NCBI RefSeq assembly: GCF_040954645.1 | Contig: NC_092808.1 | Span: 113,934,049-113,998,048 of the forward strand | Direction: 5' to 3' | Source of the DNA: Diabrotica undecimpunctata | Taxonomy: Eukaryota; Arthropoda; Insecta; Coleoptera; Chrysomelidae | Length of the DNA: 64,000 nucleotides | Shown: positions 1 through 64,000 of the stretch, piece by piece | How the letters are laid out: each line of letters opens with the position of its first letter | How positions within the stretch are numbered: the first letter of the stretch is position 1 | Position numbers and translations under genes: made by a program | Notes under the pieces: generated by a model | Told to the model about the DNA's origin: nothing | Databases searched by the model: none | Seen by the model: the letters and a program-made list of their open reading frames with translations, nothing else

Positions 1-224
1 GAATAAGAACCAAATAATTTTATCCATGGCAAGTCGCTGGCTGATACAAGCCCCAAAAAAACATAAAATATATTGAAATAGTGTATCCGTCCCGTTCGTG
101 TATTCTTGCCGTCGGACAGTGTGTTTGGGACGATCGAGAAAAATCTTAAAAAATACAAGTTATTCCGACACCTGAGGACTATTTTAAAATAATATTTGAA
201 AGTACAATTTTGCAGCTCCCCAAT

Positions 225-610
225 ATGGATTTTAAGTTTTACGATTGGAAAACCGAAGCATTGTCTATATTCAAAGCACTGCAGAGTTGGCACTTTCAGA
301 CATCGAAAATAAAAAGAATTTGTTTGGCAAGATCAAGAAAACAAAATAACGTCGTATTGGTTAAAGCTATATAAAGTATTTAAAAAAAATGAAGATCGAC
401 CACTAACATCAATCCAAATGAAATAGGAGTCGGGAACTTGGCCAATATTAGCAAAGAGAAATTGAAGCACGTAAGGAAGCTACTGGAAAGTCACTACGGC
501 GAAGAATAGAAAAATGATCCGAATCTGGCTTATTTCAAAAACTTTCTACATTACGAAAATGTTCCAAGCGTCCCTGAAAAAGACGACGTTAACCACTCGA
601 TAATGACAAC
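225..610 (+). pseudogene. Unclassified coding-like remnant
   Basis: From about 427 a readable frame gives GVGNLANISKEKLKHVRKLL, then an in-frame TAG where a Trp is likely, then NDPNLAYFKNFLHYENVPSV and an acidic tail. Weaker coding-like sequence lies upstream (about 225-420) with frame breaks. The style, a short helical region followed by an acidic end, resembles multicopy uncharacterised insect proteins, but I cannot name a family. No promoter or start is evident. It lies directly beside the 3' end of the LINE that follows and may be its insertion site. Coding origin is likely; function is unknown. Confidence 0.4.
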
Positions 611-650
611 GACGAAGAAGTCTTAAGAGTATAGAATTTTTGTATTAATC

Positions 651-2068
651 TTCTTCTTCAAGTGCCCTGTCCGTTGCGAACGTTGGCCATCAATGTGAGC
701 CCGAACCACTTCCGCAAATTTTGGAGCCACGAGTGTCTTCTCCTGCCTGGCCCTCGCTTACTGTCTACGTTCCCCTGGACAATAAATTACAGTAGACGGT
801 ACATATCGTGTCTCAATATGTGGCCTAGATATTCAAGCTTTCTTTGTTTGATTGTGCTCACGATTTCTTTCTCCTTTCCGATTGTTTGGAGTACCTCTAT
901 GTTGGTGACATGTTTGGTCCAGGATATACGAAGAATGCGTCGGTACACCCACATTTCGAATGCTTCTAGTTTTCTCGTGAGCGTTTCTGTCAGCGTCCAG
1001 GCCTCCATACCATATAGTAAGATCGGAAAAATGTAGCATTTAACTAGACGTAGTTTTAGGGGAAGAGACGAATCTTTGCTTATGAGGAGCTTTTTCATAT
1101 TGTTAAATGCTGCTCTAGCTCGTTCTATTCTCGCCTTAATTTCTGTGGCCTGTTCCCATTTTGCATTTACGTTGGTGCCAAGGTACGCATAAGATTCTAC
1201 ATGGTCGATTAGTATGTTACTTATCCGTAATTGTCGAGCAGGTTGTTGCTTTTTATTTATCACCATCCACTTTGTCTTCTTGAAGTTGAGGCTCAGGCCG
1301 TATTCCTCACTAACTCAATAAACTCTTTCCATTACCTGTTGTAATTCGTCTATGGTACTGGCAAGGATCACCGTGTCGTCGGCATATCTTATATTGTTCG
1401 TTAACTCGCCGTTTATTTTTATGCCCTCATTTGCATTTTCCATACATTTGTTAAATATTTCCTTGGAATAAATATTGAATAGAAGTGGGGATAAGATACA
1501 CCCCTGACGGACACCTCTTTTGATCTGCACCCTTCCAGTCAGTTCGTTGCCAATTTTTGCTCTTGCTGCTTGACCCCAGTATAGGTTTGCCACAATTCGT
1601 ATGTCCTTATCGTCAATACCTGTCTTTCGCAGAATATCCATCAATTGTTCATGATTGACATTGTCAAATGCTTTTCTAAAATCCACAAAGCACAAATATA
1701 CGCCTTATCAACGTCTCTACACCGCTGTATAAGCACCTGGAGAGCGAAAACTGTTTCTCTAGTTCCAAGTGCTTTCCGAAAACCAAACTGCGATATATCG
1801 ATATTTGACTCACATTTATCATATATTCTTCTATGAATGATCTTAGTGAACGCTTTAGTGACATGATTGATCAAGCTTAAGCCGGTAGTCATCACAGATC
1901 TGGGCGTTTGGTTTCTTCGAGATTGTAATAAATGCTGACTCTAGCCAGTTCTCCGGGATTTTACCGCTATGATATATGTTGTTAAAAAGTACAACTAGAT
2001 TATCAAGGAACTGTTTGCCTGATTTACATAGAATTATCAAGGAACTGTTTGTCTGATTTATATACATT
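651..2068 (-). pseudogene. Non-LTR retrotransposon (LINE) reverse transcriptase, 5'-truncated and frameshifted
   Basis: Read on the minus strand from 2068 to 651. The fingers region (PENWLESAFITISKKPNA) comes first, then GFRKALGTRETVFALQVLIQ, RT motif A (CFVDFRKAFDNVNHE), GVRQGCILSPLLFNIYS, and the catalytic box NIRYADDTVILA at about 1370-1400, which is intact. The C-terminal connection (LLYGMEAWTLTE, YLGHILRHDMYRLL) ends the protein. At least three frame changes (near 1860, 1680 and 1290) break it. The endonuclease domain is missing, as expected of a 5'-truncated copy. The 3' end closes in a GAAGAAGAAG tail (plus strand cttcttcttc, 651-660). An RTE-like clade is inferred, not proven. Compared with the copy at 38125-38295, about 52 bp is missing near the end of this one. 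Confidence 0.85.
1998..2065. repeat. 34-bp tandem duplication
   Basis: The block attatcaaggaactgttt followed by a gatttacata-like end occurs twice at a 34-bp spacing with two or three changes. It lies at the 5' edge of the truncated LINE, so it is a local slippage or insertion-edge duplication. Confidence 0.8.
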
Positions 2069-4555
2069 ATTACTTTGTATTAATAATTGTTTTAATGTAT
2101 TAAGTACTGTTATTAAACAGTTGTGTTTTTATTACAAAATATCCAATCTTCTGGTCTGTTCATTTCAAAATAGCCAATATTCACTTGTTAGTTGCATAGT
2201 AGCCAATCTCCAAATATTTTTCTTTAATTATAAGAGTATTTTATTAACAACCAAGAAACTAGCAACGAAAAACAAATTTTGAGCGATCAAAGTTTATGGA
2301 TAACGAATTTTGTGGCTCCAAGTTTTACAAATATATTTACGGTAAAAAATTACGATTTACGGCAATTTTGTCAGGGTAGAGATTGGTTGTTTTGCAAATA
2401 GAGGTCTCAAATATAATCTAATAAACTCCAAAAAAAAATTGTACCTAGTTGGTATGGAAGATTTCAGTTCTATGCTGATGAATTTTTAATTCAGCCAATC
2501 AGTACGGTATTAGAACGTATCGAAGACGAAATAAAAAAAGTTGCATTAAAATAAAAGCTGAATAGAAGTCTATACACATATGTAGTATAAATGATAATAC
2601 TCTTGCAATTCGCAACGTAATAAGAAATACTCAGTAATAATATCTTATCTCTTGAATTCAAATTACGTCTAGGATTTTATTCTTTGACGTAGAGTAAGGT
2701 TATGCATATTCTGAGAACTTTGCCGAACAAAATTGTTATCTTAACTAATATACTGGGTGACATAGAAAATTTGCTAACCACTAAAAATTTTAACTTTAAG
2801 TTTAGTACCGATTAAAATTTAGCGGTGCGAGGTTCTTGAATTGGATTAAATTCTCTTAAAATTATCTGAGGAATTTCCGGTCTTCGTTTGTCAGGAAAGT
2901 TTCTGGACACCCTGTATAATATATATAATCAAATGTATATAATATATAAAATAATCAAATGGTCCCTATCTAAAATTTGATTGTTTGCTTGCAAAGTTAA
3001 ATTTTGGTAATTTCAAAAAAACCTATTTGAGGCAAGTTGAGATTTGGTCAGAATAATATTTTAATCTTAAGACAAAATAAAATAATACGACAGTCAACAC
3101 TCCATGTGCAGTTTGGTTAATTAAGGATGCTCTAGGTACTATTGTTATGGTTAAACTGGTCTTTCCAGAGACAAGTGTGTTTGGTAATATTGAAAAAAAA
3201 AATAGAATGTACCATACCATACGAAATTCCAATCACTATTATTTTCGATATTTATAAACATATAGTAAAAAAGCAGATCATTATTGCAACATAAATATTT
3301 TGTCCAGGACAGGTATCGCTAAAAAGGTTTATCACTTTAATGCAAATTGGTAGGCTCTATAGATATCCCGAAAAGCAGGAAGCTATTTCCTGCCCACCAA
3401 ACGTTATGATTAAAAAAACGAAAGTCACAAATTTTAAATACTGATTGTTGATCTAGGGTATATACAAAATATAAATATGAGTACTAACTATGAAGTCTTT
3501 TTTTTGTGTCTAAAAAATGAACAACATTCAAATGGAAGCAACGAAAAATAAACTTAATAAGATTAGTCTGTGCAATGACGTGATCTGGAATTTCTAGCTT
3601 CTTCCTCGAAATAATATATACACAACATTACTTATTGTTTACAATTTTTACATTAAAGGTTTGAAAATACTAATATGTTTACAAACTACATTTATATTGA
3701 AAATGACAATGCCACAAATGTACTGACATTTGTAGAAATTTGTGAAATTTTAGATACAACCATCGAAAAAATATTGTTTGTGGGCGTTGTTTGGAGGTTA
3801 AAATAATGACACACTAGATGCTGATTCACAGTGAAACATAAAAGAACTATGTATATGATTAAAATGTTAATTATTAAAATAGGGTTTACAACTTACCTGC
3901 AGAAGGATGTTACATTTATCCATGTCTTCACTAAATTTATGTAATATCTGTATTCTTGCATGTATAATAAATTTATTTTCATTGCCGTGAAATTATTTTC
4001 TTGTGATATTTTACCCTTTTAAATGTCAAAGAATAATTATAAAAACATTTTTTCTTTGCGAATCATAAATGGCTTTTTACGATTCGGACTGAATTGCATA
4101 ATGGTAGTTTTCTTAGTATTTTCGTAAAACAAAAAAGATAAGGCACTTTCAATAACTTCATATCCTTATGTTGTAAATACCACTGTACAATAGTTGGACT
4201 ATATTATTTTCCTTTTCTTTTATATCTCTAGAGTTTTTTATTTAAATTTTTTCGACCTCTCAATCTTAATATACAACCTTCATATTCCGCCTAGAAAACT
4301 TCTATAATACGACTGGAACGTGTGCTAAATTTCGTTAGGATCGGTTTAATAGTTTTTGCATAATAATTTTGTAATTCAGGGTTTGCGAAAAATTGCAAAT
4401 TTGCAAAATTAGGCTGGGCCCAAAATAAGCAATATAAATTGTCAAAAGTTTTTTTAGTTATAAAGAAAGGCTCAAGTTGAAAGCTAGTTGAATCGCTAGG
4501 AATAAAATTCTGCATACAAACAATTTTATGCCATTCTCATTCCCTTTCTATGCAG
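2069..4555. other. AT-rich stretch without a supportable gene
   Basis: Only short, AT-driven open frames occur. Around 3090-3230 a plus-strand frame reads NTPCAVWLIKDALGTIVMVK and the opposite strand is also open; neither shows a known domain, so no call is made. 4291-4515 on the minus strand is a repeat-like non-coding stretch. No RNA gene was seen. Confidence 0.5.
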
Positions 4556-4556
4556 T

Positions 4557-4560
<4 letters not shown>

Positions 4561-4607
<47 letters not shown>

Positions 4608-4652
4608 TGTATTTATGTATATATATGTATATATATATATATATTTATGTAC

Positions 4653-4741
<89 letters not shown>
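4561..4741. repeat. (TA)n microsatellite, interrupted
   Basis: About 180 bp of alternating T and A with a few interruptions (taaatatg, tttatgtac) near the middle. It abuts the PLE terminal region on its left side. Confidence 0.97.
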
Positions 4742-4742
<1 letters not shown>

Positions 4743-4745
<3 letters not shown>

Positions 4746-4976
4746 GTAACAAGAAGATGCATCTACGATTAGAGTTGAAGTAAAAAGATACTTCTACCGT
4801 CGTTAAAAGTCTCTAGTAAGAGGCTTTGAATTTGCGGTTCACCTAATTTACTATCAGAGAGAGGTCTCTGGACTTCTCAAATACTAGACTGCATTTCATT
4901 TCAGTTGAACTTCCACAAGTGCTCCTGATGATGAGTTGAATAACTCGAAACACGTGTAGAGCAATGGTGGAGTTAC

Positions 4977-4980
<4 letters not shown>
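4743..4980 (+). mobile_element. Penelope-like terminal region (pLTR-like), between TA tracts
   Basis: A unique 238-bp block lies between two long TA microsatellites and ends in a hammerhead-like fold followed by ggagttactttc. The string gaaacacgtgtaga is typical of the terminal repeats of arthropod Penelope-like elements as I know them. A PLE endonuclease remnant lies 620 bp downstream in the opposite orientation. Assignment rests on the ribozyme-like fold and this proximity; the block has no coding content. Confidence 0.6.
4911..4972 (+). ncRNA. Hammerhead ribozyme-like fold (type I) in PLE terminus
   Basis: The core box CTGATGA is at 4925-4931 and GAAA at 4947-4950. Stem II is GAGTT/AACTC (4933-4937 with 4942-4946, loop gaat). 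A minimal stem III forms from 4950-4951 with 4956-4957 around loop acgt; position 17 is A4958, so the predicted cut is 4958/4959. Inner stem I pairs TGCTC (4920-4924) with GAGCA (4959-4963). After an internal loop (aag/atg), ttccac pairs with gtggag. This is the usual natural type-I layout. One deviation is an extra T (4932) between core and stem II, so activity is uncertain. Confidence 0.7.

Positions 4981-5042
<62 letters not shown>
4981..5042. repeat. (AT)n microsatellite
   Basis: An uninterrupted 62-bp AT dinucleotide tract immediately following the hammerhead-like block. Open frames of alternating Tyr and Ile across such tracts are artefacts. Confidence 0.98.
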
Positions 5043-5045
<3 letters not shown>

Positions 5046-5592
5046 GCACTATAATACATCACAGCTGATCAGTTAGATATACAAAAATAGAACTTAATGG
5101 GTAGGTAGCTGAATTAATAAAGCCAAGAATACCATTTTTTAAGTAATCAAATATATTGTATGCTTTATACTATCATCATATCATCAAAAATGTTTAACTT
5201 ACAAAATATAAAATTGCGGCTATTAGATTGAAATGGTATGTAAAAAATTTTCGAAAAAAAAACAAACATATCACCATGTTAAGTGGAGTTACAAATGGAG
5301 TTAAGTTTAAATATATTGGAAACTTTGAAAGCTTCATTGCTAGGTATAACGTGAAACTTTTTTTATAGAAAGTTTATTTAGGAACATTGACAGTGCATTG
5401 AATTGGCGGCACTAAAGTATGTGTTCCATGATACAAGAAGTGAAAGTTGACAATGACTTAATGTGACAGTTGGTTTTGTGTTTATTTATAGCTGGACTCT
5501 ACCTTTATTGTTATTAGATGAATTTCTATATCAGATACAATAGAAAACCGTAACTTTTAGATTTCTACATTAGAATGTACATTATGTTGTTG

Positions 5593-6258
5593 TTAATGTT
5601 GTTTTCTTTTTTTATTGAACTCTTTAAGTAAAAACAGTAAATGTGGGCAAATCTCACTGATGTCAGATTTCTTGTTTATGGTTTTCTCCGTTTCAGAGAT
5701 AAAATCCATCTCAAAAAACAATCTTTTAAAATAATTGTTCTCAATTGCTTCTATGTAATTCATTATGTGATTGTTTTGGTTAACGTGCATGGATAAACTA
5801 TACCTATCTGGATATTTCTTCGAATCACTCTTGTGGCAGGTGATACGGTCCTTTAGTCGCCTTGAAGAATGGCCAATGTATTGTAAATTACAGTTTGTAC
5901 AAGGAATACTGTAGACCATGCTAGACATATTTATATTTTAATTAATGTTTTATCTTTGAGTTTAAAGAAGACTAAATTTATCGTGAAAAACTGTTTTATT
6001 AGCAAATCTAAAGTCAGCAACAAAATTGAATACTCATGTCAGTTTAGGAGTGATATTTTGTATATATGGCAGTATGTAAAATTTTTTTTGAGTAGGTGTG
6101 ATAACTGTAGTGTCCCTTTCTTAATTCACAGCAGCAGTGTTAATAGAGGAGTGATTTTGTGTACTGTTATATGTTTCAGACGGTGTGCAAAAACAAAATT
6201 TTCTTTAAAAGAGCTGGTGGATAATTGTTGTCTAGGAACAGTTGGTAAGGGATTCTAA
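5593..6258 (-). pseudogene. Penelope-like element: GIY-YIG endonuclease remnant
   Basis: On the minus strand, 5928-5593 reads VYSIPCTNCNLQYIGHSSRR, the GIY-YIG signature with the CxxC that PLE endonucleases place beside it. It is followed by LSMHVNQNNHIMNYIEA and YFKRLFFEMDFI, which match the conserved His and Glu blocks of this nuclease. Upstream (6258-5940) the end of the RT thumb and linker is recognisable (YPPALLKKILF, LVFFKLKDKT) but carries stops and at least one frameshift. The RT palm is absent, so the copy is 5'-truncated. In intact elements this enzyme nicks target DNA for retroposition; here it is dead. Confidence 0.85.
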
Positions 6259-6454
6259 GGTTTTTTTTGTTGTAGTGATGTATCTGAAATTTGTATGACC
6301 CTAAATTTCATTTGTTTAACTAAATTAATTTTTTAGAATGTTTATGGCAGGGACATATAATTTAAATACCTCCCTGAAGCCATAGATTTTCTGTACCTAT
6401 CTACCACTATTTTGTTTTGGTTTTAATTTCAACTAATTTTCAAATTCAATTTTA

Positions 6455-7545
6455 AATAAAATTTGTATCAACTCGACATAAAAATTAGATATCTTTTGAT
6501 TAGAGTGTCCCATCGACAAAAATTAAAATGCGTTTTATAGGTGAAGAGCGCAGCTTTCGTATGCAATTTTTGTATTTTGTTGAAAATAAAATCGTTTTTT
6601 TTTGCTGGAGCATAATTTTCAAAATCTATAACATGAAATTTTGATTTTGAGATTTAGAAACAAATATCAAGGATTTGAAATATGCCAAAAAAACGCAGAA
6701 TTTACAGTTTTACATTAGAAACGATCGCACGTAAAGGAAAACACCCCCACGAAGGCAGTATTAGATGAAATTTGTAGCAAAAGTTGTGTAGTTTTGGAAA
6801 ATTTACTTGCGTTATTGAAAAGAAGCAGATTTGAACGATTTAGATCGTTTGTAATGTGAAAATTCAGAGTTTTTCAGGCATATTTCAAATGTCTCACATT
6901 TGTTGATAAAAATCAAAACGGAAATTTCATGCTACAGGTTTTGAAGATTAGGCTCCAACATTGGAAATTTTATAGTCACCGGTCAATAAAACTAATAAAT
7001 TTTACCGATCTCATGAGAATCATAAAAAATGGCAAATATCACGCAGCGTTTCTTTATTTAACACTTATAAAATCTGACTTCATTCATTTCACCTTTAAAA
7101 CCCATTTTGATTTTTGTCGATAGGATACTCTGATAAAAAAATATCGAATTTTTACCGTCTAGTTGATACAAATTTTATTTAAAATTGATTTTGCGCACCT
7201 AACTGACATCGAAAATCGCCTGTCGCTTCAAGTTTTCCTTCTGAGAGAACGGTTCATTCTAGAGAATAACATTTGAACATTTTTGTTCAAAATGATCTCA
7301 GCTTAACTTTTTATTGGAAACATGTTTTTCTACGGCGTACACATTCTTGGTAAATCGATTTTTCCCATTTTGGCCCCAATGCAGAGGGGTTTTAGTAGTG
7401 GTAAACTTTATTGTATATTTTTTGAAGTCGTCGCAACATTAATATCTTAAGCAAAATTTAGCTTACTCCTGTGATTTTTAAAGGTTCATTGGCATTTTCG
7501 CAGTAAATACTCACTTTGAGCCCTTAGAGTGACTTTGAGTGACCA
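6455..7545. mobile_element. Fold-back (long inverted repeat) element, copy 1
   Basis: The left part begins aaataaaatttgtatcaact and continues with cttttgattagagtgtcc. The right part, about 7080-7180, is its reverse complement, ending gttgatacaaattttattt. Arms of about 180-200 bp face each other across a centre without coding capacity. Outside the right arm the sequence continues (7190-7540) with blocks shared with the copies near 8480 and 60225. A non-autonomous DNA transposon is the simplest reading; no target duplication was identified. Confidence 0.6.
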
Positions 7546-7549
7546 ACCC

Positions 7550-7550
<1 letters not shown>

Positions 7551-7590
<40 letters not shown>
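7551..7590. repeat. (TA)n microsatellite
   Basis: gtgtgtatat runs into about 30 bp of AT repeats at the end of the fold-back family sequence. The gap from here to about 8395 is AT-rich with no gene that I can support. Confidence 0.95.
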
Positions 7591-7594
<4 letters not shown>

Positions 7595-8479
7595 TTACAA
7601 CTTAAATACATATTTTATATTTTTTTTTTACTTTTTGCGAGCTATACCGATACTTTCTACCTTTATTTTACTATGAACTCGCATTAATCAATGGCATAGC
7701 TTGAATCTGTTTACTAGTAACCGCTAATATATATTTTAAAAATATCTTATGCCACCATGAGGTTTATTCTTAATTTTTTATTTAAATCACAAAGAAAATC
7801 AGCAACCAGTTTGATATATTACAGGGTCACGACTTCGCTCGAGCCTGCTTATGAAATATGCATAAATAATTTCAGGGTAGTTGTTTAGTCCCATTATGCC
7901 GATAAACGGAAACATTTAACTATTATTAAACTATTATTTTTTATTTCCCTTCATTTTGCAAACTATGTCAATCACGTTGTGAGAAGATACCTCACAGCGT
8001 TTATTCTTTTTTTTTAATATATCAAAATTTTTAGAGATATTTAAAAAAAAAAGGAGTCACGCTTAGCGTCATAAAATAGCGGTTCTTCACATCGATTGAT
8101 TAGTTTCAATCAATTCCTTTCTAGTCATTATATATTTACTCTAAGTAAGTTTAAATTAAAACTGCATGAAAAATAACCAACAAAATACAGACATTAAATA
8201 AGAAGTGAAAAGTTAAAAGAATACCCATCACCAAAAGATTTCGTTTAAAAATTTAAAAGTCATAAATGTCACCCAATAAATAACAATATTGAATCATATG
8301 TTTAAGTTTTTATGACACTTGTTGTTTTAAAATAATTTCTGTATCATCTTTTTTTATTCCTATACTAGTCCAGTCGTCAAAGATTTGACACCTAAAAATC
8401 TCGAAAAAACGGAAAAAAGTAGAAAAAAAATGTAGTTGAGATAATTCTAAACACAAATGACTATTATAAGTTGTTGTGT

Positions 8480-8791
8480 AGAATAAACCGTTCTCTCAGA
8501 AACAACGCTTGAACCGACCGGCAATTTTGAATGTCAGTTACGTGCTCGAATTCTTCAATTTTAATAAAATTTGTATCAACTCGACGGCAAAAATTCGATA
8601 TCTTTTGATCGGAGTGTCCTATCCACAAAAATTAAAACGCATTTTAAAGGTAAACAGTTCAGCTTCCTTATGTATTTTTTGTATTTTGACGCAAATAAAG
8701 TTAGTTATTATAAAGGTGTTAAATATATAAACGTTGCGTTTTAGCAACAATATGATTCATTTGAAATATGCCGAAAAAATTCAGAATTTAA
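8480..8791. mobile_element. Fold-back element, copy 2 (left arm only)
   Basis: Contains ccgttctctcagaa, then aaaatttgtatcaactcgac and the downstream arm sequence seen in copies 1 and 3, including catttgaaatatgcc. It stops abruptly at TTAA (8788-8791), the target site of the adjoining piggyBac. The opposite arm was not found beyond the piggyBac, so the copy was truncated or the right flank later lost. Confidence 0.6.
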
Positions 8792-8941
8792 CACCCTAAC
8801 AGTCAAAACTCTCAACGTGAAAAAAATGAATGGCAAGCAAAATTTTTTTTCTAGTATAATTAGCGTGTAAAAACCCCAAAAAAATTATCCAGAGGTGGCT
8901 TGCTCGTTTCCAGATATGTCAGGTAGACAAAAGATAAAACA

Positions 8942-8982
8942 GTGCCTCAGGGCACGCATGAATAATTCGGCTCAGGGCCGAA
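8942..8982. repeat. Paired stem-loops in piggyBac subterminal region
   Basis: GTGCC-tcag-GGCAC (8942-8955) is followed 10 bp later by TTCGGC/GCCGAA (8966-8982) with a similar tcag loop. Both lie about 150 bp inside the TTAA end, where piggyBac elements carry internal repeats. Confidence 0.6.
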
Positions 8983-9108
8983 TATAAGAGCACGTATACA
9001 AGACAAGAGTAAGGTAGAATTATCAATAAAAAAATGTTGTTTATTAAGGGATACAAGAATAATATAATAAATGGATGAAGATAAATGACAAAAGATAAAT
9101 GAAATTAA

Positions 9109-11218
9109 TTATTTTTTAGTGTGGTAATCGAAAAAACAGTTTTTGGCGTTGGAAGAGCATAAATGGAGATCGCATTTTAAGCAAACACTGCGTTTGTGAC
9201 TTTTTGCACAATTTGCACCATCTCTTTCCACCTTCTTTGCCGAGTCAGATTGGAAAATGGTCTTAACCGTCGTAACCCACTTCAGAAAGTGGATGTTTCG
9301 ACTTTTGACGAACGCTCGAGCTGCCTGGCTGTGGATCTACGGAAGTTGATGGTCGCGATGTTGATGGGTTTGAACGACCAACAGGCCGTTTCTCTTGGTA
9401 GGTTACCAGAGAAGCGGCAACTGTTTCACGAAATCGTGGTAATTGCAATACCCATTCTTTGGCCGAGACATTACTTGAGTCGTTGACCTTTTCCGCGTGC
9501 ATCCGTTTATGCAGTATGTATGCATTAGTTACGGCCATGTCAATGAAATGGTAAAACAATCGGGTGATTGCATCGTGTGATTTTGCTCTAATATTATACC
9601 GGCCCATAAGTCCGTTGATCAAATCTACGCCGTCCATGTGACTATTATATTCTCTTATCATTTGGGGACAATCAACTTCCAAATATGCTTTAGCCTTTCG
9701 GTCATAGCGAGCTGCTTTCGCTGGATGTTTGGTTGGACCTTCATTGGATCTGGCGAATGGTTTAATACCAACGTACGTCATAAGACAGTATTGATGTCCA
9801 CACCAAATGCAGAGCCTACAAATTCACATGAATAGCCGCGTAGCTCATCTTTATCGACCGGAAGCTTGCTATTTGAAATATGAGAAACTCGTATGGTGCC
9901 CAAACTATATATGCCTCTAGCTCGCAATAATACCAACAAAGGCAACGATGTATAAAAATTATCGAAATACAAGATGTGATGAACGAAGTATGGAATTATT
10001 TGTGACAATTGCACAACAATGTTCGATGTGGCTTCAAGATCAGGCTGGCCCGGTAGGATCACATTGTCACCAGCACCGTTATAAACCTCAAACCGATAAG
10101 CGAATCCACTCGTATCACATAAAACAAATAGCTTGATACCCTACTTGTGTGGTTTATTTGACATGTATTGGCGCAAATGATGTTTTTTTTTGTTTTGGTG
10201 CTGCACATCTGTTCGTCGATGCACAATCGAGCAGTCTTCGGAACGGAATCGAATCAAGTGTTTAGAATGTCAACCAATGTTTAAATGCGGAACAACGCAT
10301 CCTAGCCGGGTTCGCCTTTCTTGACTCGAGTGCTTTCATCACGAAAGGATAAATGTTGTTTTATCGCCATTAATTTTCCTTTAGGCATTGTCTTTGCTAT
10401 TGCTTGAAACGCGTTTTGGTCTCAATAGCTTTCCCAATTGGGATAACGGTAAACACTCATGTAAATGAGAATGCCAATATATCTAAAAATATCTTCACTG
10501 GTACTAGTGAATTTTGTGTTGATATCGGCTTGACGAGCTGCTCGATTTCTTTCAAATGCAATCAAGTCAACCAATTCCTTTGTAAAAAAAATACCAAAAT
10601 AGTTCCATCGGTGTTTTGAGCTCTTTTATGGACGATGGTACGCTTGAGTCATCTCGAAAGGCTACTTGATTGACATGCAAACGCATTGATTGTTTTCGCC
10701 TTACGATTTTGGAAAAGCTGAATTTTTAGCGATTGATTCAATACCTGCGAAAAAGTTGTAATACCAGTTTAGGAAACTCATCAATACTCTTACGTCAAAA
10801 CAATTCATATTTGCACCAGTAAAACCTCCAGCAGAAGGCACAATTGATTGACCAGCAATTTCGATTTCGAACAATGGAGAACGAGGTCGTTTCAGTTTCT
10901 TAAAACGCGGTGTTTAAGTTGATGGCACGTCGTATTGATCTTTTTCTTCTGCCGTAACAACCTTTTCGTGCGAAACATTCTGTTTAGGAAGTAATGTTGA
11001 CGAAGCTGATGGAAGTGCTTCGTCGACTTCAAGTTCAATGAAAAGTCGGCCACTTGATTGACGAAAGCAGATTCGTCTTCATCTATTTGCCGAACCACTT
11101 GTGAAATATACTGTTTATCCTCGGGGGATATTTCATGAAGCACAAAATCTGGATCGTTCACATCATCGTCGCTACTGAAATCCGTTTCCACATCTGATTC
11201 GACCGATTCTATAAACAT
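9109..11218 (-). pseudogene. piggyBac transposase (DDE_Tnp_1_7), inactivated
   Basis: The likely ATG is at 11218, followed by an acidic N-terminus (ESVESDVETDFSSDDDVNDP) typical of piggyBac proteins. Then come FFTKELVDLIAFERN, SVPKTARLCIDEQMCSTK, the Asp-containing block FDNFYTSLPLLVLLRARGIY, YNSHMDGVDLINGLMGRYNI, and a C-terminal Cys/His zinc-binding end (KSQTQCLLKCDLHLC) with the stop at 9109. At least four stops or frame changes occur (about 10890, 10660, 10430, 10200 and 9780). In active relatives the enzyme performs precise TTAA cut-and-paste. All major domains are still recognisable, so decay is moderate. Confidence 0.9.
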
Positions 11219-12039
11219 CCATTGTTCCTCTTCACAGTTTTTACACAACTTTATAATTTTATTTTTCACTTCCACTTATATAATATTTAAAGAATGAATT
11301 CTTACCTTTTCAACGGTATAAATCACGACGAGATCCAATACGAAAAACTATATAATTTTTTTTTTTGAAAATTGGACTGTAGCAGGAAATAATTTTCGAT
11401 CTTAACACTACGAAACTTCTCACTAAACTTTTCCGGCAAAGGAAACGAAACGGTAAAATCATCTTGCTTATGAACCAAGATAACAATGAAGGTACTGTCT
11501 GTACCTGAATAACCATTGACTTTAATTATGTAACATATTATAATATATAGACATAAACTGTAGTTTTTGTGTCTTCTATTGTTTAACATCACGAAAACAT
11601 AATCTGATTAAAATCTATTGTTGATTTGCTACATTTTAAGATATTGTATCTCTGTTTCCTATTGTTTATCAAGTTTATCAAAGAATAAAATGAAAAAATA
11701 TATATTAAAAATAATTTAATAAATATTAATAAATAATCTTAATTAGAATGTCTAATTAAAGTTTTTCTAGTATGAATATAGTTCTGTACATCTCGGTACA
11801 TCCTAAAAACTCTTATGTTAATTACCTGTCTAATATTGTGTCCGATCGTAAATGATAATTCTTATAACCCACTTTCTATTACACCTGTCTGATGGACTTA
11901 GTATTATTATGTCATGGTTGTAACACCTTCGTCAATTTTTTTACGAAAACCATTAACAAATAATGTATAATTATGAGTAGTATCTAAATTTAATGTGAAT
12001 TCTAAAACAAGTGGTATTTTATGTGGTACTAAACGTTTT

Positions 12040-12735
12040 TATCGATATTAACTTGCCGCATAGTACACACTATACAGTTTGATAATCGGTTGGTAATGTT
12101 TAGGTTCTTTATACAATGCATACTGGGATAACAATAATAAAAACAGTAAAATGTTTAAACTCAATTCTATCATGAGAATATACACATCTGAATTAATAGC
12201 GATAGTGGAAGAAGCACTAAAATATTTATCTAATATAAATCATACAAAGTTTATAATTTATAGTGACAGCAAAAGTTCTTTAAGTAAAATTAGTGCCATA
12301 ATTCCTAAATCAAAAGTAAATTACATTGAATTATATATAATAAATAAAATTAAAGAACTTCAGCAACAAGGCAAAACTTGGCAACAGTTGGCATGGATTA
12401 AAAGCCACTGTCGAATAACTCTATATGCAGAATGAGATTTAACCATTTACCATGTTACACCATCATATATGTTTAAAATGAATTTAGCTGATAGTCCACA
12501 ATGTACTTGTGGTCAGATGGGAAACCTACAACATAAAATTTTGGACTGCTCTTTTATGTCTAAAAAGGTTAATAATTTTTTAAATTCGCTGTATTCTTTG
12601 ACCGATGTCCACCATCCCATTAATTTAAATTATTTATTAAGATTAGAACACAATGAGTTTTTATATAGATTATTGTATAAACATGTTTTAGATAATAAAC
12701 TCAAATTGTAATTGTAAATATAAAGTATTTCTTTG
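12040..12735 (+). pseudogene. LINE 3' end with RNase H domain (I/R1-like)
   Basis: The frame from 12151 encodes an RNase H fold: YTSELIAIVEEALKYLS, FIIYSDSKSSL with the catalytic Asp, and AWIKSHCRI. A stop then separates it from a C-terminal stretch (12469-12711) with a zinc knuckle, CTCGQMGNLQHKILDC. RNase H plus such a knuckle points to I/R1/LOA-type LINEs rather than RTE. The RT domain is missing, so the copy is heavily 5'-truncated. It ends in an A-rich tail. Confidence 0.75.
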
Positions 12736-12749
12736 TAATTTGTTAGAAT

Positions 12750-12897
12750 ATAAAAAAAAATAAAAAAAAATAATAAAAAAAAATAATAAAAAAAGAAAAT
12801 TAAAAAAAATAAATAACAAAAATAAAATAAAAAAAATATAAGAAATAAATAATAATTTAAAAAAAATACAAAAAAATAAATAAAAATAAAAAAAAAC
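12750..12897. repeat. A-rich low-complexity tract (LINE tail)
   Basis: About 150 bp of a(n)t(n) repeats such as aaaaaaataata directly after the LINE 3' end, consistent with an expanded poly-A tail. The hydrophobic minus-strand frame across it (12630-12995) is a composition artefact. Confidence 0.85.
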
Positions 12898-13984
12898 GAG
12901 AAAAAGTGAGGAACTTGGACAGTCCTCAGTAAAGTACCTATTGAATTAAGTAGATAGCTGCAGAAGAGTTTGCTGTGGAACTCTGAGGACTTCATGACCT
13001 ATTTTATATATAAATAATTAAAAAGCACCTAATAGAAAAAAACTAGAAACAAATTACGAAAAAAAGACTATATATTAGAGATCAATACTAGTAATAGATT
13101 TAGGATAAGGTTGTATACGAAACAATGACTAATGAAAAAATGAGTAAAAATTGTAGGATTGGCGAATGGATTTAGTGTCCACAGTCATATAACATAAACA
13201 AACAACAATTATACAGTGCAGGTATAAACTTTTAAACTCCTGAACTAAGGCAACTGTTTATCGTACTTATAACGTTTCAGTGACTTTTTTTTTTAATTTT
13301 TGTAAAATTATATTAAATGCGATTATTTGGCAAGTAACACCTCATTTGGGAGTTCGATAAAAGTTCTTTTTGGATACGCTTACATAAGTATCAGTTTCAG
13401 CCAGTGGCAGGATCTAGTGTAAAGTATTGGGGTGCATACATATTATATTTAAGATATATTAATAGATAAAAACGTAGGCCTCCGCTTGTTCCCTATTTCC
13501 TTAGGCAAAATTTGTTGAGTGTCTTAAAACTGTAAAAATCTTTACTTTATTTTATTAAGAAATAACATATATATGTGACTTGGAATGTTGATGTTTTTAA
13601 ATTTTTTGTGTACATAAACTTGGGTACTAAAGTTTTTAGCCCCATATTTAGTTCATTCTTATTTCTAAATCTCCAAATAGTAAACAGGGAAACCAGTCAA
13701 GAGTATTGTTAGTAACACACCCACACAATTAATCAGTTTAGTTTAGTTTACATAAATTTTCATTTAAATGATTGTCCATAATCCCGACTTTGGCATTTTG
13801 TTACATTCGTAATTAACACATTTAGTTTACTCGTTGCAATCAAAATATGATCATTTAATATGTTCACACCACTCAAGGTAAACCGCAGGGTTATCGCGGA
13901 GATGTAGGAAGTTCGGTGGGTGAAAATTGGAGCTATGATAATTCATTGCTAGCTGAGCAGTACACTGAAGATTGCATCTCATGT
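12898..13984. other. No gene seen
   Basis: AT-rich sequence with no open frame of note, no clear repeat boundary and no RNA gene recognised. Confidence 0.5.
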
Positions 13985-14170
13985 CTCGAATTCGCAAATA
14001 TTTAAAAGAAAAATTCCCAGTGGTTGGTTGTATACCATAGTCAAAAAAACTTATAATGAAGTAAAAACTTCTTTTGTAAAATGGTATACAATTTTAAAAT
14101 TATACAAAATAGATTTATAAATTTTCACAACGTTTTCGATCCTATCAGATTATCATCATTGAAAAAAGCC
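13985..14170 (-). mobile_element. Penelope-like terminal remnant
   Basis: A short inverted pair, ttgtataccat (about 14024) and atggtatacaa (about 14082), is followed on the minus strand by a degenerate hammerhead-like layout: gatgat, a weak stem ATC/GAT, then tcgaaaacgttgtg. Flanking TTTTCA and TGAAAA can pair as stem I. The same gtataccat motif recurs at the palindrome at 17650. No coding sequence. Confidence 0.45.
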
Positions 14171-14179
14171 AATAAATAA

Positions 14180-17100
14180 GTATAGCCACTTAAAAATGAA
14201 AACAAAAGGGTAACATTTGGCTGTTAAATTGAAAATGTGATTAATACTTACATCTATAAAGTAATTGGATCTAGCCACATAATGAGGTTGGATGACCTTT
14301 AAAATTGTTACAATTTAATTTGCCTATCACATTGGGTGTCACTTGTACTTGTACTTGTAATTATAAATTACTTATAGGGGGTTAAAAGGCGGAACTAAAC
14401 AATTACTGGGCTGGAGATAGGGTAAGAAGCAAATAAACTAAGACGTTTGCGAACGGCTACTCTTGTCTTAGTTGGAGAGCTGGTCCGTGAATAAAGGTTT
14501 CTTTATTTGAAAGACTGGAAGTGGTACCTACAAAAAAAAATAAAAAAAATACTTACAGAAATTTCCTGGGCAACAAACACAAGAAGATACCTAAACTATT
14601 TTTATTGGACGCCGTTAAAAAATCCTCTTGCTGGATAGAAAGAAATACTTTTCTTTCCTAAAAAATTTTTAAGGATAAAAATCCTTTTAAAGGAAATAAT
14701 CTTAAACTATTGGTTTAAAGAGAAACATTACATATTCTTGATTATTTTACGTTAACAGTTATTACAAATAAAATTATAAAAATAAAAATTTATCAACAAA
14801 CCTTACATTGGCGCTATTTGTAGCAATTTAAACATTGAGTTTTGGTTTAACCTTTAAACAAAACAGAATTTAAAAGTTTGGTTATGTACCAAATGACAGA
14901 AAAGGAGAATATTGACTATCATAGGTCGAAATGAAATATCAAACTTTTTTGAATTATTAAGTATTATTAACTTTATTTAAAAGAAATATGAAATATGACA
15001 ATTAGCTAATCCACAAAACTTATAATTTTATTTATTTATATATTTTTTTAAATTTCTTATAAAAGCAAATCTTTGTATATTAATGAAAAATGTTTGTTCC
15101 AGTAAAAATGCTTACTGGCTGTGAGGCAAGGTTTTCCTTTTAAATTATTAAGAAAGTTTATTACCTTGGAATTGAATACAAGTCAAATATACTGTCCCAC
15201 ACAAGCTGAAAATGATCTGGGTGTACCCATGAAGACACCAAATGTACAAATCTTGGGGAGGTCAAACACTAAATTGGGCTTCAGACTACTTCAGGCTGAT
15301 TAATTCTTACGTAAAACCATGTGGACTTCTTAAAGCGTTGGAAACGTTATGTTTTAAAACTCTCCTCATGGACTACTGTATCCAACAGAACGGTGATTAA
15401 CTAACTCACTGAACAAAGACTGCCAAATAGCATTTTGAGTTTAAATTCACCTCTTAACTCACGAAATTAAGCAAAAAATTTGCCGGTTTTAAAAACTATT
15501 TGCCGAGATCTTATCTCTCGATTCCAAACTGCTTCTCCTAACTGCTAGTACACTTTACACTATGACAAAAAACGAATAACGAATAATCATAACGAATTTT
15601 GACAAAATCCGGAACCAAAACAATGAAACCGGCAGACTTTGCAGCTGTTCCACCGAGAGTGATCTCATCCTTAATAATCTTTCTCTTCTCCACATTACTT
15701 TCCCACTAACCTAAGTGGAAAATGTTCATATTTAGTTGACGCGTAATATCCAAGCGGGATTAAGATAAAAAGAAATAAATTTGTGTTATTATAAACAGAC
15801 TAAAAATGTTTATATTATCAATCTTAGCGACACAAAAAGATTGAGAATATTTTTCGGTGTTTACTTTCTTTAAGGAATTACTTTCTTTAGGGAAACGTAC
15901 AAAATCCTATAAATCCTCGAAAAAGGACCTTACGCCCTGAGTGGCAAAACCAACTGCTGTTTACTTCCTTCTGTCAAAGCTCAAAAACATAAGTAAGAAA
16001 TAATATTTTTGAATTCACCAAGAACCTAAATTCAAGTTCAAACCTTGTTCTATAATTTTCCGATAAGTATTTTGGGCTTTTTTCATTTTAAAACATTGTT
16101 TTTTAATCGTTAATGAAGCGCTTATGACAGGACGCGCGCTGGGGCTGCGACATGTTTAAGAGAGGAACAAGATATCTGACGCACGTTTTTGCGCGTTTTA
16201 ATTCTCATTATACAAATAAGTGCCCGCACTGCCATACGCGCTTCATAAATAACTAAAAAAAATGTTTTAAAATAAAATAAGACCAGAATTTTTATCGGAA
16301 GCCGATAGAAGAATTCTTGAGCTAAAATTTAGGCTATTGATGAGTTTAAAAATATTATTTTTTAATTGTGTTTTTGAGCCTTAAAATTCATCATTTTGCA
16401 TTTTGGTCAGTTTTAAATTACTTATAACTCGAAAACGACCAACTTTAGAGAAAATTCACAACAGACCTTCACAATGATCCAAAAAATCTAAAAAAATTGT
16501 TCAGACCGAAAAATTTGATCGTTACAATTCGTTTAAAAATTGTTTAAAAAAAGTTGATCGTTACAATTCGTTTAAAAATTGTTTAAAAAAATTTGAACAA
16601 CTTTTGGCCTGAGCAACCTCTTGAACCTTATTTTGGGGTATCTCATGAAAGTGGTTATGCAAAATAAATCTCACGATAATATTTTTCGCGTTGTCCAACT
16701 CATGAATTATTGAAATGTGTAAAGTCTCAGCTAGATTGACCAAATATTTTGTTTTATTTAATTTTTTTATCCCGAAGGGCGATTATTTAAACAACTGTAC
16801 TTGTCCAAACAATGACTCAACAATATTTTATCCAAATTGTTATTAAAAAACCGTTTGAAAAAAAGCTGACTTTTTAGCTTATAAACGTTTACATTTAAAC
16901 TTTATTATTTTTTTATACCACGTACTTGTAAATAGGCTCTAAGTTTTATGATCAAATATATAGATGGCATATTTATACAGAGAAGGCTCAAACAGTTACA
17001 GCCCGTTAAAGGGAACGTACTCGTAAAATATCGCCACGTCAAGAGAGAACTTTCCGAGCTCTGTTTTTATAGAATGGAACTTTAAATTGAAGCGCACCCT

Positions 17101-17570
17101 TCATTTCACTTTCCGGAAAACGAAAAATCATAAAATCCCGAAAAAATCAATAAGTTAAATTTTTTCATAAAAAAAGTGAATTTCGTAAGAAATATTTAAA
17201 TTATATTAATTAATGTATATTATTTATATTAAATTAAAGTAAATTATTATAAATTACCCGCAAAAATAAGGGTTTTTGCAATTATCTCGGTCAATTGTTC
17301 ATGTATTTGATTAATTAAGAAACTCGCCAATTTAAGAACTTTTTAAGATATAAAACTTTTATTTGAACTATTTTTCTCTACAACTTATAAAAACCGTTTT
17401 ATAGGCAAAAAAATGTTTTCACTTTTTATGATTGTTAAAAAAAAACAAAGCGAAATCAGGTATACGTCTTCAAGAATTTGTCATCATTACTTGAAATACA
17501 GTAAAATACTTGTTTAAGTTGTTTATTTATCCTGTTTTCATCCGACTTAAAAATAAAATTATTTTATTTT
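14180..17570. other. Mostly featureless AT-rich stretch
   Basis: Frames at 15121-15303 and 16561-16743 are open for about 60 codons, but neither shows a recognisable domain. They are probably chance. Apart from the 39-bp tandem duplication at 16515, I see no supported feature. Confidence 0.4.
16515..16592. repeat. 39-bp tandem duplication
   Basis: The unit ttgatcgttacaattcgttt plus aaaaattgtttaaaaaaa occurs twice head to tail, nearly identical, with a 39-bp period. Recent local duplication. Confidence 0.9.
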
Positions 17571-17672
17571 AGGAGAGTTTTTAGGCCCTCTACTTTTTGA
17601 TGTACTTTAAACGTAAAACGTTACAATCCACAAGGAAACTAAGTTCCTGTAGTTGGCTGTATACCATGTAAT

Positions 17673-17817
17673 AAAAAGTTTTCCAATAAAATCCTTTATA
17701 AAAAGGTATATAAAAAAAACCCAGTCGGGCTATGTTAAAAAGACAGTCTTTTTTAACATAGCCCGACTGGGTTTTTTTTTATACCTTTTTAAAAAGGATT
17801 TTATTGGAAAACTTTTT
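17673..17817. repeat. 145-bp near-perfect palindrome
   Basis: Two arms of about 70 bp are almost exact reverse complements: aaaaagttttccaataaaat through cccagtcgggctatgtt, and its complement aacatagcccgactggg through attttattggaaaacttttt. The centre is a few bases at aagacagtctt (about 17740-17750). Such perfect arms imply recent inverted duplication or a hairpin-ended element. It contains the gtataccat motif shared with the PLE remnant at 14024 on its left edge. Confidence 0.9.
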
Positions 17818-17996
17818 AAAACGTTACACTTGTCATGCGCATTGAGAAGGAAATAAGGGATATCGTTTTTACTTAAAATCGTTTTTGAATGCTTTCAGAA
17901 ATTACGCTAACACAAATTAACGTTAATTGACATTTGACAAACGTAACCTATAAAACGGCAGTTCGATAACCTATTTTATTTGAAGCATTTGCCATA

Positions 17997-18275
17997 ATGA
18001 AAGAATGTATTCAAAATATATTAAGACGACGAAAACACGGAGAACTAATAGATTAAAATTTGATAAGAGGCTTAATTCTTCACAATATTTTTGATCCTGT
18101 AATACCTTTTGCATCAAGACCACATTTTGTGTTGGAAACATTTAAAGAAAAATATGGTGAATTAAATTTTCGATTTAAGAAAAGGGATATTCCTCGACTA
18201 ACTCGATCCTTACGTATTCCAAATCATATGACATTTAGCTCATATGACTTTTTTTTTCGTTTTTTTACGATTTAG
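17997..18275 (+). pseudogene. Harbinger-like transposase N-terminal fragment
   Basis: From ATG 17997 the frame reads MKECIQNILRRRKHGELID, hits one TAA, and continues open with HFVLETFKEKYGELNFRFKK and RDIPRLTRSLRIPNHMTFSS before running into low-complexity TTT and a stop. The block FRFKK..IPRL...L.IP resembles the N-terminal region of HARBI1-like DDE transposases of insects and cnidarians. The catalytic domain is absent. Family recognition is from memory of the motif, so moderate. Confidence 0.45.
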
Positions 18276-18839
18276 ATATATGGCATTTGACAACATTACA
18301 AATATGTAGGTAATTCCTTAATAACGTGACCCTTATTTCTACCTAAATAAGGGAATACCTTATCCGCTAATAAAGTAATCCATTATTTTTCTGTTAATGC
18401 GCATGAGCAGAATAACGTATAACGTTTAACGTTACTGAAATAAGGGGCTTAAAAACTCTCTAATACTAATTTTCTTTAATCTATCTGGATTGCTATTTCA
18501 TTCCATTAAAAACACTGTATAAGATCTGGTTATTCAGCTTTTTTATAGCTTTTTTCTGTTTCGCTTTTAGTTAATACCATAAATAAGTATAAGTATTTAG
18601 GATATTTTTGATATTTATCCTCTACACGTGAACCTTTTGCCGAAAATTTACAATTTGCACCATATGTGCTTTTTTGTCGCACAATTTGACGAAAATCTAA
18701 AAAAAAAAATATAGAAAACCATTTGAACTTACGAAAATATTAACAGTAATGATCACCACAATAATAAACAAGTAAGTTGATCAAGGATTTCGATAAATAA
18801 AGAAAATTAAAGTAGTTGGACATGCCAAATTTATTTCAA

Positions 18840-19215
18840 AAAGAAGACGTTCGATCAATGTGTGCTTCCAGTCATCGAACTGAACAACCTTCCTAACTCA
18901 GGCCACAGCAACCAAACTTAGAGTTGCATAAAGAAGAATATAATGCGCTACTTGAACTGACTCTCAGAGACAGGGTTCTAAACGAAGAAACAAGAAGAAT
19001 GACATGTGTTACAGATATCATAGAGCGCATGGCATGGCTGAAGTGCAACTGGGTGGGCCATATGGCCAGAATGAATTACGGGCTGTGGACCGAAAAATTT
19101 ACAGTTTGGAGACCACGAGCAGATAGAAGAAACAGAGGTAGATCATCTACACGATGGACAGACGACGCGCAACGTCAAGAGAATCGGTGGGAATTGATGA
19201 AATGATGATAAAAGT
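18840..19215 (+). pseudogene. LINE C-terminal fragment (GATGAT-tailed family)
   Basis: Reads KKTFDQCVLPVI, then after a frame change ELTLRDRVLNEETRRMTCVT, WLKCNWVGHMARM and WRPRADRRNRGRSSTRWTDD, the conserved C-terminal region of an RTE-like LINE. It matches the copies at 31966 and 32908 in family. It ends in gatgaaatgatgataaaa, fitting the GATGAT-type 3' tail. Only about 370 bp survives. Confidence 0.75.
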
Positions 19216-19235
19216 GGTTATACTTTTTGATATAC

Positions 19236-19520
19236 TTGAGGAAGTGTGGACAGCATTACGAGAGAAAGGAATAAATTAGCTACAAGGAGGTGTTCAACAA
19301 TGCAAAAACTACTTAGTCACACCATGAAAATGTGGGAGAGAGTAATTGATAAATCAAATTATGAAAAATCAAAATATTTGAATCTTTTTTTGAATTTGTG
19401 CAGGACAAACTACCAACACATGCCATTTTCGTTAAAAGGCAGCTGATAGAAAAATGTGGGAATAAATATATAAACATAGAAAAAAAAGACTTAAGACCAG
19501 AAGACTAAAGATATTTACAA
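19236..19520 (+). pseudogene. Unassigned coding-like remnant
   Basis: Read with one frame change the strand gives RERNKLATRRCSTMQKLLSH, KMWERVIDKSNYEKSKYLNL and LPTHAIFVKRQLIEKCGNKY. Codon usage and residue mix look protein-like, but I recognise no domain. It follows the LINE tail directly and may be part of the pre-insertion sequence. From here to 22590 I see no other supported feature. Confidence 0.3.
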
Positions 19521-19559
19521 TCAATTTTATGTGAAGATAAGATTGCATCAAAACTGAAT

Positions 19560-22500
19560 ACTTCATCATTATTTCTTCTTATTATTGTGAAATTAGATAA
19601 CAGGTAAACTTAAAAATAACATTCCATGGTGTTTAGTGTATAGCTTCATCGACCAGCTCACTTTTATCTGGTTCGGCTGGAGTTGACAGTTAGATAAAAG
19701 GATATATCAGGATTTGGCACTGACAGATACTGTGTTAGGACTTTTCGTACGTTACTGCTATTAAGCAGAATACGTTGAGCCGTGAGACACTTCGAAACTC
19801 CTGCTTAGAAGAGGCTAACTTATCTCACATCCCCGCTACTGCTACAGTAATCTCTTCAATAGAAGCTCAGTAAGCCTACTCAGACTAAAACTGAAAGGCA
19901 TTCCAATAATTTAGTTTAATACGGTTTGTGTATTTCCAGAATAAACATTTTAATCTCATTTCTGTACAAAATCCGTTCCAAATGTTATTCCTTTGAGATT
20001 TAGATTGATATTGATTTAATTTTTATAATTAAATGTTTTATTAACTAACGCTAACAAAATAAAATATCCATTTCTCTGTTTTATTTAAAATTTAATCTTA
20101 CCTTCTTATATTTTAATGGTAGTCCGTATCTGCATTAGTTTGTACTGGGCCCACATCTAGCCCAACAAACATTTCCGTGAAAAATGAACAACGTAATTAT
20201 AAATGCTGGCGGCACATCGGGTGAAAACATTTATGGAATTCGCAATGCTAATAATATAATTTAATCTTGACTGTTAAGCAATATAAATATTTTTAAGAAA
20301 TTTAGCGTCCCCAGAATGCGTAATCCACGTTAGATTTACGACCATCAGTTAAAAACTAGTTTTTTTACCATATACGGTATACTTTTAGAAAAGAGAAAAA
20401 CCGTTGGTGTTGTGGTTAAGTCAATATTTATTTAGCAACTTGATGGCAGGAGGAGCGGTGGGTGATGAATAAATTTAACACATTAAATTACAAGATTAAA
20501 GCAGTTTATTAGTTCCAATAACTTAATGGTCAAATAAATTATAAAAAATGTAAGTATTGATGCAAAAGTTACATAGCGCCAATATTATTTATAATCTAAG
20601 CATTTTTAGGTAAAAAATCAAGTTCTGTTAACAATTTCACCATATTGAAGTTGAAATATCTTCTTGATACTTTTTATATGTTTATTATCAAATATAAATT
20701 TATAGTACCCTTCACATTTGTTTTATAGGTAATTATTCTGGTATTTACTTATAGTTAGATACAAAAAGTTCTCATTTAATAGACTTTTATTTATAATTAC
20801 CATTAATAATAATACAAAAACTAAGATACAACTTACTTAAGATTGCCTGTAGGCTGTAAAAATGTCGAGCTATATAAAAATTTTGATTTCGTTTGCCGAT
20901 TCATTTTAACGGCTTTATTTTAGATGAGGCGTCTTAGATTATCTGTGATTTTAAAAAACGAATGTAGTCCAAGCCGTAGAGACAAAATAAATGAGTTCGA
21001 GCATTAATAAGTGAATTTTTAAAACCAGCACAGCGTTTTAAAGGAAAATGCCTGGAGTAACCAAAACTGAAGTGTTTGCAAATCCAAACTGTTCGTTATA
21101 TTTTTTTATGGTACTTTTAAGGTACAAAAAAACGATGTTTTTATTATTATATTATTATAGTATTTTTATTGTATCAAATCAGTATCTTAGGGTAAAATTA
21201 ACAAAATATTAAATGAAAGTACATAAAAAAGCTTTAATTTGACCTATACTACATTTAATTGGACCCAATAGTTTATGCAAAATTAAGGATTGAGAGTCCG
21301 AAAATGTGAATTTTTTGTCATTTTTAAATTAATAACACTATAAGTTTTCTTCCTGTTTTTGTGTAACATCAACAATTAGTTTTTAGGGTTATGACAACGG
21401 TGTCAAATATCTTGTGTCATGTGTCATGTATTGTATTGTTTATGAGAGGACCCTTGAACGCGTTGGACGTGCTCTTTTATAAATATTAAGTAGTGACATA
21501 AAATGTTTAAAAAATGCAAGTGTTAATCATAGTAAGACAATTTATCTAAAATTCATGCTTACATTTTTATTTATAATTTTTAGTGTATTGATTTGTGTAC
21601 TAGGATATATCTTATTTTATTCTATTTATTCTCTATTTTTAAGTTTTACATCTACATGATTTCTATTATTTCTTATTTATGGCTTTGAAGTAGGAGCGAC
21701 TTTTTCGTTATAAACTTAATAAGCTACAGCTCTCCCTATAAAATACGCACATTTTAAACTAATTGATTCTTATAGCTGAAGTAAAGACAAATAATATTAA
21801 AAAAGTTTTTTACGAATAAAAGAAGTGGAGTTAGCTTAATTTGTTTAAAAAATCACAGCTTCTGTATTTATAACAATTAAGAATTAAAATTGGTACCATT
21901 TAACAGTTAGAGGTCTATATTTGATAAGGATATTATTTTTAGTTCTAAAAAACCGCTATTTATAGTAAAAAACATGAGTAAAGTGGACTGTTTTGGACCA
22001 ATTTCGCTTTATTTTTATTTGGGGTAGCGAAGAATTTTGTGAGCATGGCGATATTTTTTTGGTTGCGATTTACGCTTTAGTGACTATTAAAATGTCTTTT
22101 TTAAATTACTCTTAATCATCTTTATTTTACACAATATATGACATATTCGCACCTTGAGAAGAAGACTGTCCCAATTCAAAATATATCATTTTACAAGACA
22201 GACATTTTATTGTTTGAAGCAAAATGTAAAATCCAATACCTAGATATTGATTTGTTTTATCTGATATAAATAGGAAACAACATCCTACATAAAAGTAAGT
22301 TTTAGTATTTTATAAAAATATATTTTTAAAGAATTATACACATTATTGTGACTTGGTATTTTTTTTTTTTCAAAAAGAGTTCTATTTTTTGATTTTGGTA
22401 GAGGTACTCAAAATAACTCCGATTATTGTGGTTGTTTATTATTAATTTTTTAAACTTATAGATCAAGATTTTCCTATAATAAAACACAGTAGCATAATTA

Positions 22501-22590
22501 ACGAACATTTATTAAGTTACAGCTGAGTACAAATAAAAAGCTTGGTTCTACTTAAATAATTTTTTTCGCTGAATTTAAAACTGAAATAAT
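19560..22590. other. No gene seen
   Basis: Three kilobases of AT-rich sequence with only short chance frames. No RNA gene or complete repeat element was recognised by eye. Confidence 0.45.
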
Positions 22591-22591
22591 T

Positions 22592-22733
22592 ATTACTAAT
22601 ATTAAATAGCATTAGCATAGCATAGCAATAACAATAATTAAATTTCATCCTAGCAGGATGAAATTGATTACTAATATTAAATAGCATTAGCATAGCATAG
22701 CAATAACAATAATTAAATTTCATCCTAGCAGGA
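22592..22733. repeat. 75-bp-period exact tandem duplication
   Basis: A 67-bp unit starting attactaatattaaatagca and ending catcctagcagga occurs twice (22592-22658 and 22667-22733), separated by tgaaattg. The end of unit one with the spacer forms a hairpin, aatttcatcc/ggatgaaatt. No mismatch was seen between units. Confidence 0.95.
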
Positions 22734-22749
22734 ATTATCAGAGCATGGT

Positions 22750-22850
22750 AAGGAAGCCCTAAACGTGAAAACAAATATTTTCCATTAGGAAAGCCACAAT
22801 AGAATGTCTTCGATTTGGACGCTATAGCGACATCTGATAGTAAATTTCGA
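22750..22850. repeat. Fragment of the repeat family that carries the hammerhead at 53330
   Basis: aacgtgaaaa, the tract ttcca/ttagga, then cacaatagaatgtcttcg and tttggacgctatagcgac align block by block with 53399-53480 (aacgtgaaaa..., aacaataaaatggcttcg, aaatggacgcaatagtgac). The ribozyme portion is absent here. Similarity was judged by eye over about 100 bp. Confidence 0.6.
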
Positions 22851-23099
22851 AAGAAGAAATCCGAAGATTTTTATTAACGGAACCAAAATTCAGATTTTTG
22901 CTTTAATATGTGCCTTCTAGAAATTTGCAAGGCAAAACAAACAATGCTAAAATATGTAATTAATTATTATTGTTTGAGAAAGCATATTGGATGTAAGAAA
23001 AAAGTCTTCATTGACTTCATCTAGCAATTGTTTATATCAGCTGAATTTAAAATCGGTAAAAACTGATAAAAATTGTGATACTGTTTATTTATTATATTA

Positions 23100-24010
23100 G
23101 ATGTACAAAGTAACAACAAATCTTGTTTTTTAGCACACGAAATGCCAGGACGGCCATTGTTCGCTGATTTCAATTTTAATTGTACTTGTCTTCTCATTTT
23201 TCTATTATATCTAAAACCTTAAATTTATCTTTGAAATTGTACTAATAAAAAATATCGCTTCCACGTTTAATTAGAATGACAGTAATATCTTTCCATTTTA
23301 CAATCTCACCTAAGGTATTTTATGAAAAATTTGATCGTTTTCCAATCATTTGCTTTATGTCCTTCACATCTTTTTTTCATTTTTTTAGATGTCTGAATAA
23401 CAATGAGTCATTGTGCTGGAACAAAAATTGTGCCAGAACGTAAAGCTATTTTTTTTTGTTTTTCTATCAACGAGTGGATCATGTTACCTTCGTTTTGAGT
23501 ATGTCCAGTCGGTAGAAACTTGTGTGTAATGGAATTCACAATAATTTTTTTTACTGTTTAGAGAAAAGCTAACGGGATTGCCTGATTTTTATTTTGCACA
23601 GGACAATTTTCAAAATAGAATATGCCATCTCCATTTTGGCAATTGTTCTGTAGAAAATATAGAAGACAAGAACCAATTTCATTATTGCCTCGTCTTGCCT
23701 GAGCTTCATTTCACACATAGCAAAATCAAGTGGCATTTCCTATATCATAAATTGTAAAATTTAAAGTAGAAACTTGTCTTATAATAGCTGAACGATGCAT
23801 CTCCAATAACCAACACCTTTATTGCATCAACTGCATCGATTTGGCTCTGAGGTTGGGTTTAACTATTTTCTCAGAATGAAAGGTATCAAACCGTTTTTAC
23901 AACGTTAACTGATGAAGTCGACATATTCCTTGATGAAAAAATGTTGTTCAAGAGTTTACTGCGAAAATTTATGCCGTGAACAACTGCAACAGTGTAAATG
24001 ATGCAAGAAA
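23100..24010 (-). pseudogene. Unclassified transposon-like ORF, heavily decayed
   Basis: Near 23560-23440 the minus strand reads NSITHKFLPTGHTQNEGNMI followed by HSLIEKQKK and a broken SGTIFVPAQ. The HKFLxxGHT...SxIE pattern is one I associate with large multicopy uncharacterised insect ORFs that look like RNase H-fold transposases. Upstream, LDFAM and further fragments fit the same type after several frame changes and stops. I cannot name the superfamily. The copy is dead. Confidence 0.4.
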
Positions 24011-24659
24011 CCGTATTATTCTGAAAACTTATGCTGCTAAAGAACACAACGCACAGTTTTTAAAAATTTTTTTAAGTTTTGACTAAAAACTGTAGCCTGA
24101 AAACTGTGGTTGGCATTTAGATGAGCAAGCAAGCAAGCAATTTGATTAAACCCAGCCTGTGAGACATGTTCACCCCTAAGGATTACGTTTGGGTGTAACA
24201 ATTCATTGGAGCGAGGTGTATTAACTCGAGTGAAAACAGGAGTCACTCCACCGTGCTCCAATGCTCTGGACTATCCCTTTCCCCCCTATAGCACCCTGAT
24301 GCGCGATAGGGGCACAACTATCAGCCAAATGCTCTTCATGTGGGGGTTCTGGGTAATAGAACCCCAACATGGTTTCCTAACCGAATTCAAAACTCAGGAC
24401 AGCACATTGTCGCTATAGTCCTGTTATCTGAATGTGGCTTTTTTGGTTTTTTTGGTGGCCGAGGCCGTTTTTTGTGTTTTTTAATTTTTTGTTGTAGGTA
24501 GCCCTGAAACAAAAATCAGAATTAGTACAATATCTATATTATAACATTCAAAATATATACAAATATGAGACAATATAACCATATAGAGTTTGTCCTCCTA
24601 AGGTAACTGGATCCACGTTGTATTTAACGATTGTCCACGAGTGCTATGAGCTACGAACT
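24011..24659. other. Non-coding stretch with short hairpins
   Basis: Contains a gcaa tetranucleotide run (about 24124-24140), an inverted pair attggagc/gctccaat (about 24207-24263) and ggggttct/agaacccc (about 24345-24364). Open frames on both strands here (24037-24261, 24206-24418) overlap antisense and have no known domain. Confidence 0.4.
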
Positions 24660-25990
24660 ATCTTCATTCTATTTTTTTGAAGTGTTTTCTCTATGGTGTG
24701 ATTGTTAATTTTTTCTCTAGCATTATGATTTTATTCTACTATTTGTTGTTTGTTCAATTGACATATCTTGTCATTGTGTTTTTTTTTAAGTGTTTTCTCT
24801 ATGGTGTGATTGTTAATTTTTTCTCTAGTATTATAATTTTATTATACTATTTGTTGTTTGGGCCTTTTGTGCTTCCATCTGTGGGAAGCGTCGTACCTCA
24901 TTATCTCTCGCAATATGTGACTGAGATGGTTCTCTATCTCCGCGAACTTTGTCCTAGCTTTTTCTTTCATTATATCAGTCACTCTGATTTGTTGTAGTTC
25001 TCTAAAGAGAAATCTTTCTGCAACGATCTCGGTACGTTGACTGCTTCTCTTAGGCTGTTGTTATATGCCGCTTGTATTTTCTTTTTTGATGTATTACATA
25101 TGTGTCCCCATGCGAGAGATCCATATGTTAGTCTAGGAAGAATTATACTATTTATTATTCTTAGTTTTCAATCTGAGTTTGCTTTTTCTTCCTGCTAGGC
25201 CTCTTATTGATGCTCTTGCCATGTTGACTTTTTGTACTGTGACGTCAACATGTTTACTAAACGTTAAGCCTTTGTCCATGATTACTCTACTATGTATGAC
25301 TACGTATTTGCTTTTCTACTCGATGCGATTATCTTGCACAGTCACCTGTTCTTCTAGTTGTTGGTGCCTCTTTTTGAAAAGTACAGCCTGTGTCTTTTCT
25401 GAGTTTATAGCGATTTTCTATTTTAAACTCCATTCTTCTATGTCGTCTAGCGCTGTTTGTAAGTTGTTTACCGCTATATCTATATTTCTGTGTTTGGCCG
25501 CTATCGCTGTGTCATCGGTATAGAGGCTTAGTAGTGTACTTGGTGTTCTAGGTATGTCTGCTGTGTATATCGTGGACAGTAGAGGTGACAGTCCACTCCC
25601 TGTGGCACTCCAGCCTCCGGGTTCCCGAGGTCGGATAGAACTTGTCCTATCCGAATTCTGAAACTACGATTGCTCAAGTACGAAAAATTAGTCTTGTCAT
25701 TGCTCCGCTGTAACCGTATCTTCTCATTTTGTAGATCAGTCCTTTCTGCCAGACTCTGTCGAAGGCTTTGCTAACATCTAGGAAGGCAGCTCCTGTGAAT
25801 TGTTTATCATTGAATCCAGCTGCTATGTACTCTGTTAACCTGAGTACTTGTAGCTCTGCAGAGTGTTCTGATCTAAAACCGAATTGGGCTTCGGGTATTA
25901 TGTCTAGTCTGTCCGTTTCAGCTTGGAGTCTGCTGAATATTACTCTCCTCACAATCTTGCTGATTGCAGGTAATAAGTTTATTGGCAGGT
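24660..25990 (-). pseudogene. Jockey-type LINE reverse transcriptase, 5'-truncated
   Basis: Minus strand from 25990. IIPEAQFGFRSEHSAELQVL and motif A (GAAFLDVSKAFDRVWQKGL) are in one good frame to 25674. Beyond a frame change come a GVPQG block, LYTDDTAI-like catalytic sequence, SLYS/AINSEKTQAVLFKKR, VDVTVQKVNMARASI and an end near 24850. FLDVSKAFDRVWH-style motifs and GFRxxHS are typical of the jockey clade. The endonuclease is missing. The 3' UTR holds a duplicated block of about 75 bp (starts near 24678 and 24789, both reading gtgttttctctatggtgtga). Confidence 0.8.
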
Positions 25991-25992
25991 AG

Positions 25993-26142
25993 TATTTAGA
26001 TGATTATTTAAAACCAACAGGATTTATTGGGGACCAAACCCCTTTGAAAGTGCAAAACATTCTCGAAATAACGGAAGATGATGACGAATATAGCGAAGGC
26101 AATAATGAAAATTTTAGTTTCAATAATTTAGAAGTAGAATAA
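25993..26142 (+). pseudogene. C-terminal coding fragment, unassigned
   Basis: Frame from 25993 to TAA 26140-26142 reads YLKPTGFIGDQTPLKVQNIL followed by an acidic end (EITEDDDEYSEGNNENFSF). aataaa signals follow at about 26200 and 26219. It starts exactly where the truncated LINE begins, so the LINE probably inserted into or replaced the rest of it. An acidic C-terminus with poly-A signals suggests the tail of a transposon or host gene; no family is recognised. Confidence 0.4.
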
Positions 26143-26689
26143 AAATCACTAGTTGAAATCAATGTTTTACAAATGTAATATTTATATTGTAGTTTAGAAT
26201 AAAAAAAATTTTGTATTGAATAAAATATCTTTAAAGTCATTTTTTAATTATTAATTAATTATAGTCCGAACAAAATTATATCGGACAAATCTTGTTTTTT
26301 ATAATTTTTAACATACTAAATTATGTATCAAATAATTATTTCTTAACAATAATTTTGCTACATTATTTGTAAATTATGAGTCTTATAACGTTTTATACAT
26401 CATGTGTATACGTAGCCAGTAGATCTCGCATATAATTGTATAAAGTTGTCATTAATCATAATTGATAGAATCATTCGTTCTCATTGTACAGTTAGATTCC
26501 TTTCAGTAATTACCAAACATTAAGAGATGCAACAATGTTATCCAATATCTGTTGAGGAAATAAAAATATTCACAACACTCAATAAATCAATATAAAATGA
26601 AGAAAAAATTATTTTTTGTAGTATTTTTCTTTCTTTCTGTAAACTTTTGGTATCCAAATATTTTCCTGACGTTGTGCTCGACTGTTTCA

Positions 26690-26690
<1 letters not shown>

Positions 26691-26767
<77 letters not shown>
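26691..26767. repeat. (TA)n microsatellite
   Basis: About 77 bp of pure TA repeats, again abutting a PLE-type terminal block as at 4980. Confidence 0.97.
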
Positions 26768-26769
<2 letters not shown>

Positions 26770-26880
26770 TTTCTGTATTTTTCCGGGTTTGACTCCGCGT
26801 TAACCATTATTTTGACGACGTTTCGGCAAGGTCGCACTTGCCATTGTCAAGTCAGGTAGTAGCGTTTCTCGCTGATGCTT
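26768..26880 (-). mobile_element. Penelope-like terminal remnant
   Basis: Minus strand: ttgacaat, a perfect stem GGCAAG/CTTGCC with loop tgcgac, then cgaaacgtcgtc. This is the PLE terminal layout with a hammerhead-like stem II and a GAAA box, but the core box is degenerate and stem I cannot be formed. Flanked by a TA tract. No coding sequence. Confidence 0.55.
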
Positions 26881-27101
26881 GAAGTTAACCACATCAGCTA
26901 TGTATCATGTAAAACTTAAGTAATGTAAGTGAAGAATATAAATAGATTAGAAGCGATACAGTTGTAATGTTATGGTTGTATACTAAAAATCAAGTGCACA
27001 GCATGCATTTCCAATGAACGTGTGCTAGAACCCATACACAAACAGTGAGTACTGTGTTAGCTGCGGTTAATCATTATGTCTAAAATAGAAGAAAAACGCT
27101 G

Positions 27102-27296
27102 CCATCATTCTGGCTTAACAATCCTGTGTAGGTCCTAGCCTTCTCAAGAATTTCTATTCAGTCGTCTCTATCCATTGCCTTCCTCCGCCAAGCACGTATT
27201 CCCATATTTCTCATGTCTTCATCGATGTTATCAAGGAAACTTGTTTTGGGTTTTCCTCTTCTTTTCTGACCAATGGGTCTATCAAGGGGGAAGGAG
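27102..27296 (-). mobile_element. Short LINE 3' end insertion with 14-bp TSD
   Basis: The target duplication gaagaaaaacgctg lies at 27088-27101 and 27297-27310. The 195-bp insert reads on the minus strand RPIGQKRRGKPKTSFLDNID, then EDMRNMGIRAWRRKAMDRDD and the end of an RTE-like LINE protein. A severely 5'-truncated retroposition product. Confidence 0.85.
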
Positions 27297-27310
27297 GAAG
27301 AAAAACGCTG

Positions 27311-27532
27311 GGTCGGACGAAAATAACACAATGTTAAACATAGGACAGATCGAACAATCGAGGAATTGTTTTATGTAACTACCGACCGAAAAGAATTTCA
27401 ACAAATTAATATTATGATAGTCAAAGATTGAAAACAAGCATAGCACACAAAGAACAATGTGATAATCTTAGATAAATAATGTTATCATGCAACTGGTTCT
27501 TTATAATACTACACAATCGATTATATTCAATC
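27311..27532. other. No gene seen
   Basis: Pre-insertion flank, AT-rich, nothing recognised. Confidence 0.5.
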
Positions 27533-30283
27533 TTCTTTTTGTAGTGCCTCTCCGTTTCGGATGTTGGCGATCATCATGGCAATCTATATTTTGCAAACTT
27601 CTGCTCTGAAAAGGTTTTTGATTGTTGTGTTAAACCAAGTACGTAGCGATTTCTTGCAGGTAGCGTCTGTGAGAATGCACGACTCAAGTCCGTACAACAG
27701 CATAGGAAAGATATAACATCGTAGTAACCCGATTTTTTTGGGTACTGATAAATCATGGCATTACAATAGCTTTTTTTGAAAAGCAAATCTTGTTTTCTCT
27801 ATCCTACATTTTATTTCTAGGGAATGGTCCCAATTTTCATTGACGTTCGTACCAAGGTAGGTGTATATTTTTACTCTTTCTATTGGTTGACCATTCACAC
27901 TGATTCTTTCAATTTGCTGTTCCTTCTTAGAGATCGTCATAAATTTTGTTTTATTAACGTTCAGTGAAAGTCCATATCTCTGACTTACTTAGCGTATCTG
28001 ATGTTATTAATACATTCTCCGTTAATCGAATTCCGGCTTTAACATCCTTTACTGCTTCTTAAAAGATTTCCTCAGAGTATATGTTAAACAGAAAGAGTGA
28101 TAGTAGACATCCCTGTTGGACCCTACGTTTGATTTTGATATCATGGGATTCTCCTGTCTCTGTACAGATAGAAGATGTTTGATTTCAGTAAAGATTGCTA
28201 ATAATTCTAAGATCACAAGTGTTTATTCCAATATTTGTTAATATCTCCATTAGCTTGTCGTGTTTTACTTTATCGAACGCTTTATAGTAATCAATGAAGC
28301 ATACATAAATATCGCAATTCACATCTCTACATGGTTGAAATAGCACTTATATGCTAAAGGCCTCTATCGTACCCACTGCGTTCGAAAACCAAACTGTGTA
28401 CGGCTGATTTTTTTCTCATAGTCTATATATCCTTTGATGTATGATTTTTAGATATAACCTTAAAATGTGACTTCAGCCATGATCTTGGTATGACTCCGTT
28501 TAAATCTATGTTATTGAATATTTTTCTTAGTCGTTGAGTACAATCGATGTTAAATAGCTTTATGAGTTCAGCATATGTATTGTCAGGTCCAGGAGCTTTG
28601 CCATCTTTCAGTAGTGATATTGCTTTTTCCTTTTCATCTAATGTGATTGATAAGTGGTCATTACAGATGAAGGACGGAGGTTGTTCGGACCTATTATCAT
28701 CAAAGAGTTCTTCTATGTATTTGGTCCATATGCATATTTCTTGATTTTTATCTGTGATGATGTCCCTCTTGTTGATCTTGCAGTTTGCTAGCTGTGTTGG
28801 ATTTTTAAAGACCTGCTGCTAGTTTTACCTTTTTATGCATATTAAATGTATCGTGAAATAGGAATCCACGATACATTTACAAGATTCATTTATAAGATAT
28901 TCCTCGAACAAATATTAAAACCATGGAAAAGGAAATGTGAAGGGATGGGAATACCAATCCGGGACAACTTATTGACACATTAAGCTTTGCAGATGACCAA
29001 GTGGTAACGGATCAAGATGAAGAAGATCTGTGCTATATGCTTCGAAAATTATAAAAGGAATACACAAAAAATGGACTGGAGATAAACCTAGAAAAGACCA
29101 AATATTTAACAACAGAGCAAGAACCAGAGAGAAACTTGGAAATGGACGATAATAGGGAAATTAACGGCAGTGACAAATTCAAATATTTAGGATTCATACT
29201 CTCAAAAAATGGAACCACCGAGCAAGAGATAACCAGCAGATTAGCAGAGACAAGAACATGTTGTATTAAACAAATGAACAGGGTACTGTGGGATAGACAG
29301 CTTAGCAGAAATACAAAGAAGAGAATTTATAACACCTTGGTACGCAGTATAATGACCTATAGAGCAGAGAATTGGGTAATAAATAAACGAAACCAGTCCA
29401 AAATCACAGCAACTGAAATGGAGTTCATGAGAAGAAGCTGCAGAGTGACAAAAATGGATCGCATCAGAAATGAGGAGATAAAACGAAGAATGGCAGTATG
29501 CAGTTTAATTTGGTATGGACATGTGAGAAGAACAGATCATACAAAGTGGATAGCAAAAATTTTGGATTGGAGCCCAATAGGAAGAAGGAAAAGAGGTAGA
29601 CCCCGAAGATCATGGAGGGATGAAGTGGACGAGGCCATGGAAAGACGAGACCTTAGAGATGGAGAATGGCAGAACAGAAAGGACTGGAGACGTTGCCTGA
29701 AAGAAGGAAGGCGGCGACAGCTGTAAAAATCCTTATATAGATAGATAAATGTATCGTGTTTTTGTATTATCTCTATCTCTTTACACTGTGTTTTTAACCA
29801 ATTTTCATTGGCCTTTCGTATTTCGGTTCTTATTTGTCTCTGAATATTTTTGTACATTCTTTTGTGATTCTTTGATTTTCTTCTTTCTTCTATGAGTTGC
29901 AGTATATTGTCATTTATCCAACTTTTCCTCTTCTCTTTATTTTCCATCAGATGTTCTTCTCTGATCTTGTTAAAGGTTTCACATATATTCTGAAGTGATC
30001 CTTCTGGATCATATGTTTGTTCCATGTTACTTAGATTTTGTGAAAGGATCCGTGCGACTGTCTCCTTTGTTTCTTTATCTTTTAGTCTTCTCATATCACA
30101 TTTTTTGTTACTATTCTGTTTTTGCAACCTTTTTAAATCTAAACCCAAATTTACGATTAACAGGAATATGATCTGACGATACGTCAGCACCGGAGTAACT
30201 TTTGACTGATAGGCATCCATTGCAGAATCTCTTATTTACCATTATGTAATCAATTTGGTTTGAGCCCTATTCAATAATGGCAG
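27533..30283 (-). pseudogene. LINE with endonuclease and RT remnants, split by a second LINE
   Basis: Read downward from 30283. The apurinic endonuclease end comes first (SNQIDYIMVNKRFCNGCLSV, then SSDHIPV, the catalytic SDH box). The linker EEHLMENKEKRKSWINDNIL and MYKNIQRQIRTEIRKANENW is open to 29760. After the plus-strand insert the linker continues as HDTFNMHKKVKLAAGL, then a degraded RT: GAPDNTYAELIKLF-like fingers, NNIRYA with the two Asp lost, and the C-terminal YDVISFLCC region. The 3' end at 27533 is the GAAGAAG-type tail. Many stops make it inactive. Confidence 0.85.
28856..29747 (+). mobile_element. Nested plus-strand LINE with 12-bp TSD
   Basis: The TSD aaatgtatcgtg is at 28844-28855 and 29748-29759. 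The insert holds an RT end: TLSFADDQVVTDQDEEDLCY (catalytic YADD changed to FADD), NGLEINLEKTKYLTTEQEPE, then a 196-codon open frame from 29136 (FKYLGFILSKNGTTEQEI, YRAENWVINKRN, WYGHVRRTDHTKW, RRKRGRPRRSWRDEVDEAM) to TAA at 29724. One TAA at about 29053 breaks the upstream part. It ends in a gatagata tail. It is less decayed than its host LINE, as its later insertion predicts. Confidence 0.9.
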
Positions 30284-31309
30284 TAAAATTCCTTTATTAC
30301 TAATTCATTATCCTATACAACCATCCCAGTAAGGCACATCAAAAATTGTAACAAGACGATCTTAAATTTTACTCTAAAATATATTTATATACTTCATATG
30401 TATATTCGAATTGCCACTACGAATGAGACAGATAGAACAATTTTCAAATAAAAAAAGCTCAATCTGTAATTTTCAAAAATTGGTTTACTTACAATCGAGA
30501 ATGATATTGTTAAATACAACTTGATTCATGTTTTTCTTTAAAATCTCAGGACACACAAACAGTACTAATATGTATCGCTTGTACAAACAGTACTATAATA
30601 ATATATATTATCTTAATTAAAAGGTACCTACCTCTTACAAGTTCGTCTCTGCATGCTGTGAGATAGCGCAAGAAATAATTAATTTTTCATTTGCTTATCT
30701 CACACACCTCTGGGCATATATTTACAAATACATGGTACTTACTGCTCTTTAGATAGCAGATGCATGATTTTACATAACTTCTGAAATAATGTATTTAGTG
30801 TTTTTAAAACATAATTATGTCGCACTTTCTACAAATGTAATTTATACTTACGGAGTGTTCACCATTTAGTTGAAAAGAATTTAATTTGTATTACTGTGTG
30901 TAAGTTTTTTCATTATTATAATTCGGTTGAACGCTAACAACAAATATATAGGGTGATTCCTTAGGTGTCCAATTAGATGCTTTATAGAAACTTGGTATCT
31001 GGTATGAGTGAATTTTCCCCTTAGAAGGACTGTGAGCCATATAGCTAAATCTGGATAATAATAATGTTGATTTAGGAAGCTTACATAGATTACAAGAAAC
31101 TTAAAAACTCACTAAAGTAAAGCCATTATAAAAGTAGCACTACTTGTGCGTGAGACTTAAAAATATATATTCAATGAAAGAAATATTAATATAGCATGTA
31201 ACAAAACTGTGAGTACACAAATGTAAGTGCATGACATTTATTGCAGTAAATTCAAGAAATGTAGTTTTTAATCAAAGTTTATTTAGATATTTATTATTTA
31301 TTACTATTG
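30284..31309. other. No gene seen
   Basis: AT-rich with no supportable ORF or element boundary. Confidence 0.5.
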
Positions 31310-31963
31310 TCCATTAATCAGTTCTTCATAGAATTATTTTGTTTTGTTTTCAATCCATTGTTTAATTTCATATTTATATCTATGTTTTTTATAATTTTTA
31401 ATTTGTTTTAAATTCTATGGTAGACAATTGTATAATTTGGGCCCTATGTTACCAACATGTCTCTAGAGTATGGATTTATTACATTTCAATAAAATTACAT
31501 TATTTCTTGAATATCTAGTTTGATGGGCATGATTGTTAAAGTTTAATATTATTTTTTTTCATGTATATATATAAATGTTTTGTAACAGAATAATTTTCGT
31601 ACAGTTAAAAATTGACTTGCATTATATAACAGCTTGCTAGAATATCTTAAATTTTCCCATAAATGATTCGAATTAGCCACTTCTGAATAATGTTTATAGA
31701 ATGCAAGTAATTATTCCGTATTCCACCCCATCCTAAAAGGCCATAGGTAAGTTGAGATTGTATAAGTTCATAATAAAGAATTCGTAAATGAGTAATCCGT
31801 AAAATAGTTTCGAAACACAATTCATTTCATTTCATTTCATTTTAATTCGTAAATGAGTCATTCCTAAAAATTGCTTTAAAAATTTGAAATTTGATAGTAG
31901 CCCTGTTAATTTAACTACTATATTATTTGCTTGAGAATTCCATCGTAAATGTTTATCAATTAT
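31310..31963 (-). pseudogene. LINE C-terminal fragment (CR1/jockey-like)
   Basis: Minus strand: KHLRWNSQANNIVVKLTGLL, SNFKFLKQFLGMTHLR, then after a 50-bp insert TYGLLGWGGIRNNYLHSINI, IQKWLIRII, and finally LYNCLP with KNYKKHRYKYEIKQWIENKT and a stop. This is the RT C-terminal and tail region of a CR1/jockey-like LINE. Multiple frame changes. Not previously open long enough in any one frame to stand out. Confidence 0.65.
31794..31843. mobile_element. 50-bp micro-insertion with 15-bp TSD
   Basis: aattcgtaaatgagt flanks it at 31779-31793 and 31844-31858. The insert starts aatccgtaaaatagtttcga and ends in an (atttc)n tail. Its body matches sequence at 53481-53503 and, inverted, 53735-53757, so it is a truncated retroposed end of the hammerhead-bearing repeat family. 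Confidence 0.8.
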
Positions 31964-32907
31964 TCATCATCATCATCCAGTCTTTATTTATCACGGCTAC
32001 TGCTGGACATAGGCCTCCCTTAAACTCCTCAATTCTTTGCGATTTTGTGCTCTTTGTTGCCAATTTTTCGTGATACGCCTAATGTCGTCAGCCCAACGTG
32101 TAGGTGGTCTTTCTCTACCACGTTTGTCTGCTCTTGGCCTCCAATGTATAATTTTGCGCATCCGTCGTGAGTTATGTATTCTCGCTACGTGGCCTGCCCA
32201 ATTCCATTTTAGTTCCGCTATGCGTTCCACAACATCAGCAATACTCGTCCTTCTTCGCAGATCTTCGTTTCTTATTCGGTCCCGCAACGTCACTCCCAAC
32301 ATAGATTGTTCCATTCGTCTCTGTGGCACTCTCAATTTCGAAGCCGTAGTCTTGGTTAGAGTCATGGTTTCCGCCCCATAGGTCATGACTGGTAATACGC
32401 AATGATCAAATACTTTTCTTTTGAGGCTAATTGGTATGTTGGCCCTAAGTGTATCTCGCAGTTTTCCAAAGGCTGTCCACGCTAAAGTAATTCGTCTTTG
32501 GATTTCGCATGTTTGGTTATCCCTGCTGATTTTTATTTCATTACCCAAATACGTATATTTCTTCTCCGGTTCTACCACTTTGTTTTGAATAGTTAAATGG
32601 TTATTGGGGACCATATTTTTGTCATAAACTTAATTTTGGACAAGTTCATTCGAACATGCAAAGTCCAATTCATTTAACACATGGATGCACAGACCGCGGC
32701 CCGCGGGCCGCATGCGGCCCGCCGGCCGAATACTGGTGGCCCGCCGACAGCAAAAATAATACTCTTGTACATTCGAAAACTATTGAATTCTATTCCAGAA
32801 TAAAACCAAAAAAAAATATGTTCGAAAAGTAATTTGAATCTCGCGCGCGCTATTTGAATCTAGTGCCCAAAAATGCTAAGTCAAGTAACATCGCTTGCTG
32901 CCTTTAT

Positions 32908-33143
32908 CATCATCATTTAACCCGGATCTATCCACTGCTGGATATAGGTCTCCCTCAGTCTTTTCCATATTTCTGTTTTGTGCTGTTTGCATCCAATTTT
33001 TGTCGATCCGTTTTATGTCATCAGACCATCTTGTTGGTGGACGACCTCTACTTCGATGTGCTTCTTGTCTCGGTCTCCACTGTATTATTCGCTGTGTCCA
33101 TCTGTTATCCGACATTCTAGCTATGTGCCCCGCCCAGTATAAA
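32908..33143 (-). mobile_element. LINE 3' end nested in the hAT, 11-bp TSD
   Basis: TSD gctgcctttat at 32897-32907 and 33144-33154. The 236-bp insert reads on the minus strand LYWAGHIARM-like sequence, WTQRIIQWRPRQEAHRSRGR, PPTRWSDDIKRIDKNWMQTA and a tail of GATGATGATAA. Same family as the LINE at 31966. Youngest layer of this nest. Confidence 0.9.
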
Positions 33144-33623
33144 GCTGCCTTTATATAAAGTTTAAAATAGTAGAGAAATCAAGAATGTTCTAGCGCGGTG
33201 CGAGCAAGCGAAATAGCAGTAGTCCCGAATTCCCGATTGCTCGCGTAGGAATACGAAGCTTCCACAGTCGTATGCACAGAGTACAGTTACACGTCGATTT
33301 ACTATTGCAGTGTTAACCCGTCAAGTGCCGTAAGTAAAACTCTGTTATTAATAAGTGTTTCCCTACCTATTTTATCAAATTTAGCTTTAATGTTGGCCAA
33401 ATATTAAAATAAAACAAAGAAATTACTATTTTTATCAGAATTTCTCTAATTGTAATAATTACGTCATTATTTCAGATATAAAATCTGTATAAAAATCTTA
33501 AAATTTCTTAGGAATAATATTCAATCAATTATTTTTGATAATTTAAAAAAGGATGAGTAATTTAAGTAGGTCCTTAATTGTTTTCAGGTGCTGTGTTAAT
33601 CCTAGCCAGGATTAGAACGCAAC

Positions 33624-35315
33624 ATGGAGAAGCCAGGACCTAGTAAAAAACGTAAGGTTAAAGATAAAAATCGGCAGTTTCAAGAAATTTGGACTGAGAA
33701 ATACTTTTTTGTATGGTCGCATAACAAAGTCGTTTGTTTAATTTGCAAGAATTCTGTTGCGATTGCAAAGGAATATAATGTAAAAAGGCACTATGAAACG
33801 CAGCATCCTTCTTTTACCAAGTTTACAGGCGAATTAAGAAAGCAAAAAATGTTGTCTTTAAAACGGGAGCTTATTGGTCAGCAAGCTATGTTTACAAAAC
33901 CCATTCAAGATTCAGAAACAGCTACAGAAGTTAGTTATGAAATTTCTCGAATGATAGCAAGGCGAAGTCGCCCCTTCAATGATGGCGATTTTGTAAAAGA
34001 ATGCATAGAAATTGCCGCTAAGAAAATGTGTCCAGAAGCATCAAAAAAGTTTGAGAAAATTCAACTGAATCGTATGACTATCCAAAGACGAATAATATCT
34101 TTGTCAGGTAATATTGCGGAACAATTAATTGAAAAAACTAAGATCATTGAATTTTTTACATTAGCACTCGACGAATCCACTGATATTAGTTCCACAGCTC
34201 AACTTCTCATATTCATACGAGGTGTTAATCAAGATTTTGAAGTCTTAGAAGAGTTATTAGGAATGTGTTCATTGAAAGGTCAAACCAAAGGAGTTGATAT
34301 ACTCAATGTTCTTTTGGATGGTGTTCAAAAACTGATTTGGACTTATCAAAATTATCAGGAGTTGCGACTGACGGTGCTCCTTCGATGATTGGTGTCAATT
34401 CCGGGCTAGTTACTTTGCTGAAAAAGCATCTGCAAGAAAAAAACATAAACGCTGAAGATCTTATGCAGTTTCACTGCATTATACACCAAGAAGCCCTCTG
34501 TTCTAAAAAACTAACTAGCCACTGTAAGGTGAATAAGTCGTGGATTGACACTGGAACGATTTCTAAATTGAATAGAAGAAATTGGAATATTTCTGGCGGA
34601 AAAGCAAAGGGATGTCCCGGAACTTAAAAATCCTGATTGGTTGTGTGATTTGGCTTTTTTAGTTGACATTACAAATCATTTGAATGTCTTGAACACACGG
34701 CTTCAAGGCAAAAATCAACTGATATCCCAGCTCTACGCTCATGTATCATCCTTTCAATGCAAGCTGACACTTTTCAGATCACAGTTGAATTCTGGAAATT
34801 ACAATCATTTTCCGAGTAATAAGAAAATGGCTGAAAAATTCAACAAAACTGCGATTAATTTCAGTTATGTAGAAAAGCTAGATATTTTGATTCAATCTTT
34901 TCAAGAAAGATTTTCGGAGTTTAAAAAAGTGAAACCTCTGTTGGACATATTCAGCAATCCTTTCACGATTTCAGTTGAAAATGCGCCAGAGTCAATGCAG
35001 TTAGAAATTATCGACATTGAAAACGACCAAGATTTACGCAACAAATTCAACGAAGGAGACTTGCAGAACTTTTACCGCTGCATTGATAAAAATATGTACG
35101 AAGAGTTGCGCATAAACGCTCTGAAATGTGCCAGCTTTTTTGGTTCTACCTATATATGTGAACAAACTTTTTCAATACTAAATAATAATAAAACAAAAAA
35201 TCGAAACCGCCTTGCAAATGAAAGTTTGGAAGCAGTTTTACGTGTTGCTACAAGTAAATTTGAGCCAAATATAAAAAAGATTGTAAGCATTATGCAGTAC
35301 CATGCTTCAAATTAA
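33624..35315 (+). pseudogene. hAT transposase (BED finger, GTF2IRD2/ZBED-like)
   Basis: ATG at 33624. A BED-type zinc finger lies at residues about 25-60 (VCLICKNSVAIAKEYNVKRH with the second His pair in YETQH). The RNase H-like core begins FFTLALDESTDISSTAQLLI and, after a frameshift near 34345, GVATDGAPSMIGVNSGLVTL and FHCIIHQEALCSKKL. A deletion and second frameshift follow (about 34530-34640), then the frame runs to 35315 with the hAT dimerisation end (LKCASFFGSTYICEQTFSIL, NRNRLANESLEAVLRVATSK). Two frameshifts and a deletion inactivate it. Most codons are intact, so decay is recent. Confidence 0.92.
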
Positions 35316-35870
35316 TAAATTATTTTTCAATTTTAATAAATTATTATCAATTCTTTATTGTCTTTAATTACCTATACTTCTGGCGGCCGGCCCGCCATCA
35401 GTTCATGATTTGCCCGAGTGGCCCCTAGTCTTAATAAGTCTGTGAATCCCTGATTTAACATATCAACATATGTGATAAGGACAGTGTCATCTGCGAAACG
35501 GAGATGGTTATGAATAATTTCGGTGACAATGTATATCCTTGCATTATCCCACGTTTGACTTTTATTGGTCGGGTTTTATCGTGTATCTTAACAATTATAG
35601 TGGAATTTTTGTAAATATTGTAAATAAGTTCACTATACCTATGGTTAATCCTGCTGTCATTCATTGCTTCTATAAGGCTGTCTCTTTCTATCGTGTAGAA
35701 CGCTTTATGAAAATCTATGAAAGTGAGGACAAGAGGTTTGTTGTATTCTACAGATTTTTCAATGAGCGTCTTTACTGTATGGAGGTGATCATTGGTACCA
35801 TAATTTGATCGGAATCCTGCCTGCTCTCTCGGTTGGTAAAAATCTAATTTACCTAGATATTTTTAATCTC

Positions 35871-36278
35871 GCATGTATATGGAATTTAATCTTTTGCATT
35901 GACTTTTAATGAGCCAAGATTTGGGACGTTACTTACATACGATCTAAATGGCATATATTTTGTTTTATCTACATTTAAGGTGAGCTTATTACACTGAAAC
36001 CATTTCTAAATTGTAGCAAAGTCTGTTTCCGCTTTTTGTTTTAAATTACCCAATTCTTCCCTTACTAATTTCTCCATCTATATAAACATGTTGTTGCTTT
36101 CTAGGGTATTATATGCAAGCCCTATAATACCATATTTTTTAAGTTTAGTTAGCAATATTTTATGTGAAACAGTGTCAAATGCCTTTGATAAATATACAAA
36201 TATACAAAGAGCTGGTCTTGCATTATCAAGAGCTTTGTAGATATTAGCTGTTAGATTTAGTATATTAATTATTAACAT
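35871..36278 (-). pseudogene. Second LINE RT fragment, internally deleted
   Basis: 36278-36078 reads CIFVYLSKAFDTVSHKILLT (RT motif A) and KLKKYGIIGLAYNTLES. 36062-35880 reads NLKQKAETDFATI, KWFQCNKLTLNVDKTKYMPF and a short tail. The catalytic YADD segment between them is deleted. The DLSKAFDTVSHKILL style differs from the neighbouring RTE-like LINE, so this is a separate element, probably CR1/jockey-like. Confidence 0.75.
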
Positions 36279-36279
36279 A

Positions 36280-36395
36280 CTAACTAAAATTATAATTTCC
36301 TTTATAATTTTATATTCTAATTATTGTATTTTGTCCTACCGCTAATATCCCTCAGTGGTTGATGCGGTTAATAATATTAAAAAAAAGTATATATT
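36280..36395 (+). mobile_element. 3' end of an I/R1-like LINE
   Basis: accgctaatatccctcagtggttgatgcgg and a poly-A run match the 3' end at about 46378-46430 (taataaccgtccgtggttgatg, then aaataaaaaaaa). Only the untranslated end is present. Confidence 0.5.
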
Positions 36396-36399
36396 AAAT

Positions 36400-37147
36400 A
36401 AATAGTACGTTTTAAATATCTATCTTTCAGTATTTGTTTTGTATTGTAGGAATTAGTTATTATAAACACTTTGTTTATAATTCTCAACAATTAGCAAATG
36501 GAAATGTACGTTTAGGAGATATTACATTCAGATTAAAGTTTCAATTAGATTCAATTTGTATATCGCATAGAATAACAACTACGAGTATCATATGGACTAT
36601 GCCTTACACATCGGATATTTCAAGGATATTAATTCAAGATTTTATATAGAGGATAATGAGATAAAATTGTAATTAATAACTGGCTTTTCCGCCACTTTAA
36701 TGTCGTTATGTATTGATATCTCTTTTACTTGGAATGGCTATTAAATATATAAATATGTAAAATAAGACGGACCTTAAATTGAAAATAATATTTTTTTATC
36801 AATATATTTTTCGTCAACTATTAAAGAGAGTTATAATTGGGTAAATACATGACATATGGCACCGTATGTAAATACGAGAATATATTTAATGTTGCGTAGC
36901 CATTGGCTATGTAAGGATAGTCGTCTCACGAACTTTTCAAACGATTTTTCTGATTAGGTTGGCCAAGGAAAATTAAACCTTTTATTTTTTAAATTTATGC
37001 GTAATTAGACACCAAGTGCCAATATTTTGTACATTATCATTATTGATTATGTTTAAAAAAATAGGGTTAAAAGGAACTACAACGTTTAATTGTTATTGTT
37101 TTATGTGGTCAAGGAACCGATAAATATGAAAACATTGCGAAGTGTTC
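36400..37147. other. No assigned gene
   Basis: A 71-codon plus-strand frame (36434-36649) lacks any recognised domain. Otherwise AT-rich and featureless. Confidence 0.4.
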
Positions 37148-37410
37148 TAGCCCTTTAAATGCAATACATTTAAAGGGCTGCTTTTTTGAGAAAGGGATGA
37201 ATTAGTCCCTATGAACTAGTGTGAATTTGGGTAAATTCTATGCACTTTTAGTAGGTACATATACATTTATAGAAAAGCTGCTCAAAATTAAATTTTCTAT
37301 CGAAATGTCACCTATTGGAGTCAAAAATAATTTTTTTTGACAAATTATAGTCAAAAAGCGAAACAAAAAAAAAACAGGAATACACGCGATTTTTCTTTTT
37401 CATATGGTCA
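37148..37410 (+). repeat. Repeat family R, copy 1 (direct repeat left of LINE)
   Basis: Begins with a perfect hairpin agccctttaaatg/catttaaagggct (37148-37180), then tttttgagaaagggatgaat, gggtaaattctatgcact and ends cacgcgatttttc. A second copy lies in the same orientation at 38975-39225. Non-coding. Family unknown. Confidence 0.8.
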
Positions 37411-38965
37411 ATGGCCTATCTATAAAAAAGGAGACAAAACGGAGTGCAAAAACTATAGAGGTATAGCAATATTAGAAGTAGTCTATAAAATATTTGAAAA
37501 ATTATTAGGAAAAGATTAATAAAATATGATAACAAAGTGATTGGAGAGTACCAGGGAGGTTTTAGATCAAGAAGAACAACTACTGATCAAATAAGTATGT
37601 TAAAATTAATACAAAATAATAGATATGAACAAAAGTTAGGATTACATGTGCTATTTATCGATTTTAAACAAGCATATGATTCTCTAAATCGAACGATGCT
37701 ATATGAGGCCATGATAACATTAGAAATACCAGAAAACCTTATAAGGCTAGTGAGAATGACGCTTAGGAACACGATGAATAGGATAACAATGGAAGGAAGC
37801 TATTCAAGACAGTTCACACTGAATAGAGGTTTAAAACAAGGGGATCCGCTATCAACGAATTTATTTAACCTAGTATTAGAACAAATCGTAAGAAGATCAA
37901 ATATAAGCACAAACAGGACTATTTTCAATAGCAGGGAACAGTGCATAACCTACGAGGATGATGTGGTGATACTAGCGAGAACAAAAAACATTTAGAAAAA
38001 GTTATCCAGAAATGTGAAGAAAAAGCGAAAAGATACGGATTAATAATAAACCAAACAAAAACGCAATATATGGAAATGAGAGGAGACATAACAAATAACA
38101 AATATATTAAAATGATAGTAGATAGTAAATAGTAGATAATAGACAGTAAGCGAGGGCCAGGCAGGAGAAGACACTCGTGGCTCCAAAATCTGCGGAAGTG
38201 GTTCGGGCTCACATCAGTCGAACTATTCATGAGCGCCGCAAACAAGATCAGAATTGCCATGTTGATAGCCAACGTTCGCAACGGACAGTGCACTTGAAGA
38301 AGACATCAAAATGAAAGGAGCAGAGACTGTCTACAGGTTTGAAAAAGTGTCAGAATTTGAATACTTAGGGGTAACCATAACGAACACGGGAAAAGAAGAA
38401 AAAGAGATAGACAAAAGATTAATGAAGGGAAGCAGAGCGATAGGGTCACTAAATACATTATTGAAAGCAAAAAATGTGTCAAGAACAGCTAAACTGCGAG
38501 TCTAAGAGACAGTAATTAGGCTCACAGTGATGTGTGCCAGTGAAACGTGGATTATGAACCATCGGGAAGAACAGAAAGTAGAGATCTGGGAAAGAAAGAT
38601 ACTTAGAAAAATCTTCGGAGGAATAAAGACGGCAGAGAATTTTTGGAGAAGACTAACGAATAAAAAAATAATGAGGATGTAAAGAAAACCAGCAATTACG
38701 GCAAAAATACGAGCCCAAAGAGCTAGATGATTTGGTCACACAATACGAATGCCAGAGAATCGAAATATTAAAACAATACTAAAGGACGGAGACATGGGGA
38801 AAAAAGAAGAGAACGTCCCTAACAAGAAGTGGTTGGAAGCAGTAAAGCAAGACTTGTCAGAAATAGGCGTGAGAAATTGGAGAGAGAAACAAGGGGCCAA
38901 AAAAAATGGAGGGAAGTAACCAAGATTTTAAAAGCCAGGGGCCTACATGGTTAATGGACCCCCAA
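37411..38965 (+). pseudogene. LINE reverse transcriptase, carrying a nested LINE end
   Basis: PIYKKGDKTECKNYRGIAIL (fingers), a stop at about 37518, then a frame from 37537: GEYQGGFRSRRTTTDQISML, motif A HVLFIDFKQAYDSLNRTML, LNRGLKQGDPLSTNLFNLVL and the catalytic box as ITYEDDVVILA (YADD to YEDD). After a nested insert the frame resumes as MKGAETVYRFEKVSEFEYLG, then VMCASETWIMNHREEQKVE, FGHTIRMPENRNIK and an end near 38950. Several stops after 38505. Endonuclease missing. Confidence 0.85.
38125..38295 (+). mobile_element. LINE 3' end nested in the LINE RT
   Basis: gacagtaagcgagggccagg through caacggacagtgcacttgaa and a GAAGAAG end matches the family of the copy at 651 and retains about 52 bp that copy lacks. 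Flanks tattaaaatga (38102) and atcaaaatga (38305) look like a diverged target duplication, and the host RT frame resumes as KMKGAETVYRF across it. Confidence 0.8.
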
Positions 38966-38974
38966 ATATGAAAA

Positions 38975-39225
38975 AACCGCGGAGTGCTACCATTTAAATG
39001 GGTGCGTTTTTGAGAAAGGGATGAATTAGTCACTATGCACTAGGGTACATTTGGGTAAACTCTATGCACTCTTAGTATATACACATTGACAAAAAAGATG
39101 CTCAAAATTAAATTTCCTATCGAAATTTCACCTTTCAGAGTAAAAAATTTTTTTTTTGACAAAAATATAGTCAAAAAACGAAACAAAAAAAAAACAGGAG
39201 CGCACGCGATTTTTCTCTTTTGTCA
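38975..39225 (+). repeat. Repeat family R, copy 2 (direct repeat right of LINE)
   Basis: ttgagaaagggatgaattag, gggtaaactctatgcactct and aaacaggagcgcacgcgatt align with copy 1 along its length. The hairpin arm of copy 1 is replaced by accatttaaatggg. Sequence from 39226 to about 39420 may belong to the same family. 39421-39994 holds nothing I can support. Confidence 0.8.
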
Positions 39226-39994
39226 CATACATTTTTTTCACGGGGGTATAGGTATAGGAACTGCTTTACAAAAAAAACTTACAACCTTCTCTTCAAAATG
39301 GTGTTTCCGGATTTACAGTATCCGAGATACGACTTTTTAAAGTTCGCCAGTTTTTGCAAACATTGTTCTACAAGTGTTTTCTCCGCAGCTTTAGTTATAG
39401 GTTTGGGTATATATTTTAGGTAAAATAATTACCTTTAAAATGGTTTACTGTAGAAGGTTCTAAGACAAATTTTAAACAAGATACGGTTCTTCAAAATTTC
39501 TACTGTAACAAGATTATACTTGGCAACCCTGTCAACCATTGTGATGTAGGATGCTGTCAACGGTTGTCTGCCATATTCATTGGCATTGTCATATTATCTA
39601 CATAGCAATCAACATGTGTGTATCTGTATAATGTAGTTTTAATAATGTCTATTGTTTTATTTTTCATCTGAATACACCACATCAAGCAATGTGTTTTATT
39701 ATCATTTACATCAACCTGTGCGTTACTACCTATTTGCAGTGAAGTTATTACAAAATGAACCCTTATTTCTCGAGAATCACATCCCAACCTAACCATCCCC
39801 TTAAACTACGGCTATTTTTATTAAATTTAACAGCATAGTAATACTGTTAAATTTAGTAAAATAAAACAAAATAAAAAAATACTAATAAAAAAGAAAGCCT
39901 ATTTTCTGTTGTTTAAAATAGTCTTGAAAATATTCTAGGACTATTAGTAACCATAATATGGTTTATCAAATTACGCTGCTTGCAACGATTTGTA

Positions 39995-41115
39995 TAGTCC
40001 GCCTAGAAAGTATCCGGAATTTTATATTTTTCCTAATTTTGATAGATTTCCATTTTGTAACATTTTAAGACAAAAGTAATGCATCAAGTTGGTTGTGCCG
40101 ATAGTAGGTTATGGACAAAATCTCATGACAACACCATCTATCAAATATTGTTGTTTGTAAACAGACTTAAGATTTGTAAAATAATGTCGCAAGTAGAAAA
40201 AGGAAAAGTGGAACATTTATATAGAAAGGGTGTCCGAAACGTTAAAACATTAGTGCAATTGACTGAACTCTGAAAAAGTGCAGTGTATGAGACAATAAAG
40301 AGGATAAAAATGGCATAGGTATGAGACATAGACTAGTTTCGGGTAGACCGAAACTAGTCTATATCTCATACCTTGCTTTAGTGGCTTTAGGACGACAAAA
40401 TCCGCGCCTAGGGTTTCGAAAGTTAGCGAACAGATTTGGAAATCAACGAAGAATAAAAGTGTGCCCAGAAACTGTCCGCATGACACTGAAAAAGTAAGGC
40501 TACATATCAAGGAATCTACAAAAAAATCCCTACAATGACACCTCTGCAAATGCAACGAAGAATAGATTTTTGTCAACGTTTTCGAGAAGATAATTTTAAT
40601 AATGTCTTTATATCTGATGAAAGTTGTTTCCAGCTTGGTGCAAATCATTTAAAAGTCCTACCAAGAGAAAATGTTACCGTACAAATTTCCCACTAAACTA
40701 ATGGTTTGGGGAGCAATATATCAGCGTGGTGCTACACCTCTCTATATAGTTAATGGTACTGTTGATGATGCGAAATATTGTGACATCCTAAATGGTTTTC
40801 TTCTTGAAACGGCTCATATTTTATATCCAGAGGGGTTTCGTTTTTAGTAAGATAACGCAAGATACCATACTTCTGCTTATACTCAAGCTTGGATGCAAGA
40901 ACACGAATTGGCAACAATTCCGTGGCTAGCAGCATCTATAGATCTTAGCCCCATTGAAAACATATGGGGACTGATGAAGATTAAAGTGGAATGAGCAGCA
41001 CTACGAGGTAAAGAAGGTTTGATTCGGTCAGTTTAACAGGCCTGGAACACCATTACCGAAAATTATGCCTTGATGTAGTTTCGGGTGTACCTGGACGTTT
41101 AGTTAATAAATGTAT
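39995..41115 (+). pseudogene. Tc1-like transposase (DD34E), inactivated
   Basis: MSQVEKGKVEHLYRKGVRNV starts an N-terminal DNA-binding region at 40184. A palindrome then interrupts it. Next come ALGRQNPRLGFRKLANRFGN, TPLQMQRRIDFCQRFREDNF, FISDESCFQLGANHLK (first Asp), WGAIYQRGATPLYIVNGTVD, a DNARYHTSAYTQAWMQEHEL block (second Asp) and IDLSPIENIWGLMK with the Glu. Spacing between second Asp and Glu is 34. Several stops and frameshifts. Clear terminal repeats were not found, so the bounds are approximate. Confidence 0.85.
40317..40373. repeat. 57-bp palindrome inside the Tc1 transposase
   Basis: aggtatgaga/tctcatacct and atagactagtttcgg/ccgaaactagtctat pair around a 5-base loop. The right arm is ordinary transposase coding sequence (GRPKLVYISYL), so the left arm is an inverted copy of it replacing the original N-terminal codons. 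Confidence 0.9.
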
Positions 41116-41404
41116 AAGGAAAGAATACTTCAGTCATCAGACATGAAAATGTCACTTAACCTCTAAAAATCTACCAAAAAAGCTGAATATTGTTGACAAA
41201 GTGAATTCATTCCCAATGAAACAACTGACCCCAAGCAAGAGGAAACAATAAACCGAGCACTTGAAGAATCATACCATCTAGAATTGCCAAAATAAAAATA
41301 AAAAAAGTGAAATAAAACCCATAATAAGATTCAATATCAATCTTTAAAAAACTCCAGTATACGATATCATCACAGGCTGAATATTACAAGAGCTGCAGGA
41401 AAAA

Positions 41405-42160
41405 GGATTCTTTTTCTTTAAGTTCCATCTTCTATCGAAGGTTGGAAATCATCATAACTATGCGAACCCTGTTCACTACCCCTCTAAATAGTTCTACACT
41501 ACTGCATTCAAACCTTTTCTTTAAAAAGTTCTTAAGCCACGATATTATTCGTCTTCCCACATTTTGCTTTCCTCGAATTTTGCATCTTTGAGCCAGCAGA
41601 TTCAAGCTCAACAAAGCATCATTTGTTGCTTTTTTAACAATTCTGCTGTGTATTATTTTCACAAATGTTGTAAGTGTTTGACTCATTAAAGCTATTGTTC
41701 TGCGATCTGAATTTGATATTACACTTGACTTTTTGGATATTGCCACAAAGGTCGATTGCATCCATTATCTGGGGATTGTTGCGGTCTGATATATTATATT
41801 TTAAGAGTTTAACCATTACATCAATCACATATTTATCAATGAGTTTTAATATTTCGATGGGCACAACATCTGACCCGGTAGCTTTGCCATAGCTTATGTT
41901 TTTGATGAATGGCATAGATGACTTCTTTCCATAATATTGGTGGTCCAGCATCCTCTTTGGTTTCTAATGGTAGTTCTTCTCTTTCATTGTTAAATAGCTT
42001 TTGGATGTAATTGGTCCAGTGACAGAATCTTTACTTTATTTCGAAAATAATATATCCTTTTTCATTTTTGAGGATATTAATTCTTGTGCTTTTTCTAGAA
42101 ACTGCCATTTCTTTGATTTTCTGTGAAAATTGAAGCTATCATACTTTTTATTCAGATCTT
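41405..42160 (-). pseudogene. LINE with internal deletion (fingers joined to C-terminus)
   Basis: Minus strand: linker KKYDSFNFHRKSKKWQF, then PPILWKEV-like and GKATGSDVVPIEILKLIDKY, STFVAISKKSSVISNSDRRT and ALMSQTLTTFVKIIHSRI (RT fingers). The frame then jumps to GKQNVGRRIISWLKNFLKK and ELFRGVVNRVRIVMMISNLR, the extreme C-terminus. The RT palm is deleted. 3' end at about 41405-41425 is an aaagaaaaagaa tail. Confidence 0.8.
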
Positions 42161-43604
42161 ACACAATTATTGCATATACGGATGGAAAAAGGATAGACAT
42201 ATCTAATACAATTATTCAATTCTATCGTATAAATTAGTTATATCCCACCAAACTGAAAAGTAGCTGAAATAACACCCTTCTTAAAACAAGGTTTCGATTT
42301 CCAAGTCGAAAATAATTGAGTATTTTGAGAACTATTTCCTAAGAATTTCCTAAGAAATTACAATGAGGCTTGTATTTTGAAAAGACATTCCTACTAGGAT
42401 CACTCACAAAGGAGAAGTTCAATTGGTCCAATATCTAACAAGTGCTCAGCAAACTACAAATCAATGTAATTACAAGACAATTATTATGAATGATAAAATC
42501 AAACAATTAATTGAGGAATGGCAAGTATTTTACAGTCTTTATTTAATGGTTACCTTCTTAGTTTTTATACGATTCTTCATCAGAAGAGCTAAAACAGCAT
42601 ATTAAGTTGTGTATTATATATTTTTTTGCTTGTAAGACCTATTAAAAGTGTGTAATATAAATTTCATCAACACACCAACTGGTAGTCAACAAGTTTGTAG
42701 TTACCAAAATTAGTAATTTACCAGGTAAATATCTAAATAGGTTTAGCTGTTTTACATAATTCACTGCATTTTACTATGATCTTCGTTATGTAATACACAC
42801 AGTCTTCAAGGCTAGTTGTGAATTGGAGGCATGCATCACACCATGTCACAATAGTGTAATAACTATAAAATAAATAAAGAAAACTGTACTCATTTTTGTT
42901 GTAGTTTATTTAAACATTAGAATTTATTAGTAAAGTATAAAAAATATATTATAAAAGTTTACTTCCTATATATTCTGTTAAGATTTTAGATACTCTTATC
43001 ATTTTATTTTTGTTTAATTTTTTCCCCATGTTTCCAAAATATCTCATTTTTCATCTGTCGTCATGTCGTCCAATTTCGTGTTGGGCGTGTAATTGTTTGT
43101 TTTTTATGTTTTAATTTAGTATTCATTTTACCACTTTTTTATCGAATTACTATGTGTTCATATGTTGTTTCTTTTGCAATGTTTTCTATTTCTGACATTA
43201 TGTTTGTCGCGTTTTTTTTTATTAATTTTCTATGTTATCAAAATATTTTTTAATTCGTCTTCCTATTATCTCACCTACTTTTTTTAAGTTCACGGATGCG
43301 CTCGTTGTTCTGTTGCTGTTCTCAAATCAAAACTTTTATTTCGCATTATTTTTCTTTTTCTCTGAAAGCCCTCTTTCTGTTCTACACTGCTTACTGCGGT
43401 TACTGCGGTCAATCGCAGCCAAGGCTTTGAAGAAGTGCCTTAGTTTTGGAGAGACTTCAGATGTTCACTGTATGTATGTATGTGTGGAGAGATTTGGCTT
43501 CGAACTATGTTCATTAGCCACACATCTTATTAATGAAATATTGCTGACTTAAAATTAAATGTATCATAATATACCTATTTTCAAATAGTATGTACTTGTG
43601 CGTG
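42161..43604. other. No gene seen
   Basis: AT-rich. The hydrophobic frames at 42423 and 43232 are composition-driven. The tgtatgtatgtatgtgtg run near 43469 is a short microsatellite. Confidence 0.45.
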
Positions 43605-43870
43605 TTAATTGTATTTTATTGACTACCTCATTGGTTACCTTGGGCACATATTGAGAGGAGCAAAATATGAAATACCTCAGTTAATCCTACAAGGGAAGAT
43701 CGAAGGTAGGAGAGGAGCCGGCCGCAAACAATTATCCTGGTTAAGAAATATTAAAGAATGGACAGGAATACACAATACAGGCGAGCTGTGTCACGCCGCC
43801 AAGAACAGAATTCTAGTAATGAGATAGTCGCCTACGCACTTTGGTGTATGGCATGTGAAGAAGAAGACTA
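43605..43870 (+). pseudogene. LINE C-terminal end (GAAGAAG-tailed family)
   Basis: YLGHILRGAKYEIPQLILQG, KIEGRRGAGRKQLSWLRNIK and a stop at 43825, then a short 3' UTR ending tgtgaagaagaagac. Same family as the copies at 651, 38125 and 56641. Frame intact over its length, so it is a fairly recent truncated insertion. Confidence 0.85.
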
Positions 43871-44243
43871 CCTCAAAATTGTTTAAGCTATTTATGCTAA
43901 ATATTTAGTTTTGTTTTCCTAAAAAAATTAATTAAGAGATCATACACTGATTTGTTGAATGAGGCAATTAAACATGATATATTAACTGGAAAATATGATT
44001 AAGTAAAATGTAATGGCATATCTCGCAAAACAGAAAACCAAGCCAAGTTAGAAAAAGGAGCATGTTAACTCGGTAAAGGATCACTACAGGAGCAATGCGA
44101 CCAATTTGTGGCATTAGAGTTAGAAGACTTAAAGCCGTCCAAAAATAAGATTATTTTAAATGGTAAATTACCTTTCAAAAATTGTTGTTTTATCTGTATA
44201 TAAAGTTATAGTGCAACACTAGTGCTCACCAATATAGACTGAC

Positions 44244-46430
44244 GTGAGTACTCGAAATTACATTATTATAAACAATATTGTCAAAAATAAAACCTGCAAA
44301 ATACAGGCATTTATTCTTAATTATATTGACATTTGCGATTGTCTAGAAAACATATTATATACCCAATATCTCGAAATATTTTCCAAAAATTATTCCAATG
44401 AACCTACTGGGCTAATCGATATTGTTAACTTCATCAAATCGCCTTAAAATCTCAACAAAAACATTAGATAATGGAATCCCTCAAAGTTCTATATTAAGTC
44501 CAACATTATTCTTAATTGCTATCAATAGTGTTACTCATGAAATTAGAGCACCTATTAAAGTCAGTATTTATGCAGATGACATCGCTGTTTATACTAAATG
44601 AAACAATATAAAATCGGCAACTTTTAACTCGGCTTGAAAATTAGACGGTAAAAACTGGGTTTAACTTCTCTACAGAAAAAACACAAGACACTATTTTGAT
44701 AAAAGCAGATCTCGGTATTCAACTGACCTAACTTTAAATAATTTATCATTAAAACAATCAGAAAAAGTTAATTTTCTAGGTTTAACTTTTACCAGTACTT
44801 TAAATTGGAACTTGCATATCAACAAACTACAAAATTACTTTCAATATAGGTTAAATATACTTAAAATTCTGTCTAATAAAGTTTGGAGCGCAGATACTAA
44901 AATATTAATAAAGTTATATAAATCACTCATTAGAAGTAAATTATGTAGATTACGGTTGCATTTTTATAATGCCGCAAGAAAAACTACCTTAAAAAAGCTT
45001 AACAGTATTTAATCTACAGCTCTGAGATTAGCACTTGGTGCATTTAGAACTAGTCACACTAGCAGTCTACAAGTTCTAGCTAAAGAGCCACCTCTAAACA
45101 CAAGGCGACAACAATTATCACTGAACTACATTGCCAAAATATCAATTAAAAAACAACATCCCCTTTTCTCTTAAATTTTCAACCCTGGCATCTTCTCTTA
45201 TCCTCTTAGTCATCCTCATACAAATGCAACCTTTCCACCATGGACAACCCATCTACTGAAAATTGAGCTACCACTAAGAAAGTGGTAGCTTCTCGACAGA
45301 TAGTTAAACTGAGATAAACTTCTCGATAATTAAACATCTTTTTGCAAAAATTTTATCTCATTACCCCAACTACTTACAAATCTTTACCGACGCATTTAAA
45401 ACCCCAGACAGACATGCTGCTGCTATTTTGATGAAGAAAACTCATACAGCATACACTTACCTACAAATTGTAGTATACTCACAGGCGAGACCACAGCTAT
45501 ATTAAAAGCCTTAACTTTAACTTAAGTGCGTCATCATTACAGATTCACTTAATGCGTTATTGAAATTAAAGCAAATTTATACAACAAATCCCATTATACA
45601 AGCGATAAAAATGAATTGGAAATACTTCATTCAATGGGAAAGGACACAGCTTTCATTTGGGTACCATCGCATACTGGAATCTAGGGAAATGAAAAAAGCA
45701 GATCAACTAGCAACTACAAGCCGTATCAACCTTGAAGATACTACAAAAATTACAAAATATCCTTATAGTGCCATGAAACATCTGATTAAAGTTCATTGCA
45801 ATAACGTTTGGCAAAATTACTGGGAAAATTTAGCAACCAAATTAAACCCATTATACCCAAAGGCAGTGGCGCACCGAGAGGGGGGTTTTGGGGGTTAAAA
45901 CCCCCCCCAGGACCCTATTTCGACACTATTACTTACACATTTTAAGGACTCAAAATGGAGGTAACACCATAAAAAAAATTTTGGTGACCAACCAAAACCC
46001 CCCCCAGAGTCAAATTCTAGGTGCGCTACTGCCCAAAGGTAAACAGCTCTTTGAATAACCGCACAAGTAGACGAGATCAAGTAATTATAAACCGTTTAAG
46101 AATTGGTCATACTGCTGTCACACACACACTTTTAATCAGTAAAGATCCACCATCAATTTGCAACAACTGCTTCACTTCATTGTCAGTGAAACACTTTCTG
46201 CTTGACTGCCCATATTTCCAAAATCAAAGAAGAATGCATAGAATTTCAGACGATCTCAAAAAATCCATTCTGACAGATAAAAATTTAAATGTATTGAATT
46301 ATTTAAGAGATATAAAATTGTATTATACATACTATTTAATGTCCATAATCATATTAAAACTATTGTGTTTGCCATCCTACTAATAACCGTCCGTGGTTGA
46401 TGTAAAATAAGGGATTTAAATAAAAAAAAT
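44244..46430 (+). pseudogene. I/R1-like LINE: RT, RNase H and zinc-knuckle end
   Basis: LDNGIPQSSILSPTLFLIAI and the catalytic VSIYADDIAVYTK (about 44560-44600), then VNFLGLTFTSTLNWNLHINK, SLIRSKLCRLRLHFYNAARK and ALRLALGAFRTSHTSSLQVL. RNase H follows (YLQIFTDAFKTPDRHAAAIL, IITDSLNALL, FHLG-type end). After the MITE come DQVIINRLRIGHTAVTHTLL, CNNCFTSLSVKHFLLDCPYF and a stop near 46380. A poly-A-like tail ends about 46430. Many stops. RNase H downstream of RT defines the I/R1/LOA group. Confidence 0.85.
45864..46031. mobile_element. hAT-type MITE, 168 bp, 8-bp TSD
   Basis: TSD cccaaagg at 45856-45863 and 46032-46039. Terminal inverted repeats cagtggcgcacc and ggtgcgctactg differ at one base. 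The 8-bp TSD and CAGTGGCG end fit hAT. The interior has facing G-runs and C-runs (gggggttttgggggtt, aaaaccccccccc). It interrupts the LINE frame between LNPLYPK and the C-terminal domain. Confidence 0.95.
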
Positions 46431-47620
46431 GTATATATTATATAAACTGTGAACCGATTTTTCAATGAGAAAAATAATGGACGGTTTAAAATAATGATAT
46501 ACTACTTTTTTTCACATCGTTGTTAGAGGACGTAGAACCACCAAATTAAACTAAAAACTACTCTTGTTACATTTTACTTTTAAAGATACCATCTTAACTT
46601 TCAGCAAAATCTACGGCTTCTGTTTATTTGAAACGTGCGCATCCTTTTTAATAAATCATTTTTTAAACCTCGTATACATTCTCGCACTTGACAGATGGGT
46701 ACATTACAAAAAACTGAATTGAAAACGACAAGTAGGCAATAATAAGCGTTGTTGGTATAGCACCGATTACTTAAGAGAAAAATCAACAAAATATCGGTCA
46801 AGGATCGAGCATTAACCCACGTATTAAATTCTCAGGTTGCAAAGGAGTAAGAAATTTATAGTCATGAATGGAATTTACAAATTACCTTTAATTAAAACTA
46901 ATTTCTCAACGTTTCAGTACCTTTTAATGCAAACAGGATTTTGCATGCTTTATTTATTTAATCTTACAGTACCTCGTTAGCTAATTATTTTATTAAACTA
47001 ACTGCTTGACTAACTTGTGAGTAATTTTTAATATTGTTATAAAGTAGTAGTAAATATTGAGGATTTACCTACTTTTCCTTACATTCTCATAAAAGGATTT
47101 GCGCCATCTTCATTTAACATTACCTTTACGAAGCTTGGATATGATTACAACTAAATATCGGATTTCTAAATGTAATGCTTATGGTAAATAACAAAAGCAG
47201 CAATGTTTTATTTTTAAATATAAAGGAAATATGCAACAATAAATTATTTGACACTTTTTCATGACTTTTTTAAAATTTGTATGCCTTTTTTGATTTTGTG
47301 TGCTTTTTTGGTACTTTCTTTATATTCATATAATTACAAGAGTAATTTTAGTTCGGCTAATGGATTAAGTCCACAGTCAAAAGAAACCAACAGCACACAC
47401 ACATTATCATTTTTGCATTTGTTATATTTTTATATGATTATATTTTTCAAAGCATAGTGTATAAAAGCCTTTTAAAAAATATTAATTATATCGACATTTT
47501 TGCTAACCTTTATCTGTCAATATTTTCGCTCATATCTATCTATGCACCTATATTTAAATACTCCGGTAATTCCCCGTCCACGTCGTTTCGTCTGTAGGTA
47601 AAATCTAGTTAAGACATTAT
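46431..47620. other. No gene seen
   Basis: AT-rich. A 69-codon frame at 47248-47457 is hydrophobic and composition-driven. Confidence 0.45.
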
Positions 47621-48341
47621 AATATACAGTGCTGGTCAAAAAAGTCCGTTCCGCCCTCGTATCTTTTGAACGGTTATACTTATATTAGTGAAATTTGTAA
47701 GGAGGTAGTAAACATACGTAGGCTTTTTAACTAGTCATAAAAAGTGACGTAATAGTGACAGATGACGTTACAGCGCCACTGTGACAGATAATTTTAAATA
47801 GGAGCATATCACAAGTGATACCTCGTTTGAAAGGTATTGAAAATACCTATTCAACTATACTAATTTTATTTCATTTTAAGCTTAGTTTATTGAATAAATT
47901 AAATAAATACTAAAGTTATAGTTTCGCATTTAATTAATAAATATTAAAACCTCCGCCTCTGGTTACTTGTCAAGAAGTTAACGTTTTTTTATTCTCTAAT
48001 TGTTTTTACGTCAACGACAACTTTTTTGACAATTAACCAGAGGCAAACTTTAGAATATTATAATTAAATGTGAAACTACAATTATTTTAATATTATACCT
48101 ACCTATTCATAAATTAAACAATTTTTTTTATTATACCTATTTAATCATACTAATTTTTTTGGATTTAAGATGATTTTGACGAATACATTAAATAAATACT
48201 AGAATTCTAGTTTGGCATTTAATTAATAAAAATTCTAACGTCCGCCTTTGGTTATTTGGTCAAAAAAGTTGACGTTTGTCAATTCTCAAGTAGTTTTTAG
48301 TTTGCAAAAGTGTTTATAGCTCAATATTTAGTGTCTGTTTC

Positions 48342-48582
48342 CACGGTTCGTAGACTTACTACGGTTGCCTCTTCCGACTGGGGTGGGGATGCTTGAGTTA
48401 CGTCACCAGAGTACACAAGAATACAAAACCCATTTATTCGCGATTGAAACTGAATATAGAGGGCAGGTCGATTGCAGTGTTGATTGGTTGAAGGGGAAGA
48501 ATTATGTCACGAGAGTACAGTTTCGGGCTTAATGTTTATTGGTTAGGCGGAAGAGGCAACCGTAGTAAGTCTACGAACCGTG
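48342..48582. mobile_element. 241-bp MITE inside the Tc1 element, 9-bp TSD
   Basis: TSD gtctgtttc at 48333-48341 and 48583-48591. Terminal inverted repeats of about 35 bp are perfect (cacggttcgtagacttacta and onward through cggttgcctcttccg). No coding capacity. A 9-bp TSD suggests a MULE or Merlin-type source, or hAT if read as 8 bp; the superfamily is unresolved. Confidence 0.95.
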
Positions 48583-48689
48583 GTCTGTTTCTGCTTAGTT
48601 TAGTCAATTCAAGATTAGCCAAGTTGTTTTTAGTTAGCTGTTCTTAGATAATATTTAGTTTAATTATTGTGGAACATCTTATTAATGAG

Positions 48690-49677
48690 ATGTACCCCGA
48701 TCGCCCTACGTCGGTAATTATTTGAGGACGCTTCTTCGGAAGTTTAAACAAACAAGTAGTGTTCAAGATGTCAAACGATCTGCTCGACCAACAATTAGTG
48801 ATGACAAAAAAATTGACATAATTTCAGAAATGGTAGTGAACCCTACTTCTTCTACAGCCCAAGTTGCATTTATCTATGGAATCAGTCGAAAGACAATACA
48901 CAGAGTGTTGGCTGAAAACAAATGTCATCCATACAAATTAAAAATTGTGCACCAACTTTCAGATGATGACCCCGACCGAAGACTAGAATTCTGTGAAAAT
49001 TTGTCCAATAAAATTAACCAACATCCCGATTACATAAAAACAATTTGTTTTAGTGACGAAAGTACTTTTTACTTTTTCTTTCAATAAAAATGTTCACACA
49101 CACACAATGTGAGGTATTGGAGTGACGTCTATAAATCCTTACGTCTTTTGTGAAACACATACTCAATTTTCAAAAAAATAAATGTTTGGATAGGTATTTT
49201 GGGAAACCGCATAGTTGGTCCTGTTTTTTTCAATACTAATTTAACCGGTGAAGTGTATCTGGAGATGTTACAAAATGCAATTGAACCGGTAATACTTGAA
49301 ATTCTGGAGGATAATCCAGATGAATTCGGCAACTTGGAAATAACGTTTCAACAAGATGGTGCTCCTGCACACCATTATGGTGCAATAAGACGTTACCTAG
49401 ATGAGGAATATCGTGGTATATGTATTGGACAACGAGGTACGATATAATGGCCAGCTCGGTCACCGGACCTCACACCATTAGATTTTTTCTGTGGAGATAG
49501 TTAAAATCTAAAGTTTACGCTACAGCTCCCGAAAATATTGACATTTTGAAACAACGAATTGTTGAAGAATGTAGGGCAATTTCCCCCGACACATTTGAAT
49601 GAGTACGGCAAGAGTTTAGAAATAGGATGCATTACTGTCAGAAAGTAGATGGAGCACATTTTGAACACTTACTATAA
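48690..49677 (+). pseudogene. Tc1/mariner transposase, inactivated
   Basis: Starts MYPDRPTSVI, frameshifts near 48721, then RSARPTISDDKKIDIISEMV and VAFIYGISRKTIHRVLAENK (second helix-turn-helix), HPDYIKTICFSDEST (first Asp). After a frameshift at about 49085 come GNRIVGPVFFNTNLTGEVYL, FQQDGAPAHHYGAIRRYLDE (second Asp), an in-frame stop at about 49445, and WPARSPDLTPLDFF (third acidic residue). The stop at 49675 follows VDGAHFEHLL. Two frameshifts and one stop disable it. Confidence 0.92.
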
Positions 49678-50002
49678 GAACTGGTTGTTAAATCTTTATT
49701 AATTAAATGAGAAGCTCCAATTTTAGTATTTATTTAATTTATTCATCAAAATGAGCTTAAACTTAAACAAAATTATTATGACTGAATAGCTATCTTCACT
49801 ACCTTTCAAACGAGTTATCACTCTCCATAACGTCCCATTTAAAATTATCTGTCACAGTGGCCCTGTAACGACATCTGTCACTATTACGTCACCTGTTGTG
49901 ACTAGTTGATACATCTGTTTATTACCTCCCTCCAAATTTCACTATTATAACAATAACCGTTCAAAAGATACGAGGGGTAACGGACTTTTGACTAGCACTG
50001 TA

Positions 50003-53000
50003 TATTTAGATTGTTTAGTCGTTTAATGTTGCTTTTCATATACTCATTGTAGCGGAATTTGTGTTAAATATTTGTAAGTTAAATTAAAATGATAAAGCCA
50101 ATCCCTTGTTTGTTTTTTCTTATTTAATATATTCGTTATTTCCTCCCCTTTCAGTTTCTATGTCGCATGTTAGAATTTGTTCAGTTATTTAATTTGTACT
50201 CAGCCAGAGGCCTTCTTTAAGTCAATAAATAAAAAAATTTCTTTTAGTTAAAATATTTTTATCCATAGTGCCCTATGACATCTCGTATGTAACTATACCT
50301 TCAATAATAATGAATACACTGTGTAGTACCCTTTTGGTAGTTGCCTTATTTATTTTTTCTAACTTAATATATTCATTATATTATTCCCTTTCATTTAACG
50401 TATCACAAGTTCGAATCGGACCAATAACAAAGGATGTATGATGTAATGCTCTTTTGACAATGCCGCAATGTGTGTTTTTTCTATCTCAACATATTCGGTA
50501 CCCCACTTTTTTCCAATGATGTATCATACGTCACGATACGATCAACTATTTTACCCCTACCAGAAATCGCTCAAAAAATGAGCAGAATGAACCTTAGCAT
50601 ATTCTTATGGGATTTTACATCGGAAATGAAGCTGAAACGGTATAGGAGCCTTTTTACAGGTATAGCTTTTACTTAATTTTATTTAATTGTTATTTAATCT
50701 TATGTAATTATGTTTAACTTAATTCTATTTACCTTCATTTAATTTTATTTTAGTTTGTTTTTTTTTGGTAAAACGTTGACATTTGTTATTTTAATTTTAT
50801 AGTAAGTGTATATGTGTATCTTATAAAATGACGTATAATAAATATATATTATTTGTCATTGATCTTGCCTTATAATTACAGTAACCTATAGTTTTAGCAA
50901 TTTTGCGAAAAAATTAGTTACTCTAAAGTAGTAAAATTTCCGATTAAAAATATTTCAATCATCAATTTGTAGAATTAATTAACAATAAGTCATTTGTATC
51001 ATTTCAAGAACAAAATACGATTGAAATGTCAGATGTTGGTAGTTCAGATTTCTTTTCTAGGTAGCGTAAATACCTTACTGGACAAACAGTGTGACTTTCT
51101 AGCCTTTTGTATAGATAGATACTATTTGGAGAAAAACAAAAATAAACATATACTTAAACATCCTGTATCTCTGTAAAGAAGCTTATTAGGTTGATGTTAT
51201 TAATGATGGCAGATAAAATTCGACAAAAAATACAATATAGTACAACATGTAAAAATATATTTGTATTTAGAATCCCTAAAAAGGTTTACAAATAAATGTA
51301 AAAAACAAACAATTGCAGAATCCAAAATGGCCGACTCTGATATCCCACTAAATAAATAGACTGGGCGGCATAAGTTCGGGATATTGTAAATATAATGGTA
51401 ATGGTACTTCATTCTGTTTCAAATATTTGTAAGTAAACAAAAAAAAATATTATAGTTTTTAAAAAACATGAAAATTTAAGACCTTATAAAGATTATCTGA
51501 CCAAAAAAAAAACATTCTAAGTATTGACAAAGAACTTGTACAACCATTTGAAAATGACCTTTGTTTCCTCAAATAAGATAAACATATTAATATAGGTAAT
51601 TATTGTTTAAAAACTATTTGATCGATTTTGCCCATCTTTCGCATATGTAGTAACTACATAAAAACTCACATTATGAAATGTGTTTTAAATGTTTTTATTG
51701 TTTATTTTAATAATTATAAACAATTGAAATACATGCTTACTTTCGGGTTTAATTTGCAGCGACTTTTTTGTTTATAAACTTTTTTTAATTTAGAAAATCT
51801 CATTTTAAAGAGAAAGTTTTTCGTCTACTCCCTTTTATTTGCTGAAATGTCATGACGCCGTAAAAGTTTCGATAACCACGAGATAATACGGTTTTCTATC
51901 GACATCCCCCAGATATTATAGTTAAAAAGTGTTTTTTCGGATTCGTTTCATGGGATAATAAACTATAAACAACTTATAAATTTAATTTAATTTTTTATTT
52001 ATTTGAATGCAAAAATCAAATTATTTTTACTGAAAACTCTGGAGACATTTCCTGCTCAAGATGGATTATATTTTCGGCAATAAACGAATATTTTATATAA
52101 TAATTTTGTATCGTTTTACGGCCGCCTTTTTTCGAATCGGCGCCTTTATTTAGTTTTTGTGTATACTTAACGGTAGCGTTGGTTGTTGAGTTATTTTAGT
52201 TGGCACAAAATTCTCCTGCATGTATTGATCGTTTAATTTTTTTATTATTTTTTTTATTATCTTACGTGTTTATATAATATGTATTATTCTATAAAATCTC
52301 TTTTCACGTTCTCAAAAACGACGTTTCTTATGTTACACTATTTAACACATTAAATTTGGATTGCTGTTTTAAGTTTTATACGTAGATGTGACTACTAACT
52401 AAATGATTATGGTTTGTACGAGTATCTTTATTGAATTGTCGTATAGTATCAGAAAAACTATGGATATTTAAATTTCATTCGAAGACTAACAGCCTTGAAC
52501 AAATAAAAATAGATAAAAATAAAACATTTATTGCCGTATAAATATGTATACATTGTCTTTAAAATATTGTAATAATAATACAATATAATAGTTAACATTT
52601 TTTAATATATTATTTCCACTAGGCATCAATGTCAATAGTAAGTTTCATTAATGTTTCCGTGTAGGTCTTGGTTATTGGCGACCCTGTTTGATTAAGTATT
52701 GAAACTCTTCTAATAGGCGTTATTTTCGAAAAGAAGCATTTATATCTAAACTGGAATATACTATGTAAATTTAAATTTAATTTAAATATTTTACACTCAT
52801 AAATCAACGAGAATTACCAATAGCAAAACGAGGCATTGAATAGTCAACTTAAACTGGCGAATTTAAAATATTAATGTCGTTTTCACATTTTTTAATTTGG
52901 GTTATTGTGAAGTTACCAACGATTTTGTTTTCCATATAAGTTTCAGCTCTTGCTGTTCTGGGTCGAGGCCTTTCTTTAAAAGTTACTTAAACCTTTTTGT

Positions 53001-53281
53001 CGCTGCTCCGCTTATTGGACGTTTGTGCGCCATTGCTGAGCTTCATCAGGATGTTGGTAACTTAAGTTCCTCTTTATCACTGAAAGTATACCGTCGAACA
53101 AGATCCACTTCTATAGTTTTCGGACGTATTTTCATTAATGTCGTATTATATAATAATATTTATAGATCCTGTCATGTTGTCGTCAGTTTCCATCGTTTAC
53201 TTTGTTTGGTTATTAGATGCATTCACTGTAGTTAATATGTTTTGGGAAGTTTCTGGGTGTGCATTAGAAGTAATTAAGTTA
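50003..53281. other. No supported gene
   Basis: Over 3 kb of AT-rich sequence. The 112-codon frame at 52897-53235 and smaller ones show no recognisable domain. No RNA gene was seen. Confidence 0.4.
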
Positions 53282-53757
53282 GAATGAAATGAAAAAGACA
53301 GTCAAGATTTGATTTCACGTACAAAGCGTCTATGTATCTGTTTATACGTATTTCGCTTTAATAAAGCTCATCAGAACAATTATTCATAGGCGTTCTCAAC
53401 GTGAAAAATAAATCTTTCCTGTCTTTAAGAAGCAACAATAAAATGGCTTCGAAATGGACGCAATAGTGACATCTGATATTAAATCCGTAAAATAGTTTCG
53501 AAATCAAATACGTGAAGTACGTGAAATCAAATCTTGACTGTCTTTTTCATTTTATTCGGATCTACTCTGTATGAGTACAAGAAACCAATTCGCTAATGAT
53601 TTCTGCTTAGTTGAGGAGACATGTCGTGGAATGCAAATTTTAGATTCCCCATGTCTCTATTAACATCTTTATCAACGTCTGCTTTGCCTTGCGATTTTTA
53701 TAAGGCTCAGATTAAGGCAGAAATCTGAATTGTGTTTCGAAACTATTTTACGGATTT
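53282..53757 (-). mobile_element. Repeat with nested inverted arms and a hammerhead ribozyme
   Basis: Outer arms of 41 bp (53282-53322 and 53517-53557; gacagtcaagatttgatttc and its inverse) match with one mismatch and enclose the ribozyme. A second arm pair of 23 bp (53481-53503 and 53735-53757; aaatccgtaaaatagtttcg and its inverse) overlaps the right side. Related fragments occur at 22750-22850 and 31794-31843, the latter with a TSD, so the family is mobile by retroposition. A PLE terminal region or a ribozyme-bearing SINE or retrozyme are the candidate identities. Confidence 0.6.
53330..53389 (-). ncRNA. Hammerhead ribozyme, type I, canonical core
   Basis: On the minus strand, CTGATGA (53374-53368) is followed by a perfect stem II GCTTT/AAAGC with loop ATT (53367-53355) and GAAA (53354-53351). 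A minimal stem III (AT/AT around loop ACGT) leads to U16.1 and A17 (53343), giving a predicted cut between 53343 and 53342. Inner stem I is TGTT/AACA plus a wobble, then an internal loop (AATAAT/GATA) and an outer stem CTATG/CATAG. All invariant core positions are present. In known systems such ribozymes process PLE, retrozyme or SINE RNA. Activity is inferred from structure. Confidence 0.88.
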
Positions 53758-54200
53758 AATTAAGTTAGCTTTGTCAGAGCGTTCTGCTTCCTGGTAACCA
53801 ATAATCTTACATTTTGTACATGTATGTTCTTCTGTAAAGATATAATCGGTAAGTGGTATTATCGTGACAGGTGATTAAATAATCGGAAATAGACATATTT
53901 TCTAAAGATGTGATAAAATTTGCCTTCTAATACTCAAGACACGGCTGTATTGGCTTTCAGACATTCCTATTTTAGGAAAGTCATTTTTGAGAGGACGTTT
54001 ATACCCATCTTACGTAGTTATTGGTCAGTTATTGTGTTTGGGACAGTACAGCAAGCATTTGATATTACAAGTCTCTGAAATGGAGTGATTATGACAATAT
54101 CCAACATATCCTATAGTTGGCGATTCTGAAAGCGAAGGATACGTTACGTGGATTAACTAGTAAATCGACGGCTATGATGTACTCATAAACTTTAGTTTAT

Positions 54201-54720
54201 TTAATAGTGGCATATAACGGGGTCATGAACTGCAAATACGGAGAAGGTATAATCCCCTTCCCCTTTGCGGTCTTTGATCTCGCTGTGCTGGTAGTAGCGC
54301 ATGATGAGGCGGATCTCCGATTTCCGGTAAGACATACCGGCAACATCGTGATACAAGTGCTCACAGAACATGGATGTTTTAGCGTATATCTTCATAGGTT
54401 CAGAAAGACAGATGCAGAGAAATTCCTATACTGCGAATACACCGAGTCTTTTGCTTTCACCATGCGGGATGGACAGTAGAGAAAAACAAGTATGAACCCT
54501 GTGACTGTGAGAGAGATGATCGTGAAGATGATGGGAAGTAAGGAGGGATTGAATAGTGTACACAATTACACCCGCAAAGTCATTAAGAAGAAAGAGGAAG
54601 AAGATAAACATCAGCCGGATCAACGACAGAGTGAGCCTTCATGGACCGTCCCACTTTCGGAATGCGGTACGTGTGACAGTCAACTGCGCAAAAGTAGGAG
54701 AGTGTGTTTTTAGTTGCTAG
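54201..54720. other. GC-richer island with open frames on both strands
   Basis: Three overlapping frames are open: plus 54207-54479 (EGIIPFPFAVFDLAVLVVAH...), plus 54492-54713 (NSVHNYTRKVIKKKEEEDKH..., ending CGTCDSQLRKSRRVCF) and minus 54395-54201 (MSYRKSEIRLIMRYYQHSEI...). Base composition is clearly richer in G and C than the surroundings, with many C/G third positions. No family was recognised. It could be an old exon, a recent foreign fragment or a non-coding GC patch; strand is undecided. Confidence 0.3.
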
Positions 54721-54859
54721 GTAGGATAACAGGAAGGCATCCGTTTGCAGGACCTCTTTCTATAGGGAAATGGGCTCTGATATACTCATCTACCCTGAAT
54801 CTAACACACGTAAACCATCCCTAGGGATGGGTTAACCTGGTACGGTTTTTAGAAATATC

Positions 54860-56204
54860 CACGCTTAAAAAAGAAAAAAATTGTTCTTTCAATATTGGCA
54901 AGGACCATGGATTGATATTTTGTTGGATCTTTCAGTGTATTAATAACACTAGAATATGAGATGTGAGATAAAGTATAATAGCATTTATGATGTTATTTGA
55001 AGTCATGATTGATTACCGCGGCAAGGCCGATCCTGTCACCAGTTCAAAATCTGGTGTGGATCCTGACCCGAAACTTGTTTTATTTCTATTGCTTAGGTAT
55101 TTTATAGGTTATAGTATTATTAATATAGGAATTATGGGGTGGTTTTTGGTATTACGTCACATTTGCTAGATTGACATGGAGGTTGCATTCTAACTTTTGT
55201 TTATCGATTTTTTTCTTTAGTTGCACAGATAATCGATAAACACTTTTTCAATGTTGAGGTTCGCACACTACATAGTTTTTAACTAGTTTTACTTAATGGA
55301 GCTGTTAAAAATTATCTAATATTAATTAATATTGAGTTTTTTTTGTGAGAGTTCTAAATAAATGTATTCCGACTTTGCCCATTTTCATTTTTACTCTAAT
55401 GGATATACAAATTTCGTAATTCACATTCCAAAATATGTGTTTAGCGTCATGTGTGGCAATTAGTTCCATTATTTTTGTTAAGTGTCAGATAGGAATGTAC
55501 GAAAAATTTATTTAAATATTGGTATTTGGTTTTACCGCAGATATTCAGATTCTTAAGAAAAAAAGAAACTCTTATGTTAATAAAATTAAAACATGGTAGA
55601 ACAAAAAAGGGAGTCTCCCGATCTTGATCACGAATTAAGACAAATTCGTGGACGATTCCACGAATTTTGACTAAAAGTTCCTATTTGTGATAAGTTGTCA
55701 TTATCGAGATACAGTGTGTTAGAAGTTTAAAATACAAATTAAGAATTGATTATTTAGGTATTGAAGACGATTATGAATATTTTGTTCGAAGGTGAATAAT
55801 GCTCTTTAAGAAAATAATATTATGCCATTTAAATTAGTCGCTCGAAATCAGCTTTTGTTGTAACGTCCCCCTACTTTTAACGTTACTGGACCGTCATTAC
55901 TTTATTTTTTTAAAGTCTCTGTTGATTTTTGGACAAAAATATAATTGTCTTTTATATTGCTTAATTGAACAGTGTAGTCGATATTTGCTACTACTATTAA
56001 AAAAACTACTTATGGCGTTAATTTCTAAGTATAGTTGCAACAAATTAAAAAAGAATAATGAATTTTAAAAATAAATAAATGCTGATATGTATTTTTTACT
56101 GAGAACAAAAAAAAAGGGAAGAACAGGAAAATAAATTAAATACACTAAACATCCAATACAATGAGTCAAAAGTTTGACTTTGCTATCAGGAAATAAGGAG
56201 GGAA
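54860..56204. other. No gene seen
   Basis: AT-rich. Small inverted motif cacgaatt/aattcgtg near 55630-55665. No supported coding sequence. Confidence 0.45.
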
Positions 56205-56435
56205 ACGACGGTTTTAAAGTCTGAACTACCAATATCAAAGACAAACAAGGAAACTTACTCACTGATAGAAAAGACATTCACCAAAACTGGAAAGAATACT
56301 TTTCCGAATTGTTTAATTACTAACAAGCACAAACAAAGGATACAGAGACATATGCCACTGACAACGTAGAAATACAATATACTCCAGTCGCCAGAGACGA
56401 AAATGCCATTGAACCTCTAAAAATAATACGAGCAA
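56205..56435 (+). pseudogene. LINE linker fragment before the RT domain
   Basis: Frame reads NIKDKQGNLLTDRKDIHQNW, KEYFSELFNY, a stop, then TPVARDENAIEPLKII. This is the characteristic linker ahead of RT in RTE-like LINEs (..G.L..D...I...W..YF..L). Only about 230 bp remain; orientation is opposite to the LINE starting at 56641. Confidence 0.65.
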
Positions 56436-56439
56436 GCTA

Positions 56440-56640
56440 AATTTTGACGAGAATATTAATTTTGGGACCCCAAAAAAGATGCACAAAAATTTACCATTTT
56501 TACCCCCGGGCTTCTTCCTAAAACCCCCATCTCAGGGGGTAAAAACGAAAAAAATCAATTTACCGAGAATGTGTACACCGTAGAAAAAAATGTTTCAAAT
56601 AAAAAATATAGCTAAGATAATTTTGCCTGTGTCTTCTTCT
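56440..56640. mobile_element. Fold-back family outer segment
   Basis: ttaattttgggaccccaaaa, ctcagggggtaaaaacg and gtgtacaccgtagaaaaaaa match, inverted, the sequence outside the right arm of copies 1 and 3 (7260-7450; 60225-60380). Non-coding. Confidence 0.5.
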
Positions 56641-57690
56641 TTTGGTGCCTATCCTCTGTGGATGTTGGCAATCACGTTGTCCATACAACTTTGTTGACAG
56701 CTGCTTTAAATAGATGTATGGTAGTCATTTCTGCCCACTGTCTGATGTTCTTCAACCACGATGTCCTTCTGCGCCCTTGAGATCTTTTGCCTTCTACCTT
56801 ACCTTGTAAAATTAGTTGAATTAGTTGATACTTCTCAATGCGCATCACATGCCCTAAGTATGTCATCTTTCTGATTTTCACGATACGCATAATTTCCAGA
56901 TCTTTACTCATAAGTTGGATCACCGTGTTGTTTGTAACATGATGGATATAGGAAATTCTGAGCATGCGGCGGTAGCACCACATTTCGAAGGCTTCTAATC
57001 GTTTGGATGATGCTTCCGTCAAGGTCCAGGCTTCGACTCCATATAAAAGGGTAGAAAATACATAACATCTCAAGACTCGTGTTCTTATATCAATTTTCAG
57101 GTACATATTACATAAAATCTTCCTAAAGCGATTGAAGAAAGCTCTCGCCTTTTCTATACAACATCTTTTTTCCTGCAGGTGGTCCCATTCCTTATTTAGG
57201 CTGCATCCAAGGTATGTAATTTTGTCGATTATTTTCAAGGGTTTATTATTAGCTGGGAACTGGTGCTTTATTACGTCGTTTTTACTTACTACAAGAATTT
57301 TGGTCTTCTTACAGTTTAATTTCATGCCTTCTGTCACAGGCTTCCACTACACGGTGTATTAATGTTTGCAGGTCCTCCGCATTATCAGCAATCAAAACCG
57401 TATCGCCCGCATTTCTTAAATTGTTTATGATTTCACCCTTAATTTTTATGATAGCTTCCCTGAACAGCATTTCCGAGTAAGTATTGAACAACGTCGGTGA
57501 TAAAATGCAGCCCTGATTTATTTCCCATTTTATCGTGAATTCTTGTGAGGTTTTGTTGTCTACTCGTACAGTTGTCCTTTGCTGTAAGCATAAATTTTTA
57601 ATTTGGCGTAAATCATTGTCATCAATACTAGATTCTTTCAGTATCTGAAATAACTTTTAATGTTGCACCTTGTCAAATGCTTTTTCAAAG

Positions 57691-58158
57691 TGAACAAATC
57701 CCCTTCGTTGGCTCAGTGAAGATGTTCGTTCAGTTGTAATGGAAACACCAAATAATAGTAGCAGAGTTTATTGTAGAGACGTACACTATGGGTGTAGACC
57801 CGGGATTACTTTGAGTAGAGACTGATGAAGTTGATCGTTGACGACTATCAAGTTCGTTGAGTGAATATTGATTAAATGCCTCTCTAGGCAAGAGATCTTA
57901 GTTTTATATAAACTTTAATTGGGTCAATATTTTCGCGGACCTCGCGTGACATGTGTATTTAATTTATGTAAATAGTTTAACTTTGTCAGCACTTTTGACT
58001 GATGTCCAAATTATATTATTGATAATTGACCAAATGTGTATGTAACCTAATTAACTACGTGTGTGTATTTAATAACAAATAGATTCATTCGGTCTACTGG
58101 GTGATAAAATTATACTGTCCAATTTCGGATATGAATTCTAAAGATTTGATATTGGACA
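57691..58158 (-). repeat. 3' LTR
   Basis: 468 bp, tgaacaaatcc ... atattggaca in plus orientation. On the coding (minus) strand it is the downstream LTR. No obvious purine-rich tract precedes it, suggesting the deletion or divergence removed the usual polypurine signal. Confidence 0.95.
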
Positions 58159-58292
58159 TACTGCGGAATCGGGCAATCTGGCCCAAGTGTCAATACTCAA
58201 AGTTTACATATAAGTATTACATAACATAGTAAAATTCAAACATGATAAATTATAAATAGTTTAAGAATAATCAACAATCTTCCAACCGTACC

Positions 58293-58742
58293 CTAGCTAT
58301 CAATGTCCGACTCTATCTCTAGATTAAAATTAGGGCAATTGGATGAAAATGTGGAAAGTGGGATGTCAACTTGGGAAGTCGACGGTACATTGTTGTGCCG
58401 ATTACTAACTAATACAGGTACTTCCTGTTCGTTAGTCTGAGTTTGTGGATTCCCTGAACGACATAGTCGTGCAACAGGACGGTACTTCCATAACGTGAGT
58501 ATCCCAATTATTACCATTATAGTAATGATCCCGGTGGCCACAAAATAATGCCAATTAGATTCGTAAATCGATCGCCACTGCGTATGCGTCATTTCTTGTT
58601 CCAGACTCTCCTCCTCAAGTAACACATGACGTAGCTCTCGTTCTCCCGGGTCTAGTGGTCTCTCTCTGCTACTGAGGGTGTTGCTGGCGTGGACTGTATA
58701 GGCTCTCTCAAACTTCCTTGAAGTATCCGGCTCGAAGGACCA
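58293..58742 (-). pseudogene. env-like C-terminal remnant with transmembrane segment
   Basis: The frame is open from the primer site to a stop at 58293. It has a charged juxtamembrane part (LEEESLEQEMTHTQ), then NWHYFVATGIITIMVIIGIL, a single hydrophobic segment of about 22 residues followed by basic KYRP, and a polar tail of about 55 residues ending EIESDIDS. This resembles the membrane anchor and cytoplasmic tail of an envelope-like third ORF in retrovirus-like insect LTR elements. There is no signal peptide, cleavage site or fusion region left. Identity is inferred from topology and its place before the 3' LTR. Confidence 0.55.
58726..58742 (-). other. Primer binding site matching tRNA-Tyr
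   Basis: Minus strand TGGTCCTTCGAGCCGGA directly abuts the 5' LTR. Its complement, tccggctcgaaggacca, is what I know as the 3' end of eukaryotic tRNA-Tyr including CCA. The 17-base match and position fix the transcription direction as minus. Confidence 0.85.
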
Positions 58743-59210
58743 TGAACAAATCCCCTTCGTTGGCTCAGTGAAGATGTTCGTTCAGTTGTAATGGAAACAC
58801 CAAATAATAGTAGCAGAGTTTATTGTAGAGACGTACACTATGGGTGTAGACCCGGGATTACTTTGAGTAGAGACTGATGAAGTTGATCGTTGACGACTAT
58901 CAAGTTCGTTGAGTGAATATTGATTGAATGCCTCTCTAGGCAAGAGATCTTAGTTTTATATAAACTTTAATTGGGTCAATATTTTCGCGGACCTCGCGTG
59001 ACATGTGTATTTAATTTATGTAAATAGTTTAACTTTGTCAGCACTTTTGACTGATGTCCAAATTATATTATTGATAATTGACCAAATGTGTATGTAACCT
59101 AATTAACTACGTGTGTGTATTTAATAACAAATAGATTCATTCGGTCTACTGGGTGATAAAATTATACTGTCCAATTTCGAATATGAATTCTAAAGATTTG
59201 ATATTGGACA
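58743..59210 (-). repeat. 5' LTR
   Basis: 468 bp, same ends as its partner; on the minus strand it starts TGTCCAATATC and ends GATTTGTTCA, followed at once by the primer binding site. Confidence 0.95.
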
Positions 59211-59333
59211 CAAAGTCTATAAAGCATGCGAAGACTTCGCAATTTACGTCTCGAGCTCTTTGTATCATTACTTGTATGGAAAATAGGGCTTCTCGCGTTC
59301 TCACTGCATGTGAGTAGGCGCGCGAAATCAAAC

Positions 59334-60430
59334 TTCAATAAAATTTGTATCAGCTCGACGGTAAAAATTCGATATCTTTTGATTCAAGTGACGTATCAAC
59401 AAAATTCAAGATGCGTTTTAAAGGAAAACAGTTCAGCTTTCGTATGCAGTTTATGGATTTTGCCACATCTAAACTTAGTTTTTATACAGGTGTTAAATAA
59501 ATAAACGTGGCGCGATTTTTGCCTTTTTTTATTATTCTCACGAGATCAATACAATGTATCCCTTGATTGACTTGCCACTATGAACTTTCGATTACTAGAG
59601 CCCAATCTTTAAAAACCAAAGCATGAAATTTTAGTTTTGAGTGTTGGCAACAAATGTGAGGCATTTGAAATATGCTTAAAACACGCTGAATTTAAACTTT
59701 CACACAACAAACGATCTAAAACATTTAAAACTTTGTTTTCAATTACACTATTAAGTTTTTCAAAAGAACAAAACTTTTGCAATAAACTACACCCAATACC
59801 ATCTTCTTAAAAATATAAAATTCGTAAAACATCAAATTCGTAAAACATTAAATTCTGCGTTTTTTATTCATGTTTCAAATGCCTCATATTTGTTACCACA
59901 ACTCAAAATTGAAATTTCATGTCATAGGTTTTAAAGATTGAACTCTAAAAATGAAAATTTTACCACAACTGGTCATTGAAAGTGATCAATTTTATTGATC
60001 TCACGAGAATCGTAAAACATGTCAAAAATCTCGCCACGTTGATTTATTTAACACCTTTATAAAAACTGAGTTTATACTCGGCAAAACACAAAAACTGCAT
60101 ACGAAAGCTGCACTCTTTGCCTTTAAAACACATCTTGATTTTTGTCGATAGGACATTCAAATCAAAAATCGAATTTTTGCCGTCGAACTGGTACAAATTT
60201 TATTAAACATTGATTTATTTAACTACATTTTTTTAGAAACTTTTTTTACGGTGTACAGGTGTACTTGTTAAATCGATTTTTTGTGTTTTTACCCCCCTAC
60301 GAGGGGGCTTTTAGGGGAAAGCTCAGGCTTAAAAGTGCTAAACTTTTTTACATATTTTTTGGAGTCCCAAAATTAATATTTTCTGCAAAACTCAGCTTGT
60401 TTGTATGATTTTGAGGGGTCAACTCTCTGA
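59334..60430. mobile_element. Fold-back element, copy 3
   Basis: Left arm from caataaaatttgtatcagct (59337) includes cgtatgcagtttatggattt; right arm ends gccgtcgaactggtacaaat at about 60205 and includes aaaactgcatacgaaagctg. Arms of 170-180 bp are inverted. More central blocks (catttgaaatatgc, caaatgcctcatatttgtta) also pair, so most of the 880-bp body folds back. Outer sequence 60225-60430 is shared with copy 1. No ORF. Confidence 0.65.
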
Positions 60431-60722
60431 CGGCTGGACTAATAACCAACATTGACGAAGTATATGGGGGAAAAAGAGTTTTGAAAAACATACGAATGCC
60501 TGACAATATGATTGCTAAAAAGCTAACGGCAGGAACACCTATAGGAAGAAGAAGTAGAGGCTGACCGCGAATTAGGTGGTTAGATGGAGTTAAGACCGAC
60601 CTAGGGATACTAGAGATCAGAAGATGGCAACACGTTGCTAAAAACCGAACAGAATGGCGACGAATCTTAGACCAAGCCAGGATCCAGAGAGGATTGTCAA
60701 GACAAAGATGATGATGATGATA
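60431..60722 (+). pseudogene. LINE C-terminal end (GATGAT tail)
   Basis: KNIRMPDNMIAKKLTAGTPI, GRRSRG, a stop, PRIRWLDGVKTDLGILEIRR and QHVAKNRTEWRRILDQARIQ, ending agatgatgatgatgatac. Short truncated insertion of an RTE-like LINE. The minus-strand open frame at the same place is its shadow. Confidence 0.8.
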
Positions 60723-62204
60723 CAAGCGTTATCGTTACCTCCTGCTTGTGCTCACACCGGTCTTGATCGGAGATGACCACTATCTTCTTTACTAACTTCA
60801 TCTTATTTCTGCAGCGAACATTTATTTTGTTATTTTCTTGATTATCTTTCTTGTGGATTTTTCTTTCTTTTGCTTTGAGTTCACATTATCTTCTTTATTG
60901 TTGTTATAATATATATTATAGTTACAATTAAGCATCGATTTAACATCCAAGGTACATTGTACCTTATAAATAGAGTTTTTTTATCAAAACCCGATAAAAT
61001 TTTTTGGGCTGAAAAAAGCAATAACTATTTAGCAGCGCTTTGTAGGGCATTCTGTTCGATATAATTGAAATCCTTATATAACTTATATAAAGGTTTGTAA
61101 AAAAATGTTTATCCTAATATCGTACGGTGATTTTTTTAAAGTAGATCAAACCTTGCGAATATATTGCTTGCAGTAATTTTTGTTTTTTTTTCCTTATTTC
61201 TTTGTTTCATTTTGTTACAGCTTCATTTTTATATCTACTGTAATTGATAAATATAATGCAATGCTACCAATAAGTTTATTAATTTGCAAACCATATGTGT
61301 AGTTCGTTAATCTTAACGATTAACGTTACATGGTAGTGTTATCATTATTTTGCCTAGAATGCCCTAAGCGAGATGAACTGCCATCATGCCCCTGATGTTT
61401 TTTGTAACTAATGATGTCACTTAAATCTCGAACAAGTGTTTCTTTAAGCCGAGAAATATTTCGTATTTAATCATATGTTTATACTCAACTGGTTCAAAAA
61501 AGCGAACCGATTGGATTGCCTTTTTTGTTCAAGCTTGCTATATATTAAATTACATTTATATCAACGGTTTCTCATGTTGTCTTTCTCTGTATAAATATTT
61601 TCTTAGAAAAAAACTAATAATATATGTTAATCTGGACGCCTACAACAACTGTATATGCTAATTTTGTGGTCGAGTTAATTTATTCACGCAAATGAAGAAA
61701 TAAGATGAATGTACAAAGGATATTTCAATAGTGGATGTCAACATTTTTCACTGATTGTTTTCCATATAACATCACCTGTATCGTCATACAACAAAGGCAT
61801 GTGTTAAAAGCGCAGTATTAGAAGGTGCGTTTGGTTTGTTAAGAAATATAATAAAAATTTATAATTAAAATAAAAAGTAATTTAAATTAGAAACGCAGTT
61901 TCAAGAGATAGACATAAAAAAGTAATTAGACGAGTGAAGGATGCATTTTCATATAAAATTCTATACTCTAACTTCATTATATATGTATATTATCATCGTC
62001 AGTCTTCACGGGTTAGGCCCTCTGGCGTATTCTGCTCCTTTACTCCACCTTTTCCTGGATCTCAACATTTCTTTTACCTTTCAATTTGTAGTTCGAAACC
62101 TTAAAGGCATACTAACTGAATGGATGGATGGACTTGATGAAAATTCATTTTATTTAACAACAAAACACTGAAAACTTTTGTTTTTAACACTTTCACCAAA
62201 TTAA
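60723..62204. other. No gene seen
   Basis: AT-rich, with short chance frames only. The 76-codon frame at 61941 has no recognisable domain. Confidence 0.45.
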
Positions 62205-62262
62205 TTATAATTTATTATCACTACAGCTGTTTCGATAGAGTGCCTTTTTCAAGTAATTTATT
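62205..62262 (-). mobile_element. Penelope-like terminal remnant
   Basis: Minus strand: ATTAC and GTGAT pair as stem I; GAAA is followed by a minimal stem III (AC/GT with loop AGCT) and A17. The core box is ttgaaaa rather than CTGANGA and stem II is weak, so the fold is decayed. Confidence 0.45.
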
Positions 62263-62590
62263 TTTGCTATGCGTTTACAGTTTATAGTCTTTAACCGAAT
62301 AAGTTAAGCAGGAGAGACCTGTTTGTTTCAAGTTAGTCATTCATAATTATGTCTGTATATATACGTACTGGAGCTCTGGAAAAGCAATATTATTTGAAAA
62401 CAGTGTTATTGTTTTAATGAGGTTTTAATAATTCCACTCCAATCGTTAATTGGCTTTATTTTATAAGTAAAATGTACATGTAAATAAAAAAAAACAATAA
62501 AAATTAAAAAACAAAAACTATAAATCAAAGTTACCTATAACCAAACGTTATAAGCCAAACTAGGTTCTATAATATCTTAAATATAATATC

Positions 62591-63215
62591 TTAATCTGAT
62601 TTAGACTGCATGCTCTGTTTTATCTCAGCACAATGTATAGATATTTGCTTTAAGTGTCCTGGGCAAGTCCATTGATCACAGCTGCGGCACAATTTTCTCG
62701 TGCTCTTATTCCTTGCTCGTCCACAAATATGACAACGCCAAAGGACCAAAGATCGAGACGGAATTCTTTATGAGTTTCCTTATTTATTTTTAAAAGAAAT
62801 TAAATTTTTTCTTTTGTTTCTGTTGATGTGTGAGTGTTGTCTAGCCGCCTTAACATCAGTGGTTTTATTAACTCAAACGAAATGTCCTGAAGAAAAGTGC
62901 TTCTTGGGAGTGATGCAGTGACAATATTAGCCTTATACAGGGAAAATGCATTAATTACTGATATATTTAATAAATTAAAGAACACGGTGAGTGGCCAATG
63001 CCGAGAGTTTCGGAAAACATCATATTGTGCACACAACTCGTCAACCAGATCCACACCGGATTTTGTTTTGTTGTAATCCATTATTATTTCGGTTTTGTTC
63101 TTGTTTTCTGTTTCAGGATCAATACTTTTATCATGTTGCATGGTTGAAACAGCTAATACGACCTTATTTTTTTTTAAACGTACTGTAACGAAATAGCCCA
63201 TCTCCGATACGTCAT
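62591..63215 (-). pseudogene. Second piggyBac transposase, C-terminal part
   Basis: 63201-62800 reads GYFVTVRLKKNKVVLAVSTM, IIMDYNKTKSGVDLVDELCA, QYDVFRNSRHWPLTVFFNLL and NISVINAFSLYK, the last acidic block and following helices of a piggyBac transposase. After a frameshift near 62790 the Cys-rich end CHICGRARNKSTRKLCRSCD, HLKQISIHC reaches a TAA at 62591. The subfamily differs from the copy at 9109 (NKTKSGVD against NSHMDGVD). The upstream part is cut off by the LTR element at about 63215. Confidence 0.88.
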
Positions 63216-63456
63216 AATTCTTAGAAGGACGAATCTAGAAAACGTAAGATTCGGCATGTCAATAGCGCCCGTTCTTCGGACGGGAGACAATTAGAGGTGT
63301 GACAACGCCAGAATGTTCTCGAAAAGTAACTTTATTATATATATATGTAACGTTGTTAGGAGTGAGTTTAGTTGATAAGAGAGTACCGAACTGTAAACTT
63401 ATAAATAAATATATGTATATAAATTCGAACCGCTCGTTTTATTTAATCTCGCTACA
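63216..63456 (+). repeat. 5' LTR of a gypsy-like element (approximate)
   Basis: The stretch ends ctcgctaca at 63456 followed by gttggtgtccggtgtgaga, a PBS-like TGGTGTC motif typical of many gypsy-group elements. It contains aataaa near 63401 and a short hairpin cccgttcttcggacggg (about 63270). The left boundary is inferred from the end of piggyBac coding; the second LTR lies outside the window. Confidence 0.65.
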
Positions 63457-63458
63457 GT

Positions 63459-63475
63459 TGGTGTCCGGTGTGAGA
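63459..63475 (+). other. Primer binding site of the gypsy-like element
   Basis: TGGTGTCCGGTGTGAGA starts two bases after the LTR end. The TGG start is complementary to tRNA CCA. I do not assign the tRNA. Confidence 0.6.
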
Positions 63476-63617
63476 TTTGCAAATAAATTCAGCAGTGATT
63501 TTTGGAAAAGACTTTTGAACTTTTGAAAAGTATTGTTCGTCGGGAACATCCGCGTAGTTCGGTAGTGCCCTTTGTACGAAAGAACATTTAAAGAAGTACG
63601 TGTGTGCCTAAAGAAAG

Positions 63618-64000
63618 ATGCTGCTAGTACAACTCTCAGTAAAACAGTTGCGAGAGCAACTAGAAGAACGCGATGAAGATTGCAGCGGGTCCAAGAAGAT
63701 CCTCCAAGAACGACTGAAGAATGTTCTTAACAAGAATGGAGATGATCCAGAGACATTCCATTTTCAGTCAGCAAAAGAAGCAGTTTTAATGAAGATAGAA
63801 GAAACTTCTAAAAAAACTGATGATAAATTCGAGACTGTTTCCAAAAGATTCGATGAAACGTCTCAAATGATAGAAGAATCTTCTAAAAAAAATGATGATA
63901 AATTCGAGACTGTTTCCAAAAGATTCGATGAAACGTCTCAAATGATAGAAGAATCTTCTAAAAAAAATGATGATAAATTCGAGACTGTTTCCAAAAGATT
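63618..64000 (+). CDS. gag-like protein of gypsy-type element, partial
   Basis: ATG at 63618, open to the window end (127 codons seen). Residues about 4-35 (LSVKQLREQLEERDED, then SGSKKILQERL) form a SAP-like helix-turn-helix, a DNA-binding start seen in some insect gypsy gags. From residue 58 come 25-26 residue charged repeats (MIEESSKKNDDKFETVSKRF, DETSQ), predicted coiled coil, encoded by a 75-bp tandem unit. No stop or frameshift was seen, so this copy may be intact. It lies about 160 bp after the PBS, where gag belongs. Confidence 0.75.
   Translation, partial: MLLVQLSVKQLREQLEERDEDCSGSKKILQERLKNVLNKNGDDPETFHFQSAKEAVLMKIEETSKKTDDKFETVSKRFDETSQMIEESSKKNDDKFETVSKRFDETSQMIEESSKKNDDKFETVSKR
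63789..64000 (+). repeat. 75-bp coding tandem repeats
   Basis: Units start at 63789 (78 bp, one codon longer), 63867 and 63942, the last running off the window. Units two and three look identical (ATGATAGAAGAATCTTCT and onward). In frame within gag. Confidence 0.95.

Follow-up and report, generated by a model that had tools for sequence, protein, structure and literature searches.

The closest described relatives of the element reported here are the metazoan non-LTR retrozymes (Cervera and de la Pena 2020, PMC7229834). In the parts of that work on which we draw, these elements carry type I hammerheads, consist of 150-450 bp repeats with a GC content below 50%, and are flanked by duplications of more than 4 bp; insects are listed among their carriers. 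For Nematostella, duplications of 15 bp are given in the section used of PMC4918200. Highly self-paired, stably folded RNA has also been published for retrozymes, at least in the accounts excerpted here. For the return of animal retrozymes to the genome, LINEs or Penelope elements have been proposed as movers, with Penelope as a strong candidate; according to the Discussion of PMC7229834, the case for Penelope was built on hammerheads common to both, on tandem copies and on co-occurrence.

Penelope-like elements themselves carry hammerheads in their pseudo-LTRs (PMC11167929, PMC3846280). A typical insertion, as set out in the relevant passages of PMC3846280, combines direct pseudo-LTRs with an adjacent inverted one and shows palindromes at the inverted junction. 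Several of the copies described there have duplications of 8-10 bp, others have none, and one Penelope moved an unrelated host gene in trans. The purified Penelope enzyme cuts AT-rich DNA with a preference for ATT targets and extends both strands from positions internal to the RNA; these are two adjacent, closely spaced sites, the same for both strands (PMC11167929, in part). In the same purified system, cleavage by the hammerhead depended on the addition of protein, and hammerhead activity was not needed for insertion (PMC11167929, in part).

Here we describe an insertion of 474 bp, located at 53 kb in a 64-kb stretch of Diabrotica undecimpunctata DNA (hereafter the window; Table 1). We take it for a further animal retrozyme, a known kind of element, inserted in a layout like that of Penelope. 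With a probability of roughly 0.7, we read it as a single inserted copy of a metazoan non-LTR retrozyme, non-coding and non-autonomous, with about 399 nt per unit, brought about by the mechanism proposed below. For the family, the name retrozyme is more fitting than full Penelope element, SINE or satellite.

Table 1. Features of the window, with coordinates counted from its first base.
Feature	Position	Strand	Basis and remarks
Second hammerhead, read as Penelope-element type, two-part stem I	4913..4970	+	Extra U after CTGATGA; pattern scans
Fragment of a GIY-YIG endonuclease, presumably from a Penelope-like element	5593..5937	-	PF01541, E 2.5e-6
Diverged family copy, Y'-B'-X' then hammerhead remnant	22710..22962	-	218 bases aligned, of which 177 identical; 39 gap positions
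15-bp target-site duplication of the mini-copy	31779..31793		Partner 31844-31858; the window has no other 15-bp repeat with this spacing
50-bp mini-copy, terminus AATCCGTAAAATAG... then (ATTTC)n end	31794..31843	+	31/31 identical to 53726-53756
Target-site duplication, left copy, TAATTAAGTTAG	53271..53282		Identical to 53757-53768
Complete insertion, 474 bp; minus strand carries the ribozyme sense	53283..53756	-	Duplication bounds; interlocked inverted repeats inside
Ribozyme-bearing segment, B'-X'-hammerhead-A' (40 nt)	53283..53503	-	Inverted-repeat search, joined-unit reconstruction
Long imperfect hairpin extending stem I, ribozyme at tip	53294..53426	-	Arms 53382-53426 / 53294-53337, 75.6% over 45 nt
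Type I hammerhead ribozyme (putative)	53330..53389	-	Sequence and null models; predicted cleavage 53343/53342
13-nt filler where the segments meet, composed of pieces like the beginning of A'	53504..53516		By eye
Inverted segment, A' (40 nt)-Z'-Y'-B' (22 nt inside the element)	53517..53756	+	Same RNA sense as ribozyme; arms common with the other segment
Target-site duplication, right copy, TAATTAAGTTAG	53757..53768		Identical to left copy

The hammerhead motif at 53 kb is real: core, stems and the A at the cleavage position were all confirmed on the minus strand at the coordinates given for them in an earlier note on this DNA. Read directly on that strand, CTGATGA occupies 53374-53368 and is followed by a stem II of 5 bp (GCTTT/AAAGC, 53367-53363 / 53359-53355) with the loop ATT and by GAAA at 53354-53351. 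Stem III consists of two pairs (A-U and U-A) around a self-complementary ACGT loop at 53349-53346. Stem I is in two parts, TGTT/AACA and CTATG/CATAG (53389-53385 / 53334-53330), separated by an internal loop (AATAAT/GATA). The conserved core CUGAUGA...GAAA...UH is thus complete and stem I is open, as in type I. Position 53344 corresponds to U16.1 and 53343 to A17, which places the predicted cut between 53343 and 53342. We regard the motif as a putative self-cleaving ribozyme, its cut being predicted from sequence. The same note had called it a canonical type I hammerhead. The intact core bears this out, but the word is too strong for a stem III of two pairs around a palindromic loop and for a fold that costs energy. 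According to the part of a review used here (PMC7761336), a weak stem III keeps many type I motifs from cleaving as monomers, but not as dimers.

Motifs of this type are rare by chance. Both descriptors used for this estimate were composed after the motifs had been seen, and the null was sequence generated from a second-order Markov model of the window. The first descriptor, with an exact core, at least 4 bp in stem II, at least 4 in stem I and at least 2 in stem III, produced 6 matches in 400 Mb of such sequence, which corresponds to 0.0019 expected on both strands of the window; stricter settings gave 0. The second, which permits stem III to be short and a bulge to be present, matched 12 times in 500 Mb; in 3 of the 12, both stem I and stem II had 5 bp or more. 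The expectation for the two strands of the window is thus 0.003, or 0.0008 with the longer stems, against two hammerheads found, and the range of about 0.0008-0.003 is the chance expectation for a hammerhead motif of this type. The same pair, at 53389-53330 (minus) and 4913-4970 (plus), was listed when one core mismatch was allowed. By itself, the bare pattern CTGANGA...GAAA is not significant in the window (7 matches, 4.55 expected).

A covariance search, one of the checks proposed in the earlier note, went against the motif: at Rfam gathering thresholds there was no match in the whole window, and both hammerheads were passed over. The gathering threshold is a curation cut-off and does not define the ribozyme biochemically. 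Under relaxed settings, the best match of the 53-kb hammerhead was RF00008, the type III model, with 18.4 bits (gathering 48.5) and an E-value of 0.19, reported as the best of its clan only. Relaxed scans of small stretches returned sub-threshold matches only, unrelated families among them. As patterns, both hammerheads and the element terminus had no match each in viral contigs, and the second hammerhead had none in prokaryote genomes; neither is a collection of animal genomes, so these counts say little.

The perfect 12-bp duplication at the outer edges defines the element as a single insertion of 474 bp. Of 63481 positions scanned, only this one shows an exact direct repeat of 12 bp with such a spacing. 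Inside, two pairs of inverted repeats interlock: one of 41 nt with 98% identity (53282-53322 / 53517-53557, 1 base of it in the duplication) and one of 26 nt with 100% identity (53478-53503 / 53735-53760, 4 bases in the duplication). When the minus segment is read in ribozyme sense from 53503 to 53283 and the plus segment from 53517 to 53756, the two can be joined at their shared B' into a unit of 399 nt. In this unit, A' occurs after the hammerhead in one segment and before Z' in the other, with 39 of 40 bases identical. This points to a template that was circular, multimeric or longer than one unit. Neither an intact tandem nor a direct dimer of the 399-nt unit occurs in the window; the order of the unit is that of the joined inverted segments.

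The inferred unit of 399 nt with its type I hammerhead lies within the 150-450 nt of retrozymes, and the duplications of 12 and 15 bp exceed 4 bp. The longest stop-to-stop frame inside the element has 62 codons (53361-53546, minus), which leaves no room for the Penelope-type reverse transcriptase and GIY-YIG open reading frame. The layout, with inverted and direct repeats and short duplications, is the one described for Penelope in the relevant part of PMC3846280.

Including the 53-kb element, the window holds three copies or pieces of the family. The earlier note had supposed that the ribozyme belongs to a mobile family, and the target-site duplication together with these two further copies bears this out. 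In the diverged copy at 22 kb, the alignment is collinear across the inferred join of the 399-nt unit, with A' and Z' outside its extent, which supports a native order, as judged from sequence, of Y'-B'-X'-hammerhead without inversion. The hammerhead remnant of this copy was located by eye and by alignment. Its core is not intact, and neither the scan with one core mismatch nor the relaxed Rfam scan listed a hammerhead there. The intact ribozyme thus occurs in one family copy of the window, that at 53 kb. Family copies devoid of core conservation had been named in the earlier note as evidence against it; the damaged core at 22 kb goes part of the way, and a single old copy decides little. By eye, inspection of the AT-rich flanks of the 22-kb copy gave no convincing target-site duplication. 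A 75-bp tandem duplication (22588-22733, 2 copies, 98% matches) adjoins its X' and seems by eye to double part of the hammerhead remnant. The mini-copy at 31.8 kb has its terminal base in common with the 53-kb element.

Folding predictions support, without proving, a self-paired RNA. The joined 399-nt unit has a predicted energy of -105 kcal/mol (z -4.47), and none of 100 shuffles was as stable; as a circle it reaches z -4.94 and the antisense circle z -5.34. By itself, the inverted segment has z -4.85 and the ribozyme segment z -2.51 (1/60). Among 60 random 399-nt pieces of the window, with 12 shuffles each, 5 were at z -4.98 or below, so that the stability of the unit is not unique. A' pairs with the end of X', and this extends stem I and places the ribozyme at the tip of the long hairpin. 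In a thermodynamic model that leaves tertiary contacts out, the hammerhead fold lies 5.5 kcal/mol above the free ensemble within the 221-nt segment, with penalties of 6.9 in the joined unit and 13.9 in a bare 67-nt piece, and the ribozyme fold differs from the predicted minimum. Bare hammerhead pieces of 64 and 78 nt gave predicted folds without a hammerhead (z -1.35 and -0.41).

Set beside the published systems, the element resembles the metazoan retrozymes, as far as the sections drawn on describe them, in its type I hammerhead, its non-coding unit of about 400 nt and its AT-richness, and equally in a duplication of more than 4 bp, a self-paired RNA, here only predicted, and Penelope-like sequence in the same genome (PMC7229834). 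It differs from them in having two inverted segments where they have direct tandem repeats, and its minimal stem III is nearer to the Penelope type (PMC7229834, in part). Its cleavage and circular RNA are putative. With the Penelope-like elements, again as described in parts of PMC11167929 and PMC3846280, it shares direct and inverted segments, short duplications, an AT-rich target, ends that fit internal starts of reverse transcription, and the minimal stem III. In contrast to them, its 474 bp are without a reverse transcriptase or endonuclease open reading frame. Its core also lacks the extra U of the second hammerhead of the window. Another insect repeat with a hammerhead is pDo500 of Dolichopoda cave crickets, reportedly a satellite DNA arranged in tandem, not dispersed. 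The plant LTR retrozymes, in the portions used of PMC4918200 and PMC7761336, are likewise hammerhead-delimited non-coding units thought to move as circular RNA, but they have type III hammerheads, LTR-like repeats, a primer-binding site, a polypurine tract and 4-bp duplications. Among the matches listed in searches of titles and abstract openings of the hammerhead and retrozyme literature, with partial coverage of subscription papers, none describes for a retrozyme a layout like that of the 53-kb element.

We propose the following mechanism for the retrozyme insertion. The type I hammerhead would cut tandem or read-through transcripts into units of about 399 nt, which would be closed into circles or left multimeric. 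A reverse transcriptase acting in trans would copy this RNA at a nicked AT-rich site. Synthesis would begin on each of the two target strands, at favoured positions inside the RNA (...TTTCATT and ...TTACGGATT). The resulting cDNAs would join head to head in the middle of the element, with template-jump filler at the junction, and repair would produce the duplications of 12-15 bp. The likeliest supplier of the enzyme would be a Penelope-like element. In the purified Penelope system, hammerhead mutants were without effect on insertion, and the RNA used by the enzyme was mainly uncut, as stated in the part used of PMC11167929, and so the ribozyme step may be dispensable for copying.

As inferred from the layout, Penelope-type machinery is a plausible mover of the retrozyme. 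We hold it to be a possibility only, and a tentative one, that retrozyme circles are copied by a Penelope-type reverse transcriptase off both target strands from fixed internal RNA starts. Against this step, about 200 nt of the 399-nt unit separate the two inferred start sites, while those of the purified enzyme are closely spaced (PMC11167929, in part). The rotifer study, in the passages drawn on, also counts against our reading of the insertion as a whole: it ascribes inverted Penelope copies to self-priming, not to priming from two strands, and reports no cross-mobilisation among its Penelope families (PMC3846280). If the step were true, the head-to-head layout and the shared exact terminus would be a direct genomic footprint linking retrozyme mobility to Penelope elements. 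The short duplication, together with two inverted segments that resemble cDNAs and a terminus that recurs exactly in another insertion, makes a concrete footprint that can be counted genome-wide, and the layout at 53 kb makes the proposal of Penelope mobility testable.

Rather unlikely, in our judgement, is that the element is SINE-like, carries a hammerhead and was moved by a LINE that leaves a short-repeat 3' tail, its inverted half being the product of ordinary twin priming. Duplications of 12 and 15 bp are usual for LINEs. The 3' end of the mini-copy is (ATTTC)n, and a reverse-transcriptase domain (RVT_1) was found in 2 of the 8 open reading frames tested, which we take for those of LINEs. 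Because the duplications fit and such frames are present, LINE-type twin priming stays a rival. Twin-priming breakpoints are expected to be variable, however, and the insertions at 53 and 31.8 kb end at the same base, with 31/31 identical. At the 53-kb locus, a 4-nt match (ATTA) that fits twin priming was seen by eye between the target end and the RNA beside the second start site; by eye again, it is missing at 31.8 kb. ARAGORN detected no tRNA gene within the window, although a diverged tRNA-like head could escape it, and A' at both sides of the unit is left unexplained by twin priming itself.

The exact common terminus would also be expected if the 474-bp structure were itself mobile, an older inverted retrozyme turned master, from which the 31.8-kb copy arose by descent and internal deletion. 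The similar (ATTTC)-like other end, and the presence of two insertions with different duplications, would agree with this. We nevertheless give it an even smaller chance: the 22-kb copy is uninverted, which argues against the inverted form as ancestral, and the segments at 53 kb share their ends at 98-100%, as fresh copies of one template would. That the hammerhead is incidental to a miniature inverted-repeat DNA transposon (MITE), or to another palindromic DNA element, is very improbable. The two strong inverted repeats, of 41 and 26 nt, would suit such an element, but they interlock instead of forming matching ends, and the termini AATCCGTAAA and TTTCATT are not complementary. A DNA transposon, considered for the sake of these repeats, was rejected on its unlike ends and on the unequal duplications (12 vs 15 bp).

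Besides the retrozyme insertion, the left part of the window contains the second hammerhead. Its stem III region has the palindromic CACGTG, and a relaxed Rfam scan matched it to RF00163 with 14 bits, against a gathering threshold of 34 (E 1.9), in another core register. It lies within a short element at about 4743-4980, between (TA)n runs, the ends of which look inverted by eye (GAAGTAAC / GTTACTTTC). The nearby GIY-YIG fragment is 74% identical to a Diabrotica virgifera protein (one match among 2 candidates) and is on the opposite strand (minus) to this hammerhead (plus). The window also has transposase open reading frames, presumably of kinds common in insects. When the region upstream of the second hammerhead was compared with the 22-kb copy, the score was reached by 7 of 1000 shuffles and by 3 of 581 other window pieces; for the 53-kb copy, the figures were 174/1000 and 60/575. 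The likeness is weak and inconsistent between copies, and we do not claim a common origin of the retrozyme and the second-hammerhead element.

Two further repeats were noted near the right end of the window. Identical 300-bp direct repeats at 57691-57990 and 58743-59042 lie 1052 bp apart, start to start, and a minus-strand frame (58781-58293) begins inside the second of them. They could be the terminal repeats of a young short element. On the plus strand, an open frame at 63612-63998 runs off the window and contains a 75-bp tandem repeat (63794-64000, 2.8 copies, 98% matches).
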